Assembly: GCF_018598225.1 (NCBI RefSeq)
Contig: NZ_JAHESF010000001.1
Span: forward strand, 416,950 to 480,949
Source: Chryseosolibacter histidinae
Lineage (GTDB): Bacteria > Bacteroidota > Bacteroidia > Cytophagales > Cyclobacteriaceae
Reading direction: 5' to 3'
Length of the DNA: 64,000 bases
The notes under the pieces were generated by a model. The model ran no database searches, was not told the origin of the DNA, and saw nothing but the letters and a program-made list of their open reading frames with translations. Below are positions 1 to 64,000 of this stretch, piece by piece (the stretch's first letter is position 1; every line of letters begins with the position of its first letter). Made by a program: the position numbers and the translations under genes.

Positions 1-665
1 AAGGTTCTATCGTTGATGCCGAAAACGGTGAGCCCTTCCAGACAGACGTGTACAGCACTACCGGCGCCTCCGGTGTCCGCATCAAGATGATGGAATACAG
101 CTGGAGCGAAACGCCTACGCCGTACTATATGTATACCATGATGGATGGTAAGTTCAATAATACCAAGATCTTCAAAGGCGAATATGGTGTAACACCCGAA
201 GGCGCGTTTGTTGCAGTGCCTGAGGAAAGAATCCAGATCTCCGGTACGGTTGAAAAGAACTATGCGGTTGAGCCGTTCCTGCGTGTGGAGTGGATAGGAG
301 AGCCTGTGGTCAATGGCGACGGTACAGCTACTGTTCAGGCCAGGATCACCCGCGGCACCACGCATCCTGATTATCAGCAGCCACTCACAGAGGTATGGTT
401 GTTTGTCAGCGAGGTTCAGTTCGTCGGATTTGTCAGCTACAGTACGGTCTATTCCACCAAGTTAACAGGTGCAACGTTGCCGGCATTGGGAGGAACTGTT
501 TCCATTACTACGGGCTGGCCCAATGGTGTTAACAGTGGTACACAGCAGAAATTCCCTGGCTATTCAAGAAAATATTTTCTCAGGGTAGGCGCCAGAACCA
601 GCAAGCAGGCGTTCAGTACCAATGTTTTCAACTACAGCACCATCAAGGAGATCACCACAAATTAA
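1..665 (+). CDS. DUF3823 family SusE/F-like lipoprotein, 5' end outside window
   Basis: The reading frame is open from base 3 to the stop at 665, so the start codon and the lipoprotein signal lie outside the window; 220 residues are visible. The run GSIVDAENGEPFQT at the edge, then KFNNTKIFKGEYGVTPEGAF, matches the N-terminal domain of DUF3823 proteins of Bacteroidota. The second half (about residues 85-220) is a beta-rich domain ending YFLRVGARTSKQAFSTNVFNYS, typical of the C-terminal DUF3823 domain. Such proteins are surface lipoproteins encoded just after SusC/SusD pairs and are thought to bind glycan. The mannosidase genes that follow suggest an alpha-mannoside ligand; this is inferred from context only. 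Confidence 0.75.
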   Translation, partial: GSIVDAENGEPFQTDVYSTTGASGVRIKMMEYSWSETPTPYYMYTMMDGKFNNTKIFKGEYGVTPEGAFVAVPEERIQISGTVEKNYAVEPFLRVEWIGEPVVNGDGTATVQARITRGTTHPDYQQPLTEVWLFVSEVQFVGFVSYSTVYSTKLTGATLPALGGTVSITTGWPNGVNSGTQQKFPGYSRKYFLRVGARTSKQAFSTNVFNYSTIKEITTN

Positions 666-713
666 GCTTCACCCGCCTACGGAGAATTTCGGCGGGCGCA
701 GCATGTGCATTTT

Positions 714-743
714 CCGAAGGCATCTAACCGGTGCCTTCGGGAA
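714..743 (+). terminator. hairpin after the DUF3823 gene
   Basis: CCGAAGGCA (714-722) and TGCCTTCGG (732-740) form a perfect 9-bp stem around a 9-nt loop, and three further A/T or G-T pairs can extend it. No T run follows, so it may be a weak terminator or only an mRNA-stabilising stem. A second, smaller stem (CCCGCC 672-677 with GGCGGG 691-696) lies just before it. Both separate the lipoprotein gene from the GH92 gene. Confidence 0.4.
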
Positions 744-745
744 TA

Positions 746-753
746 CACCTTTG
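746..753 (+). promoter_or_regulatory. candidate -7 box for the GH92 gene
   Basis: CACCTTTG differs by one base from the Bacteroidota -7 consensus TAnnTTTG and lies 80 bases before the chosen GH92 start at 833. The same CACCTTTG occurs before the oxidoreductase operon near 62388. No clear -33 TTG element was found, so this stays tentative. Confidence 0.35.
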
Positions 754-832
754 TTCAACTATTGCCGGAAAACGGCAAATGGCCACTGCAATTCTTGATG
801 ATGGCCAGAAACATTTAACTATTTTTAGCATA

Positions 833-3800
833 ATGAACAGACTACTTCTTTTTTTGCTTCTGTCCTGTATCGGTATGGATCGCGCGGTGGCCAACGACAT
901 CTGGAGCATTGGTAAGAATGATAATTCTTCTGCCGACCTGGCACTGGGACCGGCAGACTACAAGAAATTTCTCAGCAAAGACTTCGGCTTTGAAGACCGC
1001 TTTTTTTTGATCGGGAGGTCGAATGCCGCAGCTGATTTTCCTTATGTATTACCCGGTCCGGACGACACTTGGGGAGGAACCTGGGGAACCTCCGGCTGGC
1101 GTACGCATGAGATTAACATCCTCTTCGCGTTAAAATCGCTTCCCGCAGGTGGGCAGTGGAAGCTGGTGATCGATCTTGTTGACACGCATCCCCGCAAGTC
1201 GTTGCTGAAGGTAGGGATCAATGAGCAGCAGTATGAGAAGTTTTTGCTCAAAGGTGTTTCCGATGCATCGCTGACGGATGGTGGCACTGCCGGCCGTGAA
1301 AAGATTCTGGAGATCCCCTTGCGCGACGGTGTTATTCACCGGGGAGGAAATGGCATCACCATCTCCGTGCTCGAAGGCGCCTGGGTGGTGTTTGATCACG
1401 TACGCCTCGAAGGTCCCGAGGGCGCCACGCTGGCATTGAACGATGAAGTATTTATCCGCAGCGTAAAACCAGCTGCCTATGAGCTGAACCAGGGAAAGAA
1501 AAATATTCAGCCATTACTGGTGGATGTAGAGCACCTGAGCGGAAAGCCACGCATCGAAGTACAGTTAGACGGAAAAACAATTTACCAGACAACATTAGAC
1601 TCTGCCCGTTACCAGCTGGAGGCGCCTATGCCGGCCGTTGCTAAAACAGGCAGTGCACAGTACCGCATCCTGGTAAATGGCAAAGAAGCAGAAACAGGAA
1701 CCATTCAGCGATCGCCCGGTAAAGTGCAAACACCGGCAGACTATGTGGATACACGCATCGGCACAGCACACTCGCGTTGGATGATCGCACCCGGTCCGTG
1801 GATGCCGTTCAGCATGGTGAAGCTCAGTCCCGATAACCAGAACATGGGCTGGCAGGCAGGATATCAGCCCACCTTCGAGACCATCGGTACCTTCAGCCAC
1901 ATTCACGAGTGGACAATGGCCGGCCTGGGCCTGATGCCTACCAATGGTGAATTGCAAACAAAAGTAGGAGACCAGTTCAACCCGGATTCCGGCTACCGGT
2001 CACGGATCGACAAGGCTACGGAAGAAGCACCGCTGGGCTACTATAAAATATACATGACCGACACCCGCATCTGGGCCGAAGTAACCGCCACAGAACGGGC
2101 CAGCTTTCAACGTTATACATTTCCGAAAGATCAGGACGGCCGCGTGATGGTAGACTTGCACGTGCAGGGAGAATACGACTACAAACTGTTGGATATTGAG
2201 ATCAAAAAAGTAAGCGACTATCGCATCGAAGGCAGCAGCCATCAGATCTCACCGAGGCCTCATGTGTGGAGCGATGATGCCGACCAGGAATATACGGTGC
2301 ACTTTGTGATCGAGTTCGACCAGCCCATCAAGAAGATCGGCGGCTGGCTGGACAACGAGGTGGTGGACATCAGCAAGCTTCAAGGCAAGAACCTGAAAGA
2401 GGCGGGAGCGTATGTAGAGTTCGACACGAAGAAGTCGGCAGTGGTGCAAGCCCGTTCGGGTATTTCGCTGGTGAGCGTAGCCAATGCAGGGGAGAATCTG
2501 GACAAAGAGATCTCGAAACCTTTCGGCTGGCGTTACGATGCCGTGGTGGCCAACCAGAAGAAAGTGTGGAACAACTACCTGTCGCGTATTGCCATCACTT
2601 CCGATAACCGCCTCGAGAAAGTACGCTTCTATACCAACTTCTTCCGTTCGCTTTGCCGCAATACGTGGAGCGATGTGAATGGCGAATGGATAGCGCCGGA
2701 TGAGACCAAACATAAGTTCACCAACCCAGATCAGGAGGCCCTGGGGTGTGATGCCTTTTGGAATACGTTCTGGAACCTGAACCAGCTCTGGAACCTGGCC
2801 ACACCGGAGTGGTCGTCGAAGTGGGTCAATTCTCAGCTGGCAATGTATGATGTCAACGGGTGGCTGGCAAAAGGCCCGGCTGGAATGGAGTATATCCCCG
2901 TGATGGTAGCGGAGCACGAAATACCGCTGATGGTATCGGCCTACCAGATGGGCATCCGCGACTTCGAAAAAGAGAAAGCTTTCCAGGCAATGAAGAAAAT
3001 GCAAACGACCCCCGCCGGCCCCGTTGCGGGAGGTTTTGCGGGCAACCGCGATCTGGTGCCGTACATGAAGTATAAATATGTGCCTGCCGACCTGGGACGA
3101 TTCTCGAACTCCCTGGAATATTCTTATGACGACTGGACCGTGTCACAGTTTGCAAAAGCGCTTGGCAAGGAAGCAGATTATAAAGTGTTTGCCGAGCGAG
3201 GCGAATGGTGGCGCAATGCCTTTAACCCGAAGAATGGTTATGCGCAACTGCGCGATAGCAAAGGAGCGTTCATAGAGCCCTTCGATCCGTTCCAGTCAGG
3301 CCGCAACGAAGAATACGTGGAAGGCAACTCGTGGCAGCTCAGCTACTTTGTTCCGCAGGATGTTCCCGCGATGGCTGAGATCATGGGACGCAAGGCTTTC
3401 GTCGATCGCCTGAACTGGGGCTTTGTGGCCAGCGAGCCATGGCGTTACAACGCGCCAAACGATCAGTACTGGGATTATCCCGTGGTGCAAGGCAACCAGC
3501 AATCCATGCATTTTGCTTTCCTGTTCAACTGGGTGGACCACCCCTGGTTGACGCAGAAGTGGAGTCGCTCGATCCTGGAAGAATACTACGGCGGCGGCCT
3601 GGCCAATGCGTATCTCGGCGACGAAGACCAGGGCCAGATGAGCGCCTGGTTTGTGATGGCGTCGATAGGGCTCTTCCAGACCGATGGTGGATGCCGAGTT
3701 GAGCCCGTGTACGAGATCGCCAGCCCGCTGTATGAGCAGATCGTGATCGACCTCGGTGGACGCTACGGCCGCGGTAAGCAGTTTGTGATCGAAGCGAAGA

Positions 3801-3967
3801 ACGCTTCACGCAACAACAAGTATATACAGTCCGCTACACTCAATGGCAAAACATTAAGTTCCTTCAAGTTCCCGGCAAGCGAGCTGTTGAAAGGAGGCAA
3901 GCTCACGCTGGTGATGGGCGACAAGCCAAACAAGCAGTGGGGTATCGAAGCAGGAGCGAAAAAATAG
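833..3967 (+). CDS. GH92 alpha-mannosidase with N-terminal PL4-type domain
   Basis: 1044 residues, exported exo-acting alpha-mannosidase. The start at 833 is preferred over an upstream GTG at 731, because it begins a clean signal peptide (MNRLLLFLLLSCIGM, cut near AVA-ND) and 731 falls inside the upstream hairpin. Residues about 20-215 (IWSIGKNDNSSAD, ending VFDHVRLEG) resemble the C-terminal sugar-binding-like domain of family 4 polysaccharide lyases. A beta-sandwich linker follows, and GH92 proper starts near residue 310 (DYVDTRIGTAHSRW). The conserved acidic cluster GDEDQGQMSAW (D930, E931, D932) provides the catalytic base and calcium site in this inverting family. The GH38 gene starts 10 bp after the stop, so they are probably co-transcribed. 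The exact linkage cleaved cannot be read from sequence. Confidence 0.88.
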   Translation: MNRLLLFLLLSCIGMDRAVANDIWSIGKNDNSSADLALGPADYKKFLSKDFGFEDRFFLIGRSNAAADFPYVLPGPDDTWGGTWGTSGWRTHEINILFALKSLPAGGQWKLVIDLVDTHPRKSLLKVGINEQQYEKFLLKGVSDASLTDGGTAGREKILEIPLRDGVIHRGGNGITISVLEGAWVVFDHVRLEGPEGATLALNDEVFIRSVKPAAYELNQGKKNIQPLLVDVEHLSGKPRIEVQLDGKTIYQTTLDSARYQLEAPMPAVAKTGSAQYRILVNGKEAETGTIQRSPGKVQTPADYVDTRIGTAHSRWMIAPGPWMPFSMVKLSPDNQNMGWQAGYQPTFETIGTFSHIHEWTMAGLGLMPTNGELQTKVGDQFNPDSGYRSRIDKATEEAPLGYYKIYMTDTRIWAEVTATERASFQRYTFPKDQDGRVMVDLHVQGEYDYKLLDIEIKKVSDYRIEGSSHQISPRPHVWSDDADQEYTVHFVIEFDQPIKKIGGWLDNEVVDISKLQGKNLKEAGAYVEFDTKKSAVVQARSGISLVSVANAGENLDKEISKPFGWRYDAVVANQKKVWNNYLSRIAITSDNRLEKVRFYTNFFRSLCRNTWSDVNGEWIAPDETKHKFTNPDQEALGCDAFWNTFWNLNQLWNLATPEWSSKWVNSQLAMYDVNGWLAKGPAGMEYIPVMVAEHEIPLMVSAYQMGIRDFEKEKAFQAMKKMQTTPAGPVAGGFAGNRDLVPYMKYKYVPADLGRFSNSLEYSYDDWTVSQFAKALGKEADYKVFAERGEWWRNAFNPKNGYAQLRDSKGAFIEPFDPFQSGRNEEYVEGNSWQLSYFVPQDVPAMAEIMGRKAFVDRLNWGFVASEPWRYNAPNDQYWDYPVVQGNQQSMHFAFLFNWVDHPWLTQKWSRSILEEYYGGGLANAYLGDEDQGQMSAWFVMASIGLFQTDGGCRVEPVYEIASPLYEQIVIDLGGRYGRGKQFVIEAKNASRNNKYIQSATLNGKTLSSFKFPASELLKGGKLTLVMGDKPNKQWGIEAGAKK

Positions 3968-3977
3968 CAGGAGCGAG

Positions 3978-6900
3978 ATGATCAGAAAGATATTGACAGG
4001 CGGATGCCTTATGGTGTCCGCGCTGTTCTTCCCATACATTGCCGGCGCCCAGCAACTTGACGTATATACGCCGGTGCCTGTCGGGGAGATCAAAGTTGAA
4101 TCCAGCAGTGAGCTTTCCGGATTTCCGGATGAGGAGACCGTTAATGGAAGCGGTATGAAAGGCCACGGCCATACTTCTCACAACCTGGGAAAGACCATGT
4201 GGATCTCTCAGGTTTCAGAAACATCCGTACAAGCCCGCCCGCAGACCCATGAAGGTGTGGTGTGGCTGCTGTATACGTTCAATACAGAACGGAAGCCCGC
4301 CTTTGTTGAGATCTGGAATCATAATCAGCACGACCATACACGTCGTGGCCTGCGGAAAGTTTATTTACAATATTCCCGCGATGGCCAGCACTGGCAGACC
4401 CTGAAAAACGGTGACCGCGACTATTTTATGATCCCCGAATCACTGGGTAAGAAAGAAGAACCGGCAGACTTTCACCTTGACCTGTCCGGCATCAGCTTCA
4501 AGTATTTCTGCATCACCGCTGACAAACAGGAAGGGAATTATTACCACGACGGCTCGCCGAATGTGCTGGAAGACGCACGGTGGAAGCACCAGAACGTTAA
4601 TTACTATGGACTGAGCGAGATCCGCTTCTACGAAAAAAAGAAACGCGCATTAAGCAGTGTTGCAAAGATCGATGATATTTCCTTTATCCCGACACAGGGC
4701 TATCGCAAAACACCGGAAGGGCCGCGCCGCGAATACAAAGTTAAGTTCAACAACCCGCTGTTTGACGGTGGCACTGTAGAAGTTTCGTTCGCCGGCAAAA
4801 AGATCAGCGAGCAAATTCCGGCTTCGAAGATGGGGCTGTATGAATTGACAGCCTTGTTTCCACCAGGCCTGATGGAGGAAGCAGTACCAGTAGCCGTCAC
4901 ATTCAAGAGCCGCCAGGGCAACGTGCAAAAGAACATGGTCATGGAAGGCGCACGCAAATGGGAAGTGTACTTTCTGCCGCATTCTCACCTGGACATTGGC
5001 TACACTCATCGCCACGAAGATGTGATGAATTTACAGCTGCGGAACATCGATCAGGCTGTGACGCTGGCGGAGCGCACCAAAGATTACCCTGAAGGATCGC
5101 CGTTCAAGTGGAATATAGAGACCATGTGGCCGGTGAGCGAGTACCTGGAGCGTTATAAGAATACAGCAAAACTCGAGGCATTCAAGGCAGCGGTGAAAGA
5201 TGGCCGCGTTGCCTTGAACGCTTCGATCGGCAATATCCTGACAGGCCTTTGCAAGCAGGAAGAGATCACACACTTGTTCGACGACGCGCATCGTGTCGGA
5301 AAGGACCTGGGTGTGGAGGTGCGTTCCGTCATGATGTCGGACGTGCCAGGGGAGTCATGGGGAATGGTTACGGCGATGGCGGAAAACGGCATGAAATATT
5401 TTTCCATGGCCCCCAACTATGTTCCGTACCTGGAAACCGGTGGCAGCCGCGTAGGCCTCGCGAACAAGGAGTGGGGCGACTACCCGTTCTACTGGGCGTC
5501 GGCATCGGGCGAGGAGAAAGTGTTGTGCTGGTCTACCGGCAAAGGTTACTCGTTCTTTCACGACTGGCTGACGGGAAAACTTTCGTCCAGCGGCCTGGAT
5601 CCCATCTGGGAATACCTGAATACACTGGAAGTAAAAGAATTCCCCTATAACTTTTCATACCTGCGATACACGGTCAATGGCGACAATGGCCCTCCGGATA
5701 CAGACATGCCCGACGTTATCCGGAAGTGGAACGAGCAGTATGAGTATCCGAAGTTTCACATCGGCACAACGGAAGCGCTGTTCACAAGGTTTGAGCAGGC
5801 CTACGGAGACAAGCTGCCCGTATTCAAAGGTGACTTCACGCCCTACTGGGAAGATGGCGCTGCATCGACGGCTGAAGAATTGTCGCTGAACCGGTACAAT
5901 GCCGAACGACTCAACCAATTGGAGATCCTGTGGTCGATAACAAGCCATGGGACACCAGATCTTCATTCTGGTAACACGGGTTCGATTCCCGTACGGACTA
6001 CACACTATCCGTCAGAGAGCTTCTACCACGCATGGCGTAATGTAGCCCTGTTCTCCGAACATACCTGGGGCGCATCTGCCAGCGGCCCGGAGCCCGATTC
6101 TGAGTTTACCCGCGCGCTCTGGAAACAGAAACAAGCTTTCGCCCTGAACGCCGATTCTATTACAAACCAGATCACCAACGCGTTTAATACCGCTGTCAAT
6201 GCCAACGAACGCGGGCAGTATATCCAGGTATTTAACACGAACCTCTGGCCCCGCACGGATGTGGTAACCTTTTCAACACCACAGGATCTCCAGGGGAAGA
6301 AGCTCGTAGACGAAAACAACCAGGAGGTAAGTTTGCAGAAGACGGGCGAGAACACATGGATGTTCATGGCCACCGGGGTGCAGCCATTGTCTTCAAAGGT
6401 ATATCGCATTGTAACTTCCAATACAGCCGCATCTAAGAGCGCGTTTTCCCTCGAAGGAAATACACTATCAAACGGTGTCATCTCGGTATCAGCTGATGCA
6501 CAGACCGGAGCTATCACGGCGTTGACCGATAACACGGGCTTCAACTACGCCACCGGTAAAGGACTGAACGAATATATTTATACAGGACGAAATGCAGCGT
6601 CTCCACAGTATGTAACAAGGGTGAGAAGCATCGAACGTTTGAATGACGGCCCGGTATCGGCTACGCTACGGGTTACGGCGGATGCACCGGGCTGTTATTC
6701 GCTGGTGCGCGATATCACCGTGTACAAAGGTATTAAACGTGTCGACCTCCGGAATGTCGTTGACAAGATCGATAACCGGGAGCGCGAAAGTGTGCGGTTT
6801 GCATTCCCGTTCAACATCAGCAATGCTGAAACGGTCATCGACCTGGCCTTTGGTGAGATCCGCCCCGAGCGTGAGCAGCTGACCGGTGCAAATAAAAACT

Positions 6901-7496
6901 TCTACTCCGTCAACAATGGTGTGTCGATATCCGGTATGCGGAGGAATATACTTTTAACAACGGTAGGTACACCCATACTGGAAGTAGGAGGCATGCAGGG
7001 TGAAGCGTGGATGTCTGATACCAAAGAGTTCCTTGACTGGAGCCGTGCTGCTTCATCCTCGCCAACGGTCTATTCATGGGTGATGAATAATTCGTGGAGA
7101 ACGAACTATAAGGCCTCACAATCGGGTAAAGTGGAGTTTCGGTATTCCATCATTCCACTGGAACCGTATGCGCACGAAGCTAAACAGCGTGGCGTTGAAA
7201 TAGCACAACCACTGGTTGCTGTGATGTCTGACAATGCCAGGCCTTACAAGACATTGTTCCGCGTGGGCGGTAATAACAAGATCGCTGTATCAACAATACA
7301 TCCCTCGAAAGATCAAAAGGGTTACCTGGTGCGGTTGGTGAACCTTTCGCCTCAGCCGGTACAATCGTCATTGGAATGGGATGCGTTGAAACCTGCCGAA
7401 GTCTCCCAGTGTGATAACGAAGAGCGGGGTGTTAAACCAGCAAGCAACTCATTTTGGATGAAGCCCTACGGAACCATAACATGGAAGGTAGAATGA
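3978..7496 (+). CDS. GH38 alpha-mannosidase carrying a tRNA-derived insert
   Basis: 1172 residues with an N-terminal signal (MIRKILTGGCLMVSALFFPYIAGA). Residues about 30-215 form a discoidin-like (F5/8 type C) sandwich. The GH38 catalytic domain starts near residue 325. HSHLDIG supplies zinc ligands H337 and D339, MSDVPGES holds the likely nucleophile D455, and SEHTWG holds the third zinc histidine H695. C-terminal mannosidase sandwich domains follow. The enzyme should be a retaining, zinc-dependent alpha-mannosidase of the periplasm. Residues 658-675 (GTPDLHSGNTGSIPVRTT) are translated from a piece of a tRNA-Glu gene, in frame and 20 residues before H695, so activity is uncertain. The stop overlaps the sulfatase start as ATGA. 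Confidence 0.87.
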   Translation: MIRKILTGGCLMVSALFFPYIAGAQQLDVYTPVPVGEIKVESSSELSGFPDEETVNGSGMKGHGHTSHNLGKTMWISQVSETSVQARPQTHEGVVWLLYTFNTERKPAFVEIWNHNQHDHTRRGLRKVYLQYSRDGQHWQTLKNGDRDYFMIPESLGKKEEPADFHLDLSGISFKYFCITADKQEGNYYHDGSPNVLEDARWKHQNVNYYGLSEIRFYEKKKRALSSVAKIDDISFIPTQGYRKTPEGPRREYKVKFNNPLFDGGTVEVSFAGKKISEQIPASKMGLYELTALFPPGLMEEAVPVAVTFKSRQGNVQKNMVMEGARKWEVYFLPHSHLDIGYTHRHEDVMNLQLRNIDQAVTLAERTKDYPEGSPFKWNIETMWPVSEYLERYKNTAKLEAFKAAVKDGRVALNASIGNILTGLCKQEEITHLFDDAHRVGKDLGVEVRSVMMSDVPGESWGMVTAMAENGMKYFSMAPNYVPYLETGGSRVGLANKEWGDYPFYWASASGEEKVLCWSTGKGYSFFHDWLTGKLSSSGLDPIWEYLNTLEVKEFPYNFSYLRYTVNGDNGPPDTDMPDVIRKWNEQYEYPKFHIGTTEALFTRFEQAYGDKLPVFKGDFTPYWEDGAASTAEELSLNRYNAERLNQLEILWSITSHGTPDLHSGNTGSIPVRTTHYPSESFYHAWRNVALFSEHTWGASASGPEPDSEFTRALWKQKQAFALNADSITNQITNAFNTAVNANERGQYIQVFNTNLWPRTDVVTFSTPQDLQGKKLVDENNQEVSLQKTGENTWMFMATGVQPLSSKVYRIVTSNTAASKSAFSLEGNTLSNGVISVSADAQTGAITALTDNTGFNYATGKGLNEYIYTGRNAASPQYVTRVRSIERLNDGPVSATLRVTADAPGCYSLVRDITVYKGIKRVDLRNVVDKIDNRERESVRFAFPFNISNAETVIDLAFGEIRPEREQLTGANKNFYSVNNGVSISGMRRNILLTTVGTPILEVGGMQGEAWMSDTKEFLDWSRAASSSPTVYSWVMNNSWRTNYKASQSGKVEFRYSIIPLEPYAHEAKQRGVEIAQPLVAVMSDNARPYKTLFRVGGNNKIAVSTIHPSKDQKGYLVRLVNLSPQPVQSSLEWDALKPAEVSQCDNEERGVKPASNSFWMKPYGTITWKVE
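5949..6000 (+). repeat. tRNA-Glu(TTC) 3'-portion inside the GH38 gene
   Basis: The 52 bases fold as the 3' two-thirds of a tRNA. The end of the D stem (GGAC) is followed by an anticodon stem CCAGA/TCTGG (5955-5959 and 5967-5971) around loop TCTTCAT with anticodon TTC. Next come a T arm ACGGG-TTCGATT-CCCGT (5976-5992) and a 3' acceptor strand ACGGACT with discriminator A. The 5' acceptor and D-arm start are absent upstream. Position 33 is C instead of the nearly universal T. It is therefore a fragment, not a working tRNA. It is translated in frame within the mannosidase. Confidence 0.85.
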
Positions 7497-9061
7497 AGAT
7501 AGCACGTACCATATCCGTAGCGTTGCTGCTGCTCATGGGTGTGATGGATCTTGCCCGTGCACAGACGTCCCGAGCATCATCGTCACAGCATAAGCCGAAC
7601 ATCATCTTCATCATGTCCGATGATCACGGCTACCAGGCTGTGAGTGCCTATAGTAATAAGCTGATCCAGACACCCAACATCGACCGCATCGGCCGTGAGG
7701 GCGCCGTGATGCGGAACGCGTTTGTGACCAACTCAATCTGCAGTCCTGCCCGTGCGGTGATCATGACCGGTAAATACTCGCACATGAATGGCATGCGCGA
7801 TAACGGCACGTACTTTGATGGCCATCAGCAGACCCTTCCGAAGATCCTGAAAGCCAATGGATATCGCACCGCGTTGGTAGGGAAGTGGCACCTGTTCAGT
7901 GAGCCAACGGGTTTCGATTACTGGAACATACTTCCCGACCAGGGGCACTATTACAACCCCAAGTTCATTAAGATGGGGAAGGACACGGTCTACACGGGTT
8001 ACGTGACGGATGTCACCACAGACCTGGCCCTCGATTGGATCGGGCGGCACCGGGATCAGCCATTCTTTATCATGTTACATCACAAGGCGCCGCACCGTAA
8101 CTGGATGCCACCGCAGCAATACCTGCGGGAGTTTAACGATCGCCGGTTTGCGCTGCCCCATGACTTCTATGATGACTATGCCGGCCGCGAGGCATTGCAA
8201 CGACAACTGATCTCGATGAAAGAAGGACTGGACGTGCGTTACGACAGCAAAGTTCCGTGCGATACCTGTACCGTTGCGAATGTAAATCACTGGGCACCGG
8301 CCGAGTTCCAGCGCGAGATGGAGCGGCTGACACCTGCCGAACGCCAGGCATGGGACAAAGCATACCAGGATGAATACAAAACCTTTGCACAGATCAAGGA
8401 CAAAGACCAGTTGCTGCGATGGCAATATCAACGCTTCATGGAAGATTACCTTCGTTGCGTGCATTCGGTAGACGACAACATTGGCCGTGTGCTGAAGTAC
8501 CTCGATGACAACGGACTCGCCAGGAAGACCATCGTAGTGTATATGTCTGACCAGGGCGTATACCTCGGCGAGCATGGACTCTACGACAAACGTTTCATGT
8601 ACGAGGAGTCATTCCGCACGCCAATGCTGATCCGTTTCCCGCAGGCTATTTCACCGCGTCAGCAGATCGACGCTTACGTGCTGAACCTGGACGTGGCGCC
8701 CACATTCCTTGACTTTGCCGGTATTGCCATCCCGGGAGACATGCAGGGCGAGTCCATGAAAACGCTTCTACAAAAGGGAAAGGTTAAGGATTGGCGCAAA
8801 GAGCTGTATTATCACTACTACGAAAAGTCGTTTGGTGCTACCGCGCATTATGGCATCCGCACAGAACGTTACAAGCTGATCCACTTCTACGACCCGGGCA
8901 ATTCATGGGAGCTGTATGATCTGAAGAACGATCCTCATGAAATGCATAACCTTTACGGTGATCCAGCGTACAGGAACACCGTGGAGAAGCTTAAAGCGCA
9001 GCTGAAGTCCCTGCAGCGTAAATACAACGACCCGTACGACGAGAAGAACAATAAATTCTAA
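7493..9061 (+). CDS. family S1 (formylglycine-type) sulfatase
   Basis: 522 residues, periplasmic arylsulfatase-type enzyme that removes sulfate esters from sugars. The start at 7493 overlaps the GH38 stop (ATGA) and gives a signal peptide MKIARTISVALLLLMGVMDLARAQ. The metal site NIIFIMSDDHGY and the maturation signature CSPAR with C83 (converted to formylglycine) are present, as are LVGKWH and the C-terminal DQGVYLGEHGLYDKRFMYEE block. Length is normal for the S1 family, and the sequence looks like subfamilies common in Bacteroidota glycan loci. Coupling with three mannosidases implies a sulfated mannose-containing substrate, which is inference. An S1 maturase is needed but is not in the window. 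Confidence 0.9.
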   Translation: MKIARTISVALLLLMGVMDLARAQTSRASSSQHKPNIIFIMSDDHGYQAVSAYSNKLIQTPNIDRIGREGAVMRNAFVTNSICSPARAVIMTGKYSHMNGMRDNGTYFDGHQQTLPKILKANGYRTALVGKWHLFSEPTGFDYWNILPDQGHYYNPKFIKMGKDTVYTGYVTDVTTDLALDWIGRHRDQPFFIMLHHKAPHRNWMPPQQYLREFNDRRFALPHDFYDDYAGREALQRQLISMKEGLDVRYDSKVPCDTCTVANVNHWAPAEFQREMERLTPAERQAWDKAYQDEYKTFAQIKDKDQLLRWQYQRFMEDYLRCVHSVDDNIGRVLKYLDDNGLARKTIVVYMSDQGVYLGEHGLYDKRFMYEESFRTPMLIRFPQAISPRQQIDAYVLNLDVAPTFLDFAGIAIPGDMQGESMKTLLQKGKVKDWRKELYYHYYEKSFGATAHYGIRTERYKLIHFYDPGNSWELYDLKNDPHEMHNLYGDPAYRNTVEKLKAQLKSLQRKYNDPYDEKNNKF

Positions 9062-9080
9062 GACCAGAAAATCACTTCCA

Positions 9081-11429
9081 ATGAAAGTTCAAGTTTTGAA
9101 AAACATACTGACTGCGTTCCTGTTGATCGCCATGGCAACCACCGTGCACGCCCAGGAGGATTATACACAATGGGTGGATCCCAACATCGGTACCGCGCAT
9201 AGCCGCTGGTTCTTTTATACGCCCGCAGCCGTACCGTTTGGCATGGCGAAACCTGCGCCGGCAACCAACGCGCACTATGGCAACGTACATGGCTGGGACG
9301 CCGTTGGCTACGATCATCGCCACGAGTCCATCGAAGGATTCCCGAACCTGCACGAGTTCCAGGTAGGCGGTATCGTGTTCATGGCCTCGACCGGTACGCT
9401 GAAGACAATTCCCGGAAAGCTGGAGAAGCCGGAAGAAGGTTATCGCTCACGGTTCGATCACAAAGATGAAGTGGCGGCGCCTGGATACTACTCGGTTATA
9501 TTGAAAGATCACCGCATCAAAGCGGAGCTAACCGCCACAGCGCGCGTGGCACTGCATCGTTACACATTCCCGGCCGGCAAGGAGTCGCATATTCTGTTCG
9601 ACATCGGCAACAAGCAGGGCGAGAGTGGAAATGTAAAAGATGCCAAAGTATACATGACACCCGATGGTCGCATCGAAGGTTTTGTCACCACGCTTCCCGT
9701 ATACGTTCAAAAGTATCAGCCCGGTGCGGAAGTCAGCATGTACTTCTCGGCGGTGGTTGATAAGAAGCCTGCTTCGTTCGGTGTCTTTAAAGGTGCAGCC
9801 GCGCGGGCAGGAGTGACTGAAGAAACAGGCCCGGGCGCAGGTGTTTACCTGACCTTCGACACACAGGACCAGGAAAGTATCACCGTCAAGGCTGGCTTCT
9901 CGTACACCTCCATCGAAAACGCTCGCCTTAATCTGCAGGCAGAAGCGAAAGACCTCACCTTCGATCAGGCAAAAGCGAAAGCGCACACCACCTGGAACGA
10001 CTACCTGGGCCGTATCCGTGTAGAAGGAAAAGTACGCGAAGACAAACTGAAGTTCTATACAGGGTTGTTCCACGCTTTGCTGGGCCGCGGTCTTGCCAGT
10101 GATGTGAATGGCGCTTATCCGAGAAACAACGGTACCGTTGGGCAGATCCCGCTGGACGCGAAAGGCAAGCCTGTACATAATCATTATAATACCGATGCCG
10201 TGTGGGGCGCCTACTGGAACCTCACACAACTGTGGGCGCTGGCTTATCCTGAGTATTACTCCGACTTCGTGAAAAGCCAGCTGCTGGTGTACCAGGATGC
10301 GGGTTGGTTGGGCGATGGCATTGCCAACAGCCGTTACGTTTCAGGTGTGGGCACCAACTTCGTCAGCCTGGTGATGGCCGGTGCTTACATGGCAGGCATT
10401 CGCGACTTCGATGTAGCAAAGGCCTACGAGGCATCACTCAAAAACGAGATCGATGGAAAAGATCGTCCGCACGGATCGGGTAAGCTGGATGTAGACCAGT
10501 TTGTGAAACTTGGATACGTGCCTCACCTTGACAAGGGCGTTGGGGGAGGAGAGCGCTGGCAGTTTTCAGCATCCCACACACTCGAGTATTCGTTCAGCTC
10601 GTATGCGGTAGCACAATGGGCAAAGGCATTGGGTAAAAAAGAGGACTACGAAAAACTGATGCGCCTGTCCCGCGGGTGGGAGCACCTGTTCGATCCGAAG
10701 CTGAAGCTTGTGCGCCCGAGGCTGGCCAATGGTCAGTTCATTGATAACTTTAAGCCGGGTGAGCCATGGCGTGGTTTCCAGGAAGGAAATGCCTGGCAGT
10801 ATACCTTCTATGTGCCGCATGACCCGGAGGCCCTTGTGAAAAAAATTGGCCGTGAGCGCTTTAACATGCGCCTCGACAGCATCTTCACAACCTCACAGAA
10901 AAATGCTTTTGGCGGCGGCACCACCCTCGATGCATTCTCCGGTCTGGCAGGCCTGTACAACCACGGCAATCAACCCAATCTTCATACCTCGTGGCTCTTC
11001 AACTTCTCCGGCAAGCCATCGCTTACCCAGAAATGGGTGCGGGCCATCTGCAATGAGTTCTATGGCACCACGGGTATTCATGGGTATGGCTATGGGCAGG
11101 ATGAAGACCAGGGGCAACTGGGCGCCTGGTACGTTATTGCCAGCATGGGCCTGTTCGATGTAAAAGGCCTCACGGACCTGAAGCCATCGTTTGGCATCGG
11201 GAGCCCGGTGTTCGACAAGGTCACCATTCAGCTCCGTGCACCCTATGCAACGGGTAAGGAGTTCGTCATCGAGACACAGAACAACAACGGTCAGAACATC
11301 TATGTGCAGTCCATCAACCTGAATGGCAGAAAGGTTAAGAAGTCATTTGTTGACCTCGAAGATGTAAAGAGGGGCGGTAAGCTGGTGCTGCAAATGGGCG
11401 ACCGGCCGAAAGACGATTATAGCAAGTAA
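9081..11429 (+). CDS. GH92 alpha-mannosidase
   Basis: 782 residues, the shorter paralogue of the GH92 at 833. It has a signal peptide (cut near TVHAQ-ED) and then the GH92 domain directly, without the PL4-like module. DPNIGTAHSRW near residue 33 opens the catalytic region. GNQPNLHTSWLFNF and GQDEDQGQLGAWY (D674, E675, D676) are the substrate and catalytic acid/base blocks, as in calcium-dependent inverting GH92 enzymes. It follows the sulfatase by 19 bp and is the last gene of the mannoside operon; a long hairpin follows. Two GH92 enzymes with different linkage preference are common in one locus, but which linkages these cut is unknown. Confidence 0.9.
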   Translation: MKVQVLKNILTAFLLIAMATTVHAQEDYTQWVDPNIGTAHSRWFFYTPAAVPFGMAKPAPATNAHYGNVHGWDAVGYDHRHESIEGFPNLHEFQVGGIVFMASTGTLKTIPGKLEKPEEGYRSRFDHKDEVAAPGYYSVILKDHRIKAELTATARVALHRYTFPAGKESHILFDIGNKQGESGNVKDAKVYMTPDGRIEGFVTTLPVYVQKYQPGAEVSMYFSAVVDKKPASFGVFKGAAARAGVTEETGPGAGVYLTFDTQDQESITVKAGFSYTSIENARLNLQAEAKDLTFDQAKAKAHTTWNDYLGRIRVEGKVREDKLKFYTGLFHALLGRGLASDVNGAYPRNNGTVGQIPLDAKGKPVHNHYNTDAVWGAYWNLTQLWALAYPEYYSDFVKSQLLVYQDAGWLGDGIANSRYVSGVGTNFVSLVMAGAYMAGIRDFDVAKAYEASLKNEIDGKDRPHGSGKLDVDQFVKLGYVPHLDKGVGGGERWQFSASHTLEYSFSSYAVAQWAKALGKKEDYEKLMRLSRGWEHLFDPKLKLVRPRLANGQFIDNFKPGEPWRGFQEGNAWQYTFYVPHDPEALVKKIGRERFNMRLDSIFTTSQKNAFGGGTTLDAFSGLAGLYNHGNQPNLHTSWLFNFSGKPSLTQKWVRAICNEFYGTTGIHGYGYGQDEDQGQLGAWYVIASMGLFDVKGLTDLKPSFGIGSPVFDKVTIQLRAPYATGKEFVIETQNNNGQNIYVQSINLNGRKVKKSFVDLEDVKRGGKLVLQMGDRPKDDYSK

Positions 11430-11458
11430 AGAAGAACAGGGTGTAGGGTACTCGGTTC

Positions 11459-11504
11459 AATCAGCGCAGAGTCATTATCCATATGATTCTGTCGCTGATT
11501 TTGA
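11459..11504 (+). terminator. long hairpin ending the mannoside operon
   Basis: AATCAGCG (11459-11466) pairs with CGCTGATT (11493-11500), and the inner parts AGA/TCT and TCAT/ATGA extend the stem with small mismatches. A short TTTT run closes it. It lies 30 bases after the second GH92 gene and before the next promoter-like box, which suits a rho-independent terminator. Confidence 0.6.
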
Positions 11505-11514
11505 AAAAAAGCGC

Positions 11515-11522
11515 TAAGTTTG
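11515..11522 (+). promoter_or_regulatory. -7 box for the DUF6090-like gene
   Basis: TAAGTTTG is an exact match to the Bacteroidota -7 consensus TAnnTTTG, 19 bases before the ATG at 11542 and just after the operon terminator. The TTG at 11501 is too close to serve as a -33 element. Confidence 0.45.
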
Positions 11523-11541
11523 GGGTTTTTCAATCCTACTT

Positions 11542-12273
11542 ATGGCAGAACTCGAAGTAATCAAGCACACCAAAAAAGCATATCAGATCTTCGGTAGTGA
11601 TAGTTCTCTCTTTCATAAAATAAAGGAGTTCTTACTGGAAATATTCATTATCGTGTTCGCCGTGGGTATCACTATCTGGTTCCATGACATGGCCGAACAC
11701 CGGCACCAGCAGAAGGAAGTGAAGGAGTTTTTGATCGGATTGAAAAACGATTTAACCAACGACCTCTCCGAAATGCAGGCGGACCAGGCCGGATATCGAT
11801 ATCAGCAGGCAGCGTTTCTTTATTTTCGTTCTATGAAGGCGGATGCTGCCGGGGCAACGGATAGCCTGAGAAAATACACCAACGCGATCTTTAATAAGGT
11901 AGAATTGGTTCAGAACAATGGACGTTTTGAAGGGTTCAAGTCTTCTGGCAAGATCGGGAACATCGAAAATAAAAAAATGCAGAACGATATTCTTGATCTT
12001 TATCAGGAATTGATCCCATCCCTGCTGAATACAACGCAGCTGTATAACCTGCAGAAAGACCGGCTTATCGTTCTTGTTGAACAGCACGCGCGGATCGATG
12101 ACGTTCAGCGAAGATTGGTGATCGAAGACGTGATGAAAATGGACCAGGCGAAAATCATGTCGGCTACACTGGGCGCTTTCCCAACTGAAATTATCAAACG
12201 TTACGATACCTGTATATCCAGAATTAACGACATCGTGAAAAGTATCGATGAACAGTATCCTGATTCGGAGTGA
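11542..12273 (+). CDS. DUF6090-like membrane-anchored protein
   Basis: 243 residues, function unknown. A short cytoplasmic head is followed by one membrane helix at about residues 30-47 (FLLEIFIIVFAVGITIWF). A basic, coiled-coil-prone segment comes next (HRHQQKEVKEFLIGLKNDLTNDLSEMQADQ) and then a helical periplasmic part to the C-terminus. The layout of a single early helix with the FLLE..IIV..GI pattern followed by KEFLxGLKxDL is that of the DUF6090-type proteins of Bacteroidota. It has its own promoter-like box and a hairpin at its stop codon, so it is probably a single-gene unit. No catalytic motif is seen. Confidence 0.6.
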   Translation: MAELEVIKHTKKAYQIFGSDSSLFHKIKEFLLEIFIIVFAVGITIWFHDMAEHRHQQKEVKEFLIGLKNDLTNDLSEMQADQAGYRYQQAAFLYFRSMKADAAGATDSLRKYTNAIFNKVELVQNNGRFEGFKSSGKIGNIENKKMQNDILDLYQELIPSLLNTTQLYNLQKDRLIVLVEQHARIDDVQRRLVIEDVMKMDQAKIMSATLGAFPTEIIKRYDTCISRINDIVKSIDEQYPDSE

Positions 12274-12279
12274 ATCAGG
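12259..12279 (+). terminator. hairpin over the stop codon of the DUF6090-like gene
   Basis: CCTGATTC (12259-12266) and GAATCAGG (12272-12279) form a perfect 8-bp stem with a 5-nt loop. It includes the stop codon at 12271-12273. There is no T run, so its strength as a terminator is doubtful. Confidence 0.4.
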
Positions 12280-12290
12280 CACCAGCCCTC

Positions 12291-12327
12291 AACTTTAAAC
12301 TTCTAACTTTAAACTTTAAACTTCTAA
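12291..12327. repeat. short tandem CTTTAAACTT/CTTCTAA repeat
   Basis: Between two convergent genes the sequence repeats AACTTTAAACTTCT about two and a half times with small changes. AT-rich tandem units of this kind are frequent between genes in Bacteroidota. Copy-number changes here would not disturb either gene. Confidence 0.7.
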
Positions 12328-13334
12328 CGTCTCCCCGCTTCCACCAGATCCAGGTCCGGCTTCGATTCGTCGGTGAGCTTCACCTTACCCCGTTCCTGCC
12401 GGATCGTACGTGAAAACAGCGAGATGTTCTTATCGAACAGGAAGCGGAAAAAGAGGCGTGTCCACGATGGGTGCGACAGGAGGGAATCGTAAAATGCCGG
12501 CGCTTGTTTTTTGAGCCGTGGCAGCCGGTTCCAGGGTATCGACGGAAAGTCGTGGTGCTCGTTGTGAAAGCCCACGTTGAAGGCAACGGTATTCAAGGGA
12601 CCATAATAACTGTAGGTCTCCTGGTTCTTGTCCAGCGTCAGATAGTGTTCCTGGATCCACCGTGCGCCGAGGGGATGCAGGCCGATCGAGAAAAAGAAGC
12701 TGAGCACCATGAACATCAGGGCGCCGGGGCCGAAGAAGTACCAGATGGCAAAATCAAAGGCGACCTGTACCACGAAGTTGGTCACGATCCAGCCGTCTAC
12801 CGGCTTGATCTCCTTGAGCCGGAACGTTCTCGTTACCTGGAAGAAAGGGAACAGCAGCAGCCAGAGTGCTTTGCCGGCAGTGGAGTTACGGACCAGGCGC
12901 GCTTCCCAGAAGTCCGGAAGGTCGGCATCCAGCTCATGCACCCCCTGAAAGGAATGGTGCTTGATGTGGTAACGCTGGAACGAAATGGCCGATGGCACCA
13001 CGTGTGGCAGGTTGGAGATGATAGCGAAGATGTTGTTGAGCGCCTTGCTGCGGAACAGCAGGTAATGCGAGCACTCGTGGATCATGACGAACAGTGAATG
13101 GTTCAGAAAAGCGCCAACCCCGTAGGCCAGCAGCAATATAATCCACCACGCACTGTCTTTCACCCAATAGGAGAGACCAACCATAGCACCCACCAGCCCG
13201 ATCACCGCCAGGCTTGTGAACGGATTCTTTCCCATCAGCGCCTTCACTTCGGGATGTTGTTTGAGTATCTGGAGCGTGCGTATACGATGGGGTTCGGGTG
13301 CACCCGAAAAATGGAAATGGTCGTCAGACATCAC
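12324..13334 (-). CDS. sphingolipid delta-4 (dihydroceramide) desaturase homologue
   Basis: 336 residues, integral membrane di-iron fatty acyl desaturase. The N-terminus (FSGAPEPHRIRTLQILKQHP, then EVKALMGKNPFTS) is the lipid-desaturase head typical of eukaryotic DES1/DEGS proteins. Three histidine boxes are present: HECSH (H86-H90), HIKHH (H123-H127) and HNEHH (H257-H261). The block ETYSYYGPLN..AFNVGFHNEHHDFPSIP is nearly the animal and plant DES1 signature. Four to six membrane helices are evident at about 42-58, 62-80, 153-168 and 185-218. The expected reaction is introduction of a trans C4 double bond into the long-chain base of dihydroceramide. Bacteroidota make dihydroceramides, so a substrate is plausible; the reaction itself is inferred from family. 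Confidence 0.85.
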   Translation of the reverse strand: MMSDDHFHFSGAPEPHRIRTLQILKQHPEVKALMGKNPFTSLAVIGLVGAMVGLSYWVKDSAWWIILLLAYGVGAFLNHSLFVMIHECSHYLLFRSKALNNIFAIISNLPHVVPSAISFQRYHIKHHSFQGVHELDADLPDFWEARLVRNSTAGKALWLLLFPFFQVTRTFRLKEIKPVDGWIVTNFVVQVAFDFAIWYFFGPGALMFMVLSFFFSIGLHPLGARWIQEHYLTLDKNQETYSYYGPLNTVAFNVGFHNEHHDFPSIPWNRLPRLKKQAPAFYDSLLSHPSWTRLFFRFLFDKNISLFSRTIRQERGKVKLTDESKPDLDLVEAGRR

Positions 13335-13400
13335 AACGGGGGGTTTGAGAAAAAAAACGGCTTAAAGATTGGAAAAAAGTCCCCGAAACACAAACGAAAG

Positions 13401-14237
13401 TTAATATCTGTAAAAGTCGCAATGGTCTTCGTCACAGATCAGCTTTTGCAACACGGGGTCTTTTAAAACGTCGGTATAGTCCATCCACTTGCCATCCACC
13501 TTGATCCGGCGATAAACGAGGCGAATTCCGTGACTATAGTCCACGTACCAGTTTACGTGCCCGGTGTAGAGGGGTTGAATGGCTTTTGCGTCAGGCTTGT
13601 GCCATCCGTAAATGGCAACGCGGTTTGGCCTTGTATCCCGCGTGCCGTTGTTGGTGTTCTTCACCGACAATCCCGCCCTGCTGACCTTGCCGCTGATAAC
13701 AACGTCTTTTTTTATGCCCGCAATCATTCCGCTGCGTTGCTTTCGAAGGCCTTCTATCATCAGGTGGTGCTGATACATGGTGGGCGTGCTGTCCCTGAAA
13801 GCGAACATAGCGACCGGCTCAAGTTTCACCCGGGCGTGTTGATAAATGTCGTCCACAATTTTTCGTGTGGGAAGAAAACAATGAAGGGTGTCGGCAATGG
13901 CTTGCGCTGCCATGGGCGTGAGGGGAATGCGGGCCCAGTCATCATCGCTGCCGATGCTCAGGTAATCCGGACTCACATAGTAGGTCGCTTTTATTATTTT
14001 GCCCTGGTCACTTTCAACCGCGGTCTGGATCGCCACAAACTTTCTCATGAAATCGGGAACGTTGCCATTCAGTATCTCTGTAACGGCGAGAGAGTCCCTT
14101 AACTTCCAGGCATGCGAAGAGGATCGTTTGTAGAATTCGCTGCCGGTGATCGCGCCGTGTTCCCGATCCTTGAAGTCTATTTCCCTGTACGAAGCGCATG
14201 ATATCAACAAGCCACAAAAAATCACCAAGTACCTCAT
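13401..14237 (-). CDS. lipoprotein of unknown function
   Basis: 278 residues from the ATG at 14237. An ATG 11 codons further upstream would place the signal too far inside, so the later start is chosen. MRYLVIFCGLLISC is a lipoprotein signal with the acylated cysteine at residue 14. The rest is soluble and mixed alpha/beta, with an Asp/Arg/Trp-rich C-terminus (RLVYRRIKVDGKWMDYTDVLKDP, ending CDEDHCDFYRY) that has two cysteines four residues apart. I recognise no family. It precedes the desaturase on the same strand by 66 bp, so co-transcription is possible. It probably sits in the outer or inner membrane facing the periplasm. Confidence 0.65.
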   Translation of the reverse strand: MRYLVIFCGLLISCASYREIDFKDREHGAITGSEFYKRSSSHAWKLRDSLAVTEILNGNVPDFMRKFVAIQTAVESDQGKIIKATYYVSPDYLSIGSDDDWARIPLTPMAAQAIADTLHCFLPTRKIVDDIYQHARVKLEPVAMFAFRDSTPTMYQHHLMIEGLRKQRSGMIAGIKKDVVISGKVSRAGLSVKNTNNGTRDTRPNRVAIYGWHKPDAKAIQPLYTGHVNWYVDYSHGIRLVYRRIKVDGKWMDYTDVLKDPVLQKLICDEDHCDFYRY

Positions 14238-14332
14238 CTGAGCCCTGCAATTACTGGTAAAGGTCAGCAAACCCGATTAGCGCATTAGCTGCGGTTAACA
14301 TTGACAACTGGTTATGATACAAACAGAAATGC

Positions 14333-14896
14333 TCAGGGTTTGTTGGCCGGGAGCTTGGCGGCAACAGACTTCGGGAGGTAATCGATTGGATTAACATGCT
14401 TGCCTTCTTTTAAAACTTCATAATGCAGATGCGGAACGGAGGATGTCTTGCCGGTAGACCCTACATATCCCACCAATTGTTTTTTAGTAATGACGTCGCC
14501 AATTTTGACAACGGCGCTTTTCAAATGAGAGTAAGCAGTTGTATAGACCTCATCGTGCTTTATATTCACATACGTGCCCCGATCCTTATCCGATCCAACG
14601 TCAACAACTTCGCCGGATGCCGTAGCCATAACTGATTCGCCCTCCGGCAGGATAAAATCAATTCCGCTATGCATTTTGTTCGTTTTGGTAGCAGGATGAA
14701 TTCTGAACCCAAAGCCATCACCTATTTTTGCCTTTGCCAGATCGACCGGCGCTATGGATGGCTTTTCACCCGCCGTTATTTTAGTAAGAAACTCAGTTCC
14801 ATAAGGGGCAGAAACAAACGAAGATGACAGTAAGGCTAAGCATGACAAAACCAGAAATGATATGCCCGATACTTTTGTTTTTTTGTTTTTCATCAT
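14333..14896 (-). CDS. M23 family (LytM-type) metallopeptidase
   Basis: 187 residues with a signal or anchor segment at about 11-30. The M23 domain spans about 60-170. HSGID gives zinc ligands H76 and D80, SHL holds the catalytic H124, and HLHYE gives ligand H158. The preceding GFGFRIHP block is the usual substrate-groove strand. The family cleaves peptide cross-links of peptidoglycan, often during division or for turnover, and all ligands are present here, so the enzyme should be active rather than an EnvC-type pseudo-enzyme. Two adjacent ATG codons (14896 and 14893) are equally good starts. Confidence 0.88.
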   Translation of the reverse strand: MMKNKKTKVSGISFLVLSCLALLSSSFVSAPYGTEFLTKITAGEKPSIAPVDLAKAKIGDGFGFRIHPATKTNKMHSGIDFILPEGESVMATASGEVVDVGSDKDRGTYVNIKHDEVYTTAYSHLKSAVVKIGDVITKKQLVGYVGSTGKTSSVPHLHYEVLKEGKHVNPIDYLPKSVAAKLPANKP

Positions 14897-15037
14897 CCTA
14901 TTAATTTATATTCCTAAGATTATTGGATTTGTTAGCCAGTGGGTTGTGCCGGTTGAGCAACAAGTTAGTACAATATTTTCATAAACATTCGGAAGAATTC
15001 CCTGAAAATGCATATTTCACTGCCCGATTGCGGCAAA

Positions 15038-15045
15038 TAACTTTG
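15038..15045 (+). promoter_or_regulatory. candidate -7 box upstream of greB
   Basis: TAACTTTG matches TAnnTTTG exactly and lies in the 287-base gap between the divergent M23 and greB genes, 138 bases before the greB start. No -33 partner is evident. The rest of this gap shows no convincing coding sequence. Confidence 0.35.
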
Positions 15046-15183
15046 CCTGCAGAATTGATTTACAAAGGTGGTTTTATATTGCATCCGGATTTCTTGCACT
15101 TCTTGTCGCCTGACTTACCGTAGCGTTAGAGACATGGAAAGCTGTCAGGATCAGTCCAACCCACGCCTGAGAACTGAGTAAAT

Positions 15184-15657
15184 ATGAAAACACCCTTTAT
15201 CACCCCGGAAGGTTTAGAAAAGTTAAAAGCTGAGTTGGATCATTTGTGGCGCGTTGAACGGCCCGACACCACGCAAAAGGTAGCCTGGGCCGCAAGCCTG
15301 GGCGATCGCTCTGAAAACGCAGATTATCACTACAACAAAAAACGCCTGCGTGAGATCGACCGGCGCCTGCTCTATTTGCGCAAATGTATTGACGATCTGA
15401 AAGTCATCGATTATTCGCCCTTCCAGGAAGGCAAAGTAATGTTTGGCGCATGGGTGGAAATTGAAAATGACAAAGGACAGAAAAAACGCTTTCGTATAGT
15501 CGGGTACGATGAGATCTTCAATACCAAAGATTATATCTCGATAGACTCGCCCATGGCACACGCGCTGATGAAAAAACAAGTGGGTGATGTAGCCATAGTG
15601 AAAACAGGAGCGGGGGAGTTCACCTGGCGCATTACTAAAATTGAGTACCAGAAATAA
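15184..15657 (+). CDS. greB: transcription elongation factor GreB
   Basis: 157 residues, the normal GreB length. The N-terminal coiled coil (about 1-75) holds WAASLGDRSENADYHYNKKR, with the tip acidic pair D and E that reach into the RNA polymerase secondary channel and activate transcript cleavage. The C-terminal FKBP-like domain (about 80-157) has KVMFGAWVEIEN and RIVGYDEIF..KDYISIDSPMA, which fit GreB rather than GreA. The protein rescues backtracked polymerase in the cytoplasm. It is a single gene followed by a small GC-rich stem. Confidence 0.93.
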   Translation: MKTPFITPEGLEKLKAELDHLWRVERPDTTQKVAWAASLGDRSENADYHYNKKRLREIDRRLLYLRKCIDDLKVIDYSPFQEGKVMFGAWVEIENDKGQKKRFRIVGYDEIFNTKDYISIDSPMAHALMKKQVGDVAIVKTGAGEFTWRITKIEYQK

Positions 15658-15661
15658 ACAT

Positions 15662-15688
15662 TGGATCCGGATTTGCTTGGCGGATCCA
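15662..15688 (+). terminator. stem-loop after greB
   Basis: TGGATCCG (15662-15669) pairs perfectly with CGGATCCA (15681-15688) around an 11-nt loop, four bases after the greB stop. There is no T run, so termination may be partial. Confidence 0.4.
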
Positions 15689-15905
15689 GCTATTCACTTT
15701 GCTTTTCTAACTTCCTCACTGTCACGCCTTCATTCATTGATGGCCTGTCTTCCCTCCGGTATAATGCCCATGTTCTCCGGTGCGTTTGCGGCCATGATCG
15801 GGCCGGCTTGCGACTATTTTGGCAAAACAAATACCCGATTCGACTAAACCCGGTGCAAGCCTTCTCAGGATCTTTGTTTCACGAATCAAAAAAACGAAAA
15901 CGATC

Positions 15906-16880
15906 ATGAACAGAGAACTTGGAATAAACGGTCCCATGGTTTCAGCCGTTGGCCTGGGCTGTATGGGAATGTCTGGCGCGTATGGAAAGGGTGATGAAAA
16001 AGAATCAATTGCCACCATCGAAAGAGCGCTTGAGCTCAATCACAATTTTTTGGATACAGCCGATTATTACCTGGCCGGCCATAATGAACAGCTCATCGCA
16101 CAAGCCATAAGCGGTAAAAGAGACAAAACTTTCCTTTCGGTAAAAACCGGAATGATGCTTTCTCCCATGGGTTATGGCCCGGTCAATGGCCATCCTGATT
16201 TCCTGCACAACGCTGTGATGTACAGCCTTCAACGTCTCAAAACGGATTATATAGATCTTTATACCCTTGGGCGTGTGGACCCTAACGTTCCCATCGAGGA
16301 AAGTGTGGGTGCGCTATCAGCACTTGTAAAAAAAGGAGTCATTCGTTTTATTGGTCTCTCAGAAGCATCTGCCACCAGTATCCGCAAGGCGGCAAGCGTT
16401 CATACCATTACCGCCCTTCAAATCGAATATTCTCTCTGGACCCGCGACATTGAAGCTGAGATCCTTCCAACAATCCGTGAGCTGGGAATCGGGCTGGTCG
16501 CCTATGCGCCGCTTAGCAGGGGTTTTCTGAGTGGCGCATATAAAAGACCTGAAGATCTTAAAGACAACCGTGTGCACATGCCCCGGTTTCAGGCAGAGAA
16601 CTTCTACAAGAACCTGGAGCTGGTAGAGAAGGTGAAGGCCCTGGCCGCAGAAAAAGGCTGTAGCCCTTCTCAGCTGGCGATTGCCTGGGTGCTTGCTCAG
16701 GGGAAAGATATTATTACGATCCCCGGTACCAAACATATCCGGTATCTCGAAGAGAACATAGCAGCTGAAAAGGTACAGCTCACTGAAGATGATTTGCAAA
16801 CCATTGAGGCCATCATGCCCGCGGGTGTTGTATCGGGCACACGTTACCCTGAGCGGTTCATGAGCGCACTAAACCGGTAA
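15906..16880 (+). CDS. aldo/keto reductase with altered active site
   Basis: 324 residues from the ATG at 15906; an upstream ATG at 15819 would add a 29-residue tail with no counterpart in the family. The TIM-barrel NADPH-dependent reductase motifs are present: [10 protein letters not shown]50 and Y55 of the tetrad in LDTADYY, and K80 in SVKTG. The usual tetrad histidine before R-V-D-P is glycine (G122, in DLYTLGRVDP). Cofactor-binding IPGTKHIRYLEEN closes the domain. Some pyridoxal-reductase-like members also lack that histidine, so it may still be active on another substrate. An AraC-type gene starts 40 bp downstream on the same strand and may regulate it. Confidence 0.85.
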   Translation: MNRELGINGPMVSAVGLGCMGMSGAYGKGDEKESIATIERALELNHNFLDTADYYLAGHNEQLIAQAISGKRDKTFLSVKTGMMLSPMGYGPVNGHPDFLHNAVMYSLQRLKTDYIDLYTLGRVDPNVPIEESVGALSALVKKGVIRFIGLSEASATSIRKAASVHTITALQIEYSLWTRDIEAEILPTIRELGIGLVAYAPLSRGFLSGAYKRPEDLKDNRVHMPRFQAENFYKNLELVEKVKALAAEKGCSPSQLAIAWVLAQGKDIITIPGTKHIRYLEENIAAEKVQLTEDDLQTIEAIMPAGVVSGTRYPERFMSALNR

Positions 16881-16919
16881 TTGATGGCATAGGCTTAAAA
16901 TCCTGACTAAATTTGTTCA

Positions 16920-17837
16920 ATGAAGAAGGAAGATAAAGCTCCCCATAGGTTTCAATCACTCACGGAGATGCACCGGTTGTTAGGGATGCCCAAGCCGCTG
17001 CATCCGTTGATAAGCCTGGTTGAAAACAAAGACAATAAAATAGACCTGCGTAGATTTCCCAGCTCTTTCACGCATGGTTTTTATAAAGTTTCCTATAAAA
17101 AAAGCCTGAGCGGAAAATTGAAATACGGCCAGGGATTTTATGACTTTGATGAAGGCGGTTTGTTATTCAAGGCGCCCAACCAGGTCAGCGCAAATGGCGA
17201 AACCAACAACGACCATACGGGCTTCACACTGCTTTTTCATCCGGAATTTTTAGCCGGATATCCCCTGGCAAAAAGAATAAAGCAATACGGTTTCTTTTCG
17301 TATTCGGTCAATGAAGCTTTGCATCTTTCTGAAAAGGAGCGAATAATCATCGTTTCTGTTTTCAAGAGCATCCAGGAAGAGCTGCAGGATAGGATCGATG
17401 ATTTTAGTCACGACATCGTTATTTCACAAATTGAAACGTTGTTGAATTACAGCAACCGGTTCTACAAGCGACAATTCATCACCCGCAAGGCAATGAGCAA
17501 TGATCTTTTGCAAAAGCTGGAAGAAATTCTGGAGGCTTATTTCAATGATGAAAAGTCGCTGATGCAAGGCATTCCAACCGTACAATTTCTTGCAGACCAT
17601 CTAAATGTTTCACCCGGTTATTTAAGCGACATGTTGCGTAGCCTTACGGGGCAAAACGCCCAGCAGCATATCCACGGAAAGCTGATCGAAAAAGCGAAGG
17701 AAAAAATATCGACTACCAGCTTAACGATCAGTGAAATAGCCTATCAATTAGGTTTCGAGCATCTGTCGTCGTTTACGAAATTATTCAAGGCAAAAACGAA
17801 TCTTTCACCGGTAGCATACCGGCAAACCTTCAACTAA
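16920..17837 (+). CDS. AraC family transcriptional regulator
   Basis: 305 residues. The N-terminal half (about 15-180) is a cupin-like sensor domain with GKLKYGQGFYDFDEGGLLFKAP. The C-terminal half (about 200-304) carries two helix-turn-helix motifs: VQFLADHLNVSPGYLSDMLR, then ISEIAYQLGFEHLSSFTKLFK with the typical LSPVAYR end. It belongs to the AraC group that commonly sits next to aldo/keto reductase or short-chain dehydrogenase genes in Bacteroidota and controls them. The reductase just upstream is the likely target. The inducer is unknown. Confidence 0.88.
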   Translation: MKKEDKAPHRFQSLTEMHRLLGMPKPLHPLISLVENKDNKIDLRRFPSSFTHGFYKVSYKKSLSGKLKYGQGFYDFDEGGLLFKAPNQVSANGETNNDHTGFTLLFHPEFLAGYPLAKRIKQYGFFSYSVNEALHLSEKERIIIVSVFKSIQEELQDRIDDFSHDIVISQIETLLNYSNRFYKRQFITRKAMSNDLLQKLEEILEAYFNDEKSLMQGIPTVQFLADHLNVSPGYLSDMLRSLTGQNAQQHIHGKLIEKAKEKISTTSLTISEIAYQLGFEHLSSFTKLFKAKTNLSPVAYRQTFN

Positions 17838-17970
17838 ACGCGTGGGATTTGCCCGCCTGGGCAGACCAGGGTATTCCCAAAACCGCCATCCCCAGTCATC
17901 GGACAAAGGCTGATTTTCGCCATCAAGCTCGTACTTTAAAAAAATCCTGTGAAAAATTTTGAGAAATCAA

Positions 17971-18014
17971 TTGGTTGCGCATATATTTGCAACCAGTTAG
18001 TTGCATTGCAACCA
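17971..18014 (+). promoter_or_regulatory. ArsR-type operator before the ArsR-SRPBCC operon
   Basis: An imperfect 9-2-9 inverted repeat lies at 17987-18006 (TTGCAACCA-GT-TAGTTGCAT). It is flanked by TTGGTTGCGCA (17971-17981) and a further GCAACCA (18008-18014). The centre is about 45 bases before the ATG at 18043. The same arrangement occurs before the paralogous ArsR gene at 43711, which supports binding of these regulators to their own promoters. Confidence 0.6.
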
Positions 18015-18042
18015 TGTGATTTCATCATAAAATAACAATCTT

Positions 18043-18363
18043 ATGAGAAGAGATGTTTTTCAGGCTATTGCCGATCCTACCCGGCGAGCGATCATCACTT
18101 TAATCGCCGTGCAGGCGATGACACCCAATGCACTCGCCGAACATTTCGATACCTCACGTCAGGCGATCTCAAAACACCTGAGAGTTTTAACCGAGTGCGA
18201 AATGGTGAAGCAGGAATTCCAGGGACGTGAGATCTATTATCAACTCGAAATCGAAAAAATGAAAGAGATCGATGTTTGGCTCGACCAGTTCAGAAAGATC
18301 ATGGAAGACCAGTTCCAGCGACTCGATAAAGTATTGTACAACCTAAAAACTAAAAAGAAATGA
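18043..18363 (+). CDS. ArsR-type winged-helix regulator
   Basis: 106 residues, the usual size for this short ArsR subgroup. [21 protein letters not shown] is the family opening. The recognition helix is in [22 protein letters not shown], followed by the wing ([12 protein letters not shown]) and a C-terminal helix for dimerisation. No metal-binding cysteines are seen, which suits the subgroup that is paired with SRPBCC proteins rather than metal sensing. The stop overlaps the SRPBCC start (ATGA). A close paralogue lies at 43385-43711, with the same motifs and operator. Confidence 0.9.
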
Positions 18364-18857
18364 ACACGCTGCTATTTGATTTTACAGTTGACAAAGCTGC
18401 AAAAAAAGTATTCATCACCAGGGAATTTGATGCCGAGCTTTCGCTGGTGTGGGATGCTTTTACGACTGCAGAGATCCTTGACCAATGGGTAGCACCGAAA
18501 CCCTATGTATCGAGAACAAAATTTATGGACTTTAAAGTTGGCGGGCGAAGATTCTATGCCATGGTAAGTCCGGAGGGGCATGAGCGTTGGGCGGTTCAGC
18601 GATACACGTCCATCAGCCCCAAAACCAACTTCAAAATGTTCAATGCTTTTGCAGACAAAAATGAAAACCCTGAATTACCAGGTTCTGACTGGGATTACAA
18701 TTTCAGCGAAGAGAACGGTAAGACCATAGTGCGTATTTCTATTTATAATGAATCGCTTGAGCGCATGCAGAAGATGATTGAAATGGGCTTCACTGAAGGA
18801 TTTAAAATGTCAATGGCCAATTTGGAAAACGTGTTGGCATCCTTATCCAAGAAGTGA
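18360..18857 (+). CDS. SRPBCC (AHSA1-type) domain protein
   Basis: 165 residues forming one START/Bet v1-like domain. [30 protein letters not shown] is the classical AHSA1 opening, and [21 protein letters not shown] the closing helix that covers the hydrophobic cavity. These soluble proteins are encoded right after ArsR-type regulators in many bacteria. A ligand or chaperone role is suspected, but no reaction is known. It is translationally coupled to the regulator and is followed by a strong terminator, so the two genes form one operon. Confidence 0.88.
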
Positions 18858-18870
18858 TTACATTTTACCC

Positions 18871-18904
18871 GATCAGAGTCACGCACAGGGGACTCTGATC
18901 TTTT
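18871..18904 (+). terminator. rho-independent terminator of the ArsR-SRPBCC operon
   Basis: GATCAGAGTC (18871-18880) and GACTCTGATC (18891-18900) form a perfect 10-bp stem with a 10-nt loop, followed by TTTT. It begins 13 bases after the stop codon. Confidence 0.85.
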
Positions 18905-18953
18905 CTCAACCATCGCTTTATATGAGCTTACAGCAACAAAATGAAAAGGTGAG

Positions 18954-19196
18954 GTGATGAACTACGCTAACGAAATGATCTCTAATATTCTGATCTTCAG
19001 AACCGATGTTCAGGAAGACAGTGACCTGAAGCGGCTGGAGCTTATACTTTCGCGTGACCGGAGAATACAGGCATGGAATGTGGACCGTGACGACGTCGAT
19101 CGTGTTTTAAGAATAAAGTCTCAGGGGCTTTGTGCCGAAGATGTTGTGAAGATCATTGGCCATGCAGGATTTTTCTGCGAAGAGTTGACGGATTAA
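18954..19196 (+). CDS. small HMA-like ferredoxin-fold protein
   Basis: 80 residues, or 79 from the second ATG; AAGGTGAGG just before the start could act as a ribosome binding site. The pattern ILIFRTDVQEDSDLKRLELIL, then AWNVDRDDVDRVLRIKSQ, then VVKIIGHAGFFCEEL follows the beta-alpha-beta-beta-alpha-beta course of heavy-metal-associated domains. The metal-binding CxxC loop is missing; the only cysteines are at the C-terminal half. Small proteins of this type are frequent in Bacteroidota, with no assigned role. It may have arisen from a copper-chaperone fold without metal binding. Confidence 0.65.
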   Translation: MMNYANEMISNILIFRTDVQEDSDLKRLELILSRDRRIQAWNVDRDDVDRVLRIKSQGLCAEDVVKIIGHAGFFCEELTD

Positions 19197-19550
19197 GTAC
19201 GTCCATAAACTTCGAAGGTTGATACAAGCTGTTGGCATCAATATCTTCGCCAGGATATTTGCTTCGACCTCATTTTTTCGAAGTTTTGCACGGCAAATGA
19301 ATTCTTAAAAGCTGCCCTTCGCCCAGCAGATCCTCCGTTGTGCCATTCCTGCCGTAACCTTTTTTACCTTGAGCAGGGGCGTATGAAGGCAGGTCAAAAG
19401 GTTGGCGAAGACCTCCTCAAATGTCTCTCTCAGGATCAGAATGCCGAAAAAGCGTATTTTGTTTTCCGAATTCGATTGAAATCGGTATAATTGTTTAATT
19501 AACACTTATTTCTGATACGCTATTACGCTCTGGCGATAATTTTTAGAACG
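19197..19550. other. intergenic region, no gene supported
   Basis: 354 bases between the HMA-like gene and the esterase gene. A 66-codon open frame on the minus strand (19305-19505) has no recognisable motif and no start context. A TATAATTG-like stretch near 19486 could be a promoter for the esterase gene but does not match the -7 consensus well. Confidence 0.4.
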
Positions 19551-20474
19551 ATGAGGAAACAAATACTTTTATTGCTCATGGTGACGCTCTCCATTGTGGT
19601 GAAGGCACAGGACGGCACGATCTATCCACTTCAGGCGCCCCCGGAGCCGAATGCTATTCTGCTTAATACAGGCAAAGTTGAAAACCAACCCGCACCCGAG
19701 AGCTGGTTCCGTCAATGGGGCGACCCGATGGCGCGAAACATTTCTACCGCAACGCTGACGCCGTTCTTACCGAAACCAGGCCAGGGAAATGGTGCCGCGG
19801 TCATTGTCGCACCTGGCGGAGGTTTCAGGTGGTTGTCCATGGGCAACGAAGGCTGGGAAGTGGCGCAAGCACTGGCGGACCGTGGAATCGCTGCCTTTGT
19901 ATTAAAGTACCGGCTTCATCCCACACCTGAGTCGCTCGATGCATTTAAAGAGTCAATGAACAGAACGTTTGCTGCTGCAACGCCACCATCCGACCCGTCT
20001 AAAGAGGCGCCGCGCCCTCCGCGCCCGGATCTCTCCAATCAGCTTAAAGATGCCGAAGCTGCGTATACAATGATCGTGAGTCGTGCCAAAGAGTGGGGGG
20101 TGGATACTGCCCGGTTGGGTATGATCGGTTTTTCGGCAGGCGCCGGTCTCACCATGCATTGCACGCTCAATTCAAAAGTTATGGAGCTGGATTTCATTGG
20201 GCCGATCTACGGTGGCATGGGCCCCGTGGAGGTGCCGAAAAACGCTCCACCGATGTTTAACGTAATTGCCAGTGATGATTTTCTTTTCCGCGGTCAGTTC
20301 GGAGTTATCGATTCCTGGTTCAAGGCAGGACGTCCTGTCGAGTTTCATCTTTACCAGAACGGAGGCCATGGTTTTGGTCTTGGAAACCCCGATCGTACCA
20401 GCAATCGTTGGTTCGATTCGTTCATATACTGGCTGGAGGTCAACAACTTTCTGAATGTCAAACCCAGGAAGTAA
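19551..20474 (+). CDS. secreted alpha/beta-hydrolase esterase (acetyl-xylan-esterase-like)
   Basis: 307 residues with a signal peptide (MRKQILLLLMVTLSIVVKAQ). The alpha/beta-hydrolase features are clear: oxyanion loop APGGGF at 88-92, nucleophile S195 in GFSAG, acid D242 or D243 in IASDDF, and H273 in GGHGFG. A proline-rich insert (about 143-162, PPSDPSKEAPRPPRP) lies between the core strands. Such enzymes are found with hemicellulases and remove acetyl or other ester groups from sugars. It directly precedes the xylan locus, so acetyl-xylan is an attractive substrate, but it lacks the regulator-type promoter found on the SusC and GH43 genes. Confidence 0.85.
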   Translation: MRKQILLLLMVTLSIVVKAQDGTIYPLQAPPEPNAILLNTGKVENQPAPESWFRQWGDPMARNISTATLTPFLPKPGQGNGAAVIVAPGGGFRWLSMGNEGWEVAQALADRGIAAFVLKYRLHPTPESLDAFKESMNRTFAAATPPSDPSKEAPRPPRPDLSNQLKDAEAAYTMIVSRAKEWGVDTARLGMIGFSAGAGLTMHCTLNSKVMELDFIGPIYGGMGPVEVPKNAPPMFNVIASDDFLFRGQFGVIDSWFKAGRPVEFHLYQNGGHGFGLGNPDRTSNRWFDSFIYWLEVNNFLNVKPRK

Positions 20475-20711
20475 AAGTAGCAAGGCTTTATTGTATCAGC
20501 ATTCCTATTTCCATTTGCACGTACGTGCTTCTACTCATCACTTAATTTCTTACGAAGGGCAACGGATTCGTTAGCCTGCGCGTGTGGGTGGGCCTGGAAA
20601 GTATATCTTTTAGGCCAACCCGCCTCGTCTATTCCCTTCCTCGCACACCTGTCGAAAAACGAGCGCGCCCGATCCTGCGATCCAGGTAGTGAGCCACTGT
20701 TTCTTATAATT
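20475..20711. other. intergenic region upstream of the xylan promoter
   Basis: No gene is supported. It holds a perfect 12-bp palindrome GCACGTACGTGC at 20517-20528 and a hairpin formed by GGCCTGGAAAG (20591-20601) and CTTTTAGGCC (20607-20616). Neither is followed by a T run. Their roles are unknown. Confidence 0.4.
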
Positions 20712-20811
20712 TTAATAATCAGATATTCAACTCGTTACCGGGATGTTACATGCTCAAAAAACCGTGTAACGTGGACGTAAACATCATCAGTGCTTCCCGG
20801 TTCATATTTGG
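20712..20811 (+). promoter_or_regulatory. xylan SusC operon promoter with putative hybrid-regulator site
   Basis: Elements in order: TTAATAATC (20712-20720), 24 bases, GTTACA (20745-20750), 14 bases, TGTAAC (20765-20770), 33 bases, then the -7-like ATATTTGG (20804-20811). The GH43 promoter at 38706-38804 has the same elements with spacings 24, 14 and 32. The GTTACA/TGTAAC pair is an inverted repeat with centres 20 bp apart, a natural target for a dimeric regulator. The hybrid regulator at 34357-38490 is the obvious candidate. The leader to the SusC start is about 235 nt. Confidence 0.65.
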
Positions 20812-20899
20812 TTAGAAATCGTTTGCGGCAATCGATTGCTAAAAAGCCAGCTAACCCGCCATGAAAGAGATGCTACACCGTTGTCCCGCCTTTTTACTG

Positions 20900-20919
20900 G
20901 CCCGTTGTCACCAACGGGC
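20900..20919 (+). other. GC-rich hairpin in the SusC leader
   Basis: GCCCGTTG (20900-20907) and CAACGGGC (20912-20919) form a perfect 8-bp stem with a 4-nt loop, within the untranslated leader about 130 bases before the SusC start. No T run follows. It could affect mRNA stability or translation; it matches no riboswitch I recognise. Confidence 0.45.
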
Positions 20920-21049
20920 GGACCATCGGCTATTTCATAACCTTAAGGACCAATCAAACCCTAACCCAATACCAAATGGAGAAACGAAAACCAATAACCC
21001 ACTAGCGACAAAATTTTACCGAAACTAAAAACCTTAATAAGCATTCAGC

Positions 21050-24000
21050 ATGAAAAAAAATTTACCAGAAACATTCCCTTTCATTATAAAGTGTCTGGCC
21101 CTGGGCTTTTGCTTCCTATGTTGTTTTACTACAGGCAGTTATGCCGCAACTCCTGAATGTAACGCCAGCGAGATCGCAAGCAAAAATACGTTGCTTGTGG
21201 GATCAATTTTGCAAAACAGGCTGGTGACAGGCACCGTGGTTGACGGCGAAAGCAATGAAGGAATACCGGGTGTGAGCATTATCATCAAGGGCACCAATAT
21301 CGGTACAGTTACAGATGCCGAAGGTGCATTTTCATTAGAGGTTCCGTCTTCAGAAAGCGTGCTGATATTCACTTCCATAGGCTATATGCCGCAGGAAGTG
21401 CAAGCCGGACAGTTGGCGATCCTCAATATCAGGATGCTCGCTGATATCAGCACATTGGAAGAGATCGTGGTAGTAGGGTATGGCGAACAGAAAAAGGAAA
21501 GTATAGTAGGGTCGATTACGCAAACCACCGGTGCTGTACTGCAGCGGGCGGGGGGCGTTTCGAATGTGGGCGCAGCGCTTACAGGAAACCTGCCTGGCGT
21601 TGTCACTATGTCAAGCAGCGGGATGCCCGGAGAAGAAGATCCCATGATCCTGATCCGTGCTGCGAGCTCATGGAACAATAGGCAACCGTTGATCCTGGTG
21701 GATGGCGTTGAGCGTCCCATGCAGGGGCTGGACGTCAATGCCGTGGAATCCATCTCCGTATTGAAGGATGCCTCCGCCACAGCAGTTTTCGGTGTAAAAG
21801 GCGCGAACGGTGTGATCCTGATCACGACCAAACGCGGAAAGGAAGGAGCCGCCCGGATCGAAGTGACCGGTAGCGCAACGATGAAGGTACCCTCAAAACT
21901 TCCGAACAAGTATGATTCGTACGACGCACTGATGGCACGCAACGTTGCGATCGAGCATGAGCTCGGGGTGTCGCCCAATTCATGGTCATACATCAGGCCC
22001 CAGTCTTTTATTGAGAAGTATCGTCATCCAGCCAACCTGGAGGAAGCAGAGCGTTATCCAAATGTCGACTGGCAAAAAGAGCTCTTCAGAGACTACGCCA
22101 TGGCTTACAACGCCAACCTTAATGTATCAGGCGGTACCGCTTTTGTGAAATACTTTACTTCCGCAGACTTTCAGCACGAGGGCGACCTTTTCAGAATGTG
22201 GGACAACGGCCGTAATTATGATGCAGGGTATGGCTATAATCGTTTGAACGTTCGCACGAACCTTGATTTTCAATTAACGAAGACAAGTGTATTCAAGATA
22301 AACCTGGCGGGTTCGAACGGTGTTCGAAAAAGTCCCTGGAATCAATCTAACTCATCCGACTGGGCCGTGGCGCAGCAATGGGCAGGAGCTTATAATATCG
22401 CACCCGATGTATTCTTGCCAAAGTATTCCGATGGTTCATGGGGTTTTTATCCCGATATATCCAACGTAAGCAATTCTGCCGCGAACCTGGCGCTGGGCGG
22501 TGCGATGACCACCACCAATACGCGCATCAATACGGATTTTATCCTCCTGCAGGATCTGGATTTCATAACCAAGGGGCTGAAGCTCAGGGGATCGATCTCC
22601 TGGGACAACGCCTTTATAGAATGGAACCGCGGCGTCAATGACCTTTTCAATAATGCACAGCAGAAATGGATCAACCCGCTGACGGGTGCCGCCACCTATA
22701 AGTATGATTACGATCAGAATAACCATTTCGATTTTATGCAGGGTGTGCTGTGGACAACATCCGGGGGCGAAGTGCGCAACAACGATACACAACGCAACCT
22801 GAACTACCAGATCCAGCCGAGCTGGTCAAGAAGCTTTGACAAACATAACATCTACGGAATGGCGATGTTTATGCGTCAGCAAAGAGCAACGGGAAGTGAA
22901 ATGCCGCGCTACAGGGAAGACTGGGTTTTTCGGGCGACGTATGATTTCAATGGCAAGTATTTCGCTGAATATAACGGTGCCTATAACGGTTCTGAACAGT
23001 TCAGCAAAGATTATCGATATGCCTTCTTCAATTCCGGGGCCATCGGATGGATGATCTCGGAAGAATCATTCATGGAAAACCTACGGTTCGTGGATCTTCT
23101 GAAGGTCAGATCATCGTTTGGTGCGATTGGAGATGATAACGTACGCGATCGGTGGTTATACATGACACAGTGGTCTTACGGCGGTAACGCGTCACTCGAC
23201 CTGAACCAGGGAACGAGTCCCTATCCCTGGTATCGTGAAGCTGCCATTGGAAACCCCGATGTGAGATGGGAAACGGTGAAGAAGCTAAACGTAGGAGTGG
23301 ACTATGCATTTCTTAATGGGCTTTTTTCCGGAAGTGTTGATCTCTTTCGGGACCAACGTACTGATATTCTTGTTAATGGCGCGGATCGGGCCGTTCCTTC
23401 TTACTTCGGCGGCACGCCACCCACAGCCAATCTGGGAAAAGTGGAGGCACAAGGTTATGAAATTGTCCTCAATATCAATAAGACGTTATCTCATGGATTG
23501 CGCTTATGGGCAAATCTGAACATGACTCACGCCAGGAACAAGATCATCGACAGAGACGATCCCGAATTGTATCCCGGTTACAGAAAACAGGCTGGATACG
23601 CCATCAACCAGCATAGATCCTGGGTAGATGCCGGATACTTGAACTCGTACGATCAGATCTACGGAAGTCCGCAGCACAACACCAACGATGCTCAAAAATT
23701 ACCCGGGAACTACTACATCATTGACTTTAATGGCGATGGTGTTGTGGATGACCTGGACCGGATACCGTATGGTTACTCAGACGTTCCGCAGAACACATAC
23801 AGTGCAACGGTAGGCCTGGATTGGAAAGGCTTCAGCATTTTCGCGCAGTTCTATGGAGTGAACAACGTCACACGTGAGGTTCCGCTGACAAGTTTTGGAA
23901 GTGGCCTTAATACGGTCTACGATAATGGTACATGGTGGTCGAAAGACGATCCCCATGCCGATGTTCCTGTGCCGCGCTGGTTATCGACCCCCAGCTATTA

Positions 24001-24250
24001 CAACGGCACCCAGTTCTTGTACGACGGTTCTTATGTCCGGCTCAAGAACGCCGAAGTTGCCTATACCCTGAATGAAAAACAGATTCAGAAGATCGGTCTC
24101 ACTTCTTTACGAATATTTCTCAATGGTAACAACCTGTGGGTATGGTCGCGCATGCCTGACGATCGCGAATCCAATTTCGCAGGCGCTGGCTCGCAAGGCG
24201 CGTATCCTACCGTAAAGCGCTACAACCTGGGTCTCAGACTTACACTTTAA
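21050..24250 (+). CDS. SusC/RagA TonB-linked receptor (XusA-like)
   Basis: 1066 residues, outer-membrane importer of xylo-oligosaccharides by context. After the signal region (about 1-32) comes a carboxypeptidase-regulatory-like domain at about 60-135 (VTGTVVDGESNEGIPGVSIIIKGTNIGT-type start; only the first part is quoted here as VTGTVVDGESNEGIPGVSII). Then comes the EEIVVVGYG link, a plug domain to about residue 255 with LKDASATAVFGVKGANGVILI, and a 22-strand barrel ending VKRYNLGLRLTL. This set defines SusC proteins. It is the first gene of the locus and is followed after 9 bp by its SusD partner. Gene order matches the xusABCDE-xyn10C xylan cluster known from Prevotella and Bacteroides. 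Confidence 0.92.
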   Translation: MKKNLPETFPFIIKCLALGFCFLCCFTTGSYAATPECNASEIASKNTLLVGSILQNRLVTGTVVDGESNEGIPGVSIIIKGTNIGTVTDAEGAFSLEVPSSESVLIFTSIGYMPQEVQAGQLAILNIRMLADISTLEEIVVVGYGEQKKESIVGSITQTTGAVLQRAGGVSNVGAALTGNLPGVVTMSSSGMPGEEDPMILIRAASSWNNRQPLILVDGVERPMQGLDVNAVESISVLKDASATAVFGVKGANGVILITTKRGKEGAARIEVTGSATMKVPSKLPNKYDSYDALMARNVAIEHELGVSPNSWSYIRPQSFIEKYRHPANLEEAERYPNVDWQKELFRDYAMAYNANLNVSGGTAFVKYFTSADFQHEGDLFRMWDNGRNYDAGYGYNRLNVRTNLDFQLTKTSVFKINLAGSNGVRKSPWNQSNSSDWAVAQQWAGAYNIAPDVFLPKYSDGSWGFYPDISNVSNSAANLALGGAMTTTNTRINTDFILLQDLDFITKGLKLRGSISWDNAFIEWNRGVNDLFNNAQQKWINPLTGAATYKYDYDQNNHFDFMQGVLWTTSGGEVRNNDTQRNLNYQIQPSWSRSFDKHNIYGMAMFMRQQRATGSEMPRYREDWVFRATYDFNGKYFAEYNGAYNGSEQFSKDYRYAFFNSGAIGWMISEESFMENLRFVDLLKVRSSFGAIGDDNVRDRWLYMTQWSYGGNASLDLNQGTSPYPWYREAAIGNPDVRWETVKKLNVGVDYAFLNGLFSGSVDLFRDQRTDILVNGADRAVPSYFGGTPPTANLGKVEAQGYEIVLNINKTLSHGLRLWANLNMTHARNKIIDRDDPELYPGYRKQAGYAINQHRSWVDAGYLNSYDQIYGSPQHNTNDAQKLPGNYYIIDFNGDGVVDDLDRIPYGYSDVPQNTYSATVGLDWKGFSIFAQFYGVNNVTREVPLTSFGSGLNTVYDNGTWWSKDDPHADVPVPRWLSTPSYYNGTQFLYDGSYVRLKNAEVAYTLNEKQIQKIGLTSLRIFLNGNNLWVWSRMPDDRESNFAGAGSQGAYPTVKRYNLGLRLTL

Positions 24251-24259
24251 CTGACAGCA

Positions 24260-26206
24260 ATGAAAAGGATTTATAAAATACTGTTAAGAAGCAGCTTGCT
24301 ATTGGCGACGGCAGCTGTGATTTGTTCATGTCAAGACTTTTTAGATAAAGAGGCTGATGCTATTGTAGCCGAAGGCGAGGCGTTCAAAAACTTCAATAAC
24401 TTCCAGGGCTATATAGAGGAAATATATAATTGCATTCCCGACAAGGAGAAACATTATTGGACAACCTCATGGAACTGGGGCGACGATGAGGTTTTCAACC
24501 TGGAAGGAAACTGGCACATGACCAACCAGGTCGATCTTGGCAATTTCTGGGCGTGGCAGGCGGGCCGGCTTAGCCAGCCCGGCGCATGGTTGGACAAGCC
24601 CTCGACCAATCCTACTTCGACCAATAAATTTGATCACGCGTTATGGCCCCATGCATGGTATAGCATCCGCAAGGTAAATATCGGTCTTGCTAATCTCGAG
24701 AAGCTTGTGTCAGCCACCCAGGAAGAGAAGAACCTCATCGCGGGACAGTTATATTTTTACAGAGCGTGGTGGCACTTTGAAATGATGGAGTACTTTGGAG
24801 GGCTTCCGTACATAGACCAGGTTTTGCCGGCAGACCAGAGCCCTATGCTGCCACGGCTCAGCTACCAGGAATGTGCCGATAAAGCCGGGGAGGATCTCGC
24901 AAAGGCGGCTGCATTATTGCCAATCGATTGGGATAAAACTTCCGTCGGCAGTAATACAGCAGGAAAAAATCAGCTGCGGATCAACAAAATAATGGCGCTC
25001 GGGTATCTGGGCAAAAACTATCTATGGGCAGCAAGTCCGCTCATGAAGAACGGTGCTTCTGTTGGTGGTGGGAATACATATAATTATGACGACGCCTATA
25101 GCAAAAAAGCCGCGGAAGCTTTCGGAGAATTGCTGACTCTCGTTGAAAGTGGTCAAACCCAGTATTCGCTCGCGCAATTCAACTACAAAAATATTTATAA
25201 TCACGAAAAGGCAGACGGTGCGACATCGCGTTTCAGCGATATATTCTATACGACAGGTCAAAACTGGCTGATGCCTGGTTCTACGGAGGCAATTTTTCGT
25301 GGCTCCTCTACAGATTTCAATGGCAGTAACTGGAACACAACAAAGACGTTTGGCCCGAAAGTGCAAGGTATTGTTGAACATGACAATATCATTCATCAAC
25401 CCACGGCAAACTATGTAAAGTTCTACGGCATGGCGAATGGTTTGCCATTGGACGACCCTGCTTCCGGATTTGATCCTGCTTATCCCTTTAAGGACCGCGA
25501 CCCACGGTTTTATCACGACATCGTTTTTGACGGATTTAAATATGTCAATGCAGCAATGCCAGCCGATGTGGAGTATCTGCGGTATGCCGGCCTTCATACC
25601 AACGGCACCATGAGGGGAGCGACCAACGGTAGCCGTACAGGATATTTTATTCAAAAGCTCGTTCCGCACACAGCCAATAAATACGATGGCGCTTATAACT
25701 GGAGTGGCAATCTTCATGTTTACCTTCCATACATGCGTCTGGCTGACATTTATCTGATGTACGCTGAAGCGTGCGCGGCCTTCGGTGGTGCCGGGGGCAA
25801 ATCAACAAATTTTACGAAGACTGCCGAAGATGCTATCAATACCATCCGCGACCGTGTTGGGGCCGGACATGTGCACGCATCTTATACAGGAAGCCGCACG
25901 AAGTTTATCGATGAGGTGCGAAGAGAACGTGCCGTGGAATTGTCGTTCGAAGGATTTCGCTTCAATGATCTGCAGCGTTGGTTGTTGCTGACGGAGCCTC
26001 CTTACAATGTTAAGACCGCCCAGGAATTTGACCGGCTCGAGAACGTTGATTTTTTCAAGACACACGACCCCAGGGAAGCACGGGTGGCCAATTTCCGGGA
26101 AGTGACAATTTTGACCCGGCAGTTCGGCACGCGTCACTACTGGTTCCCGCTGAAAGTTTCAGATGTATCGATGTATCCTGAGTTTGCACAGAATCCGGGA
26201 TGGTAA
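24260..26206 (+). CDS. SusD/RagB surface glycan-binding lipoprotein (XusB-like)
   Basis: 648 residues. The lipoprotein signal MKRIYKILLRSSLLLATAA leads to the lipobox VICSC with acylated C24. A SusD N-terminal domain with TPR-like helices (for example IAGQLYFYRAWWHFEMMEYFGGLPYI) and a C-terminal SusD domain (about 380-648, with IRDRVGAGHVH and RRERAVELSFEGFRFNDLQRW) follow. SusD caps the SusC barrel on the cell surface and binds the incoming oligosaccharide. At 648 residues it is somewhat longer than the usual 500-600, with added loops that may widen the binding face. Confidence 0.92.
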   Translation: MKRIYKILLRSSLLLATAAVICSCQDFLDKEADAIVAEGEAFKNFNNFQGYIEEIYNCIPDKEKHYWTTSWNWGDDEVFNLEGNWHMTNQVDLGNFWAWQAGRLSQPGAWLDKPSTNPTSTNKFDHALWPHAWYSIRKVNIGLANLEKLVSATQEEKNLIAGQLYFYRAWWHFEMMEYFGGLPYIDQVLPADQSPMLPRLSYQECADKAGEDLAKAAALLPIDWDKTSVGSNTAGKNQLRINKIMALGYLGKNYLWAASPLMKNGASVGGGNTYNYDDAYSKKAAEAFGELLTLVESGQTQYSLAQFNYKNIYNHEKADGATSRFSDIFYTTGQNWLMPGSTEAIFRGSSTDFNGSNWNTTKTFGPKVQGIVEHDNIIHQPTANYVKFYGMANGLPLDDPASGFDPAYPFKDRDPRFYHDIVFDGFKYVNAAMPADVEYLRYAGLHTNGTMRGATNGSRTGYFIQKLVPHTANKYDGAYNWSGNLHVYLPYMRLADIYLMYAEACAAFGGAGGKSTNFTKTAEDAINTIRDRVGAGHVHASYTGSRTKFIDEVRRERAVELSFEGFRFNDLQRWLLLTEPPYNVKTAQEFDRLENVDFFKTHDPREARVANFREVTILTRQFGTRHYWFPLKVSDVSMYPEFAQNPGW

Positions 26207-26325
26207 TCCGCTGACGACATTAAAATTTTGACTCAGAAAATGAATATGAGAATACCATACGTTGCACGCTAACATGAGTGGACACGGATGACTTTTCATA
26301 TGCTTTGGACAAAAAAATATACCAC

Positions 26326-29190
26326 ATGAAATATTATATACGAATAAGTTTCATTTTATGCGCTGCGTTGTGTAGCCCTTCCATCATCGTTGCGCAGAAC
26401 ATCAATGGAGATAAGGCCGACTCGACGATGGTTGGCGATCAAACGGAAACGTTCACACAGAATACTTTTCGTAAAGTCGCTCAGAACGATCTCCCGGACG
26501 GTGTATCCGTAGTGAACATGACAAGCCTTCTGGAGAAGAACTATACGACCTATAGCCTTGACAACATGGAAGGTCTGATCGGTGGATGGACCGGCAATTC
26601 GATGTGGGGTATGGACGAATACCTTGTGTTGGTAGACGGCGTTCCCCGCGACGCAAACAATGTAATGCCCACTGAAATTGAACAGATCACTTTTTTGAAA
26701 AGTGCAGCTTCTGTATTGCTCTATGGCAGCCGCGCCGCGAAAGGTGTGGTTTACATCACGACAAAAAGAGGTAAAGCCGAGCCGTTAGGCGTTAATGTGC
26801 GTGCCAATACCGGTTTTCACGTATCGAAGCGCTATCCGAAATATCTTGGATCTGCCGAGTACATGACCCTCTACAACGAGGCGCGCATCAATGACGGTCA
26901 GGCTGTTCAATACAATGATGATGATATTTATCACTACGCTTCCGGATCAAATCCGTATCGTTATCCCGATGTTGATTTTTACGCCTCTGAATACCTGAAA
27001 AAAGCCTATAACCGTACCGATGTGACCGCCGAATTAACAGGTGGCAACGAGCGGTCCCGTTTCTATACCAACATCGGTTATCAGCGTCAGGGCGATGTTT
27101 TTAATTTTGGCGAGGTTAAAAACAATTACACAGATCGTTTCAACGTTCGGGGAAATATTGATCTGAATATAACGCAGAAGATCACCGCATTTGTAAATGC
27201 AAACGCCACATTCTACAACGCACGCAGTGGAAATACCGCGGACAGCGATCCGAATAACACGGATAACTATTGGACGTATGCAGCCACCATGCGTCCCAAC
27301 CGTGTGGCACCGCTGATTCCATTGGAATACATTGATCCGAATGCCTTGAGTGCCCTGGAGATAGTAAAGGGTGGTAGTAATATTATCGACGGGAAATACT
27401 TCCTGGGCGGTTCCCAAACCGATCTTCAAAATGTTTTTGCCGACTATTATGCCGCAGGCAGCAGCAAGTGGACAAGCCGTCAATTTCAGTTTGACGCAGG
27501 ATTGAATTTCGATCTGTCAAGCGTCACCAAAGGCCTTACGTTTCATACCCAATATGCGGTTGACTACGCAACATCATACACTTCTTCATATAACAATTCT
27601 TATGCAGTATATGAACCTGCGTGGTATAATTATAATGGCCCTGATGTTATTGCCGGTCTTACCAAATATAATAACGACAAGAAGTCGGGTGTTCAGAATA
27701 TCACAGGGAGCAGCAACCGGCAAACCATTGCTTTCACAAGCTATTTCAATTATGTATCGCCTCTCCAGGGCGGGCATAACATGGCGGTCAGGCTTCTGGC
27801 AACGGGCTTTCAACAGACCCGCTCGCAGGTATACCATCGCATCGGCAATGCCAATCTGGGCCTGGAAGTCAACTACAATTACCACGAAAAGTATTATGTG
27901 AGCGCGGCAACGGCATTGGTTCGGTCTGCGAAACTTGCCGCCGGCCACCGTAACGGACTATCTTCTTCCGCAACGTTGGGATGGAATTTGAGCAAAGAAA
28001 GTTTCCTCGCCAATTCCTCAGCCGTTAATGGGTTGACCATAGACGTTTCCGGAAGCATACTCAAAACGGATCTGGATATCGATGAGTATAATCTTTCGGA
28101 AGAGAATTTCACGCAGGCAAACGGTGCATGGTGGGGATGGTATGACGGAGCGGCAGAGCGCTCGACCAACTCCCTGAGGGGAAGCAATGAGAATTTGGAT
28201 TTTGTCAACCGGAAAGAGATCGCTGCTAACATCAGAACATCATTGTGGAATGACCTGATCACGGCCAATGCTTCGTTCTTTATCAACACCATGGAGGGCC
28301 TGATCATTCAACCTTCAACGCTGTATCCAAGCTATTTTGGAACAGGCTTTCCTAATTCTTCATTCATGCCTTTTGTCAATTACAATAATCACCAGCGCAA
28401 AGGTATCGACTTCGCTGTAAACGTTAACAAACAAATAGGAGAGGTCGGTTTTTCATGGGGATTGGTTGGCATGTACTACAAAAGTGAAGCAACCCGGATC
28501 GATGAGAATTTTGAAGACGCTTATCGAAACCGCACAGGCAAACCTCTAGATGGTATCTGGGGGTTACAGAGCGCGGGGTTATTCCAGGATCAGGCGGAAA
28601 TAGACAACAGCCCTCAACAGAAATTCGGAGGCACCATACGCCCAGGAGACATCAAGTATGTAGACCAGAATAACGATAATAAAATAGATGAGCGGGATGA
28701 AATTTTTCTTGGACGTGCGGGCTGGAATGGTGCGCCGTTTACCGGCGGTGTGAACGTCACGGCCCAATGGAAAGGTTTTACACTGTTTGCGCTTGGCACC
28801 GGCAACTTTGGTGCATATGCCTTGAAAAATAATTCGTACTTCTGGGTTTATGGCAATAGAAAATATTCAGAAGTAGTTCGCGGCCGATGGACGGAAGACA
28901 CAAAAGAAACGGCCACGTATCCGCGATTGACTTCGGAGAATGGTATAAACAATTTTCGCAGCTCTGATTTCTGGCTGTACAAAACCAACCGGTTCAATCT
29001 CGCCAGGATCCAGCTTACGTATGCTGTGCCGGGCAGGATCCTGAAGAATTCTTTTGCAAGAGACATTTCGGTTTACATCAGCGGTGCAAACCTGTTGACC
29101 CTTTCCAAAGAACGTGAGATCCTCGAGATGAATATCACAAGCGCTCCTCAAACACGATTCTACAATGTGGGTGTGCGGGCAGCATTTTAA
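26326..29190 (+). CDS. second SusC-like TonB-dependent receptor, short N-terminus (XusC-like)
   Basis: 954 residues from the ATG at 26326, which starts the signal peptide MKYYIRISFILCAALCSPSIIVAQ; an upstream frame start at 26278 would bury that signal. There is no carboxypeptidase-like domain, and only a short linker precedes the plug (about 55-150: VVNMTSLLEKN, DEYLVLVDGVPR, LKSAASVLLYGSRAAKGVVYI). The barrel ends RFYNVGVRAAF. No TonB-box or EEIVVVGYG element is evident. It is the second receptor of a tandem SusC/SusD pair, as in xus clusters, where the second pair probably takes different xylan chain lengths or decorations. Confidence 0.88.
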   Translation: MKYYIRISFILCAALCSPSIIVAQNINGDKADSTMVGDQTETFTQNTFRKVAQNDLPDGVSVVNMTSLLEKNYTTYSLDNMEGLIGGWTGNSMWGMDEYLVLVDGVPRDANNVMPTEIEQITFLKSAASVLLYGSRAAKGVVYITTKRGKAEPLGVNVRANTGFHVSKRYPKYLGSAEYMTLYNEARINDGQAVQYNDDDIYHYASGSNPYRYPDVDFYASEYLKKAYNRTDVTAELTGGNERSRFYTNIGYQRQGDVFNFGEVKNNYTDRFNVRGNIDLNITQKITAFVNANATFYNARSGNTADSDPNNTDNYWTYAATMRPNRVAPLIPLEYIDPNALSALEIVKGGSNIIDGKYFLGGSQTDLQNVFADYYAAGSSKWTSRQFQFDAGLNFDLSSVTKGLTFHTQYAVDYATSYTSSYNNSYAVYEPAWYNYNGPDVIAGLTKYNNDKKSGVQNITGSSNRQTIAFTSYFNYVSPLQGGHNMAVRLLATGFQQTRSQVYHRIGNANLGLEVNYNYHEKYYVSAATALVRSAKLAAGHRNGLSSSATLGWNLSKESFLANSSAVNGLTIDVSGSILKTDLDIDEYNLSEENFTQANGAWWGWYDGAAERSTNSLRGSNENLDFVNRKEIAANIRTSLWNDLITANASFFINTMEGLIIQPSTLYPSYFGTGFPNSSFMPFVNYNNHQRKGIDFAVNVNKQIGEVGFSWGLVGMYYKSEATRIDENFEDAYRNRTGKPLDGIWGLQSAGLFQDQAEIDNSPQQKFGGTIRPGDIKYVDQNNDNKIDERDEIFLGRAGWNGAPFTGGVNVTAQWKGFTLFALGTGNFGAYALKNNSYFWVYGNRKYSEVVRGRWTEDTKETATYPRLTSENGINNFRSSDFWLYKTNRFNLARIQLTYAVPGRILKNSFARDISVYISGANLLTLSKEREILEMNITSAPQTRFYNVGVRAAF

Positions 29191-29216
29191 ATCCTTCACT
29201 AAATAGGAATGACACG

Positions 29217-30995
29217 ATGAAAAATCTCATAAAACTTACGGCCCTCGTCCTTCTTGTTACAGCTTGTGACGATGTCTTGTCTCCGGCTACGGAAAATATA
29301 CGCGGACTCGACGCCATGTATAAGGAACCAGGCTATGCCCAGGGTATCCTGGCGAATGCTTATATTCTTCTTCCTTACTCCGCATCGCCCACTACTGATG
29401 TGGCAACGGATGACGCTGTTTCAAACAACATCGATAACGCCTTTCTGCGAATGGCCTCCGGTTCATGGTCGGCCAACGACGACCCTACATCTCAATGGCA
29501 AGGGCGGAAGAACGCGATCCAGTACCTGAACCTGTTCCTGGCGAACGCAGACCAGGTAGCCTGGTCGAATGACAAAACAATCAGGATGTTGTTCAATGAT
29601 CGGCTGAAGGGCGAAGCTTACGGATTGCGTGCGCTGCAGATGTATCACCTGCTGGTAGCCCACGGTGGCTGGACGCAGGACGGACAATTGCTCGGCGTGC
29701 CCATTGTCAACGAACCCGAAACTCCGACCTCAAATTTCAACAAACCCAGAAACACCTTCCAGGAGTGTATAGATCAGATCTTATCGGATGCTGAACAGGC
29801 GCTGGAGCTTCTGCCACTGGACTACAAGAAATTCAGTCAGTCCGACATTCCGGAAAGGTATAAAAGTATAGAAGGGATCACGGCTACACAGTACGAACGC
29901 GTCAACGGCGAGCATATGCGCGGTCGAATATCCGGAAGGATCGTGGAAGCCATCCGCGCGCAGGCAGCGCTGCTGGCGGCGAGTCCTGCGTACCGTGCGG
30001 GTACCAACATTACCTGGGCAGCTGCAGCGAACTATGCTGCTCAGGTTCTCAATCGTATTGGCGGGGTCAGCGGCCTTGCATCGAATGGTGGCACCTGGTA
30101 TACCAAAGATTCAGGCATAGAGCAATTGGCGTCGGGCCAAACACCTTCGGAGATCCTCTGGCGGAGCGATGTTGCACAAAGCCTTGATTTAGAACGGGAC
30201 AACTATCCCCCGTCATTATTCGGAAATGGCAGGGTCAACCCAAGTCAGAATCTGGTCGATGCATTTCCCATGGCCAATGGTTATCCGATCACGCATGCAT
30301 CCAGTGGCTATAACCTTAATAGTCCATATAATAATCGCGATCCGCGTCTTGCAAAATACATTGTTGTCAACGAAAGCCAGCAAGGCCCGGGAACAGATGT
30401 GATCGTTACCGGTACTTATGGTACGAACAACGATGCCATCAACCGCGAGAAAGGGTTCTCGACCCGTACCGGCTATTATTTGAGAAAGCTGTTGCGGTCT
30501 GATGTTAACCCGAATCCGGCGTTTAACACTACGCAGAAGCACTACACCGCGCGCATCCGTTATACTGAGATCTTTCTTGCGTATGCGGAGGCAGCGAACG
30601 AGGCATGGGGGCCGACAGGTACCGGCCCGAATAGCTACGCTGCTTATGATGTGATCCGGGCCATCCGTCAAAGAGCCGGTATTACCGGTGGCGACGCCTA
30701 TCTCGAATCGGTGAAGAACGATCAGGAACAAATGAGACAACTGATCCGGAATGAACGTCGTTTGGAGCTTTGTTTTGAGAACCACCGCTTCAGGGATATC
30801 CGCCGTTGGCAAGTGGGGATCAGCCAGTTGAATGAAACAGCCCGTGGCGTTGAGATCTCGAAATCAGGCAATACGCTCAACTATGCACCCGTCAATGTTG
30901 AAACGAGAAATTACCAGCCGCATATGTATCACGGGCCGATTCCGTATGGTGAGATCAATAAATGGAGCTTGTTACAACAAAACGCAGGCTGGTAA
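29217..30995 (+). CDS. second SusD/RagB lipoprotein (XusD-like)
   Basis: 592 residues. The lipoprotein signal MKNLIKLTALVLLVTAC places the acylated cysteine at residue 17. The N-terminal helices (LKGEAYGLRALQMYHLLVAHGGW) and the C-terminal domain (YTEIFLAYAEAANEAWGP, IRAIRQRAGITGG, RNERRLELCFENHRFRDIRRW) are typical SusD. It is the partner of the receptor 26 bp upstream. Sequence divergence from the first SusD of the locus is clear by eye, so the two pairs are not a recent duplication. Confidence 0.91.
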   Translation: MKNLIKLTALVLLVTACDDVLSPATENIRGLDAMYKEPGYAQGILANAYILLPYSASPTTDVATDDAVSNNIDNAFLRMASGSWSANDDPTSQWQGRKNAIQYLNLFLANADQVAWSNDKTIRMLFNDRLKGEAYGLRALQMYHLLVAHGGWTQDGQLLGVPIVNEPETPTSNFNKPRNTFQECIDQILSDAEQALELLPLDYKKFSQSDIPERYKSIEGITATQYERVNGEHMRGRISGRIVEAIRAQAALLAASPAYRAGTNITWAAAANYAAQVLNRIGGVSGLASNGGTWYTKDSGIEQLASGQTPSEILWRSDVAQSLDLERDNYPPSLFGNGRVNPSQNLVDAFPMANGYPITHASSGYNLNSPYNNRDPRLAKYIVVNESQQGPGTDVIVTGTYGTNNDAINREKGFSTRTGYYLRKLLRSDVNPNPAFNTTQKHYTARIRYTEIFLAYAEAANEAWGPTGTGPNSYAAYDVIRAIRQRAGITGGDAYLESVKNDQEQMRQLIRNERRLELCFENHRFRDIRRWQVGISQLNETARGVEISKSGNTLNYAPVNVETRNYQPHMYHGPIPYGEINKWSLLQQNAGW

Positions 30996-31012
30996 ATAGT
31001 TGATTAGTAAAG

Positions 31013-32140
31013 ATGACAAAATCACAAAATATGAAATGGTATAATTTACAATCGATATTGTGTGCCGGTGTTCTTTCCGTATTGACGATGTCGTGCGAAA
31101 ATCAGGAGATCCAATTCCCGGACTATGACAAGAGCACAGTGTATTTCGCATATCAATACCCAGTAAGAACGATCGTGCTGGGAGAAGATATCTATAATAC
31201 ATCGCTTGACAACGAGCATAAGTGCGAGATCTATGCGACCATAGGGGGCGTGTACGAGAACAAGAAGAAGATCGACATCGAGATCGCTGTGGACAACTCA
31301 CTGTCTGCTAACTTGTTTTTCGACGGCGCCCACACCGCTCCCGTTCGCCCCATGCCGGCAAGTTATTATACGCTGGCGGGCAACCAGATCTCGCTGGATC
31401 ATCAATTGCAAGGTGCAGTAGGAGTACAGTTGACGGATGCATTTTTTGCCGACCCGGATGCCATGCGAAATACGTACGCCATTCCCCTGAAGATGGTGAA
31501 TGTTACTAATGCCGATGCCATCCTCTCAGGAGTGGCCAAAGTAGCAGTCCCCGACAGGCTGAATGCCGCACACTGGGATATTCAACCCAAAGACTACGTT
31601 CTGTATTTCGTTAAATTCATTAACCCGTGGCACTCGAACTATCTGAGGCGCGGTAAAGATCAGATCACCGTTAATGGCACAAAGTCCACGGTAATCCGCC
31701 ATCAGCCTACGGTTGAAGCGGATGAAGTCCGTGCGCTGAGCACACTCTCGCTGCAGGACCTTGCGTATCCGCAGAGTTACAAAACGTATTCCGGGTTGAA
31801 TCTCAACTTGTCGCTGAAACTCAGTTTCAATGAAAATGAAAAGTGCACCGTTGCGCCCATGGTTACAACATACGCAGTGAATGACTCCGTACGTGTGAAT
31901 AATATCGCCGCGACCGGAAACGGGGCTTTTGTAAAAAAAGGAGAGAAGAAGAGCTGGGGCAACAAGGACAGGGATGCATTATATCTCGAGTACAACGTGA
32001 GCTACCAGGTTGAAACAAAGTACCCTAAAGCGGGGCTTCCGGACAGACTTGACCAGGTAAGTTATGTCACGAGCGATACGTTGGTGGTTCGTGATCGCGG
32101 CGTGAAGGTGGAAGTGTTAACGCCTTTCTATAAAGAATAA
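31013..32140 (+). CDS. DUF1735/DUF5627-type surface lipoprotein (XusE-like)
   Basis: 375 residues, or 369 from a second ATG at 31031, which fits the signal equally well. The lipobox is LTMSC. The N-terminal part (about 40-175: STVYFAYQYPVRTIVLGED, VDNSLSANLFFDG, ASYYTLAGNQISL) is a DUF1735 (BT_3987-N-like) Ig-like domain. The C-terminal part (about 195-375) resembles DUF5627. Proteins in this position, between the second SusD and the GH10 gene, are called XusE in the xus cluster and are believed to sit on the surface and bind xylan. No catalytic residues are apparent. Confidence 0.75.
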   Translation: MTKSQNMKWYNLQSILCAGVLSVLTMSCENQEIQFPDYDKSTVYFAYQYPVRTIVLGEDIYNTSLDNEHKCEIYATIGGVYENKKKIDIEIAVDNSLSANLFFDGAHTAPVRPMPASYYTLAGNQISLDHQLQGAVGVQLTDAFFADPDAMRNTYAIPLKMVNVTNADAILSGVAKVAVPDRLNAAHWDIQPKDYVLYFVKFINPWHSNYLRRGKDQITVNGTKSTVIRHQPTVEADEVRALSTLSLQDLAYPQSYKTYSGLNLNLSLKLSFNENEKCTVAPMVTTYAVNDSVRVNNIAATGNGAFVKKGEKKSWGNKDRDALYLEYNVSYQVETKYPKAGLPDRLDQVSYVTSDTLVVRDRGVKVEVLTPFYKE

Positions 32141-32157
32141 TATACTGATAAACAGAG

Positions 32158-34308
32158 ATGGATATGATACGCTCTAAAAAACTTTGGATAAGTGCTGTTG
32201 CCCTTTCAATGTTAGCTTCCTGCGCAGATGATAGTAAATTGCTCTTTGAGGTAAACAAGCCCGCTAACCTGGCGCAATTGGAATACCTCCAGGAATACGA
32301 TGCGCTGAAGTCATACGTTGACGGGAGTACCAACCCGGATTTTAAACTCGGTGCCGGAATATCCGTCAGCGACTTCACAAAAAAAGGAGTAGACTACAGT
32401 ATGATTGTATCTAACTTCAATGAGGTGGTTGCCGGTTGGGAAATGAAACATGGTGCCGTTGTTCAGGATGACGGAAAACTCAATCTTGCCAATGTCGCCA
32501 ACCTGATCTCCACAGCCAAAGCTGCTAACATGGCTGTTTACGGTCATACGCTGTGCTGGCACTCCAATCAGAATGCCGAGTATCTGAACAGCACCATTGC
32601 ACCGACTGTCAATCCCGGAACCGGTGGACCCACCTGGGACGTTGTGACCAGCGCAAACTTTGAGACCAGCGATGAATCCAATTTTACATCCAACGCCGAG
32701 GCTGAGCGAAGCTTCTCCTCGCCGGGTGCAAATGGCACAGGTCGTGCGCTGAAAGTTACCAATGCCGCGGTTCGGGCAAATGATTGGAATAGTCAGTTCT
32801 TCATTACATTTTCTCAGCCTACGGTAGTAGGAGAGAAGTATATGCTGAGCATGGACGTTCGCGCGGATGCTGCCGCAACGTTTTCCACCCAGGCGCACGT
32901 TGTCCCTTATCAATACAAACACTGGGATTTCTTCGGTCAGGTTAATGCTACTACTGGCTGGACAACGTTCGTCAAGGAAATAACGATATCGGCGGAAACT
33001 TCTGGTGTAAAAGCCATCGCTTTTAATCTCGGAACTACCGCCACAAGTTATTATTTTGATAACGTCTCCCTGAAGAAGTTTAATGAAAGCGGTGGTGGCG
33101 GACCTACGTGGGATCTGATGTCCGGTAACAACTTTGAAACGGACAGTGAATCCAACTATACGTCAAACGCTGAGGCGGCGAGAAGTTTTTCTTCACCGGG
33201 CGCAGCGGGTGCAGGTCGTGCATTGAAAGTGACCAATGCGGCGGTGCGGGCCAACGATTGGAACAGTCAGTTCTTTTTTACGTTTCCTCAAGCTACGGTA
33301 GTAGGAGAAAAATACACCCTTCGCATGGACATTCGCGCGGATGCTGCTGCAACATTTTCTACCCAGGCGCATGTTGTACCTTATCAATACAAACACTGGG
33401 ATTTCTTCGGTCAGATCAGCGCAACCACAACCTGGGCACCGTTCGTCAAGGAGATAACGATCACGGCAGAAACATCGGGTGTAACGGCCATTGCTTTTAA
33501 CCTTGGCAACACGGCTACAAGCTATTACTTCGATAATATAACGCTGACGAAGTACAACCCGGACGGTGGTGGCGCACAAGTCATTGAAAAAACTCCGGAA
33601 GAGAAAAAGAAGATCATTCACGATGAGCTGGATCGATGGATTGCCGGTATGATGGAAGTCTCAAAGGAGTATGTAAAAGCGTGGGACGTTGTGAATGAAC
33701 CGATGGATGACGGAAAACCGTATGAATTGAAAACCGGCGTGGGGAAAGAGCTCAAAGAAGACGAGTTTTACTGGCAGGACTATCTGGGCAAAGATTATGC
33801 TGTAGAGGCATTCAAACTGGCTGCTCAATATGGCAATAGCACGGATAAACTGTTTATCAATGACTATAATCTCGAGTATAGCCTGGATAAATGCAAAGGA
33901 TTGATCCAGTACGCGAAGTACATCGAAAGTCAGGGCGGGCGAGTTGATGGCATCGGAACACAAATGCACATCAGTACAAATGCAGACAAAGAAAAGATCG
34001 TGGCAATGTTCCAACTGCTGGCTGAGACAGGCAAGCTGATCAAGATCTCTGAACTGGATATTGGCGTTGGCATTCAAACTGACAAGGCAACAGACGCACA
34101 TTATCAGGCCCAGGCTGAGATGTATAAATTCGTGGTGGAGAAATACTTTGAGATCATTCCAGCGAAACAACAGTACGGAATTACCGTCTGGAGCCCGAGA
34201 GACAGTCCGGCCGGTTCATCCTGGAGAGCGGGCGAGCCCATTGGATTGTGGACAGAGGGATATGTTCGCAAACGCGCGTACGGTGCATTCAGTGATGCAT
34301 TGAAATAA
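32158..34308 (+). CDS. GH10 endo-beta-1,4-xylanase with two CBMs inside the catalytic domain
   Basis: 716 residues, lipoprotein signal with C22 (SMLASC), so probably anchored to the outer surface. The GH10 barrel is split. The first part (about 40-150) ends at GHTLCWHSNQNAEYL, and the second starts near residue 470. In between lie two nearly identical CBM4/9- or CBM22-like sandwiches (159-316 and 317-474). The acid/base is E514 in WDVVNEP and the nucleophile E632 in ISELDIG, both intact. Inserted CBMs in this loop are known for Xyn10C of Prevotella bryantii and related Bacteroides enzymes. It would cut xylan at the surface into oligosaccharides for the SusCD pairs. It is the last gene of the six-gene operon, followed by a strong terminator. 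Confidence 0.9.
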   Translation: MDMIRSKKLWISAVALSMLASCADDSKLLFEVNKPANLAQLEYLQEYDALKSYVDGSTNPDFKLGAGISVSDFTKKGVDYSMIVSNFNEVVAGWEMKHGAVVQDDGKLNLANVANLISTAKAANMAVYGHTLCWHSNQNAEYLNSTIAPTVNPGTGGPTWDVVTSANFETSDESNFTSNAEAERSFSSPGANGTGRALKVTNAAVRANDWNSQFFITFSQPTVVGEKYMLSMDVRADAAATFSTQAHVVPYQYKHWDFFGQVNATTGWTTFVKEITISAETSGVKAIAFNLGTTATSYYFDNVSLKKFNESGGGGPTWDLMSGNNFETDSESNYTSNAEAARSFSSPGAAGAGRALKVTNAAVRANDWNSQFFFTFPQATVVGEKYTLRMDIRADAAATFSTQAHVVPYQYKHWDFFGQISATTTWAPFVKEITITAETSGVTAIAFNLGNTATSYYFDNITLTKYNPDGGGAQVIEKTPEEKKKIIHDELDRWIAGMMEVSKEYVKAWDVVNEPMDDGKPYELKTGVGKELKEDEFYWQDYLGKDYAVEAFKLAAQYGNSTDKLFINDYNLEYSLDKCKGLIQYAKYIESQGGRVDGIGTQMHISTNADKEKIVAMFQLLAETGKLIKISELDIGVGIQTDKATDAHYQAQAEMYKFVVEKYFEIIPAKQQYGITVWSPRDSPAGSSWRAGEPIGLWTEGYVRKRAYGAFSDALK
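32632..33579 (+). repeat. 474-bp tandem duplication encoding the twin CBMs
   Basis: Two direct units, 32632-33105 and 33106-33579, encode 158 residues each. Runs such as ALKVTNAAVRANDWNSQFF and STQAHVVPYQYKHWDFFGQ are identical between the two. Differences sit mainly in the first 15 residues and scattered third-codon positions, which indicates a fairly recent duplication or ongoing gene conversion. Confidence 0.9.
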
Positions 34309-34334
34309 TAATTATTTTTATTGGGTTAGGAGTA

Positions 34335-34366
34335 GGGCGTCACAAAAGTGAGGCCCTTACTTTTTT
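34335..34366 (+). terminator. rho-independent terminator of the xylan operon
   Basis: GGGC-G-TCAC (34335-34343) pairs with GTGA-G-GCCC (34348-34356) around AAAA, with a TTAC spacer and then TTTTTT. It overlaps the last codons of the convergent regulator gene. Confidence 0.85.
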
Positions 34367-37300
34367 GTTGGAACGCCTCGGTCCGTAAGCTTTTTTTCTT
34401 TGGCCGCATTGAGGTGATTTTCCATGTACTGGGAGGGAGGCACACCATAGAAGTCCTTGAACGAATTCGAGAAATGCCCGATGTTGATAAAGCCAGTTGA
34501 AAAAGCCACCTCGGAGATGTTCATGTGTTTTTCTGAAAGCAATTTAGCCGCTTGCTGAAGACGAAGGTTCCGGATCAGGTCGCGGGTAGACTGGCTTGTT
34601 AATTCTTTGAGCTTACGGTGCAAATGTACCCGGCTAATGCCTACTTCGCGCGATAACATCTCTACATTCAATTCCGGGTTCGATATATTCTTATTGATTG
34701 CGTCCATGATCCGCGTCAGTAATTTCTCATTCGAAGAAGCCAGCACTACATCCTGAACCTTATCTTTCTGGTGTTGACTTCCTGTGAATTTGTTGCGAAG
34801 AATTTCGCGGGTGCGTATGACATTCTGAACAGTCTTACGAAGCACCTCCACATTGAAAGGTTTCAGGATGTATCCATCCGCTCCGATTCCCAGGCCCTCG
34901 ATATTGTATTCTTCTTCCATTTTGGCGGTGAGGAGAATAACAGGAATATGATTGATGTTCACGTTTTGTTTGATCTTCTGACAGAGCGTAATGCCATCCA
35001 TTTCAGGCATCTTGATGTCGGAGATGACGACATCCGGCGCATGTTGCAATACATAAGCCAACGCTTCTTTCCCGTCTTTACACGTCGCCATGTGGTAATC
35101 GCCGGCCATTTCTGTTTGTATATATTGACGGATATCTGCGTCATCGTCAACTACCAGAACCCGGTAAGGACTTTTCGACTTCACTTTTACCGCCGGCGTG
35201 TCAACTACTGAAATTGCCGGCGTCTCGAACGCATGCGTTGGTTTTCGTCCTGCCTCCTGAAGCTTGATCTCATCGGCATTCAAATGCGCATGGCCCAACG
35301 GCACACGTAAAACAAAACGACAGCCTTGCCCGTTTTGATTGTTCTCTGCCCAGATCCTGCCATGATGCAGCTCTACAATGGAACGCGTCAGGTGAAGGCC
35401 GATCCCGGCGCCTGAGCTAAAGCTGTGATGACTGTTACGCGCCTGGTAAAAACATTCGAATACCTTCTCCAATTCTCCTTCCCTGATCCCGCTGCCTGTG
35501 TCGGAGATGTCAACCTGGAAATATTCCTGATGCCCGGTAGCAGCATTTTCTTCTGCGCAAGTGCTCAGGGCGACGTGGATCTTCCCTCCAATGGGCGTAA
35601 ACTTGAGCGCATTGGCCAAAATGTTCAGGATCACTTTGTCGAAGTTGAAAGGATCTACCCACGCGTAAAGACATGTTGTGTCGTGTGTATAGGTCAGCTC
35701 AATTTCCTTCATACGTGTCTGCTCGTCGAACGCATAACACAGATCTGAAATGAATTCAACCAGTTCTGTCTCCTGAAAGGTTAACACCATCTGACCACGA
35801 TCAATACGCTGAACATCCATCAGCTGATTTACAAGATGCAGAATGCGGTCTGAATTTCTTTGCATCGCCGTGTACGAGCGTTGCCGGTCGCGGTCTTTGT
35901 CTTTGGTCATGAGCTTTTTCAGCGGACTCAGGATCAGTGTCATGGGCGTGCGAAGCTCATGGGCGATATTAATAAAAAACTGGAGCTTTGCTTCATTGAG
36001 CTGTTTGGCATGAATATGCTCCTGCATCTTACGCTTCGTCTCTTTGCGCTGCCTGATCTGCTGCGCAATAACATAGGCAATGGTCAGCGCGAGAATTCCA
36101 TAGACCAATTTGGCCCAAAATGAAAAGTACCAGAAAGGATGGACGATGATTGAAATGACCTTCGCTTCCGAATATGTGCCGTAGTCTTTCGCCCGCACAC
36201 GGAACTCATAGTTGCCGGGCGACATATCGCTGAAGGATACAGTGTTTTTTCCGGGTGGAAGCTCGATCCATTCATTGCCTCCCTGTAATGAATACATGTA
36301 GGTGATACGGTCCGGGTTGCTGAACTCCATTACTGAAAACTCGATGGTAAAAGAATTGTCTTTCTGCGAGAGCTCGAACACTTTGGCATCCATCACTGCA
36401 GAGTCTACAATGTCACGGGAGCCTGACTTCATTCCCTTTTTCACCGCCTGGTTGTGGATGTAGAAGCCGGTAACGCGCACTTCCAGTTTTTTTTCTTCGT
36501 CGGTTATTTGACTGGGATTGAAGATCGTGACCCCGTTGATGCCCCCAAACAGCAGTTCATGGGTGTCGGCATAGGCGGCGTCTGAAAATTCATTTCCCTG
36601 CAACCCGTCGTCCTGATAGTAATTGACGATGCTGTGTGTTTTTTTATGGATCCGTGAGAGGCCGTAATTGGTGCTGATCCAAAGGTGATCCGATGTATCG
36701 TTCAGTACAGCAGCCACTACGTTACTGGGTAAGCCGTCTTCCATCGTCAGCTTCATCAAGCTGCCATCCGTCTTGTCATAGGAGATCAAACCTTCCGAGG
36801 TGCCCATCCAAAGCATTCCCTCCGGGTCCTCATATAATGAATGTACAATGATGCCGGGAAGTATCCGGCTTGAACCATTGAAGGCAGACGTAAACTTGCC
36901 AGTTTTCAAGTCAAGACATCCAAGCCCGTCGGCAGTTCCGATGTATACTTTCTTATCTTTGCTGCTCACGAGGACCGAATTGATCCAGTCGTTGTGTAAC
37001 ACATCCAGATCCGGCCGGTAACCGGGGCCTATCGCTCTGTATTGTCTGACTTCTGATGTTTTTAGATCGAGCGAATAAAGCCCCAGCCCCATCGTTGCAA
37101 TCCAAAGATGCTTTTCATCGTCTTCGGCGATCTCAAATACTTTTGGCAACTGCGCTCCTTGCGGTATGAGCAACTGGTTAATGTACCGGCACCGTCCTGT
37201 TACACGGTTTAGGATACAGATCCCATTGTCGTACGATCCCAGCCAAAGGTTCTGGTCAGAATCTTCGTAAATATCCAGGATCGTGGCAGGTACACTCCCG

Positions 37301-38490
37301 ACATCACCGGAAGGTTTAAAGTGTACTTTCCGAATCCCGGCACTGTCCAGGCCATAAACACCATCACCATCCGTACCTATCCAAAGCATACCAAGCCGGT
37401 CTCTGTATAGCGCTGTTACGTTGGAAGAGCCGATAACATCATTCTGTACGGAGCGATGGCCATAATATTGAAAACGTTTTGTTCTGGCAGGTAATAAAAC
37501 GACACCTTTTTGAAATATTCCAATCCACAGATTACCGGCATCGTCTTCGCATAACGCGTGAATTTTATTTCGCGAAAGGTCAATGGTGCTGATGGTGAAA
37601 TCACCGTTCGAGAGCTCCTGTTTTTCAGGGTCAAACACTTTGAGGCCTCGCCCTTCCGTGCCGATCAGGACCCTGCCTGCACGTGTCAGCGATAACTTTG
37701 TGATGGGCAAGCGCGTTGCGGCTGGCAGCGTAGCGGAAAAAGTATTTGAGTTTTCGTTGTATGTATAGAGCCCGGTGGTGACACTTCCCGCATAAAGGGT
37801 TCCTTGCGCGTCTTCGCATAAAGTAAAAATATTTCCATTGTCTCCGGCAATGCCAGGTTGTGTGAGCTGGTTATGCCGGTCAACCCGGAAGAGGCCTTTG
37901 TCTTGGGTACAGATCCATAAATTTTGACGCGAATCCTCATAGAGTGTCTTGATCAGATAACTCGGCATCGGGCCAGCAAGCTGTTGCGCGATAAGTTTTC
38001 CTCCATGCGCCTTGAGTACAAAGATCCCATGACCTGTTGTCCCAATAAGAATGTTGCCATTTTTCCGCTCCAGAATTGATGTGATGTGCGCTGGAAACGG
38101 ATTACCATCTAACAGCACCAACGGAATGTTCTGAAACCTGTCGAATGCATGGTCATAGAGTTGCAGACCATTTACCAGGCCCACAAACAGTCTGCCTTTT
38201 CGGTCTTCCGACACTAACCTGACGTAATTATGCAACAATGAAGTACTGTCATTCTTATCGTTTTTGTAAACGGTGAATTTTGATCCATCATAACGATTTA
38301 ACCCATTGTCTGTCGCCATCCAGATGATCTGGTTATGATCCTGATAAATATCGTTAACCAGGCTGCTGGAAAGTTCGGAGTCAACAGTGAATAGCTTTCC
38401 TGGCTGTGGATAGCCATTGAAAAATGCAAAAAGAAGAAGGATTACAATAGGGCCCTTGCGTTTCACGATCGTTACGTTAAAATGGTACAT
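34357..38490 (-). CDS. hybrid two-component system regulator (HTCS) of the xylan locus
   Basis: 1377 residues, all parts of a two-component system in one chain. A signal segment at 12-28 is followed by a periplasmic sensor made of two seven-bladed Reg_prop propellers (about 30-665, repeats such as LWIGTDGDGVYGLD) and a Y_Y_Y domain (about 715-785). A membrane helix lies at 791-810. The histidine kinase has H844 in NIAHELRTP, N956/N960 in the N-box and an ATPase domain to about 1066. A receiver domain (1109-1225) has D1158 and K1210. An AraC helix-turn-helix domain (about 1260-1360) ends the chain. Such proteins bind an oligosaccharide directly and switch on their locus. Convergent with the SusC operon and divergent from GH43, it probably controls both. 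Confidence 0.94.
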   Translation of the reverse strand: MYHFNVTIVKRKGPIVILLLFAFFNGYPQPGKLFTVDSELSSSLVNDIYQDHNQIIWMATDNGLNRYDGSKFTVYKNDKNDSTSLLHNYVRLVSEDRKGRLFVGLVNGLQLYDHAFDRFQNIPLVLLDGNPFPAHITSILERKNGNILIGTTGHGIFVLKAHGGKLIAQQLAGPMPSYLIKTLYEDSRQNLWICTQDKGLFRVDRHNQLTQPGIAGDNGNIFTLCEDAQGTLYAGSVTTGLYTYNENSNTFSATLPAATRLPITKLSLTRAGRVLIGTEGRGLKVFDPEKQELSNGDFTISTIDLSRNKIHALCEDDAGNLWIGIFQKGVVLLPARTKRFQYYGHRSVQNDVIGSSNVTALYRDRLGMLWIGTDGDGVYGLDSAGIRKVHFKPSGDVGSVPATILDIYEDSDQNLWLGSYDNGICILNRVTGRCRYINQLLIPQGAQLPKVFEIAEDDEKHLWIATMGLGLYSLDLKTSEVRQYRAIGPGYRPDLDVLHNDWINSVLVSSKDKKVYIGTADGLGCLDLKTGKFTSAFNGSSRILPGIIVHSLYEDPEGMLWMGTSEGLISYDKTDGSLMKLTMEDGLPSNVVAAVLNDTSDHLWISTNYGLSRIHKKTHSIVNYYQDDGLQGNEFSDAAYADTHELLFGGINGVTIFNPSQITDEEKKLEVRVTGFYIHNQAVKKGMKSGSRDIVDSAVMDAKVFELSQKDNSFTIEFSVMEFSNPDRITYMYSLQGGNEWIELPPGKNTVSFSDMSPGNYEFRVRAKDYGTYSEAKVISIIVHPFWYFSFWAKLVYGILALTIAYVIAQQIRQRKETKRKMQEHIHAKQLNEAKLQFFINIAHELRTPMTLILSPLKKLMTKDKDRDRQRSYTAMQRNSDRILHLVNQLMDVQRIDRGQMVLTFQETELVEFISDLCYAFDEQTRMKEIELTYTHDTTCLYAWVDPFNFDKVILNILANALKFTPIGGKIHVALSTCAEENAATGHQEYFQVDISDTGSGIREGELEKVFECFYQARNSHHSFSSGAGIGLHLTRSIVELHHGRIWAENNQNGQGCRFVLRVPLGHAHLNADEIKLQEAGRKPTHAFETPAISVVDTPAVKVKSKSPYRVLVVDDDADIRQYIQTEMAGDYHMATCKDGKEALAYVLQHAPDVVISDIKMPEMDGITLCQKIKQNVNINHIPVILLTAKMEEEYNIEGLGIGADGYILKPFNVEVLRKTVQNVIRTREILRNKFTGSQHQKDKVQDVVLASSNEKLLTRIMDAINKNISNPELNVEMLSREVGISRVHLHRKLKELTSQSTRDLIRNLRLQQAAKLLSEKHMNISEVAFSTGFINIGHFSNSFKDFYGVPPSQYMENHLNAAKEKKLTDRGVPTKK

Positions 38491-38705
38491 TTGACTATAA
38501 GATAACCAATTCTCTCGGTACTTTCCAGACGATGTCGTTGAGCGCTAACTTTAAATGATTCATCCGGTTTTATCCCGCCGCCAACCGGATCAGCAGAATA
38601 TGCAGCAATCAGAATGGTGACCAACACCATAAATGTGGTGCTGCCAATTGTATTTCGTTCGTAATTATTTGCCTTCTGAATATCAACCGTACCGTCTTTA
38701 GGAAG
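38491..38705. other. divergent gap between regulator and GH43, proximal part
   Basis: No coding sequence. It should contain the promoter of the hybrid regulator on the minus strand, but no clear TAnnTTTG box was identified there. The GH43 promoter elements start at 38706. Confidence 0.4.
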
Positions 38706-38804
38706 TTAATAATCTGAGTACCAATTTAATAACCTTATGTTACATGCGGAGAAATTCCTGTAACGCTGGTATAACTGTACGGGTCCTGTTTAAAATATAT
38801 TTGG
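38706..38804 (+). promoter_or_regulatory. GH43 promoter with putative hybrid-regulator site
   Basis: TTAATAATC (38706-38714), GTTACA (38739-38744), TGTAAC (38759-38764) and the -7-like ATATTTGG (38797-38804; the overlapping TATATTTG at 38796-38803 fits TAnnTTTG exactly). The spacings 24, 14 and 32 match those of the SusC promoter at 20712 (24, 14, 33), although the intervening bases differ. The GH43 start is 105 bases downstream. Confidence 0.68.
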
Positions 38805-38909
38805 CCATAACAACCTGTTGCGATTTGCCGCAATGAAATCATGCCACGCATATTCCTTGCAATGTGGATGAATCGCCTCAGTGAAAATTTTGACGTAATT
38901 ACCTGATAT

Positions 38910-40577
38910 ATGATAAGGACTCTTGTTTTTACATTTTTTGTAAGCGGGCTGCAGGCTTTTTATGCCCATGGCCAGTCGACAACGTTGAATAACCCGATCC
39001 TCGCAGGATTTTACCCGGACCCAAGTGCCATAAAAGTGGGGACCGATTACTATTTGACCAATTCTACCTTTTCATATTTTCCAGGGCTCCCGGTTTTTCA
39101 CAGTAAAGATCTAAAGCATTGGAAGCAGATCGGGAACGTCATCAGCAGACCTTCCCAAATGAATTTTATGGGGCATCGGATGACGAGAGGTTTATTTGCG
39201 CCGTCGATCAGTTACAACAATGGAATATATTATGTTGTCTGTACACTGATTGACAAGGGCGGGAATTTTGTGGTGACAGCAAAAGATCCAGCGGGACCCT
39301 GGAGTGATCCAACGTTCCTTCCGGAGGTAAAGGGAATTGACCCTTCTCTCTATTTTGATGATGCGAAGGCGTACATTATGTACAACAGTGACGCTCCGGA
39401 CTATAAGCCATTGTATCCGGGCCATAGAACGATCCGTATGTACGAATTCGATCCTGTCAGCCTTAAGGTTGTTGGCGAAGAGAAAATTCTGGTGAATGGC
39501 GGTGTTGACATCTCCAAGAAGCCGGTCTGGATCGAAGCGCCGCACATACTCAGGAGAAACGGTTGGTATTACTTATACGCCGCGGAAGGAGGGACGTCGG
39601 TTAATCATTCAGAGGTGGTCTTACGAAGCAGAAATGTCTGGGGACCCTATCAGCCGTATGAGGGAAATCCGATACTCACGCAACGCCATTTGCCAGCCGA
39701 TCGGAGAGACCCTATTACATCGGCCGGCCACGCGCAGTTTGTGGAAGGCCCCGATGGAAAAACGTATGCCATCTTTCTGGCGGTGAGACCTTATCGCGAT
39801 AATTTCTATAATACAGGACGGGAAACATTTATTGCGCCGGTAGAATGGAAAAATGACTGGCCGGTGGTTGATCCTGCCCACCAGGAGCTGCAGTACCGTT
39901 ATCCCGTGGCGTATGGCGAGACGAAGGTAAATGCGCGCCCACAGAGTGGAAACTTTCAGTATACGATCACTTTCGAAGATCAATTGGACCCGGCGCTTTT
40001 GTTTTTGCGAACTGTGGATAGTACCTCCTTTAGCCTGACGAAAGCCAATGGTCTCACATTGGTGCTGAAACCGGAAACATGTATGGAGACAGGAAACCCC
40101 TCGTTCATAGGGAAACGCCAGCAACATTTGTATTGCAGTGCTGAAACTGCGCTGAGCTTTTCGGCAACATCAGATAACGAAAAGGCTGGGTTGGTGATCT
40201 TTCAGGATGAGCATCATTTCTACTATCTGTGTAAATCGGTTGCAGACGGAAAAAATGTCGTTCAGCTTTATAAAAGTCCTGCAGAAGGCAACGCGATGGA
40301 GTTGCTCGCACAGGCTTATGTTCCCACGGGCGCCGTTTTTTTTCGGATCGATGCCAAAGGCGAACAATACAGTTTTCATTATGCACTCAAACCCGGGAAG
40401 TGGAGTCTGCTGAAGGATAACGTCGATGGCACTTTTTTGAGCACACAGGTTGCCGGAGGTTTTATTGGTTGCCTGTTTGGTATGTATGCGACGTCGTCTG
40501 GAAGGGAAACAGCAAGCAAGGCATCTTTTCAATATTTAAAATACGCGGGTAAGGATCCGGTCTATGAGCAACGCTAA
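38910..40577 (+). CDS. GH43 beta-xylosidase or arabinofuranosidase
   Basis: 555 residues with a signal peptide (MIRTLVFTFFVSGLQAFYAHGQ). The five-bladed propeller has base D37 in FYPDPSA, pKa modulator D144 in KGIDPSL, and acid E209 in WIEAPH. A C-terminal concanavalin-like sandwich (about 345-550) is the usual second domain of xylosidase-type GH43 enzymes. In a locus with GH10 and tandem SusCD it most likely trims xylo-oligosaccharides in the periplasm. Xylosidase versus arabinofuranosidase activity cannot be settled from sequence alone. Its promoter carries the same elements as the SusC operon. Confidence 0.9.
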   Translation: MIRTLVFTFFVSGLQAFYAHGQSTTLNNPILAGFYPDPSAIKVGTDYYLTNSTFSYFPGLPVFHSKDLKHWKQIGNVISRPSQMNFMGHRMTRGLFAPSISYNNGIYYVVCTLIDKGGNFVVTAKDPAGPWSDPTFLPEVKGIDPSLYFDDAKAYIMYNSDAPDYKPLYPGHRTIRMYEFDPVSLKVVGEEKILVNGGVDISKKPVWIEAPHILRRNGWYYLYAAEGGTSVNHSEVVLRSRNVWGPYQPYEGNPILTQRHLPADRRDPITSAGHAQFVEGPDGKTYAIFLAVRPYRDNFYNTGRETFIAPVEWKNDWPVVDPAHQELQYRYPVAYGETKVNARPQSGNFQYTITFEDQLDPALLFLRTVDSTSFSLTKANGLTLVLKPETCMETGNPSFIGKRQQHLYCSAETALSFSATSDNEKAGLVIFQDEHHFYYLCKSVADGKNVVQLYKSPAEGNAMELLAQAYVPTGAVFFRIDAKGEQYSFHYALKPGKWSLLKDNVDGTFLSTQVAGGFIGCLFGMYATSSGRETASKASFQYLKYAGKDPVYEQR

Positions 40578-40635
40578 TGCTATCCCCGTAGACCCGGGCG
40601 ATCGACACGCAAAGGATTAGCCGTGAAGTTACCGG

Positions 40636-41052
40636 CTACGACTTAAGATGATGTTTTATCAATCCCTTTCGAACTTCTTTAAGCATATCATCCCCACCGC
40701 GAACCAGGTCAACGGCATGTTTATGTTTTTTTGTATCCACAGGTTTATGCTTGAGGCTCCACGCACCGATCTGAACGAGGATCGGCAGAAGATCGATCCC
40801 TCTCTGCGTTAACCTGTAGATGATCTTCTGCTTATGGTCCGGGTCTTCTGTTTTGCTGATGATTCCTTCCCGTTCAAGCATGTTGAGTCTGTCGGTGAGG
40901 ATATTAGACGCAATTTTCTCTTCGGACTGCAACAGTTCCCTGAAATAACGCTTCCCGCCAAACATGATGTCTCTGATGATCATCAACGTCCACTTATCTC
41001 CGAAAACTTCTAACGAGAGATTTATTGGGCATAACGACCGGTGTTTTTCCAT
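40636..41052 (-). CDS. HxlR family transcriptional regulator
   Basis: 138 residues. The winged helix has the HxlR hallmarks: LEVFGDKWTLMIIRDIMFGGKRYFRELL, then IASNILTDRLNMLEREGIISK and the wing HKQKIIYRLTQRG. One cysteine (C8 in SLCPIN) sits at the N-terminal position used by some HxlR/YodB proteins as an electrophile or redox sensor. A C-terminal basic tail follows. It is divergent from the RibD-like reductase gene, with a 104-base shared region that contains direct repeats, so it probably represses that gene. Confidence 0.88.
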   Translation of the reverse strand: MEKHRSLCPINLSLEVFGDKWTLMIIRDIMFGGKRYFRELLQSEEKIASNILTDRLNMLEREGIISKTEDPDHKQKIIYRLTQRGIDLLPILVQIGAWSLKHKPVDTKKHKHAVDLVRGGDDMLKEVRKGLIKHHLKS

Positions 41053-41086
41053 AAGAAAATAATTTACCTAAAACCGATTGCAAAAT

Positions 41087-41113
41087 ACAACCACTTTTAT
41101 ACATTTACAACCA
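41087..41113 (+). promoter_or_regulatory. direct repeats ACAACCA in the HxlR/reductase divergent region
   Basis: ACAACCA occurs at 41087-41093 and 41107-41113, exactly 20 bp apart, so both face the same side of the helix. The pair lies between the divergent HxlR and RibD-like genes and is a likely operator for HxlR. Confidence 0.45.
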
Positions 41114-41156
41114 GTTGCGTTTTAAAACCAGTTTAAACGAACGCGCGTGGTGATTT

Positions 41157-41741
41157 ATGAAAAAATTGAAATTGCAGGTACAGATCAGTATTGATGGATA
41201 CATTTCTCCTTACAATAGCCAGGATTGGTTAGTTTGGGCCTGGGGTAAGGAATGGACATGGGATGAGGCGCTACAGAATTATTTTATTCACTTAACGTCG
41301 TCGATCAGTTGTGTTCTGCTCAGTAGAAAAATGGCCGAAGAAGGATTTATTGATCACTGGGCAGCTATCGGCCAAGATGCAGCGAATCCTCAATCCACCT
41401 TTGCCAGGATCATAGCAGCGTCTGACAAGGTTGTCTTTTCCAGGACATTGAAGGCTTCGACCTGGCCGAATACAACTTTGGCCAGGAACGAGTTGGTCAA
41501 TGAAGTAATGACCTTAAAGAAAACAAGTCATAAGGATCTCATTGTGTACGGTGGTTCATCATTTGTGAGCTCACTGATCAGCGCAGAATTAATTGACGAG
41601 TATTATTTATTTGTTAATCCGGTCGCCCTGGGAAATGGATTGAAGATATTTAACGAGCGAACAAATTTGAAATTAATGGAGGCGCAAGCCTTCTCATGCG
41701 GCGTAACAGTGCTTAAGTATGTTCCGGCATCTAAAATCTAA
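41157..41741 (+). CDS. dihydrofolate reductase family (RibD C-terminal-like) protein
   Basis: 194 residues. LKLQVQISIDGYISPYNSQDWLVWAW is the opening strand of the RibD_C/DHFR-like fold, and DLIVYGGSSFVSSLISAELIDEYYLFVNPVALGNG is the conserved NADPH-binding and dimer region of this family. True DHFR catalytic residues are not conserved. Such proteins are NADPH-dependent reductases of unknown substrate and are common next to small regulators. A strong terminator follows, making this a single-gene unit paired with the divergent HxlR. Confidence 0.85.
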   Translation: MKKLKLQVQISIDGYISPYNSQDWLVWAWGKEWTWDEALQNYFIHLTSSISCVLLSRKMAEEGFIDHWAAIGQDAANPQSTFARIIAASDKVVFSRTLKASTWPNTTLARNELVNEVMTLKKTSHKDLIVYGGSSFVSSLISAELIDEYYLFVNPVALGNGLKIFNERTNLKLMEAQAFSCGVTVLKYVPASKI

Positions 41742-41783
41742 TCATCGCTTGACAATCTTGCGAGGCATTTCTTGCGGAAAGTA

Positions 41784-41829
41784 GGCTGGACTAAGTGCAA
41801 TGTGAAATATTGCTGTCCAGCCTTTTTTT
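41784..41829 (+). terminator. rho-independent terminator after the RibD-like gene
   Basis: GGCTGGAC (41784-41791) pairs with GTCCAGCC (41815-41822), an inner GCAAT/ATTGC stem extends it, and TTTTTTT follows (41823-41829). Confidence 0.88.
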
Positions 41830-41916
41830 AAACTTGCTTAGTTTGCTTTATTGTTCATTTATTTGAAAGCCGAATCCTTTTATTGAGGCATTTTTTTAAT
41901 AACGGATAAGATTATG

Positions 41917-42789
41917 TTACTTCAAAAAATTATCCAGGTAATCTAATATTGTTTTCGTTTGCATCATCAGGCTCATATGCCCTTGTGAAGGAACAATGGC
42001 CAGTTGCGATTTTGGCATCGGCTGCAGGTCAGCAGCAACGCCACCTCCCAACAATTGGTACGTTTTCATCAACTCGATTTTATCCGTTCCATCGTTATCG
42101 CCCGATATGATCAGTACAGGCGAAGTAATTTTCGCGATATTGGAGTCGCCGACGTTGAATGGTACTTCGGCGAAAGCAAACATCTGCTCCAAGTACTTTC
42201 TCCATTTTGTTTTATCAGGTGCCACTGCATCGTATGCAGCTTTTATTGGTGTGTTATCGAAAAATTCAGGCTTAAAATCTTTTAATCCGTCATTTACTAT
42301 GGGGAGCCAACCATTACTTTTATACGTAGAAGAAATGATCACTAATTTTCTTAATCGTTTTGGACTTTGTACAGCAAACTGGTAGGCCACAGAGCCCCCC
42401 ATACTAAAGCCTGCAACATCTGCACTGTCTATTTTCAGGTAATCCATTAATTTCTCTACGTCACTTGCTAAAGTAGTAATCGATAATTCTCTATCTGAAA
42501 ACGGCGAATGTCCATGTCCCTGCATTTCAATTGCAATTACTTTCCTGGTTTTTGACAGCTCAGGTATCAACGCTCCCCAATTCAGATCAATTGTAAAAAA
42601 AGCGCCATGCAGCAAAACCAAAGGCCTGCCCTCACCATAAACTTCGTAATAAACTTTAATGTTATTAACAGGGGCATAACCACTCCTGGAAGGTTTGATC
42701 TGTTGTCCGTGTGATGAAGACGCTATAAACATCATTGCAATCAGTAGTATTGCGCTAAGAGGACGATGTGTTTTGAATGAATTTTTCAT
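41917..42789 (-). CDS. secreted alpha/beta hydrolase
   Basis: 290 residues with a signal peptide (ILLIAMMFIASSSHGQ). The core motifs are LLHGAFF for the oxyanion hole, nucleophile S129 in GFSMGGS, an acid in ISGDNDGTD and the histidine in SQGHMSL. Length and motifs fit the haloperoxidase/lactonase-like hydrolases that follow VOC and ArsR genes in Bacteroidota. The substrate is unknown. It lies 55 bp after the VOC gene on the same strand and may be the third gene of that unit. Confidence 0.87.
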   Translation of the reverse strand: MKNSFKTHRPLSAILLIAMMFIASSSHGQQIKPSRSGYAPVNNIKVYYEVYGEGRPLVLLHGAFFTIDLNWGALIPELSKTRKVIAIEMQGHGHSPFSDRELSITTLASDVEKLMDYLKIDSADVAGFSMGGSVAYQFAVQSPKRLRKLVIISSTYKSNGWLPIVNDGLKDFKPEFFDNTPIKAAYDAVAPDKTKWRKYLEQMFAFAEVPFNVGDSNIAKITSPVLIISGDNDGTDKIELMKTYQLLGGGVAADLQPMPKSQLAIVPSQGHMSLMMQTKTILDYLDNFLK

Positions 42790-42844
42790 AACGAGGGTTT
42801 AAATTTTAATCTATGATAATACAAGGCCATACCTTACTGGCCTC

Positions 42845-43270
42845 TTAGTTTTGAGCAAATTCCACAATCCATTCAATACCGTATTTGTCTCTAAAACAAC
42901 CAAAATATGAACCCCAGCCACTGTCACCGATGGGCCCTTCTATTTGCCCTCCAGCCGAAAGCCCATTAAATAATTTATCTGCCTCCTGTTTACTTTCTGC
43001 ACTTATTACAATTTTGCTTCTGTTCTCATTTTCGTTTGTCCTCCCCATAGCTGCGGGAACATCATTGGCCATCAACATACTGTTTTTACCGATGGGCAAA
43101 ACAATGTGCATAATTTTATCTTCTTCATTTTTTGCAACGTTGAATTCAGGACCTGCAAGATCTTTGAAACGAATGACCTTAGTGAACTCTCCGCCAAATA
43201 CTGATTTGTAAAAGGTAAATGCTTCTTCGGCATTTCCATTGAAGTTAATGTGAGGATTGATGAGTGCCAT
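42845..43270 (-). CDS. VOC family protein (PhnB/glyoxalase-like)
   Basis: 141 residues, one vicinal-oxygen-chelate domain. INPHINFNGNAEEAFTFYKSVFGGEF is the standard PhnB-type start, and the C-terminal IGDSGWGSYFGCFRDKYGIEWIVEF is its closing strand. No full set of metal ligands can be assigned with certainty. These proteins often accompany short ArsR regulators. The ArsR gene starts 114 bp upstream on the same strand. Confidence 0.88.
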   Translation of the reverse strand: MALINPHINFNGNAEEAFTFYKSVFGGEFTKVIRFKDLAGPEFNVAKNEEDKIMHIVLPIGKNSMLMANDVPAAMGRTNENENRSKIVISAESKQEADKLFNGLSAGGQIEGPIGDSGWGSYFGCFRDKYGIEWIVEFAQN

Positions 43271-43384
43271 AATTTTATATTTTAAAGTTTTTTGAATTGT
43301 TACTTTCTTAATTTTTTGACTGCGTGTGGCGAATACCTTTTTCGCAGCTTTGTCAACGGTGAAAGCAAAATAGAAGAGCGCTTT

Positions 43385-43711
43385 TCATTTTTTCTGTTTT
43401 TTAAGTGTTTGTAATACTTTGTCTAATTGGTTGAACTGAGTTTCCAGGATACTCTTGAACTGTGCAATCCATTTATCGATCTCTTTCATTTTAGCGGCGT
43501 TAACGTGGTAATAAATTTCCCTTCCCCTTTGTTCCTGCTTCACCATTTCACACTCTGTGAGAATCCGGATGTGTTTTGAAACCGCCTGCCTGCTGGTATG
43601 GAATTCTTCAGCCATGGCATTGGGTGTCATGGCCTGTGCAGCCAGCAAAAGCAAAATCGCCCTGCGTGTAGGATCGGCAATAGCCTGAAAAACGTCACGT
43701 CTTGTTTCCAT
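43385..43711 (-). CDS. ArsR-type winged-helix regulator, paralogue of 18043
   Basis: 108 residues. [40 protein letters not shown] and [19 protein letters not shown] match the ArsR protein at 18043-18363 along the whole length, so the two are paralogues. The recognition helix residues TSRQA(I/V)SKH(L/I)R are the same apart from conservative changes, which fits their near-identical operators. No metal-ligand cysteines. It probably controls itself and the VOC and hydrolase genes downstream. Confidence 0.9.
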
Positions 43712-43724
43712 GATGTGTGTTTAT

Positions 43725-43770
43725 TTGCAACTAAGTAGTTGCAATTATAATGCAATTACTTGGTTGCGCA
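43725..43770 (-). promoter_or_regulatory. ArsR operator of the VOC operon
   Basis: A perfect inverted repeat TTGCAACTA-AG-TAGTTGCAA (43725-43744) lies 14 bases before the ArsR start, with TTGGTTGCGCA at 43760-43770. Arms and neighbouring element match those before the paralogous ArsR gene (17971-18014). Confidence 0.65.
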
Positions 43771-43822
43771 AAATGAATCACGAAATTATTTTAGCCTAGA
43801 AGTTTAAATCCGTAGGGCGGGG

Positions 43823-43876
43823 TGCGGGCTATGTCAGGTGACTGCGATGCGTTCATAGTCGACCCGCATTTTTTTT
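43823..43876 (+). terminator. orphan rho-independent terminator, possible small-RNA end
   Basis: TGCGGG-CTATG pairs with CATAG-tcga-CCCGCA (43823-43833 with 43854-43868), followed by eight T. No plus-strand gene lies upstream, since the ArsR gene points the other way. TATTTTAG near 43785 is a weak -7-like box. A short non-coding RNA of about 80-90 nt would fit, though nothing else supports it. Confidence 0.4.
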
Positions 43877-43923
43877 GTTTTACGCCTCGTGGTAAAAACA
43901 ATGCGTAACAGACTGTCAAGGAG

Positions 43924-43971
43924 AAAAAAAGAATAACCCTAAGAATTGCTGAGCAAGTCCGAGGGTTATTC
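43924..43971 (-). terminator. rho-independent terminator on the minus strand
   Basis: On the minus strand GAATAACCCT pairs perfectly with AGGGTTATTC (43962-43971 with 43931-43940), followed by TTTTTTT (43930-43924). It ends transcription coming from the Asp-box gene at 44257-45261. Confidence 0.82.
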
Positions 43972-44267
43972 AGTAGCGTACCGGGATTTTTCTTGAGGGG
44001 TGTTGAGGGATCTCATTTCCGCGATCGAGTAGTCCTTCCAAAGGCTCAACACCTTATCAGCGACATTGTCAAAGTATGCTTAGAACCGTCGTGAAGCGCG
44101 AGCGACAAACCGCCCGCATCGAGTGTCGGTCCTAAGAAGCGGCGCCGATCGGTAGGTGACGTAACGTTACCAATTAAACCGCAGAGGCCTGCAAACACAA
44201 CAACGGGCAATGTCCGTTCGGTCCGCAATTCGACATTCGAAAATTTGAAATTGATCTTAGCACCCAC
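43966..44267 (-). other. region with possible gene remnants
   Basis: Two short frames without family match lie between the Asp-box gene and its terminator. A 73-codon frame at 44046-44267 starts inside the Asp-box gene's stop region. Another, at 43966-44079, ends ADKVLSLWKDYSIAEMRS..KSRYATE with its stop inside the terminator stem, as real gene ends often do. The second looks protein-like and helical, but it has no start. I would treat the region as decayed or non-coding. Confidence 0.25.
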
Positions 44268-45261
44268 CTACATTACGCGTCGCATAAATCACATTGCCGG
44301 AAACCGATAAGTTGAAAACATCCTTATCAATGGAAGGAAGCAGGAGCTTCCATGTCTTTCCATTGTCTGATGAACCAGAAATGCCGTTCTGGTGGCTGCA
44401 AAATAAATTTGCACCAACCTGCACAATATTAAAAACGTAAACAGGAAGTCCGTCATCAATAAATTGCCAGGTGATTCCGCCGTCGTGCGATGTTCGTACC
44501 CGAAATCTTCTTTCCGTAGACTCTGTTATAGCGGCAAACCCGCCATTGATTCGTTGTACATCCATACCGTGGTCACCTTCGTCTGTCACCAAATTCCAGT
44601 GGTCGCCATTATCCGTAGACCGCATGATGCCTTTCTGAGTTACAGCCATGAGTACACCACCTGATTCTGCCAGTTTCCTGACCCCCTTGGATCCTGCAAA
44701 GACCTGCTTCCAGGCTTTCTCAGCGTCAACGAATTTAAACAAGCCTGTGTTTGTTCCGATGAAAGCTGTGCCTTTGTCAGTTTCAAAAAATGTAAGTACG
44801 TCTTTGCGCTGAAAATTCTGATAGACAGGCAACCAATCTTTCTTTCCGTTTATCGCCTGCAAAACCTGCCCATCATTGTAGTTGAATGCCAACATCCCCG
44901 TCTTGCTGGGGAATATACCGACTCGATTGTCGGAAAGAATCTCTTTGCTCCAATTAGGAGCTGAGGAATTTCGTTTGTTGAAGAATAGCCCATCTCCAGC
45001 GCGTAAATAGAAGCCATCGTTAGTAGCAAAGCCTCCGCCTATCATGAAACCTTCCTGACCCGAATTGTCGGGAAGCCCTTCGGTAATGTCCTGCCACGTC
45101 CGTCCGCCATCAGCCGATTTGAAAACGATCTTAGCAGGTGTAATGCCAGCTGAATTCCGGTTGACACGACCGACTGGATCCGATGGCATAAGTTCTGATG
45201 CCTGATCTAATACCAGGAGAAATTGAAAGAATGCAAAAAAAACAAGACTGTATGTTCTCAT
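44257..45261 (-). CDS. Asp-box (BNR repeat) beta-propeller protein
   Basis: 334 residues from the ATG at 45261, which gives a signal segment MRTYSLVFFAFFQFLLVLDQ; an ATG 16 codons upstream would bury it. Four Asp boxes SxDxGxxW are seen: SADGGRTWQD, STDNGDHWNL, SHDGGITWQF and SSDNGKTWKL. They mark propeller blades as in sialidases, sortilin and photosystem assembly factors. Catalytic sialidase residues (arginine triad, Tyr/Glu pair) cannot be assigned. The function is unknown; a periplasmic or surface binding role is possible. It ends NVIYATRNVGGC. Confidence 0.75.
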   Translation of the reverse strand: MRTYSLVFFAFFQFLLVLDQASELMPSDPVGRVNRNSAGITPAKIVFKSADGGRTWQDITEGLPDNSGQEGFMIGGGFATNDGFYLRAGDGLFFNKRNSSAPNWSKEILSDNRVGIFPSKTGMLAFNYNDGQVLQAINGKKDWLPVYQNFQRKDVLTFFETDKGTAFIGTNTGLFKFVDAEKAWKQVFAGSKGVRKLAESGGVLMAVTQKGIMRSTDNGDHWNLVTDEGDHGMDVQRINGGFAAITESTERRFRVRTSHDGGITWQFIDDGLPVYVFNIVQVGANLFCSHQNGISGSSDNGKTWKLLLPSIDKDVFNLSVSGNVIYATRNVGGC

Positions 45262-45639
45262 GACTTTAATTGGATTGGTAAAATAATAACGTAAGAATAT
45301 GGCCCTCACTACAGCACATGCCCATCACGTGGTATCGTGCGTTGTTTTATTCGTGAAGTACCCAAAGCTAAAGCTTCCTGCGAGTCCGGGAGGTAAAAAA
45401 CTTGTTAAAGAATGTTAACGAAATGTAAAATTACAATTTTGCATTCGAATAATGTAGAATGCGCGATTGAATGCTTTTTTACACTTCCTTTTACAATTCA
45501 TTTACAATTGACGGCAGGCAGTTCCGGCAATATCGTGTACGCTGTGACGGATAGTGAGTGCCGGAGGCTGGGCATGGTACTCCGTCTGCTTCGTCCGAAA
45601 TTATTTGCTTAACGAGTAAGTCATCAACACATGGAATGG
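45262..45639. other. intergenic region with TTTACA repeats
   Basis: No gene supported. TTTACA(C/A) occurs at 45478, 45490 and 45501 (spacing 12 and 11 bases), and an inverted repeat TGTAA-AA-TTACA at 45424-45435. These are upstream of the minus-strand Asp-box gene and could be an operator. Near 45566 a small CGGAG/CTCCG stem is present. Confidence 0.4.
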
Positions 45640-46533
45640 CTAATTAATTCGATGAATAATGTTGACCATTCCGGTTTGTCCGTCATAAGAAGGCATTACA
45701 CTGGTTTGACCAACTTTATTTTTCTTTCCCCAACGGTACTGGTGGGTGAGGTACGCCAGATTTGTGGATAGTATACCAATACCAGCTCCTACTAAGACAT
45801 CAGAAACCCAATGCCTGTTATTCATAACACGCATTGCCGCGACTCCGGTAGCCACTGTATAGGCTCCGATACTATACCCTATATTTTTATGACCATACTC
45901 TTTGGCCATAAAAGTTGCTGCTGCAAAAGCCTGCGCAGTGTGTCCCGAAGGGAAAGATGTTAATTCTTTAGTATCTGGTCTGGGTACTTTTGTTATTCGT
46001 TTCAAAGAAAATGTTAGGATCCCCATCATCATCTCAGACTTAATTAAAATGGCCGTACGATTAGCGAAATCATTTTTACCTTTTACGCCAAGCCAATTTA
46101 GCCCGTACACAGCCATAATAGGAGAATGTTGCAAGTAGTCATCAGCATGATGGCGGAAGTTGGGTATATATCTATTTCTTTCTTCCTGAACCTCATAATT
46201 ATCATCATTATCATCGTCTAAAGTACACAATCCTGCTGCCGTAAATAGTACTGGTGCAATAACTGCCCGTCGGAATGCAACTGACTTTAGTGAGATTTTT
46301 TTAATGAAAAGATTCCTTTGAAACGTAGGAGGATCACTATTTAAGTAATCGGTTATTAAATGATGCGGTGCGTTAAAATGTGCTTTGTTCAGATTTAGAC
46401 CTGGATCGTGAGTCATTTCCTGGTCGACAACTTCTCTTCTTACAGTCTGGGTGGTCGACTGGGCCTTTAGAGAAATTGTAATAAGCATGGTTAATGGCAG
46501 AATTGATAAAAGTGGTTTAAAAAATAGATACAT
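45640..46533 (-). CDS. PAP2 family lipid phosphatase
   Basis: 297 residues. All three phosphatase motifs are intact: K178-xxxxxx-R185-P in KRITKVPRP, PSGH ending at H198, and R235-xxxxx-H241-xxx-D245 in RVMNNRHWVSD. A signal segment at 4-24 and helices at about 88-104, 162-178, 202-235 and 246-262 give the usual membrane topology. The family hydrolyses phosphate monoesters of membrane lipids, such as undecaprenyl pyrophosphate or phosphatidic acid. An acidic loop DDDNDDN (about 106-112) is unusual and may bind cations. It is a single gene divergent from the permease. Confidence 0.88.
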   Translation of the reverse strand: MYLFFKPLLSILPLTMLITISLKAQSTTQTVRREVVDQEMTHDPGLNLNKAHFNAPHHLITDYLNSDPPTFQRNLFIKKISLKSVAFRRAVIAPVLFTAAGLCTLDDDNDDNYEVQEERNRYIPNFRHHADDYLQHSPIMAVYGLNWLGVKGKNDFANRTAILIKSEMMMGILTFSLKRITKVPRPDTKELTSFPSGHTAQAFAAATFMAKEYGHKNIGYSIGAYTVATGVAAMRVMNNRHWVSDVLVGAGIGILSTNLAYLTHQYRWGKKNKVGQTSVMPSYDGQTGMVNIIHRIN

Positions 46534-46592
46534 GAGGACCGGGGGGTAAAATGGACTTTGTTTTAAGACAACTCAATTGCTATTTACCCCTA

Positions 46593-46673
46593 GCCACCTA
46601 CATGCTGATCACGGTCAGCGTGCAGCTCTTCAGGGCCGCGCTCACCAATCCGTCTAACATTCCACGGCGCTAC
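46593..46673 (+). pseudogene. C-terminal vestige of an FtsX-like permease
   Basis: The 27 residues encoded here (LITVSVQLFRAALTNPSN) closely match the C-terminus of the full permease just downstream (LLTVSIQTLKAALTNPSN near 49260-49310), both in protein and in DNA. The rest of that gene is missing. A terminator follows at 46725, as expected after a real gene end. It is most simply the remnant of a tandem paralogue lost by deletion. In frame it runs into the intact permease, which would give a false N-terminal extension. Confidence 0.7.
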
Positions 46674-46724
46674 TACCAGTCCGGTTTCGAACTCCCCCGA
46701 CCGAATCCGCACGGCACACTGATC

Positions 46725-46761
46725 AAAAAAGGCAGTTTTACTCCCCAAAACCGCCTTTTTT
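46725..46761. terminator. bidirectional terminator between vestige and permease gene
   Basis: AAAAAAGGC-a-GTTTT (46725-46739) pairs with AAAAC-c-GCCTTTTTT (46747-46761), with one mismatch and a short loop. The A run before and the T run after the stem make it functional in both directions. Confidence 0.85.
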
Positions 46762-46838
46762 ATTTTGGTCTGAATTTGGTAGTCCACGGTCCAGGATTTC
46801 AACCAATTTGTCATCAGCAATCCTTGAGTTTTTTTTAT

Positions 46839-49328
46839 ATGATCAGGAACTACATCAAAATCGCCCTCCGCACTATTTTCCGGAACAAGCTCACGGCCTT
46901 CATCAACATCGCCGGCCTCGCCTTTGCCATGGCCGCCGCACTGCTCATCTACTTATTCATCACCGACGAGATGAGCTACGACCGTTATCATTCCAAAATA
47001 GATCGCACCTACCGCGTAACCCGCGAGTTCCTGGACAACGAGGGTGCCGTCGATGGCCACTTTTCCGCCATCGCGCCTGCTTTCGGCCCCGCCCTTAAAA
47101 ACGACTTCGGGCAGATCGAGGCCATGACCCGCACCTTGTCTTTATTGGACTTCGACATGGCCGTGGAAGAAAACGGTGAACGAACCCGGACCGCCCATGA
47201 AGAAAACGTCTTCCTGGCAGAGCCCGACGTGTTCAAGATATTCGACATCCCTGTCCTGAGCGGCAACCCTGTCAAAGACCTCGAACGTCCTTTCACCGTC
47301 ATGCTCTCTGAGAAAACCGCACAAAAATATTTTTCCAGCACCGACGTCGTCGGTAAACGCCTCAAAGCCATCGCGGCCATGAAGATGGCGGCCACCGACA
47401 ACTATGACCTGGAAGTAACCGGCGTCTACAAAGATTTCCCGGCACAGTCACACTGGCACCCTGATTTCCTCATGGCGTTCAGCACACTGAACGACAGCAC
47501 CATTCTCGGCCGCGATGCACTCGAGAGCTATGGCGGCAATGCTTTTGATACGTACATCCTCCTGGAGGCCGGTGCCGATCCCCAAAAACTCGAAGCCGCC
47601 ATGCCGGCGTTTATCGACAAGCATTTGGGCAACTATGCCCGCGCCAACTGGGGCACGTCGCCGGACTGGGTGGCTTCCAAAGGCAATAGGCTCCACGTAC
47701 AGTCCGTGGCGGACATCCACCTTCACTCTCACCTCGACGATGAGATCGAGGTGAACGGCAACATCAACAATGTCTACATGATGGGGGTCATCGGCTTGTT
47801 CATCATCCTGATCGCTTGTTTCAATTTCATCAACCTCTCCACCGCCCGCGCCACCAAACGCGCCAAGGAAGTGGGCATGCGTAAAGTAGCCGGCGCGCTC
47901 AAAAGCCAGCTCATCGGCCAGTACCTCAGCGAGTCCGTGCTCATCGCATTGTTCGCCCTCGTATTGGCCTTAAGCCTCGCCACCGCTGCATTACCCTGGA
48001 TGAACAGTTTCACCGGCAAGTCCATCAGTCTCGACATCACCAGTCACTGGCCTGTGTTCGCTGGCATGATTGTGTTCGCTTGCATCGTCGGTATTCTCGC
48101 CGGCGCCTATCCCGCATTCATCATTGCCGCCTTCAGACCCGCCGCCGCGCTCAAAGCCCAGCAAGCGCTTGTAAATGGAAAAGGAGGAATGCGCCGTGCG
48201 CTTGTCGTCACGCAGTTCGCCATCTCCATCGTCCTCCTCATCGCCACCGCCGTCACCACCCAACAGTTGGGCTATCTCAACACCCGTGACATTGGCTATG
48301 ACAAAGACCAGATCATCACCCTGCGCGGCTACCCGGAGCTGGAGAGAAATTACGACGCCTTCTACAACGAGGTCACACAGTCCGCCGCCATACGCAACAT
48401 CGGCCGCTCCTCACGCCTCCCCACGGGCAGATTGCTCGACTGGTGGGGCGGTGTGTCGGTCACTAAAGGCGACAGCCTCGTGGACACCGGCATCGTGCCC
48501 AAATCCCTGGCCATAGACTACGAGTTCTTCTCCACCTACGGCATTCCGCTTATCGCTGGTCGTTCCTTTTCACACGCCATCGCTTCAGATCATTCCGATG
48601 CCTCACCCGCCTTCGTCATCAATGAAACCGCCGCCCGCAGAATCGGCTGGAAATCTCTCGACGAAGGAATCGGAAAGGATTTCAAATACGGCGACAAGAA
48701 AGGAAAGCTCATCGGCGTCGTCAAAGATTTCAATTTTGAATCCCTCCACCAGGAGATCTTGCCCATGGTGTTCTTCATCGGCGACGGAAGCAACCAGAAC
48801 CTTTCCGTCAACATCGACGACGCCCACTTCCAGCAAGGCATAGCCGACCTGGAAAAGAAATGGAAAGCTTTTCTCCCCCTGCATCCTTTCGAATACCAGG
48901 TCCTGAGCGATCGCTACCGCAGACTCTATGATGACGATCAGAAACAGAGCCAGCTCTTCACCCTCTTCTCCGGTATGGCCATCTTCATAGCCTGCTTAGG
49001 GCTGTTCGGCCTCGCCACCTTCAACACCCTGCAGCGCATCAAGGAGATCGGCATTCGCAAAGTGCTGGGGGCATCCGTGCCCAATATCCTGGGCCTGTTA
49101 TCAAAAGAGATCATCACACTGATGCTGGTAGCAAGCTTCATTGCCTGGCCCGTGGCGTGGTACGTCATGAGCCAATGGCTGAGCTCCTTCGCCTATCACG
49201 TCGATATGAATGTGCTGGTCTATGTGCTGGCTGCGATCGCCGCCGTGGTGCTAGCCCTGCTCACCGTCAGCATCCAAACCCTCAAAGCCGCGCTCACCAA
49301 CCCGTCCAACAGCCTGCGCTATGAATAG
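46839..49328 (+). CDS. MacB/FtsX-like ABC transporter permease
   Basis: 829 residues from the ATG at 46839. The open frame reaches back to 46551 but crosses a terminator and the vestige of another gene, so the later start is correct; it gives the family opening MIRNYIKIALRTIFRNKLTA. The arrangement is helix (about 20-42), MacB periplasmic core domain, three helices in the FtsX domain near 285-425, a second periplasmic core, and three more helices at the C-terminus, for eight in all. These large twin-FtsX permeases of Cytophagia usually act with an ABC ATPase encoded elsewhere. Export of peptides or signals is suspected. Codon use is GC-richer than that of the neighbours. Confidence 0.88.
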   Translation: MIRNYIKIALRTIFRNKLTAFINIAGLAFAMAAALLIYLFITDEMSYDRYHSKIDRTYRVTREFLDNEGAVDGHFSAIAPAFGPALKNDFGQIEAMTRTLSLLDFDMAVEENGERTRTAHEENVFLAEPDVFKIFDIPVLSGNPVKDLERPFTVMLSEKTAQKYFSSTDVVGKRLKAIAAMKMAATDNYDLEVTGVYKDFPAQSHWHPDFLMAFSTLNDSTILGRDALESYGGNAFDTYILLEAGADPQKLEAAMPAFIDKHLGNYARANWGTSPDWVASKGNRLHVQSVADIHLHSHLDDEIEVNGNINNVYMMGVIGLFIILIACFNFINLSTARATKRAKEVGMRKVAGALKSQLIGQYLSESVLIALFALVLALSLATAALPWMNSFTGKSISLDITSHWPVFAGMIVFACIVGILAGAYPAFIIAAFRPAAALKAQQALVNGKGGMRRALVVTQFAISIVLLIATAVTTQQLGYLNTRDIGYDKDQIITLRGYPELERNYDAFYNEVTQSAAIRNIGRSSRLPTGRLLDWWGGVSVTKGDSLVDTGIVPKSLAIDYEFFSTYGIPLIAGRSFSHAIASDHSDASPAFVINETAARRIGWKSLDEGIGKDFKYGDKKGKLIGVVKDFNFESLHQEILPMVFFIGDGSNQNLSVNIDDAHFQQGIADLEKKWKAFLPLHPFEYQVLSDRYRRLYDDDQKQSQLFTLFSGMAIFIACLGLFGLATFNTLQRIKEIGIRKVLGASVPNILGLLSKEIITLMLVASFIAWPVAWYVMSQWLSSFAYHVDMNVLVYVLAAIAAVVLALLTVSIQTLKAALTNPSNSLRYE

Positions 49329-49501
49329 TCGTATGGTTGTCCTTGACAATGGCTTTTTCTTTTTAAGCTTCTTTTGTTGAATGAGCCGAAAAAGAGTCTT
49401 ACTTGATCCGCAATATTTGAGCGGTCTCCTCAATCTCGTTTATAACGAGCGTAAGATTTTCAGAGCCTGGTTGTATTGTAAGCGTATGACGCGATTGAAG
49501 G

Positions 49502-50437
49502 CTATTTATTAAAAAAGTCAATTAATACTGGCGCCACCGCTTCAGCTTTGGGTTGATGCAGTTGACCTTTAAGTGTTTTGTGCTCAGCATTGGGCATGAG
49601 CCTTGCGAGTTGTTCAGTCGTGGTGTGCATAAAATCCATACCTTTTTCGCCCACCATTACCAGTGTCGGAATAGTAATGGTCTTAACGACATCGCGTGGA
49701 ATGGTCCCGTCACCTAAAACCTGATAGTCGTAGCCAAGCGTAAAGTCAATCTTTTCAATAGTTCTCCATGCCGTACTTAATTTCATTTTTTCGAGCGCTT
49801 CCCTGGGAGTTCCAATCTCTGACAGAAAAAACGCAGCCGCATCACCGGGCTTGCCGTTTTTAATACGTTCATTCACGCCTTGTTTCTGCTTGTCGAAAGT
49901 TTTCTTGTCCTGACCGTAAGGGACCTCATAGATCGCCAGCTTCGATACTTTAGCCATTCCTAACCTTGCAGCTGCTTGCAGTGATAACGCCCCTCCGGAG
50001 GAGACACCATAAAGACCTGCCTGTCCACCAGCCTTGTCGATCAGCGCTTCAAGATCATCGATTTCTCGGGCGACAGTGTACGGTTGTTCATCTGTGCTTT
50101 CACCCCGACCGCGCCTGTCATAAATATAAACGGTAAAATGCTTTGAAAGCGTTTCGACCAGCAGCATGGGTTCTCCCGCAAATAGAGCGCGTGCTGATAA
50201 AGCACCGCTAACAATTATAATCACTGGACCCGTGCCACTTTTTTCAAAAGCGATCTTAGTGCCATCTTTGGAAGTAACGTAGTTCATAGGTTGTTCTGAT
50301 TTGGATTTCGGAGCCTGCTGTTTGTTATCGCTGCTTATTGGCGTACCGGCACTGGTTTCTCCGGGGTCTCTGCGGCAGGAAACAGCTAGTACTACGATGA
50401 TGGCACATACGGTTTTTATGAAATTGAACCTGTTCAT
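49502..50437 (-). CDS. lipoprotein alpha/beta hydrolase
   Basis: 311 residues. The signal MNRFNFIKTVCAIIVVLAVSC has a lipobox with C21, followed by a low-complexity linker to about residue 50. The hydrolase core has SGALSARAL for the oxyanion region, nucleophile serine in YGVSSGGAL, YDRRGRGES as the typical second strand turn, VGEKGMDF for the acid and a histidine in LKGQLHQP. The family is found often in soil bacteria, with unknown substrates. It is a single gene, with a 447-base gap before the UvrA-like gene. Confidence 0.85.
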   Translation of the reverse strand: MNRFNFIKTVCAIIVVLAVSCRRDPGETSAGTPISSDNKQQAPKSKSEQPMNYVTSKDGTKIAFEKSGTGPVIIIVSGALSARALFAGEPMLLVETLSKHFTVYIYDRRGRGESTDEQPYTVAREIDDLEALIDKAGGQAGLYGVSSGGALSLQAAARLGMAKVSKLAIYEVPYGQDKKTFDKQKQGVNERIKNGKPGDAAAFFLSEIGTPREALEKMKLSTAWRTIEKIDFTLGYDYQVLGDGTIPRDVVKTITIPTLVMVGEKGMDFMHTTTEQLARLMPNAEHKTLKGQLHQPKAEAVAPVLIDFFNK

Positions 50438-50884
50438 AAATTTGACGCTGTCAGGCCATTGTTTTAGTTGTGATTAAAATGCCACGTCCTGCACCTTACC
50501 CTATTTATCAATTCTTATACCTGCATCTGTATTCAATGGGAGTAAGGCAGGAACCTTTTTGAAAATATCCCTGAATGCTAAACCTTTATTTTTAAGTTGT
50601 GGGGTGCAATCTTCGGAATGAAATGCAGCTGGATTTTCATTTCCCGGAGAAGCATATTGATACGTTACCGGCTTCCTTTTTTGTGAAGTACCAGGTTCAA
50701 AAGATTGTTACAAACACAGCCGTTAAAATCGGACAGTACGCATCAGGCTGCAACGGTTGCCGTAGTGGCAGCGCGATGTTGCCTTCATTACCCAATTAGG
50801 GGATTAATCACACAAATGAGAAGTATTCCAGGCCAGTTTTTTTTGACGAATGAAATTGGTACAGTATTACTGTAGATAAGCGGC
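50438..50884. other. intergenic region between hydrolase and UvrA-like genes
   Basis: A 66-codon plus-strand frame (50599-50799) has no recognisable motif and is not called. A weak long-range inverted repeat (CCTTAC near 50491 with GTAAGG near 50543) is present. The promoter of the UvrA-like gene should lie here, but no convincing -7 box was found. Confidence 0.4.
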
Positions 50885-53137
50885 ATGAATCCAATTAAAG
50901 TTATCGGAGCACGTCAGAATAACCTCAAGAATATTTCGCTGGAAATACCTAAGAACAGGATCACTGTCTTTACAGGCGTTTCGGGATCAGGTAAGTCGTC
51001 CCTTGTATTTGAAACAATTGGTGCGGAAGCGCAGCGACAAATCAATGAAACACAAAGCAGTTTTGTAAGAAATCGCCTTGCGCAATTAGGCGTACCGGAT
51101 GTAGATAAGATCGAGCACTTGAATGTCCCGGTTATCATTAATCAAAAGCGATTAGGTGGAAATGCGCGATCCACGGTAGGAACGGCCACTGATGTTTATG
51201 CATCGCTGCGATTGCTGTTCTCGCGGATGGGAAAACCTTTTGTGGGATATTCATTTGTTTTCTCATTCAATCATCCTCAAGGCATGTGCCCGAGATGTCA
51301 GGGTCTTGGATATGTCAGTGCTATCGATGTGGAAGCATTGATCGATAAAACGAAATCGCTTAACGAGGGGGCGATTTTATTTCCAACATTCCAACCTGGA
51401 GGTTTTCGCTGGTCACGCTATACAAACTCAGGTTATTTCAATAATGACAAAAAGTTAAGGGACTACACCAGGAAAGAGTGGGAGCTGCTACTTCATGCGG
51501 AAGAACATAGGCCTGTGAAACCGTCTCGTGAGTGGGGAAAGACGATGATGTATCAGGGAATTATACCACGGATACAAAATGACATCCTCCGAAAGGATTC
51601 AACAGAGCATGGCAAACGCAAAAAGGATTTGGAGAAAATTCTGATTACCGATGTTTGCCCGGAATGTAAAGGCAAGAGATTAAATAAAAAGATTCTTAGT
51701 AACAAGATCAACGGTAAGAGCATCGCGGATTGTTCAGCCTTGCCAATTGATGAATTGCTTTCATTTGTTAAATCGCTGAAATCATCTTCGCTTGAAACGG
51801 TTCTGCAAGAGCTTGAAAAGAAATTGCAAAATCTGGTAACGATCGGACTTCAGTATCTGACATTAGACAGAGCGACAAACACTTTGTCAGGAGGGGAATC
51901 TCAACGCATTAAAATGGTTCGGCATCTGGGAAACAGTCTGGAAAACCTGTTATACATTTTTGATGAGCCCAGCATTGGATTACATCCAAAGGATCTTGAT
52001 AACATTTCAAGAATCATTCGGGATATTGCTAACAAAGGCAATACGGTTTTAATTGTTGAGCACGATCCCGACCTGATTCGTATTGCGAATCATGTTGTTG
52101 ATATGGGGCCGCTTTCCGGAAGCGGTGGTGGTCAAATCGTTTATCAAGGTGAATTTGAAGGATTACGTAAGTCAGGTGGAAAGACAGGGGAATACTTTTC
52201 GCGCGGAAGAATGTTCAATACGAATCCTCGACCTGCGCAGGAACTTGTAAAGATAAAAAATGCCAGGCTTTATAACCTCCAAAATATTTCAGTATCGATT
52301 CCAAAGAACATGCTCACAGTTGTAACTGGAGTTGCAGGTTCAGGCAAAAGCACACTGATTAGCAAGGTATTGCCGATACAACATCCTGAAGTCAGAATTA
52401 TTGATCAGTCCTCGATAGGCGGGAGCATTCGTTCAAACCTGTTAACCTATCTGGATATTTCAGATCAGATCCGGAATATGTTTGCCCGGGAAAATAAAGT
52501 GACCAATCGTTTCTTCAGCAACAATAGTGAAGGGGCATGTCCAAATTGTAGCGGACAGGGTATTGAGAGGATAGATCTCGCATTTATGGAAGACATTGAG
52601 CAGCCGTGTGAGGTATGCATGGGCAGTGGATTTAATCCGGACGTGCTAAAGTATACTTATAACGGGAAAACAATCGTGGATGTATTAAATCTTTCTACGA
52701 ATGAGGCTCGGGAATTTTTTGACGGACACGAGTTTGTTAAAAATTTTGACCTCTTAACGGAACTCGGTATGGACTACCTCAAACTAGGTCAAAGGCTTAA
52801 CACGTTCTCTGGTGGCGAACGTCAGCGTTTGAAGTTGACCCGTGAGCTTTCAACCGCCCACGAGATCCTGGTGCTTGATGAACCAAGCACTGGTTTACAT
52901 CCATCGGATACCAATAAGTTGATGAACGTACTGCAGCATCTTGTCGAAAAGAAGAATACACTTATTGTCATCGAACATAACCTGGACATCATTAGTCAGG
53001 CAGATTGGATTATTGATATCGGTCCGGGGGCAGGGAAGTATGGCGGACAGTTAATGTTTGAAGGTACTGTTCAGAGTCTTCTTAAAAGCGAAAGGTCTGA
53101 AACTGCTACTTACTTGCGCAAGCATTTGCAGGGTTAA
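50885..53137 (+). CDS. short UvrA-like ABC ATPase (UvrA2 type)
   Basis: 750 residues, well short of the ~940 of housekeeping UvrA. Two ATP-binding halves are present, with Walker [10 protein letters not shown] at 31-39 and GVAGSGKST from 482. Signature loops are [11 protein letters not shown] and [11 protein letters not shown], with Walker [12 protein letters not shown] and [11 protein letters not shown]. Zinc cysteine pairs are kept (CPRC, CPEC, CPNC, CEVC). The missing length corresponds to the UvrB-binding and insertion regions. Such UvrA2 proteins are linked to antibiotic or DNA-damage tolerance and often sit in accessory DNA. No uvrB or uvrC gene is nearby. Confidence 0.88.
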
Positions 53138-53498
53138 TCATTCGAGGATGGAGATAGGAGGTCTTACTTCATAGTCAATGACAGAATGAGCGTCCGGATC
53201 ATTAAGAAGGATGAGAATGATCTTTTATCGATTTAGTCCTGCATCCCCATAACATTCAATACTTTCAAATTCGATTTAACTAAAGTGACTTTAAATCACT
53301 TCCCGATGCAATATGTGAACTTCATTATTAGCCAGCGTGTTAGCTGACTCGAGTAACAAAATGGTAACGAAAAATGCCTGACCATCACTCAACAACTCTA
53401 AAGAAACCTAAATGAAGTTTTGAGCTTCTGTTACTCGGAAGCAAAGGTAAGGGGAGTGGGGGAGTTGAACAAAATTTAGAGGAGTTGATTGACCTGAC
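53138..53498. other. gap between UvrA-like and flavodoxin genes, holds terminator and mnmE-like site
   Basis: Two convergent genes end here. It contains a modest terminator stem (GATCATT 53197-53203 with AATGATC 53216-53222, then TTTT) for the UvrA-like gene, and the mnmE-3'-end-like site at 53296-53311 described separately. A plus-strand frame at 53485-53685 is antisense to the flavodoxin gene and is not called. Confidence 0.55.
53296..53311 (-). other. mnmE 3'-end copy, candidate island attachment site
   Basis: On the minus strand it reads TGC ATC GGG AAG TGA, that is C-I-G-K-stop, the invariant C-terminus of MnmE. The true mnmE end at 63587-63601 reads TGC ATC GGT AAG TAG. The 14 bases ACTTnCCGATGCAA are shared in direct orientation. 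SGI1-type elements integrate at the 3' end of mnmE (trmE/thdF) and leave such copies. The enclosed 10.3 kb would be the island. Confidence 0.5.
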
Positions 53499-54110
53499 TC
53501 ACTTGATCAGTTGGAGTTCCAGCAGCCATTTCTTGATTTTGATTTGTGCCTGCTTTTCTTTTTCGCCCTTCATTACAAATAAAATTCCATCGCGTTCTTT
53601 GCCGCCTTCGATCTTAAATGGTTCTAGTACTTTACTACTCTTCGATAGCTTCTTAATTGTTTCCACACTGGTGCCCAATCCATAGCCAGCATTCGTGTTG
53701 AACGGAACAATCGTTTTGTTTCGCAGGTCATGGTTAGTTAAAAAGCTTTTCATCGGTGGAGGAAGTTGCATGTCCCATGTAGGATAGCCGATAAATATTG
53801 TATTGTATCTGCCGATGTCGTAAACCTTGGTTGGCAACTCAGGCAGGTATCCTGTTTCATTCTCGTTAGATACCTGGTCGACAGTTTTTTTATAGTCTTC
53901 CGGATAAGGTTTGGCGAGTTCAAGCAATAACAGGTCACCGCCCAGTTCCTTCTGGATCATTTGGGCAATGGCCTTTGTATTATTTGTGCGCGATAAATAA
54001 ACAATCAGTGTTTGCTCCTTCGAACGAATGATTCGGGCAAAGAGTGAGCCTGTCGTTGTGGTCAACAGGCTCAATGCAAAAATACGCTTTACAAACTCCG
54101 AACGCTTCAT
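53499..54110 (-). CDS. flavodoxin family protein with export signal
   Basis: 203 residues. The N-terminal segment (KRIFALSLLTTTTGSLFA) looks like a signal peptide, unusual for flavodoxins. The FMN-binding loop is YLSRTNNTKAIAQMI, and GYPTWDMQLPPPMKSFL and NTNAGYGLGTS are the other two flavin loops. It fits the Flavodoxin_4-type family. It starts within the TAATG overlap with the molybdenum hydroxylase stop, so it is translated with it and may carry electrons for it or for the Tat-exported reductases. Its place in the periplasm is inferred. Confidence 0.82.
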   Translation of the reverse strand: MKRSEFVKRIFALSLLTTTTGSLFARIIRSKEQTLIVYLSRTNNTKAIAQMIQKELGGDLLLLELAKPYPEDYKKTVDQVSNENETGYLPELPTKVYDIGRYNTIFIGYPTWDMQLPPPMKSFLTNHDLRNKTIVPFNTNAGYGLGTSVETIKKLSKSSKVLEPFKIEGGKERDGILFVMKGEKEKQAQIKIKKWLLELQLIK

Positions 54111-56368
54111 TACATCCGCTGAGGACTTGTTTCAATATCCTTTGCGAAAGGCTGATTGTAGTAGCGCTTGCCAGTTGCTTTGTACAACGCATTCGCCACG
54201 GCAGCAAAGACAGGAGGGAAGAGAGGCTCACCAAGTCCCGTGGGATCTTCCTCGTTTTTCACGAAATGAACTTCGATATTTTTCGGAGTTTCCTTTTGAC
54301 GAATCATTCTGTACTGATGGAAATTATTCTTGTCTGGAACGCCTTCCTTGAAAGTCATTTCTCCGAACAGGGCATTACCGATTCCATCAACGATTCCACC
54401 TTCACCCATATTTTTCGCAGCATCGGGATTAACAACAATACCGCAATCAACCGCTGCAAATACATTCTCGATGACGGGATTATTTCCGCTGAGTTTGAGA
54501 TCCACAACTTCAGCCACATAAGTATTGTGGCAGAAGTATGCGGCTACACCACGACTGACGTTTGCTGGTTTTTGATTCCAGTTTGATTTTTCTCTTACAA
54601 GCTTCAAAACTCCAGCATACCGGTCAGGATCATAGTCATTGTTTTCACCAACAGGTTTTGTTTTCGCCCTTTCTAAAAGTTCAAGTCTGAAATCAATCGG
54701 ATCTTTACCAACTAATTCGGCAAGCTCATCTAAAAATGATTGTTCGGCAGCTGCGTTGAAGTTAGAACGTGGAGCGCGAAATGCCCCGATTGTTATGTTT
54801 GATGGAATTGCCCAACCTTCCGCAAGATAATTGTCAACAGCTCCTGCGGGAAAACGATTCGCGTGGATGGGATGCTCTGGTATTCCACCACCACTAACAT
54901 GGAAGCCGATCAGGTTGTTGTCTTTGTCGAGTGCAGCGCGATATGTTGCAGTGTATGCAGGGCGATAGATTCCATATGTCATGTCATCTTCTCGTGTGTA
55001 GATCAGTTTGATCGGTGCTTTGACTTGTTGCGAAATAACAGCAGCTTCGACAAGGTGATGGCCATAAGCGCGCACACCAAAACCTCCGCCCATTCGCGCG
55101 AGCTTGATATGTATTTTTTCTTTTGGAAGACCGAGGCGCGCAGCGAGTGTGTCGGTAATAAATCCGGGAGCCTGGATTGGACCATAGATTTCGCACTTGT
55201 CAGCAGTGACGTTCGCAAAACAATTTGCAGGCTCCATCGTATTGTGAGCAAGGTGAGGAGCGGAGTATGTTCTTTCCAACACCTTCGCAGCATTCTTAAA
55301 AGCAGCCTCGGGATTTCCGTCTTTACGAAGAATGTCGCCTTTACCCTTTGAAGCCTTTTCCATTTCTACCCGATGCCCATCTGAGCTCTCCAATCCTTTC
55401 GGCATAACAGCCGTTACTTTTCCGAGCCTATGGTGCTGCATGGTCATTGAATATTCAGGCATCAGCTCAAACTCCAATTTCAATGCTTTCTTAGCATTCA
55501 TCACTTCCCATGTAGTATTTCCAACTATGACTCCTAATTCAAGAAAGCTTGTTGTATCAAAACCGTTTCGCTCGTAATCTTCCGTGAGCGTCTTGATCGT
55601 AAACGCGTCTTTGATCCCAGGCATTGACTTTACTGAAGAAGCATCAAGTGATTTTATCATCATCCCAAACGGAGGATGTACGATCATGGCGATTAACATT
55701 CCTTCCTCTTTGTGATCAATTCCAAAGAGTGGTTTTCCAGTCACGATATTCTTACCCTCAACATTCAGCTTAGAGTTACCGATAATTTTAAAATCGCTAA
55801 TCTTCTTAATTGCAACTTCAGTTGGAACAGGTATCGTTGCAGCAATTGAAGCCATCTCTCCATATCCCGCTTTCTTGCCTGATCCTTTGTGATGGAGAAC
55901 GCCACCCTCAGTTGTAATTTCGTTTGCGGGAACATTCCACTGTTTTGCAGATGCCTCGATTAGCATGTGACGCGCAGTTGCTCCTGCTGTACGCAATGGT
56001 TTCCATCCTTGACGAATACCTTGACTGCCCCCAGTGAATTGTCTGTCGTATCGTTCCGGGTAGAAATCGGCTTGCTGCACTATTACATTTTTCCAATCGA
56101 CATCAAGTTCTTCTGCAAGGATCATCGGCATCGATGTCTTTACATTCGATCCGAATTCAGGATTTGGTGACATCAATGTGACTACACCGTTGTTGCCGAT
56201 CTTGATATAGTTATTGAGGTCAAACCATTCGTCAGGCATTGTTAGTAGCTCCTCGTCTTTTGGTTTGCAACCTGCGAGCCAGCTAAAGCTTAACATTAGT
56301 CCACCACCTGCCAATGCAGAGGCTTTCAGGAATGATCTTCTGTTTATGGTTGTCTTTGCTTGTGCCAT
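54110..56368 (-). CDS. molybdenum hydroxylase large subunit (xanthine dehydrogenase family, IorB-like)
   Basis: 752 residues. A twin-arginine signal (NRRSFLKASALAGGGLM) at residues 9-25 ends in a possible lipobox LAGC. The molybdopterin cytosine dinucleotide-binding domains follow: TGGSQGIRQGWKPLR, ARMGGGFGVRAYGHH, GAFRAPRSNFNAAAEQSFLDE, and the catalytic glutamate in GLGEPLFPP. This architecture, with a Tat signal and no iron-sulfur part, is that of isoquinoline 1-oxidoreductase beta subunits and periplasmic aldehyde oxidases. It works with the 2Fe-2S subunit 15 bp upstream. Aldehyde or N-heterocycle hydroxylation is likely; the true substrate is unknown. Confidence 0.9.
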   Translation of the reverse strand: MAQAKTTINRRSFLKASALAGGGLMLSFSWLAGCKPKDEELLTMPDEWFDLNNYIKIGNNGVVTLMSPNPEFGSNVKTSMPMILAEELDVDWKNVIVQQADFYPERYDRQFTGGSQGIRQGWKPLRTAGATARHMLIEASAKQWNVPANEITTEGGVLHHKGSGKKAGYGEMASIAATIPVPTEVAIKKISDFKIIGNSKLNVEGKNIVTGKPLFGIDHKEEGMLIAMIVHPPFGMMIKSLDASSVKSMPGIKDAFTIKTLTEDYERNGFDTTSFLELGVIVGNTTWEVMNAKKALKLEFELMPEYSMTMQHHRLGKVTAVMPKGLESSDGHRVEMEKASKGKGDILRKDGNPEAAFKNAAKVLERTYSAPHLAHNTMEPANCFANVTADKCEIYGPIQAPGFITDTLAARLGLPKEKIHIKLARMGGGFGVRAYGHHLVEAAVISQQVKAPIKLIYTREDDMTYGIYRPAYTATYRAALDKDNNLIGFHVSGGGIPEHPIHANRFPAGAVDNYLAEGWAIPSNITIGAFRAPRSNFNAAAEQSFLDELAELVGKDPIDFRLELLERAKTKPVGENNDYDPDRYAGVLKLVREKSNWNQKPANVSRGVAAYFCHNTYVAEVVDLKLSGNNPVIENVFAAVDCGIVVNPDAAKNMGEGGIVDGIGNALFGEMTFKEGVPDKNNFHQYRMIRQKETPKNIEVHFVKNEEDPTGLGEPLFPPVFAAVANALYKATGKRYYNQPFAKDIETSPQRM

Positions 56369-56383
56369 AGTGAAAAAGTTTTG

Positions 56384-56839
56384 TTAGGCGTTAGCAGCGG
56401 TCTTGATGGCAGCTTTGATTCTTAAATATGTTGCACAACGGCAGATGTTGCCATTCATCGCATTCTCTATTTCATCATCGCTCGGAGTTGGTTTGCTCTT
56501 CAACAGAGCCGCAGCACTCATGATCTGACCAGCCTGGCAATAACCACACTGAGCAACATCGTGCTCAAGCCACGCTTTCTGCACGGGATGATCACCATCT
56601 TCAGAAAGTCCTTCTATGGTAACGATCTCTTTATTTTCAACAGATGACACTGGTAGAATACACGAACGTGTGGCATTTCCATCCACGTGAATTGTACATG
56701 CACCGCATTGGGCCATACCGCATCCGAACTTTGTTCCTACAAGATTCAAATGGTCGCGTAACACCCAGAGAACAGGTGTCTTCGGATCAATATCAAGGGT
56801 CTGTTTCTTGCCGTTGATGTTTAGATTTATTGCCGCCAT
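56384..56839 (-). CDS. molybdenum hydroxylase 2Fe-2S subunit (IorA-like)
   Basis: 151 residues, the normal size. The N-terminal plant-type 2Fe-2S site uses C40, C45, C48 and C60 ([17 protein letters not shown]). The C-terminal helical 2Fe-2S site uses C98, C101, C133 and C135 ([16 protein letters not shown]). It takes electrons from the molybdenum site of the partner and passes them on. It lacks its own signal, so it probably crosses the membrane folded with the Tat-bearing large subunit. It starts the three-gene set hydroxylase-flavodoxin, 77 bp after the reductase gene. Confidence 0.92.
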
Positions 56840-56916
56840 ATATTCTTTTTAGTGCTTATAATTTAAGAATAAACTAAGTCATTATGCCTTACGAAAATCA
56901 AACAATACGTACGACA

Positions 56917-58092
<1,176 letters not shown>

Positions 58093-58115
58093 TTATAAGT
58101 TTTGGTTTGGAAATA

Positions 58116-58679
58116 TTAAGGTTTACTGATGCCTAGGTTGGCATTTATGTGCAGTTCGGGATTGTCGATGATGCTGGCAACAAATGAAGCAATGCTCTTG
58201 CGCGAAATTGCGCTTCCCGTTTCCGGTTCACCCTTATGAGTGATGGCATAATCAACTTCATTAGAACTCGTGAACCAATCGGGACGGAGGATAGTATAAT
58301 CCAGCCCAGATGCCTCTATAACGTCAGCAAGTTTCCGGTAAGGAACTAAGACTGGTTTTAATGGCTGTTCATAAATTCCAATCGAACTGATAGCAATAAT
58401 TCTTTTGACACTACATTCCTTCATTGCCTTGACAATATTGTTAGCCATGGCCTCAAGGTTGCCAGCGAGATTCACGTAAACTATATCATTGCCGTTAATC
58501 GCGTTCTTGACATTGTCATACTTCATCGCATCACCCTCAACCACATTGTGATCTTTCGCGAACTTCGGAGACAGTCGTGACTTATTTCTTACGAACAAGG
58601 TCAGCTCTGCGCCTTTGATGGCTTCGATAACGTAAGAAGCAAGGCTTCCTGATGCTCCGATAATTATTACTTTTTTCAT
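58116..58679 (-). CDS. NAD(P)-binding (NmrA/atypical SDR) protein
   Basis: 187 residues. IIGASGSLASYVIEAIKGAELTLF is the Rossmann dinucleotide loop of atypical short-chain dehydrogenases, followed by DIVYVNLAGN, IAISSIGIY and YRKLADVIEASGLDYTILRPDW, which is the hallmark region of NAD(P)H-binding YwnB/NmrA-type proteins. It is short and lacks a large substrate domain. It could be a quinone-reductase-like or sensor protein. It lies between the NTF2-like and Tat-reductase genes with gaps of 14 and 26 bp, so it is co-transcribed. Confidence 0.85.
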   Translation of the reverse strand: MKKVIIIGASGSLASYVIEAIKGAELTLFVRNKSRLSPKFAKDHNVVEGDAMKYDNVKNAINGNDIVYVNLAGNLEAMANNIVKAMKECSVKRIIAISSIGIYEQPLKPVLVPYRKLADVIEASGLDYTILRPDWFTSSNEVDYAITHKGEPETGSAISRKSIASFVASIIDNPELHINANLGISKP

Positions 58680-58693
58680 TTTTCGTTAAGAGG

Positions 58694-59146
58694 TTAAAAA
58701 GTAGAAGCCACTGAGTTGAGCGCAATCCACTGGCTATTTCGTTTTTCAAGTTTTACCTTTTGTTGTAGACGCCAGGTATTTCTTGAACCCCAGATTCGCG
58801 CATCTACCACGTGGTGTAATGTCGCCACTGCTTCGTTTCCACTGATCTTAATTTCTTGTTTTACCTTTTTTGCGGAATAGTACTTCATGCCTTCACTTTC
58901 GATCTCGGATAGCCATTCGTTTCTGCTTTGCACGTATCCTGTCATGTGTGTAAGCGTAAAGTCTTTATCGAGCACAGAATTCAGACCATCAAGATTCTTT
59001 TCGATCATGTAATGAATTATTTTATCCGTTACCACTATTATTTGATCTTCCTCTTGTGTCATTTGAAGTTTTTCACCTGATATATTTTGAGCATGATTGG
59101 GATTCATAATCATGATTGACAATGCAATCAGAATAAATGTTTTCAT
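58694..59146 (-). CDS. secreted NTF2-like (DUF4440) protein
   Basis: 150 residues with a signal peptide (MKTFILIALSIMIMNPNHAQ). The remainder is one cone-shaped NTF2-like domain: IHYMIEKNLDGLNSVLDKDFTLTHMTGYVQSRNEWLSEIESE, of which the first 20 residues are the family helix, then strands EIKISGNEAVATLHHVVD and WRLQQKVKLEKRNSQWI. A histidine and aspartate in the pocket could serve a lyase or isomerase role, but family members vary. It may bind the small molecule handled by the neighbouring enzymes. Function unknown. Confidence 0.82.
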   Translation of the reverse strand: MKTFILIALSIMIMNPNHAQNISGEKLQMTQEEDQIIVVTDKIIHYMIEKNLDGLNSVLDKDFTLTHMTGYVQSRNEWLSEIESEGMKYYSAKKVKQEIKISGNEAVATLHHVVDARIWGSRNTWRLQQKVKLEKRNSQWIALNSVASTF

Positions 59147-59170
59147 CGTACTGAATTTTACCAGCTCGTC

Positions 59171-59998
59171 CTACTTCGGAGCTAATTCACCATACCAATA
59201 AGCTGCGGTCACACCTCCGTCCATAAGGAAGTCGCTACCTGTAATAAATGCGCCATCGTTGCCCATCAAAAGTGCTGCAACATTGCCGACTTCATCTGGA
59301 GTACCCGCACGTTTTGCCGAAGACATTTCTATCATCTTTCGGTAGCCTTCTCCACGAGGGCCGGTCAATTCATCATTCGCCAGCGGTGTAATTATTATAC
59401 CTGGGCTAATGGCATTTACTCGTGCTCCGCGCTTACCTCATCGGACTGCTTCTGCCATCACTCTCAAGGCATTGCCTCTCTTTGCCAATTGATAGGCGTG
59501 AAGCGAGTCTTTCACTTGATCAAGTTGAACAAATGGAAGCTCAAGAAGATCTTCGGCCGGTGTTGTTGCCAACGCCTTATTTTGTTCAACAGTAAGCGGT
59601 GGAAGACGATGTCCGGATTGTGACGATATAACAATGGCAGATCCGCCATTTGCAATTACATCTCCGAATTGTTCTAATATCAAAGCCGTTCCGTAGAGGT
59701 CAACTTTCAAAATAGTTTCAGGTGATGCTTGAGATGGAGAAACTCCGGCTGCATGAATTACACCAAACACTTCTCCAAGAGATGTAGCCTTTTCACGCAA
59801 AGCCAGGACTGACTAACGGTTTGAAACATCCACCACACTGGCTGTAACTCTAAATCCGGCATCATATAATGTCTTCGCTGCTGCTTCTGCATTTTCCTTT
59901 CGCAGATCAGCGATTAGAATTTGCTTGCCAGCGCCAACCCTTCGCGCTATTGCCTGTCCAATAGATCCAGCTCCGATGAGAACAATGACCTGTTCCAT
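59171..59998 (-). pseudogene. short-chain dehydrogenase gene with two in-frame stop codons
   Basis: One frame of 276 codons covers a whole SDR: IVLIGAGSIGQAIARRV (cofactor loop), GVIHAAGVSPSQASP, IVISSQSGHRLPP, SLHAYQLAKRGNALRV (catalytic Y and K), ARVNAISPGIII, and FITGSDFLMDGGVTAAYWYGEL. It is broken by TAG at 59813-59815, where a glutamate (GAG) is expected, and by TGA at 59438-59440, where tryptophan (TGG) is expected in AVRWGKRGAR. Both are single-base changes without frameshift, so decay is recent. Alternatives are readthrough or sequencing error. It lies in the operon between the alcohol dehydrogenase (1 bp gap) and NTF2-like genes. Confidence 0.88.
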
Positions 59999-59999
59999 G

Positions 60000-61094
60000 C
60001 TATTTTTTCAAAGGTGACATGTCGATAACAAAACGATATTTCACATCTCCTTTTTCAAGGCGGACAAATGCTTCGTTAACTTGATCGGGATTGATTAATT
60101 CAATCTCGGCTGTGATGTTGTGCTTGGCGCAGAAATCAAGCATTTCCTGTGTTTCTGCAATGCCACCAATGTTCGACCCTGAGAAACTTCTACGGCCTAC
60201 AACAACGCTGAATGCTCCGATCTCAAGTGGTTGTGGCGGTAAACCAACAAGCACCACGCTTCCATCATGACGAAGGAGATTCAAGTATGTATTTACATCA
60301 TGCTTTGCTGAGACTGTGTCGAGAATGAAATGCAAGCTCCGAGCATACTTCTGCATTTGATCTGCATCGGTTGACAAAACTGCCTCGTCTGCTCCGAGTC
60401 GTTTGGCATCTTCTACTTTAGACGCAGAAGTTGTAAAGACAACAACATGCGCACCCATTGCCTTAGCAATTTTAATCGCGAGATGTCCGAGACCACCAAT
60501 TCCAAGAATCCCGACTTTTTTGCCCGGACCTGCTTTCCAATGTTTCAATGGTGAATAGACGGTGATGCCCGCGCATAGTAGGGGAGCCGCACCCGCGAGA
60601 TCAAGTTTCTCTGGCATGTGCAGAACATAATCTTCGTTCGTTACGATGCTCTCAGAAAATCCCCCATAGGTTGCGACACCAAGATGTTTATCGAGGGAAT
60701 TAAATGAATATGTAACGCCTTCGTCACAGAACTGTTGGATATCGTCTTTACAGTATTCACATTTTCCACATGAGTCCACAATGCATCCAACTGCTGCAAG
60801 ATCTCCTACTTTGAATTTTGTAACCATATTTCCAACACGAGTGACGCGACCAACGATTTCATGACCGGGTACGATCGGAAACATTGTACCACCAAAATCA
60901 TTTTTGATCTGGTGTAAATCAGAGTGACAAATACCACAGAACAAAATTTCCATCTCAACGTCATTAGGTAAAACCTCTCTTCGAGGAATGCTCATTTTGC
61001 CAAGTGGCTTTTTTTCGGACTCGGTTCCAATAGCTTTAACGTTTCTGGTATTGATAGTTACTTTCCCTGCTAATGCTGCTGTTTGTACTTCCAT
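60000..61094 (-). CDS. zinc-dependent NAD(P)-alcohol dehydrogenase (cinnamyl-alcohol dehydrogenase type)
   Basis: 364 residues, medium-chain dehydrogenase. Catalytic zinc site: C53 in FCGICHSD, H78-E79 in PGHEIVGRV and C173 in LCAGIT. Structural zinc: C109, C112, C115 and C123 in SCGKCEYCKDD..QQFC. The cofactor loop GILGIGGLGHLAIK is intact. The pattern is that of the YahK/cinnamyl-alcohol dehydrogenase family, which reduces many aldehydes with NADPH. An extra 30 residues at the N-terminus precede the usual start, but no signal is seen. Second gene of the oxidoreductase operon, 18 bp after the reductase. Confidence 0.92.
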   Translation of the reverse strand: MEVQTAALAGKVTINTRNVKAIGTESEKKPLGKMSIPRREVLPNDVEMEILFCGICHSDLHQIKNDFGGTMFPIVPGHEIVGRVTRVGNMVTKFKVGDLAAVGCIVDSCGKCEYCKDDIQQFCDEGVTYSFNSLDKHLGVATYGGFSESIVTNEDYVLHMPEKLDLAGAAPLLCAGITVYSPLKHWKAGPGKKVGILGIGGLGHLAIKIAKAMGAHVVVFTTSASKVEDAKRLGADEAVLSTDADQMQKYARSLHFILDTVSAKHDVNTYLNLLRHDGSVVLVGLPPQPLEIGAFSVVVGRRSFSGSNIGGIAETQEMLDFCAKHNITAEIELINPDQVNEAFVRLEKGDVKYRFVIDMSPLKK

Positions 61095-61112
61095 GTTTTC
61101 TATTGTTTATGT

Positions 61113-62111
<999 letters not shown>

Positions 62112-62134
62112 TTAATCGCAGCTCATTTGTAAAT

Positions 62135-62245
62135 TCACCAACTCCCATCAAGCTTGTCAAAGCTGCCGCTTGTCTTCCAGTTGAACTTGTCTAGCAAGAG
62201 TTCTTTGATTTCCTTTTCGATAGACTCTAACAGCAGTGTTTTCAT
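62135..62245 (-). CDS. possible 36-residue leader peptide
   Basis: The untranslated leader of the reductase operon contains an ATG frame of 36 codons (MKTLLLESIEKEIKELLLDK to the end WKTSGSFDKLDGSW). It is amphipathic and helical in its first two-thirds. It begins about 145 nt after the candidate -7 box and ends 39 bases before the reductase start. It could be a leader peptide, a remnant of a gene end, or chance. No family match. Confidence 0.25.
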   Translation of the reverse strand: MKTLLLESIEKEIKELLLDKFNWKTSGSFDKLDGSW

Positions 62246-62387
62246 AGTTTTGAGTTACGAGAAAAGTGTTATTAGCCAATTATCAGGACAATTGAAGTGC
62301 CTCTGTCAATAAACATGGTCGGTGATCTGACAACACGTTAACTGACCATTCTTTCAGGAATGGCAATCAATTGCCCTATTTTTGATA

Positions 62388-62455
62388 CAAAGGTGGGGTG
62401 GAAATTGACCTGACTACTAACTCATTTCAAATAGGGACCTACGAAAATCAAACAT
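62388..62455 (-). promoter_or_regulatory. promoter and AraC operator of the oxidoreductase operon
   Basis: On the minus strand a 32-base operator (62455 to 62424) contains two direct TTTGA half-sites 21 bp apart. It is followed after exactly 30 bases by CCTTTG (62393-62388) within CACCTTTG, a -7-like box. The AraC gene's own promoter (63422-63489) has the same operator (31 of 32 bases) and the same 30-base spacing. The operator overlaps the stop codon of the AraC gene. Beyond the box lies a GGCAAT-CA-ATTGCC inverted repeat at 62362-62375. Confidence 0.65.
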
Positions 62456-63347
62456 TCCGAAACCCGGTTGGGCTAGCGCCAGTATGCTTTTTAAAGAAGT
62501 TATTGAAATGAGTCGGTTCAGTAAAACCGAGTGCATACGCTATTTCTGCAACACCCCACTTGCTATGTCGAAGCAGGATCTTTGCTTCCTGAACTAGTCG
62601 TTCAGCTATGACTTGCGTGGTGGTCTTTTGCAAGGTGTCTTTGACAGAACGGTTCAGATGATTCACATGGACGTTGAGTTGATCCGCGTATCCCGAAGCT
62701 GTACGAAGTTGTATCGATGGATGCTGATCATCGATTGGAAATTGTCTTTCCAACAATTCAATAAAGAGGGCAGAGATACGCTGTGATGCATTAGGTGCTT
62801 GCTTCTCCTGCTCAATCGGAGGTTGTAGCCTCATCCCGAAATGAATCAATTCCGAGATATGATTGCGGATGATGTCGTACTTGTATTTGTAGTCGGTGTT
62901 GAATTCTTTTTCAATGCGATTAAAGATGTCGCTCACGATTTCGACTTGCTCATCAGAAAGTTCGAAGATATGTTTCCCATTCGGTTGAAATACCTCGTAC
63001 TGAGTAAGCTGTCCATATTGATGAAAGAGCTGTTGATTGAAGATACAGTAAACGCCCTCGCGGATCTTATCCAAGTGTTCCCATTTGTATGGAATCTGTG
63101 GATTGGAGAACGAAAGGCCCTGCTTCTTGATTGCGACCGTACGGTCAGCGAAGTGAACTTCACTTTGACCCTTAACCAGCATTATCTTATAAAAGTCGCG
63201 TCTGTGGTAAGGGATATTTGTAGGTCTCCCTTCAATAAATGGCTCAAGCCGGAACAGGTTAAAATGACCAATCTCGGCTGTAAAGGTTCCAGGCACCTCT
63301 GCAAACTTCCTTTTATAGAATTCCTGTAATGTTTCCGCTTTTTCCAT
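62448..63347 (-). CDS. AraC family regulator of the oxidoreductase operon
   Basis: 299 residues from the ATG at 63347 (MEKAETLQEFYKRKF); a second ATG 6 codons upstream is less likely. The cupin sensor domain covers about 10-165 (PYHRRDFYKIMLVKGQSEV, GLSFSNPQIPYKWE). The DNA-binding domain covers about 195-298 with VHVNHLNRSVKDTLQKTT and WGVAEIAYALGFTEPTHFNNFFKKHTGASP. Regulators of this type usually control a neighbouring aldo/keto reductase. A matching operator sits before its own gene and before the reductase operon. It is tandem, not divergent, to its target. The inducer is unknown, perhaps an aldehyde or quinone. Confidence 0.9.
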   Translation of the reverse strand: MEKAETLQEFYKRKFAEVPGTFTAEIGHFNLFRLEPFIEGRPTNIPYHRRDFYKIMLVKGQSEVHFADRTVAIKKQGLSFSNPQIPYKWEHLDKIREGVYCIFNQQLFHQYGQLTQYEVFQPNGKHIFELSDEQVEIVSDIFNRIEKEFNTDYKYKYDIIRNHISELIHFGMRLQPPIEQEKQAPNASQRISALFIELLERQFPIDDQHPSIQLRTASGYADQLNVHVNHLNRSVKDTLQKTTTQVIAERLVQEAKILLRHSKWGVAEIAYALGFTEPTHFNNFFKKHTGASPTGFRNV

Positions 63348-63354
63348 CGATATA

Positions 63355-63391
63355 CAAAGATACAAAACCTAGCCACCTTGCTTGATCAAGC
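63355..63391 (-). promoter_or_regulatory. second promoter-like box and palindrome before the AraC gene
   Basis: TATCTTTG (63362-63355 on the minus strand) fits TAnnTTTG exactly but would leave only a few bases of leader before the ATG at 63347. Just upstream is a perfect 12-bp palindrome GCTTGATCAAGC (63380-63391), another possible regulator site. Confidence 0.35.
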
Positions 63392-63421
63392 GACAGCTAT
63401 AGTCTGTTCTCGTTTTGCCTA

Positions 63422-63489
63422 CAAAGGAAAATCAAGTGCAAGAAATTGTGTGTACTGATTTCAAATAGAGACCTACGAAAATCAAACAT
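63422..63489 (-). promoter_or_regulatory. AraC autoregulatory operator and promoter
   Basis: A 32-base operator (63489 to 63458) with two TTTGA half-sites 21 bp apart is followed after 30 bases by CCTTTG (63427-63422). Operator and spacing equal those of the reductase operon promoter at 62388-62455. The expected leader to the AraC start is about 70 nt. Confidence 0.6.
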
Positions 63490-63586
63490 CTGTCGATTCA
63501 AGATCAGTCCGGGACACGACATCCTAGGGAAAAGAAGTTCAATCAATCAGCTTGCATTGATATTATTGTAACTACCTGATTACCAA

Positions 63587-64000
63587 CTACTTACCGATGC
63601 AAAACTTCGAAAAGATATTCGCCAGCAGATCTTCGGTTGTGATATTTCCAGTGATCTCTCCAAGGTAATGCAGGGCCTGGCGGATGTCCATAGCCAGGAA
63701 ATCACCAGTGATACCGTTGTCCATGCCGTCGAGCACACGGGTAAGCGCATCGTAGGTCTGAGTCAGGTTCTGGTAATGGCGCAGGTTGGTCACCATCACG
63801 TCGCCACTTTTAACTGACTTCACCTGGAAACGGGAGAGAATGGTGTTCTTCAGTTCCTGGATGTTGGTCTTGCCTGCCGCGGAAATGAAAATAAAATCTT
63901 TGGCTCTCAACTTTTCAACAAGACCGGCGTTGGCTTTGTCGAGCTTGTTGCCCACTTTAATGTGTGGGATGCCCCGCGCCGTCAGGTGTTGTTCTTCTTC
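63587..64000 (-). CDS. mnmE: tRNA modification GTPase MnmE, C-terminal part
   Basis: The frame is open to the window edge; the last 137 codons are seen. KVGNKLDK holds the G4 motif NKxD of the G domain. FIFISAAGKTNIQELK is the G5 SAxxG loop. The helical domain follows, with DFLAMDIRQALHYLGEITGNITTEDLLANIFSKF, of which the last part and the invariant C-terminal CIGK (catalytic cysteine) identify MnmE. With MnmG it makes the cmnm5 modification at U34 of several tRNAs. A copy of its last codons lies at 53296, suggesting that the DNA in between was inserted at this gene's 3' end. Confidence 0.95.
   Translation of the reverse strand, partial: EEEQHLTARGIPHIKVGNKLDKANAGLVEKLRAKDFIFISAAGKTNIQELKNTILSRFQVKSVKSGDVMVTNLRHYQNLTQTYDALTRVLDGMDNGITGDFLAMDIRQALHYLGEITGNITTEDLLANIFSKFCIGK

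Follow-up and report, generated by a model that had tools for sequence, protein, structure and literature searches.

A 52-base piece of a tRNA-Glu gene lies in frame within a GH38 alpha-mannosidase gene of Chryseosolibacter histidinae

The mannosidase gene and its neighbours

The window, a 64,000-nucleotide stretch of DNA (G000:C34:416950-480949) from an 8.04 Mb genome, carries on its forward strand an uninterrupted gene of 1172 codons for a predicted GH38 alpha-mannosidase (3978..7496). The neighbouring genes comprise a sulfatase gene (7454-9061) and two for GH92 proteins (731-3967 and 9081-11429). Pfam searches with the mannosidase detected PF01074 (42.7 bits) and PF07748 (32.8 bits), both above the cut-off of 25, and PF17677 at 20 bits, under its cut-off of 22. 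A Foldseek search with the model of the protein returned 40 best matches that were all described as alpha-mannosidases or GH38 proteins, headed by PDB 5kbp (E 4e-36 or better; TM by target 0.71); a sequence search of the PDB gave no relative of solved structure at 1e-3. The N- and C-terminal domains and the predicted fold thus place the gene product among the GH38 alpha-mannosidases. It shares Pfam domains and fold with the enzymes of PDB 5kbp and 2wyi, but differs from GH38 alpha-mannosidases in about 17 extra residues within one helix-helix turn, absent from 119/119 aligned homologues.

A tRNA-Glu piece within the reading frame

Positions 5950..6001 of the window (+ strand) hold a 52-base copy of tRNA-Glu(TTC), equivalent to canonical nucleotides 22-74 and touching codons 658-675. 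A search of the window's own genome with 5930-6010 matched these bases (21-72 of the query; 98 percent, E 3.5e-19) to G000:C122:111346-111397 (-), with 51 of the 52 identical. This match lies in a tRNA-Glu(ttc) gene of the same genome (G000:C122:111344-111418, minus strand), which we call the parent. The sole mismatch is C for T at 5961, which is position 33 in the anticodon loop; position 34, in the anticodon, is identical in piece and parent.

An earlier note, made from the letters of the window, had proposed that a tRNA-Glu fragment lies in frame within the mannosidase and that its parent could be sought in the genome; the 51 identical bases and the open frame bear this out. The note placed the fragment at 5949-6000, which is correct as to the tRNA piece but one base off in both boundaries. 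The parts it named are all located within the revised span: the anticodon arm (5955..5971, with C33 at 5961 and the anticodon TTC at 5962-5964), recognised from sequence, parent alignment and a hairpin in the predicted mRNA fold; the T arm (5976..5992), recognised from sequence and a second predicted hairpin; and the 3' acceptor strand (5993-5999). The piece further comprises the 3' strand of the D stem, A73 and C74, and it lacks the acceptor 5' strand, the D 5' strand and the D loop.

A covariance-model check, also suggested in that note, did detect tRNA similarity in the insert (Rfam tRNA model, E 0.0011), but at 27.1 bits against a cut-off of 29, a score to be expected because the piece lacks its 5' third, where non-tRNA sequence stands instead. 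ARAGORN called no tRNA in the window. With this silence, the sub-cut-off score and the missing 5' parts, the insert does not qualify as a complete tRNA gene. When 3 mismatches or fewer were allowed, a 25-base core pattern occurred once in the window, against a mean of 0.00 in 100 shuffles. Judging from the open frame, the piece is presumably translated into protein.

Comparison with homologues

We aligned the window protein with the 119 next best of its 2328 homologues (E up to 1e-20), of which the closest share 86-89 percent whole-protein identity with the mannosidase; protein cluster P0001 has four member sequences. Between the conserved SIT and YP motifs, 93 of the 120 aligned proteins have 4 residues, 26 have 5, and one, the window protein, has 21. 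The insert is the sole run of at least two residues that more than 95 percent of the 120 lack. Both the expectation that this segment is normally only a few residues long, with about 17 inserted here, and the suggestion that residues at about 658-675 would prove unique upon alignment were confirmed among these best 120 of 2328 homologues, 119/119 others having the short form. An ordinary GH38 loop was ruled out on the same grounds. Residue 675 is followed 20 residues later by H695, as the earlier note had counted; this histidine, which we take to be zinc-binding, is invariant in the 52 sequences of alignment A1.

At the DNA level, 12 nt separate the SIT codons from the Y codon at five relative loci (L004, L006, L007, L008 and L009), against 63 in the window (7 + 52 + 4). 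The 7 nt before the piece (5943..5949, +) follow the SIT codons directly and, like the 4 nt after it (6002..6005, +), are presumed original from the 12-nt spacing at these loci, with the protein alignment as further support for the latter. The net gain in length fits an addition of 51 bp, one base being shared at a junction, or of 52 bp together with the loss of one. Going by length, a junction homology of at most one base would fit. Relatives include Chryseosolibacter indicus, Dawidia soli, a Flammeovirgaceae bacterium and an uncultured Bacteroides sp., and the bases at the insertion site are identical in C. indicus and in a second genome of the window's genus (G001).

Predicted effect on protein and mRNA

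In an AlphaFold model of the window protein (52 sequences, mean pLDDT 84.3), helices 632-657 and 679-693 flank the insert, and pLDDT falls below 50 at residues 658-670. The model of the insert-free homologue P0003 (51 sequences, mean pLDDT 85.0) has the corresponding helices at 620-643 and 650-665, with a mean of 94 at 641-650. These models suggest that the turn between the helices is disordered with the insert and confidently structured without it. An effect of the insert on confidence after H695 was considered and dropped, as the loops there are low in both models (696-703 in the window protein, 667-674 in P0003). The whole mannosidase gene is under purifying selection, a result that says little about the period since the insertion.

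In the predicted mRNA fold of 5925-6025, the anticodon and T hairpins are retained (-29.4 kcal/mol). The mean of 200 shuffles was -23.5 kcal/mol (sd 3.3), and 7 of the 200 fold as well as the native sequence.

Age and donor of the piece

Divergence from L006 and L007 is saturated at synonymous sites (dS of 1.7 and 1.8, with dN about 0.10). The insertion is likely, from these comparisons, to be much younger than the splits from both relatives, because the piece is only one base off its parent.

A family search with the piece and its flanks gave matches in 106 of 118 genomes, and we read 14 relative tRNA-Glu loci (L048-L061), picked as best matches. C74 is kept in all 14, and 12 of them encode no CA after it. 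Nucleotides 22-74 of the parent are unchanged in the five other genomes read at L048-L052, so the donor species is indistinguishable by sequence: an attempt to name it failed, the own tRNA-Glu and these five being identical over that stretch. The anticodon arm with C33 occurs in one of the 390 genomes of the order, namely the window's own, and no other genome among the 390 bears it as a donor signature. Phage and plasmid donors were likewise set aside, since the two phage and five plasmid records found each gave a weaker or shorter match. The earlier note had read C33 as drift after the event; this is plausible, but a copying error during insertion fits equally well.

Origin of the insert

That a DNA event placed the 3' piece of a tRNA-Glu gene in the mannosidase without breaking its frame, as the earlier note proposed, is supported by the absence of the residues from 119/119 aligned homologues and by the parent in the same genome. 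We propose, with a probability of about 0.6, that one-off illegitimate DNA repair inserted the 3' two-thirds of the tRNA-Glu gene, and that the insert was kept probably as a tolerated loop. We infer the capture itself to have run as follows. The source would be DNA of a tRNA gene, belonging to this genome or to an indistinguishable close relative, either captured at a break by end joining or copied in by a polymerase switching templates; of the mechanisms the earlier note had offered, template switching is a candidate, whereas integration or excision of an element found no direct support. The frame would have been preserved, the mannosidase gene staying open because the piece carries no stop in frames +0 and +2, out of three forward frames, and the length gained is divisible by three. 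The helix-helix turn would thereby have been lengthened by about 17 residues into a loop that is predicted to be tolerated.

Ku and LigD-type polymerases, as a class, join ends with little homology. The own genome has one Ku match over the cut-off and three matches to LigD-type polymerase, two of them over the cut-off, which show a capacity for end joining and not its use. At the junctions as they stand now, end joining and template switching look alike. One observation counts against DNA capture: the ends of the piece fall at tRNA landmarks, namely G22 at the D-stem start and the gene-encoded tail base C74, which random capture does not predict. Furthermore, the chance that 52 bp drawn at random from this genome fall entirely inside one of its about 52 tRNA genes is about 1.6e-4, a figure that must be weighed against the selection of this finding for being a tRNA.

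These landmark ends speak for an alternative that we regard as unlikely, in which a break was filled by copying a tRNA-Glu molecule or fragment, rather than its gene, into DNA; the copied part would extend from the tail (C74) to the D loop. The piece stops at the last base common to the 14 relative loci, where 12 encode no CA next, and it starts directly past the D loop, which in tRNAs often bears modified bases; that tRNA genes are a tiny fraction of the genome also speaks for an RNA source. However, the RVT_1 profile gave no match in the own genome (assembly 100 percent complete) and a positive control in 3 of 14 genomes, so that no reverse transcriptase for a retrocopy was found there by this profile. 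Position 34, the usual modified base, is unaltered and the change is at 33, and the landmark ends might be coincidence. If a tRNA molecule was the template, a broken chromosome would have received a copy of RNA in a cell where no reverse transcriptase is recognisable, and an enzyme loop would now be translated from what was a tRNA end; moreover, an mRNA still folding the anticodon and T arms, as predicted, could be read by tRNA-modifying enzymes.

Slightly less probable again is that the 52 bp are the relic of an integrative element targeting tRNA-Glu, an attP-type copy of the tRNA 3' part left by faulty integration or excision. Attachment blocks in tRNA genes typically span the anticodon arm to the 3' end, and the piece resembles them in this. 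A virus record, L109 (24,663 bases), holds at 44-1112 an intact tRNA-Glu followed after 105 nt by a tyrosine integrase gene, and likely represents an element integrated at tRNA-Glu in a relative. Against this origin, the mannosidase gained only about 51 bp and no other element sequence was seen; L109, perhaps a fragment, shows no second copy of the site; and the exact 48-base block in its C33 form is present in 0 viral contigs, its T33 form occurring in one (L109), while phage and plasmid matches are weaker or shorter. A search for an element at the parent tRNA-Glu, which the earlier note had recommended, found the parent but no recognisable integrase in the surrounding 20 kb (ORFs of at least 110 aa, by eye), and neither an integrase nor a second attachment copy was seen by eye at the parent or among the window ORFs at 1-12000.

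An assembly or chimera artefact is very improbable: the own genome is split in 122 contigs, but the insert lies within a contig of 480,949 bases, with the same gene on both sides and the frame kept, and it differs by one base from its only parent gene. That an ordinary loop came to look like tRNA-Glu by chance or convergence has a negligible probability and was ruled out by the E value of 3.5e-19, the 0.00 core matches in shuffles and the lack of the loop in every other aligned homologue.

Relation to known systems and significance

Short templated or captured insertions at breaks, with little junction homology, are known from end joining and short-patch illegitimate recombination. The mannosidase insert resembles them as a short ectopic copy without a mobile element; it differs in that its donor is a tRNA gene, its ends fall at tRNA landmarks and its product is in frame in an enzyme. 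With tRNA 3'-end attachment sites it has in common the same part of the tRNA gene, to which an element with a tyrosine integrase adjoins in L109, but the mannosidase has no element, integrase or second flank, the net gain being 51 bp.

In-frame DNA inserts in bacterial genes are already known, above all the Rickettsia palindromic elements (PMC10969869). They share with the mannosidase insert that both are small, in frame, in a conserved gene and fold-compatible by prediction, but they form families of about 150-bp elements in many copies, whereas the mannosidase holds one 52-bp copy from a tRNA gene (PMC10969869). Searches of the own genome turned up no copy beyond the parent gene other than the insert itself, which is not the pattern of a multi-copy element. 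Our literature search, which covered few subscription journals, returned no earlier case of a lone tRNA-gene piece lying in the coding frame of a bacterial gene.

On present evidence, a segment of a conserved enzyme was born of tRNA sequence in one step, in a case where the type of donor gene is identified along with the recipient and with kin that have no insert. It illustrates how a protein gene can absorb non-coding sequence at the turn between helices and remain intact. It also raises the question of whether short inserts in bacterial genes derive from DNA or from abundant RNAs, for which the ends of the pieces would be informative; a single case is an anecdote until others are found.

Other tRNA-like sequences in the genome and its kin

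We searched the own genome for further tRNA pieces with 31 of its 48 tRNA sequences as queries (E up to 0.01), leaving out the 17 of a tRNA array described below, and these 31 queries gave no second insert-like match. The other hits fell on tRNA genes or were cross-matches from one tRNA to another; there were also weak stretches of 70-80 percent, some of them outside called tRNAs, and one partial tRNA-Trp copy. This last one reproduces 28 bases of the tRNA-Trp 5' end at 96 percent identity (G000:C78:49102-49129), about 60 bases before the tRNA-Trp gene. An Rfam tRNA scan of the genome, in which 150 of 344 candidates were scored, gave 58 matches, 5 of them sub-cut-off including that of the window.

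The genus mate G002 has a second match to the piece, which we rejected as a like case. It belongs to remnants of several tRNAs strung together at about 1000-1130 of L077 (G002:C1:2271600-2273700). They comprise a tRNA-Arg 3' end (24 bases), a tRNA-Glu 3' end (28/28 bases) to which a Leu-like anticodon arm is joined, and the anticodon arm of a tRNA-Thr (16 bases). No tRNA is called there by ARAGORN, and the locus looks like a decayed, recombined tRNA cluster.

A tRNA-like locus on contig C100 was rejected as tRNA and is rather YrlA-like, with scores under the cut-off: two tandem YrlA-like (Y RNA) matches of 46.8 and 38.5 bits (cut-off 69) lie at 2029-2152 of L044 (G000:C100:97500-101500), with a Band 7/SPFH gene downstream in the same orientation. 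Among the 48 ARAGORN tRNA calls in the own genome, 45 end in C without a full CCA, which may be a convention of the program. The 17-tRNA array, at 10350-13775 of L045 (G000:C42:78500-94000), is unlike the chromosomal set, lies near a contig end and is perhaps part of a mobile element.
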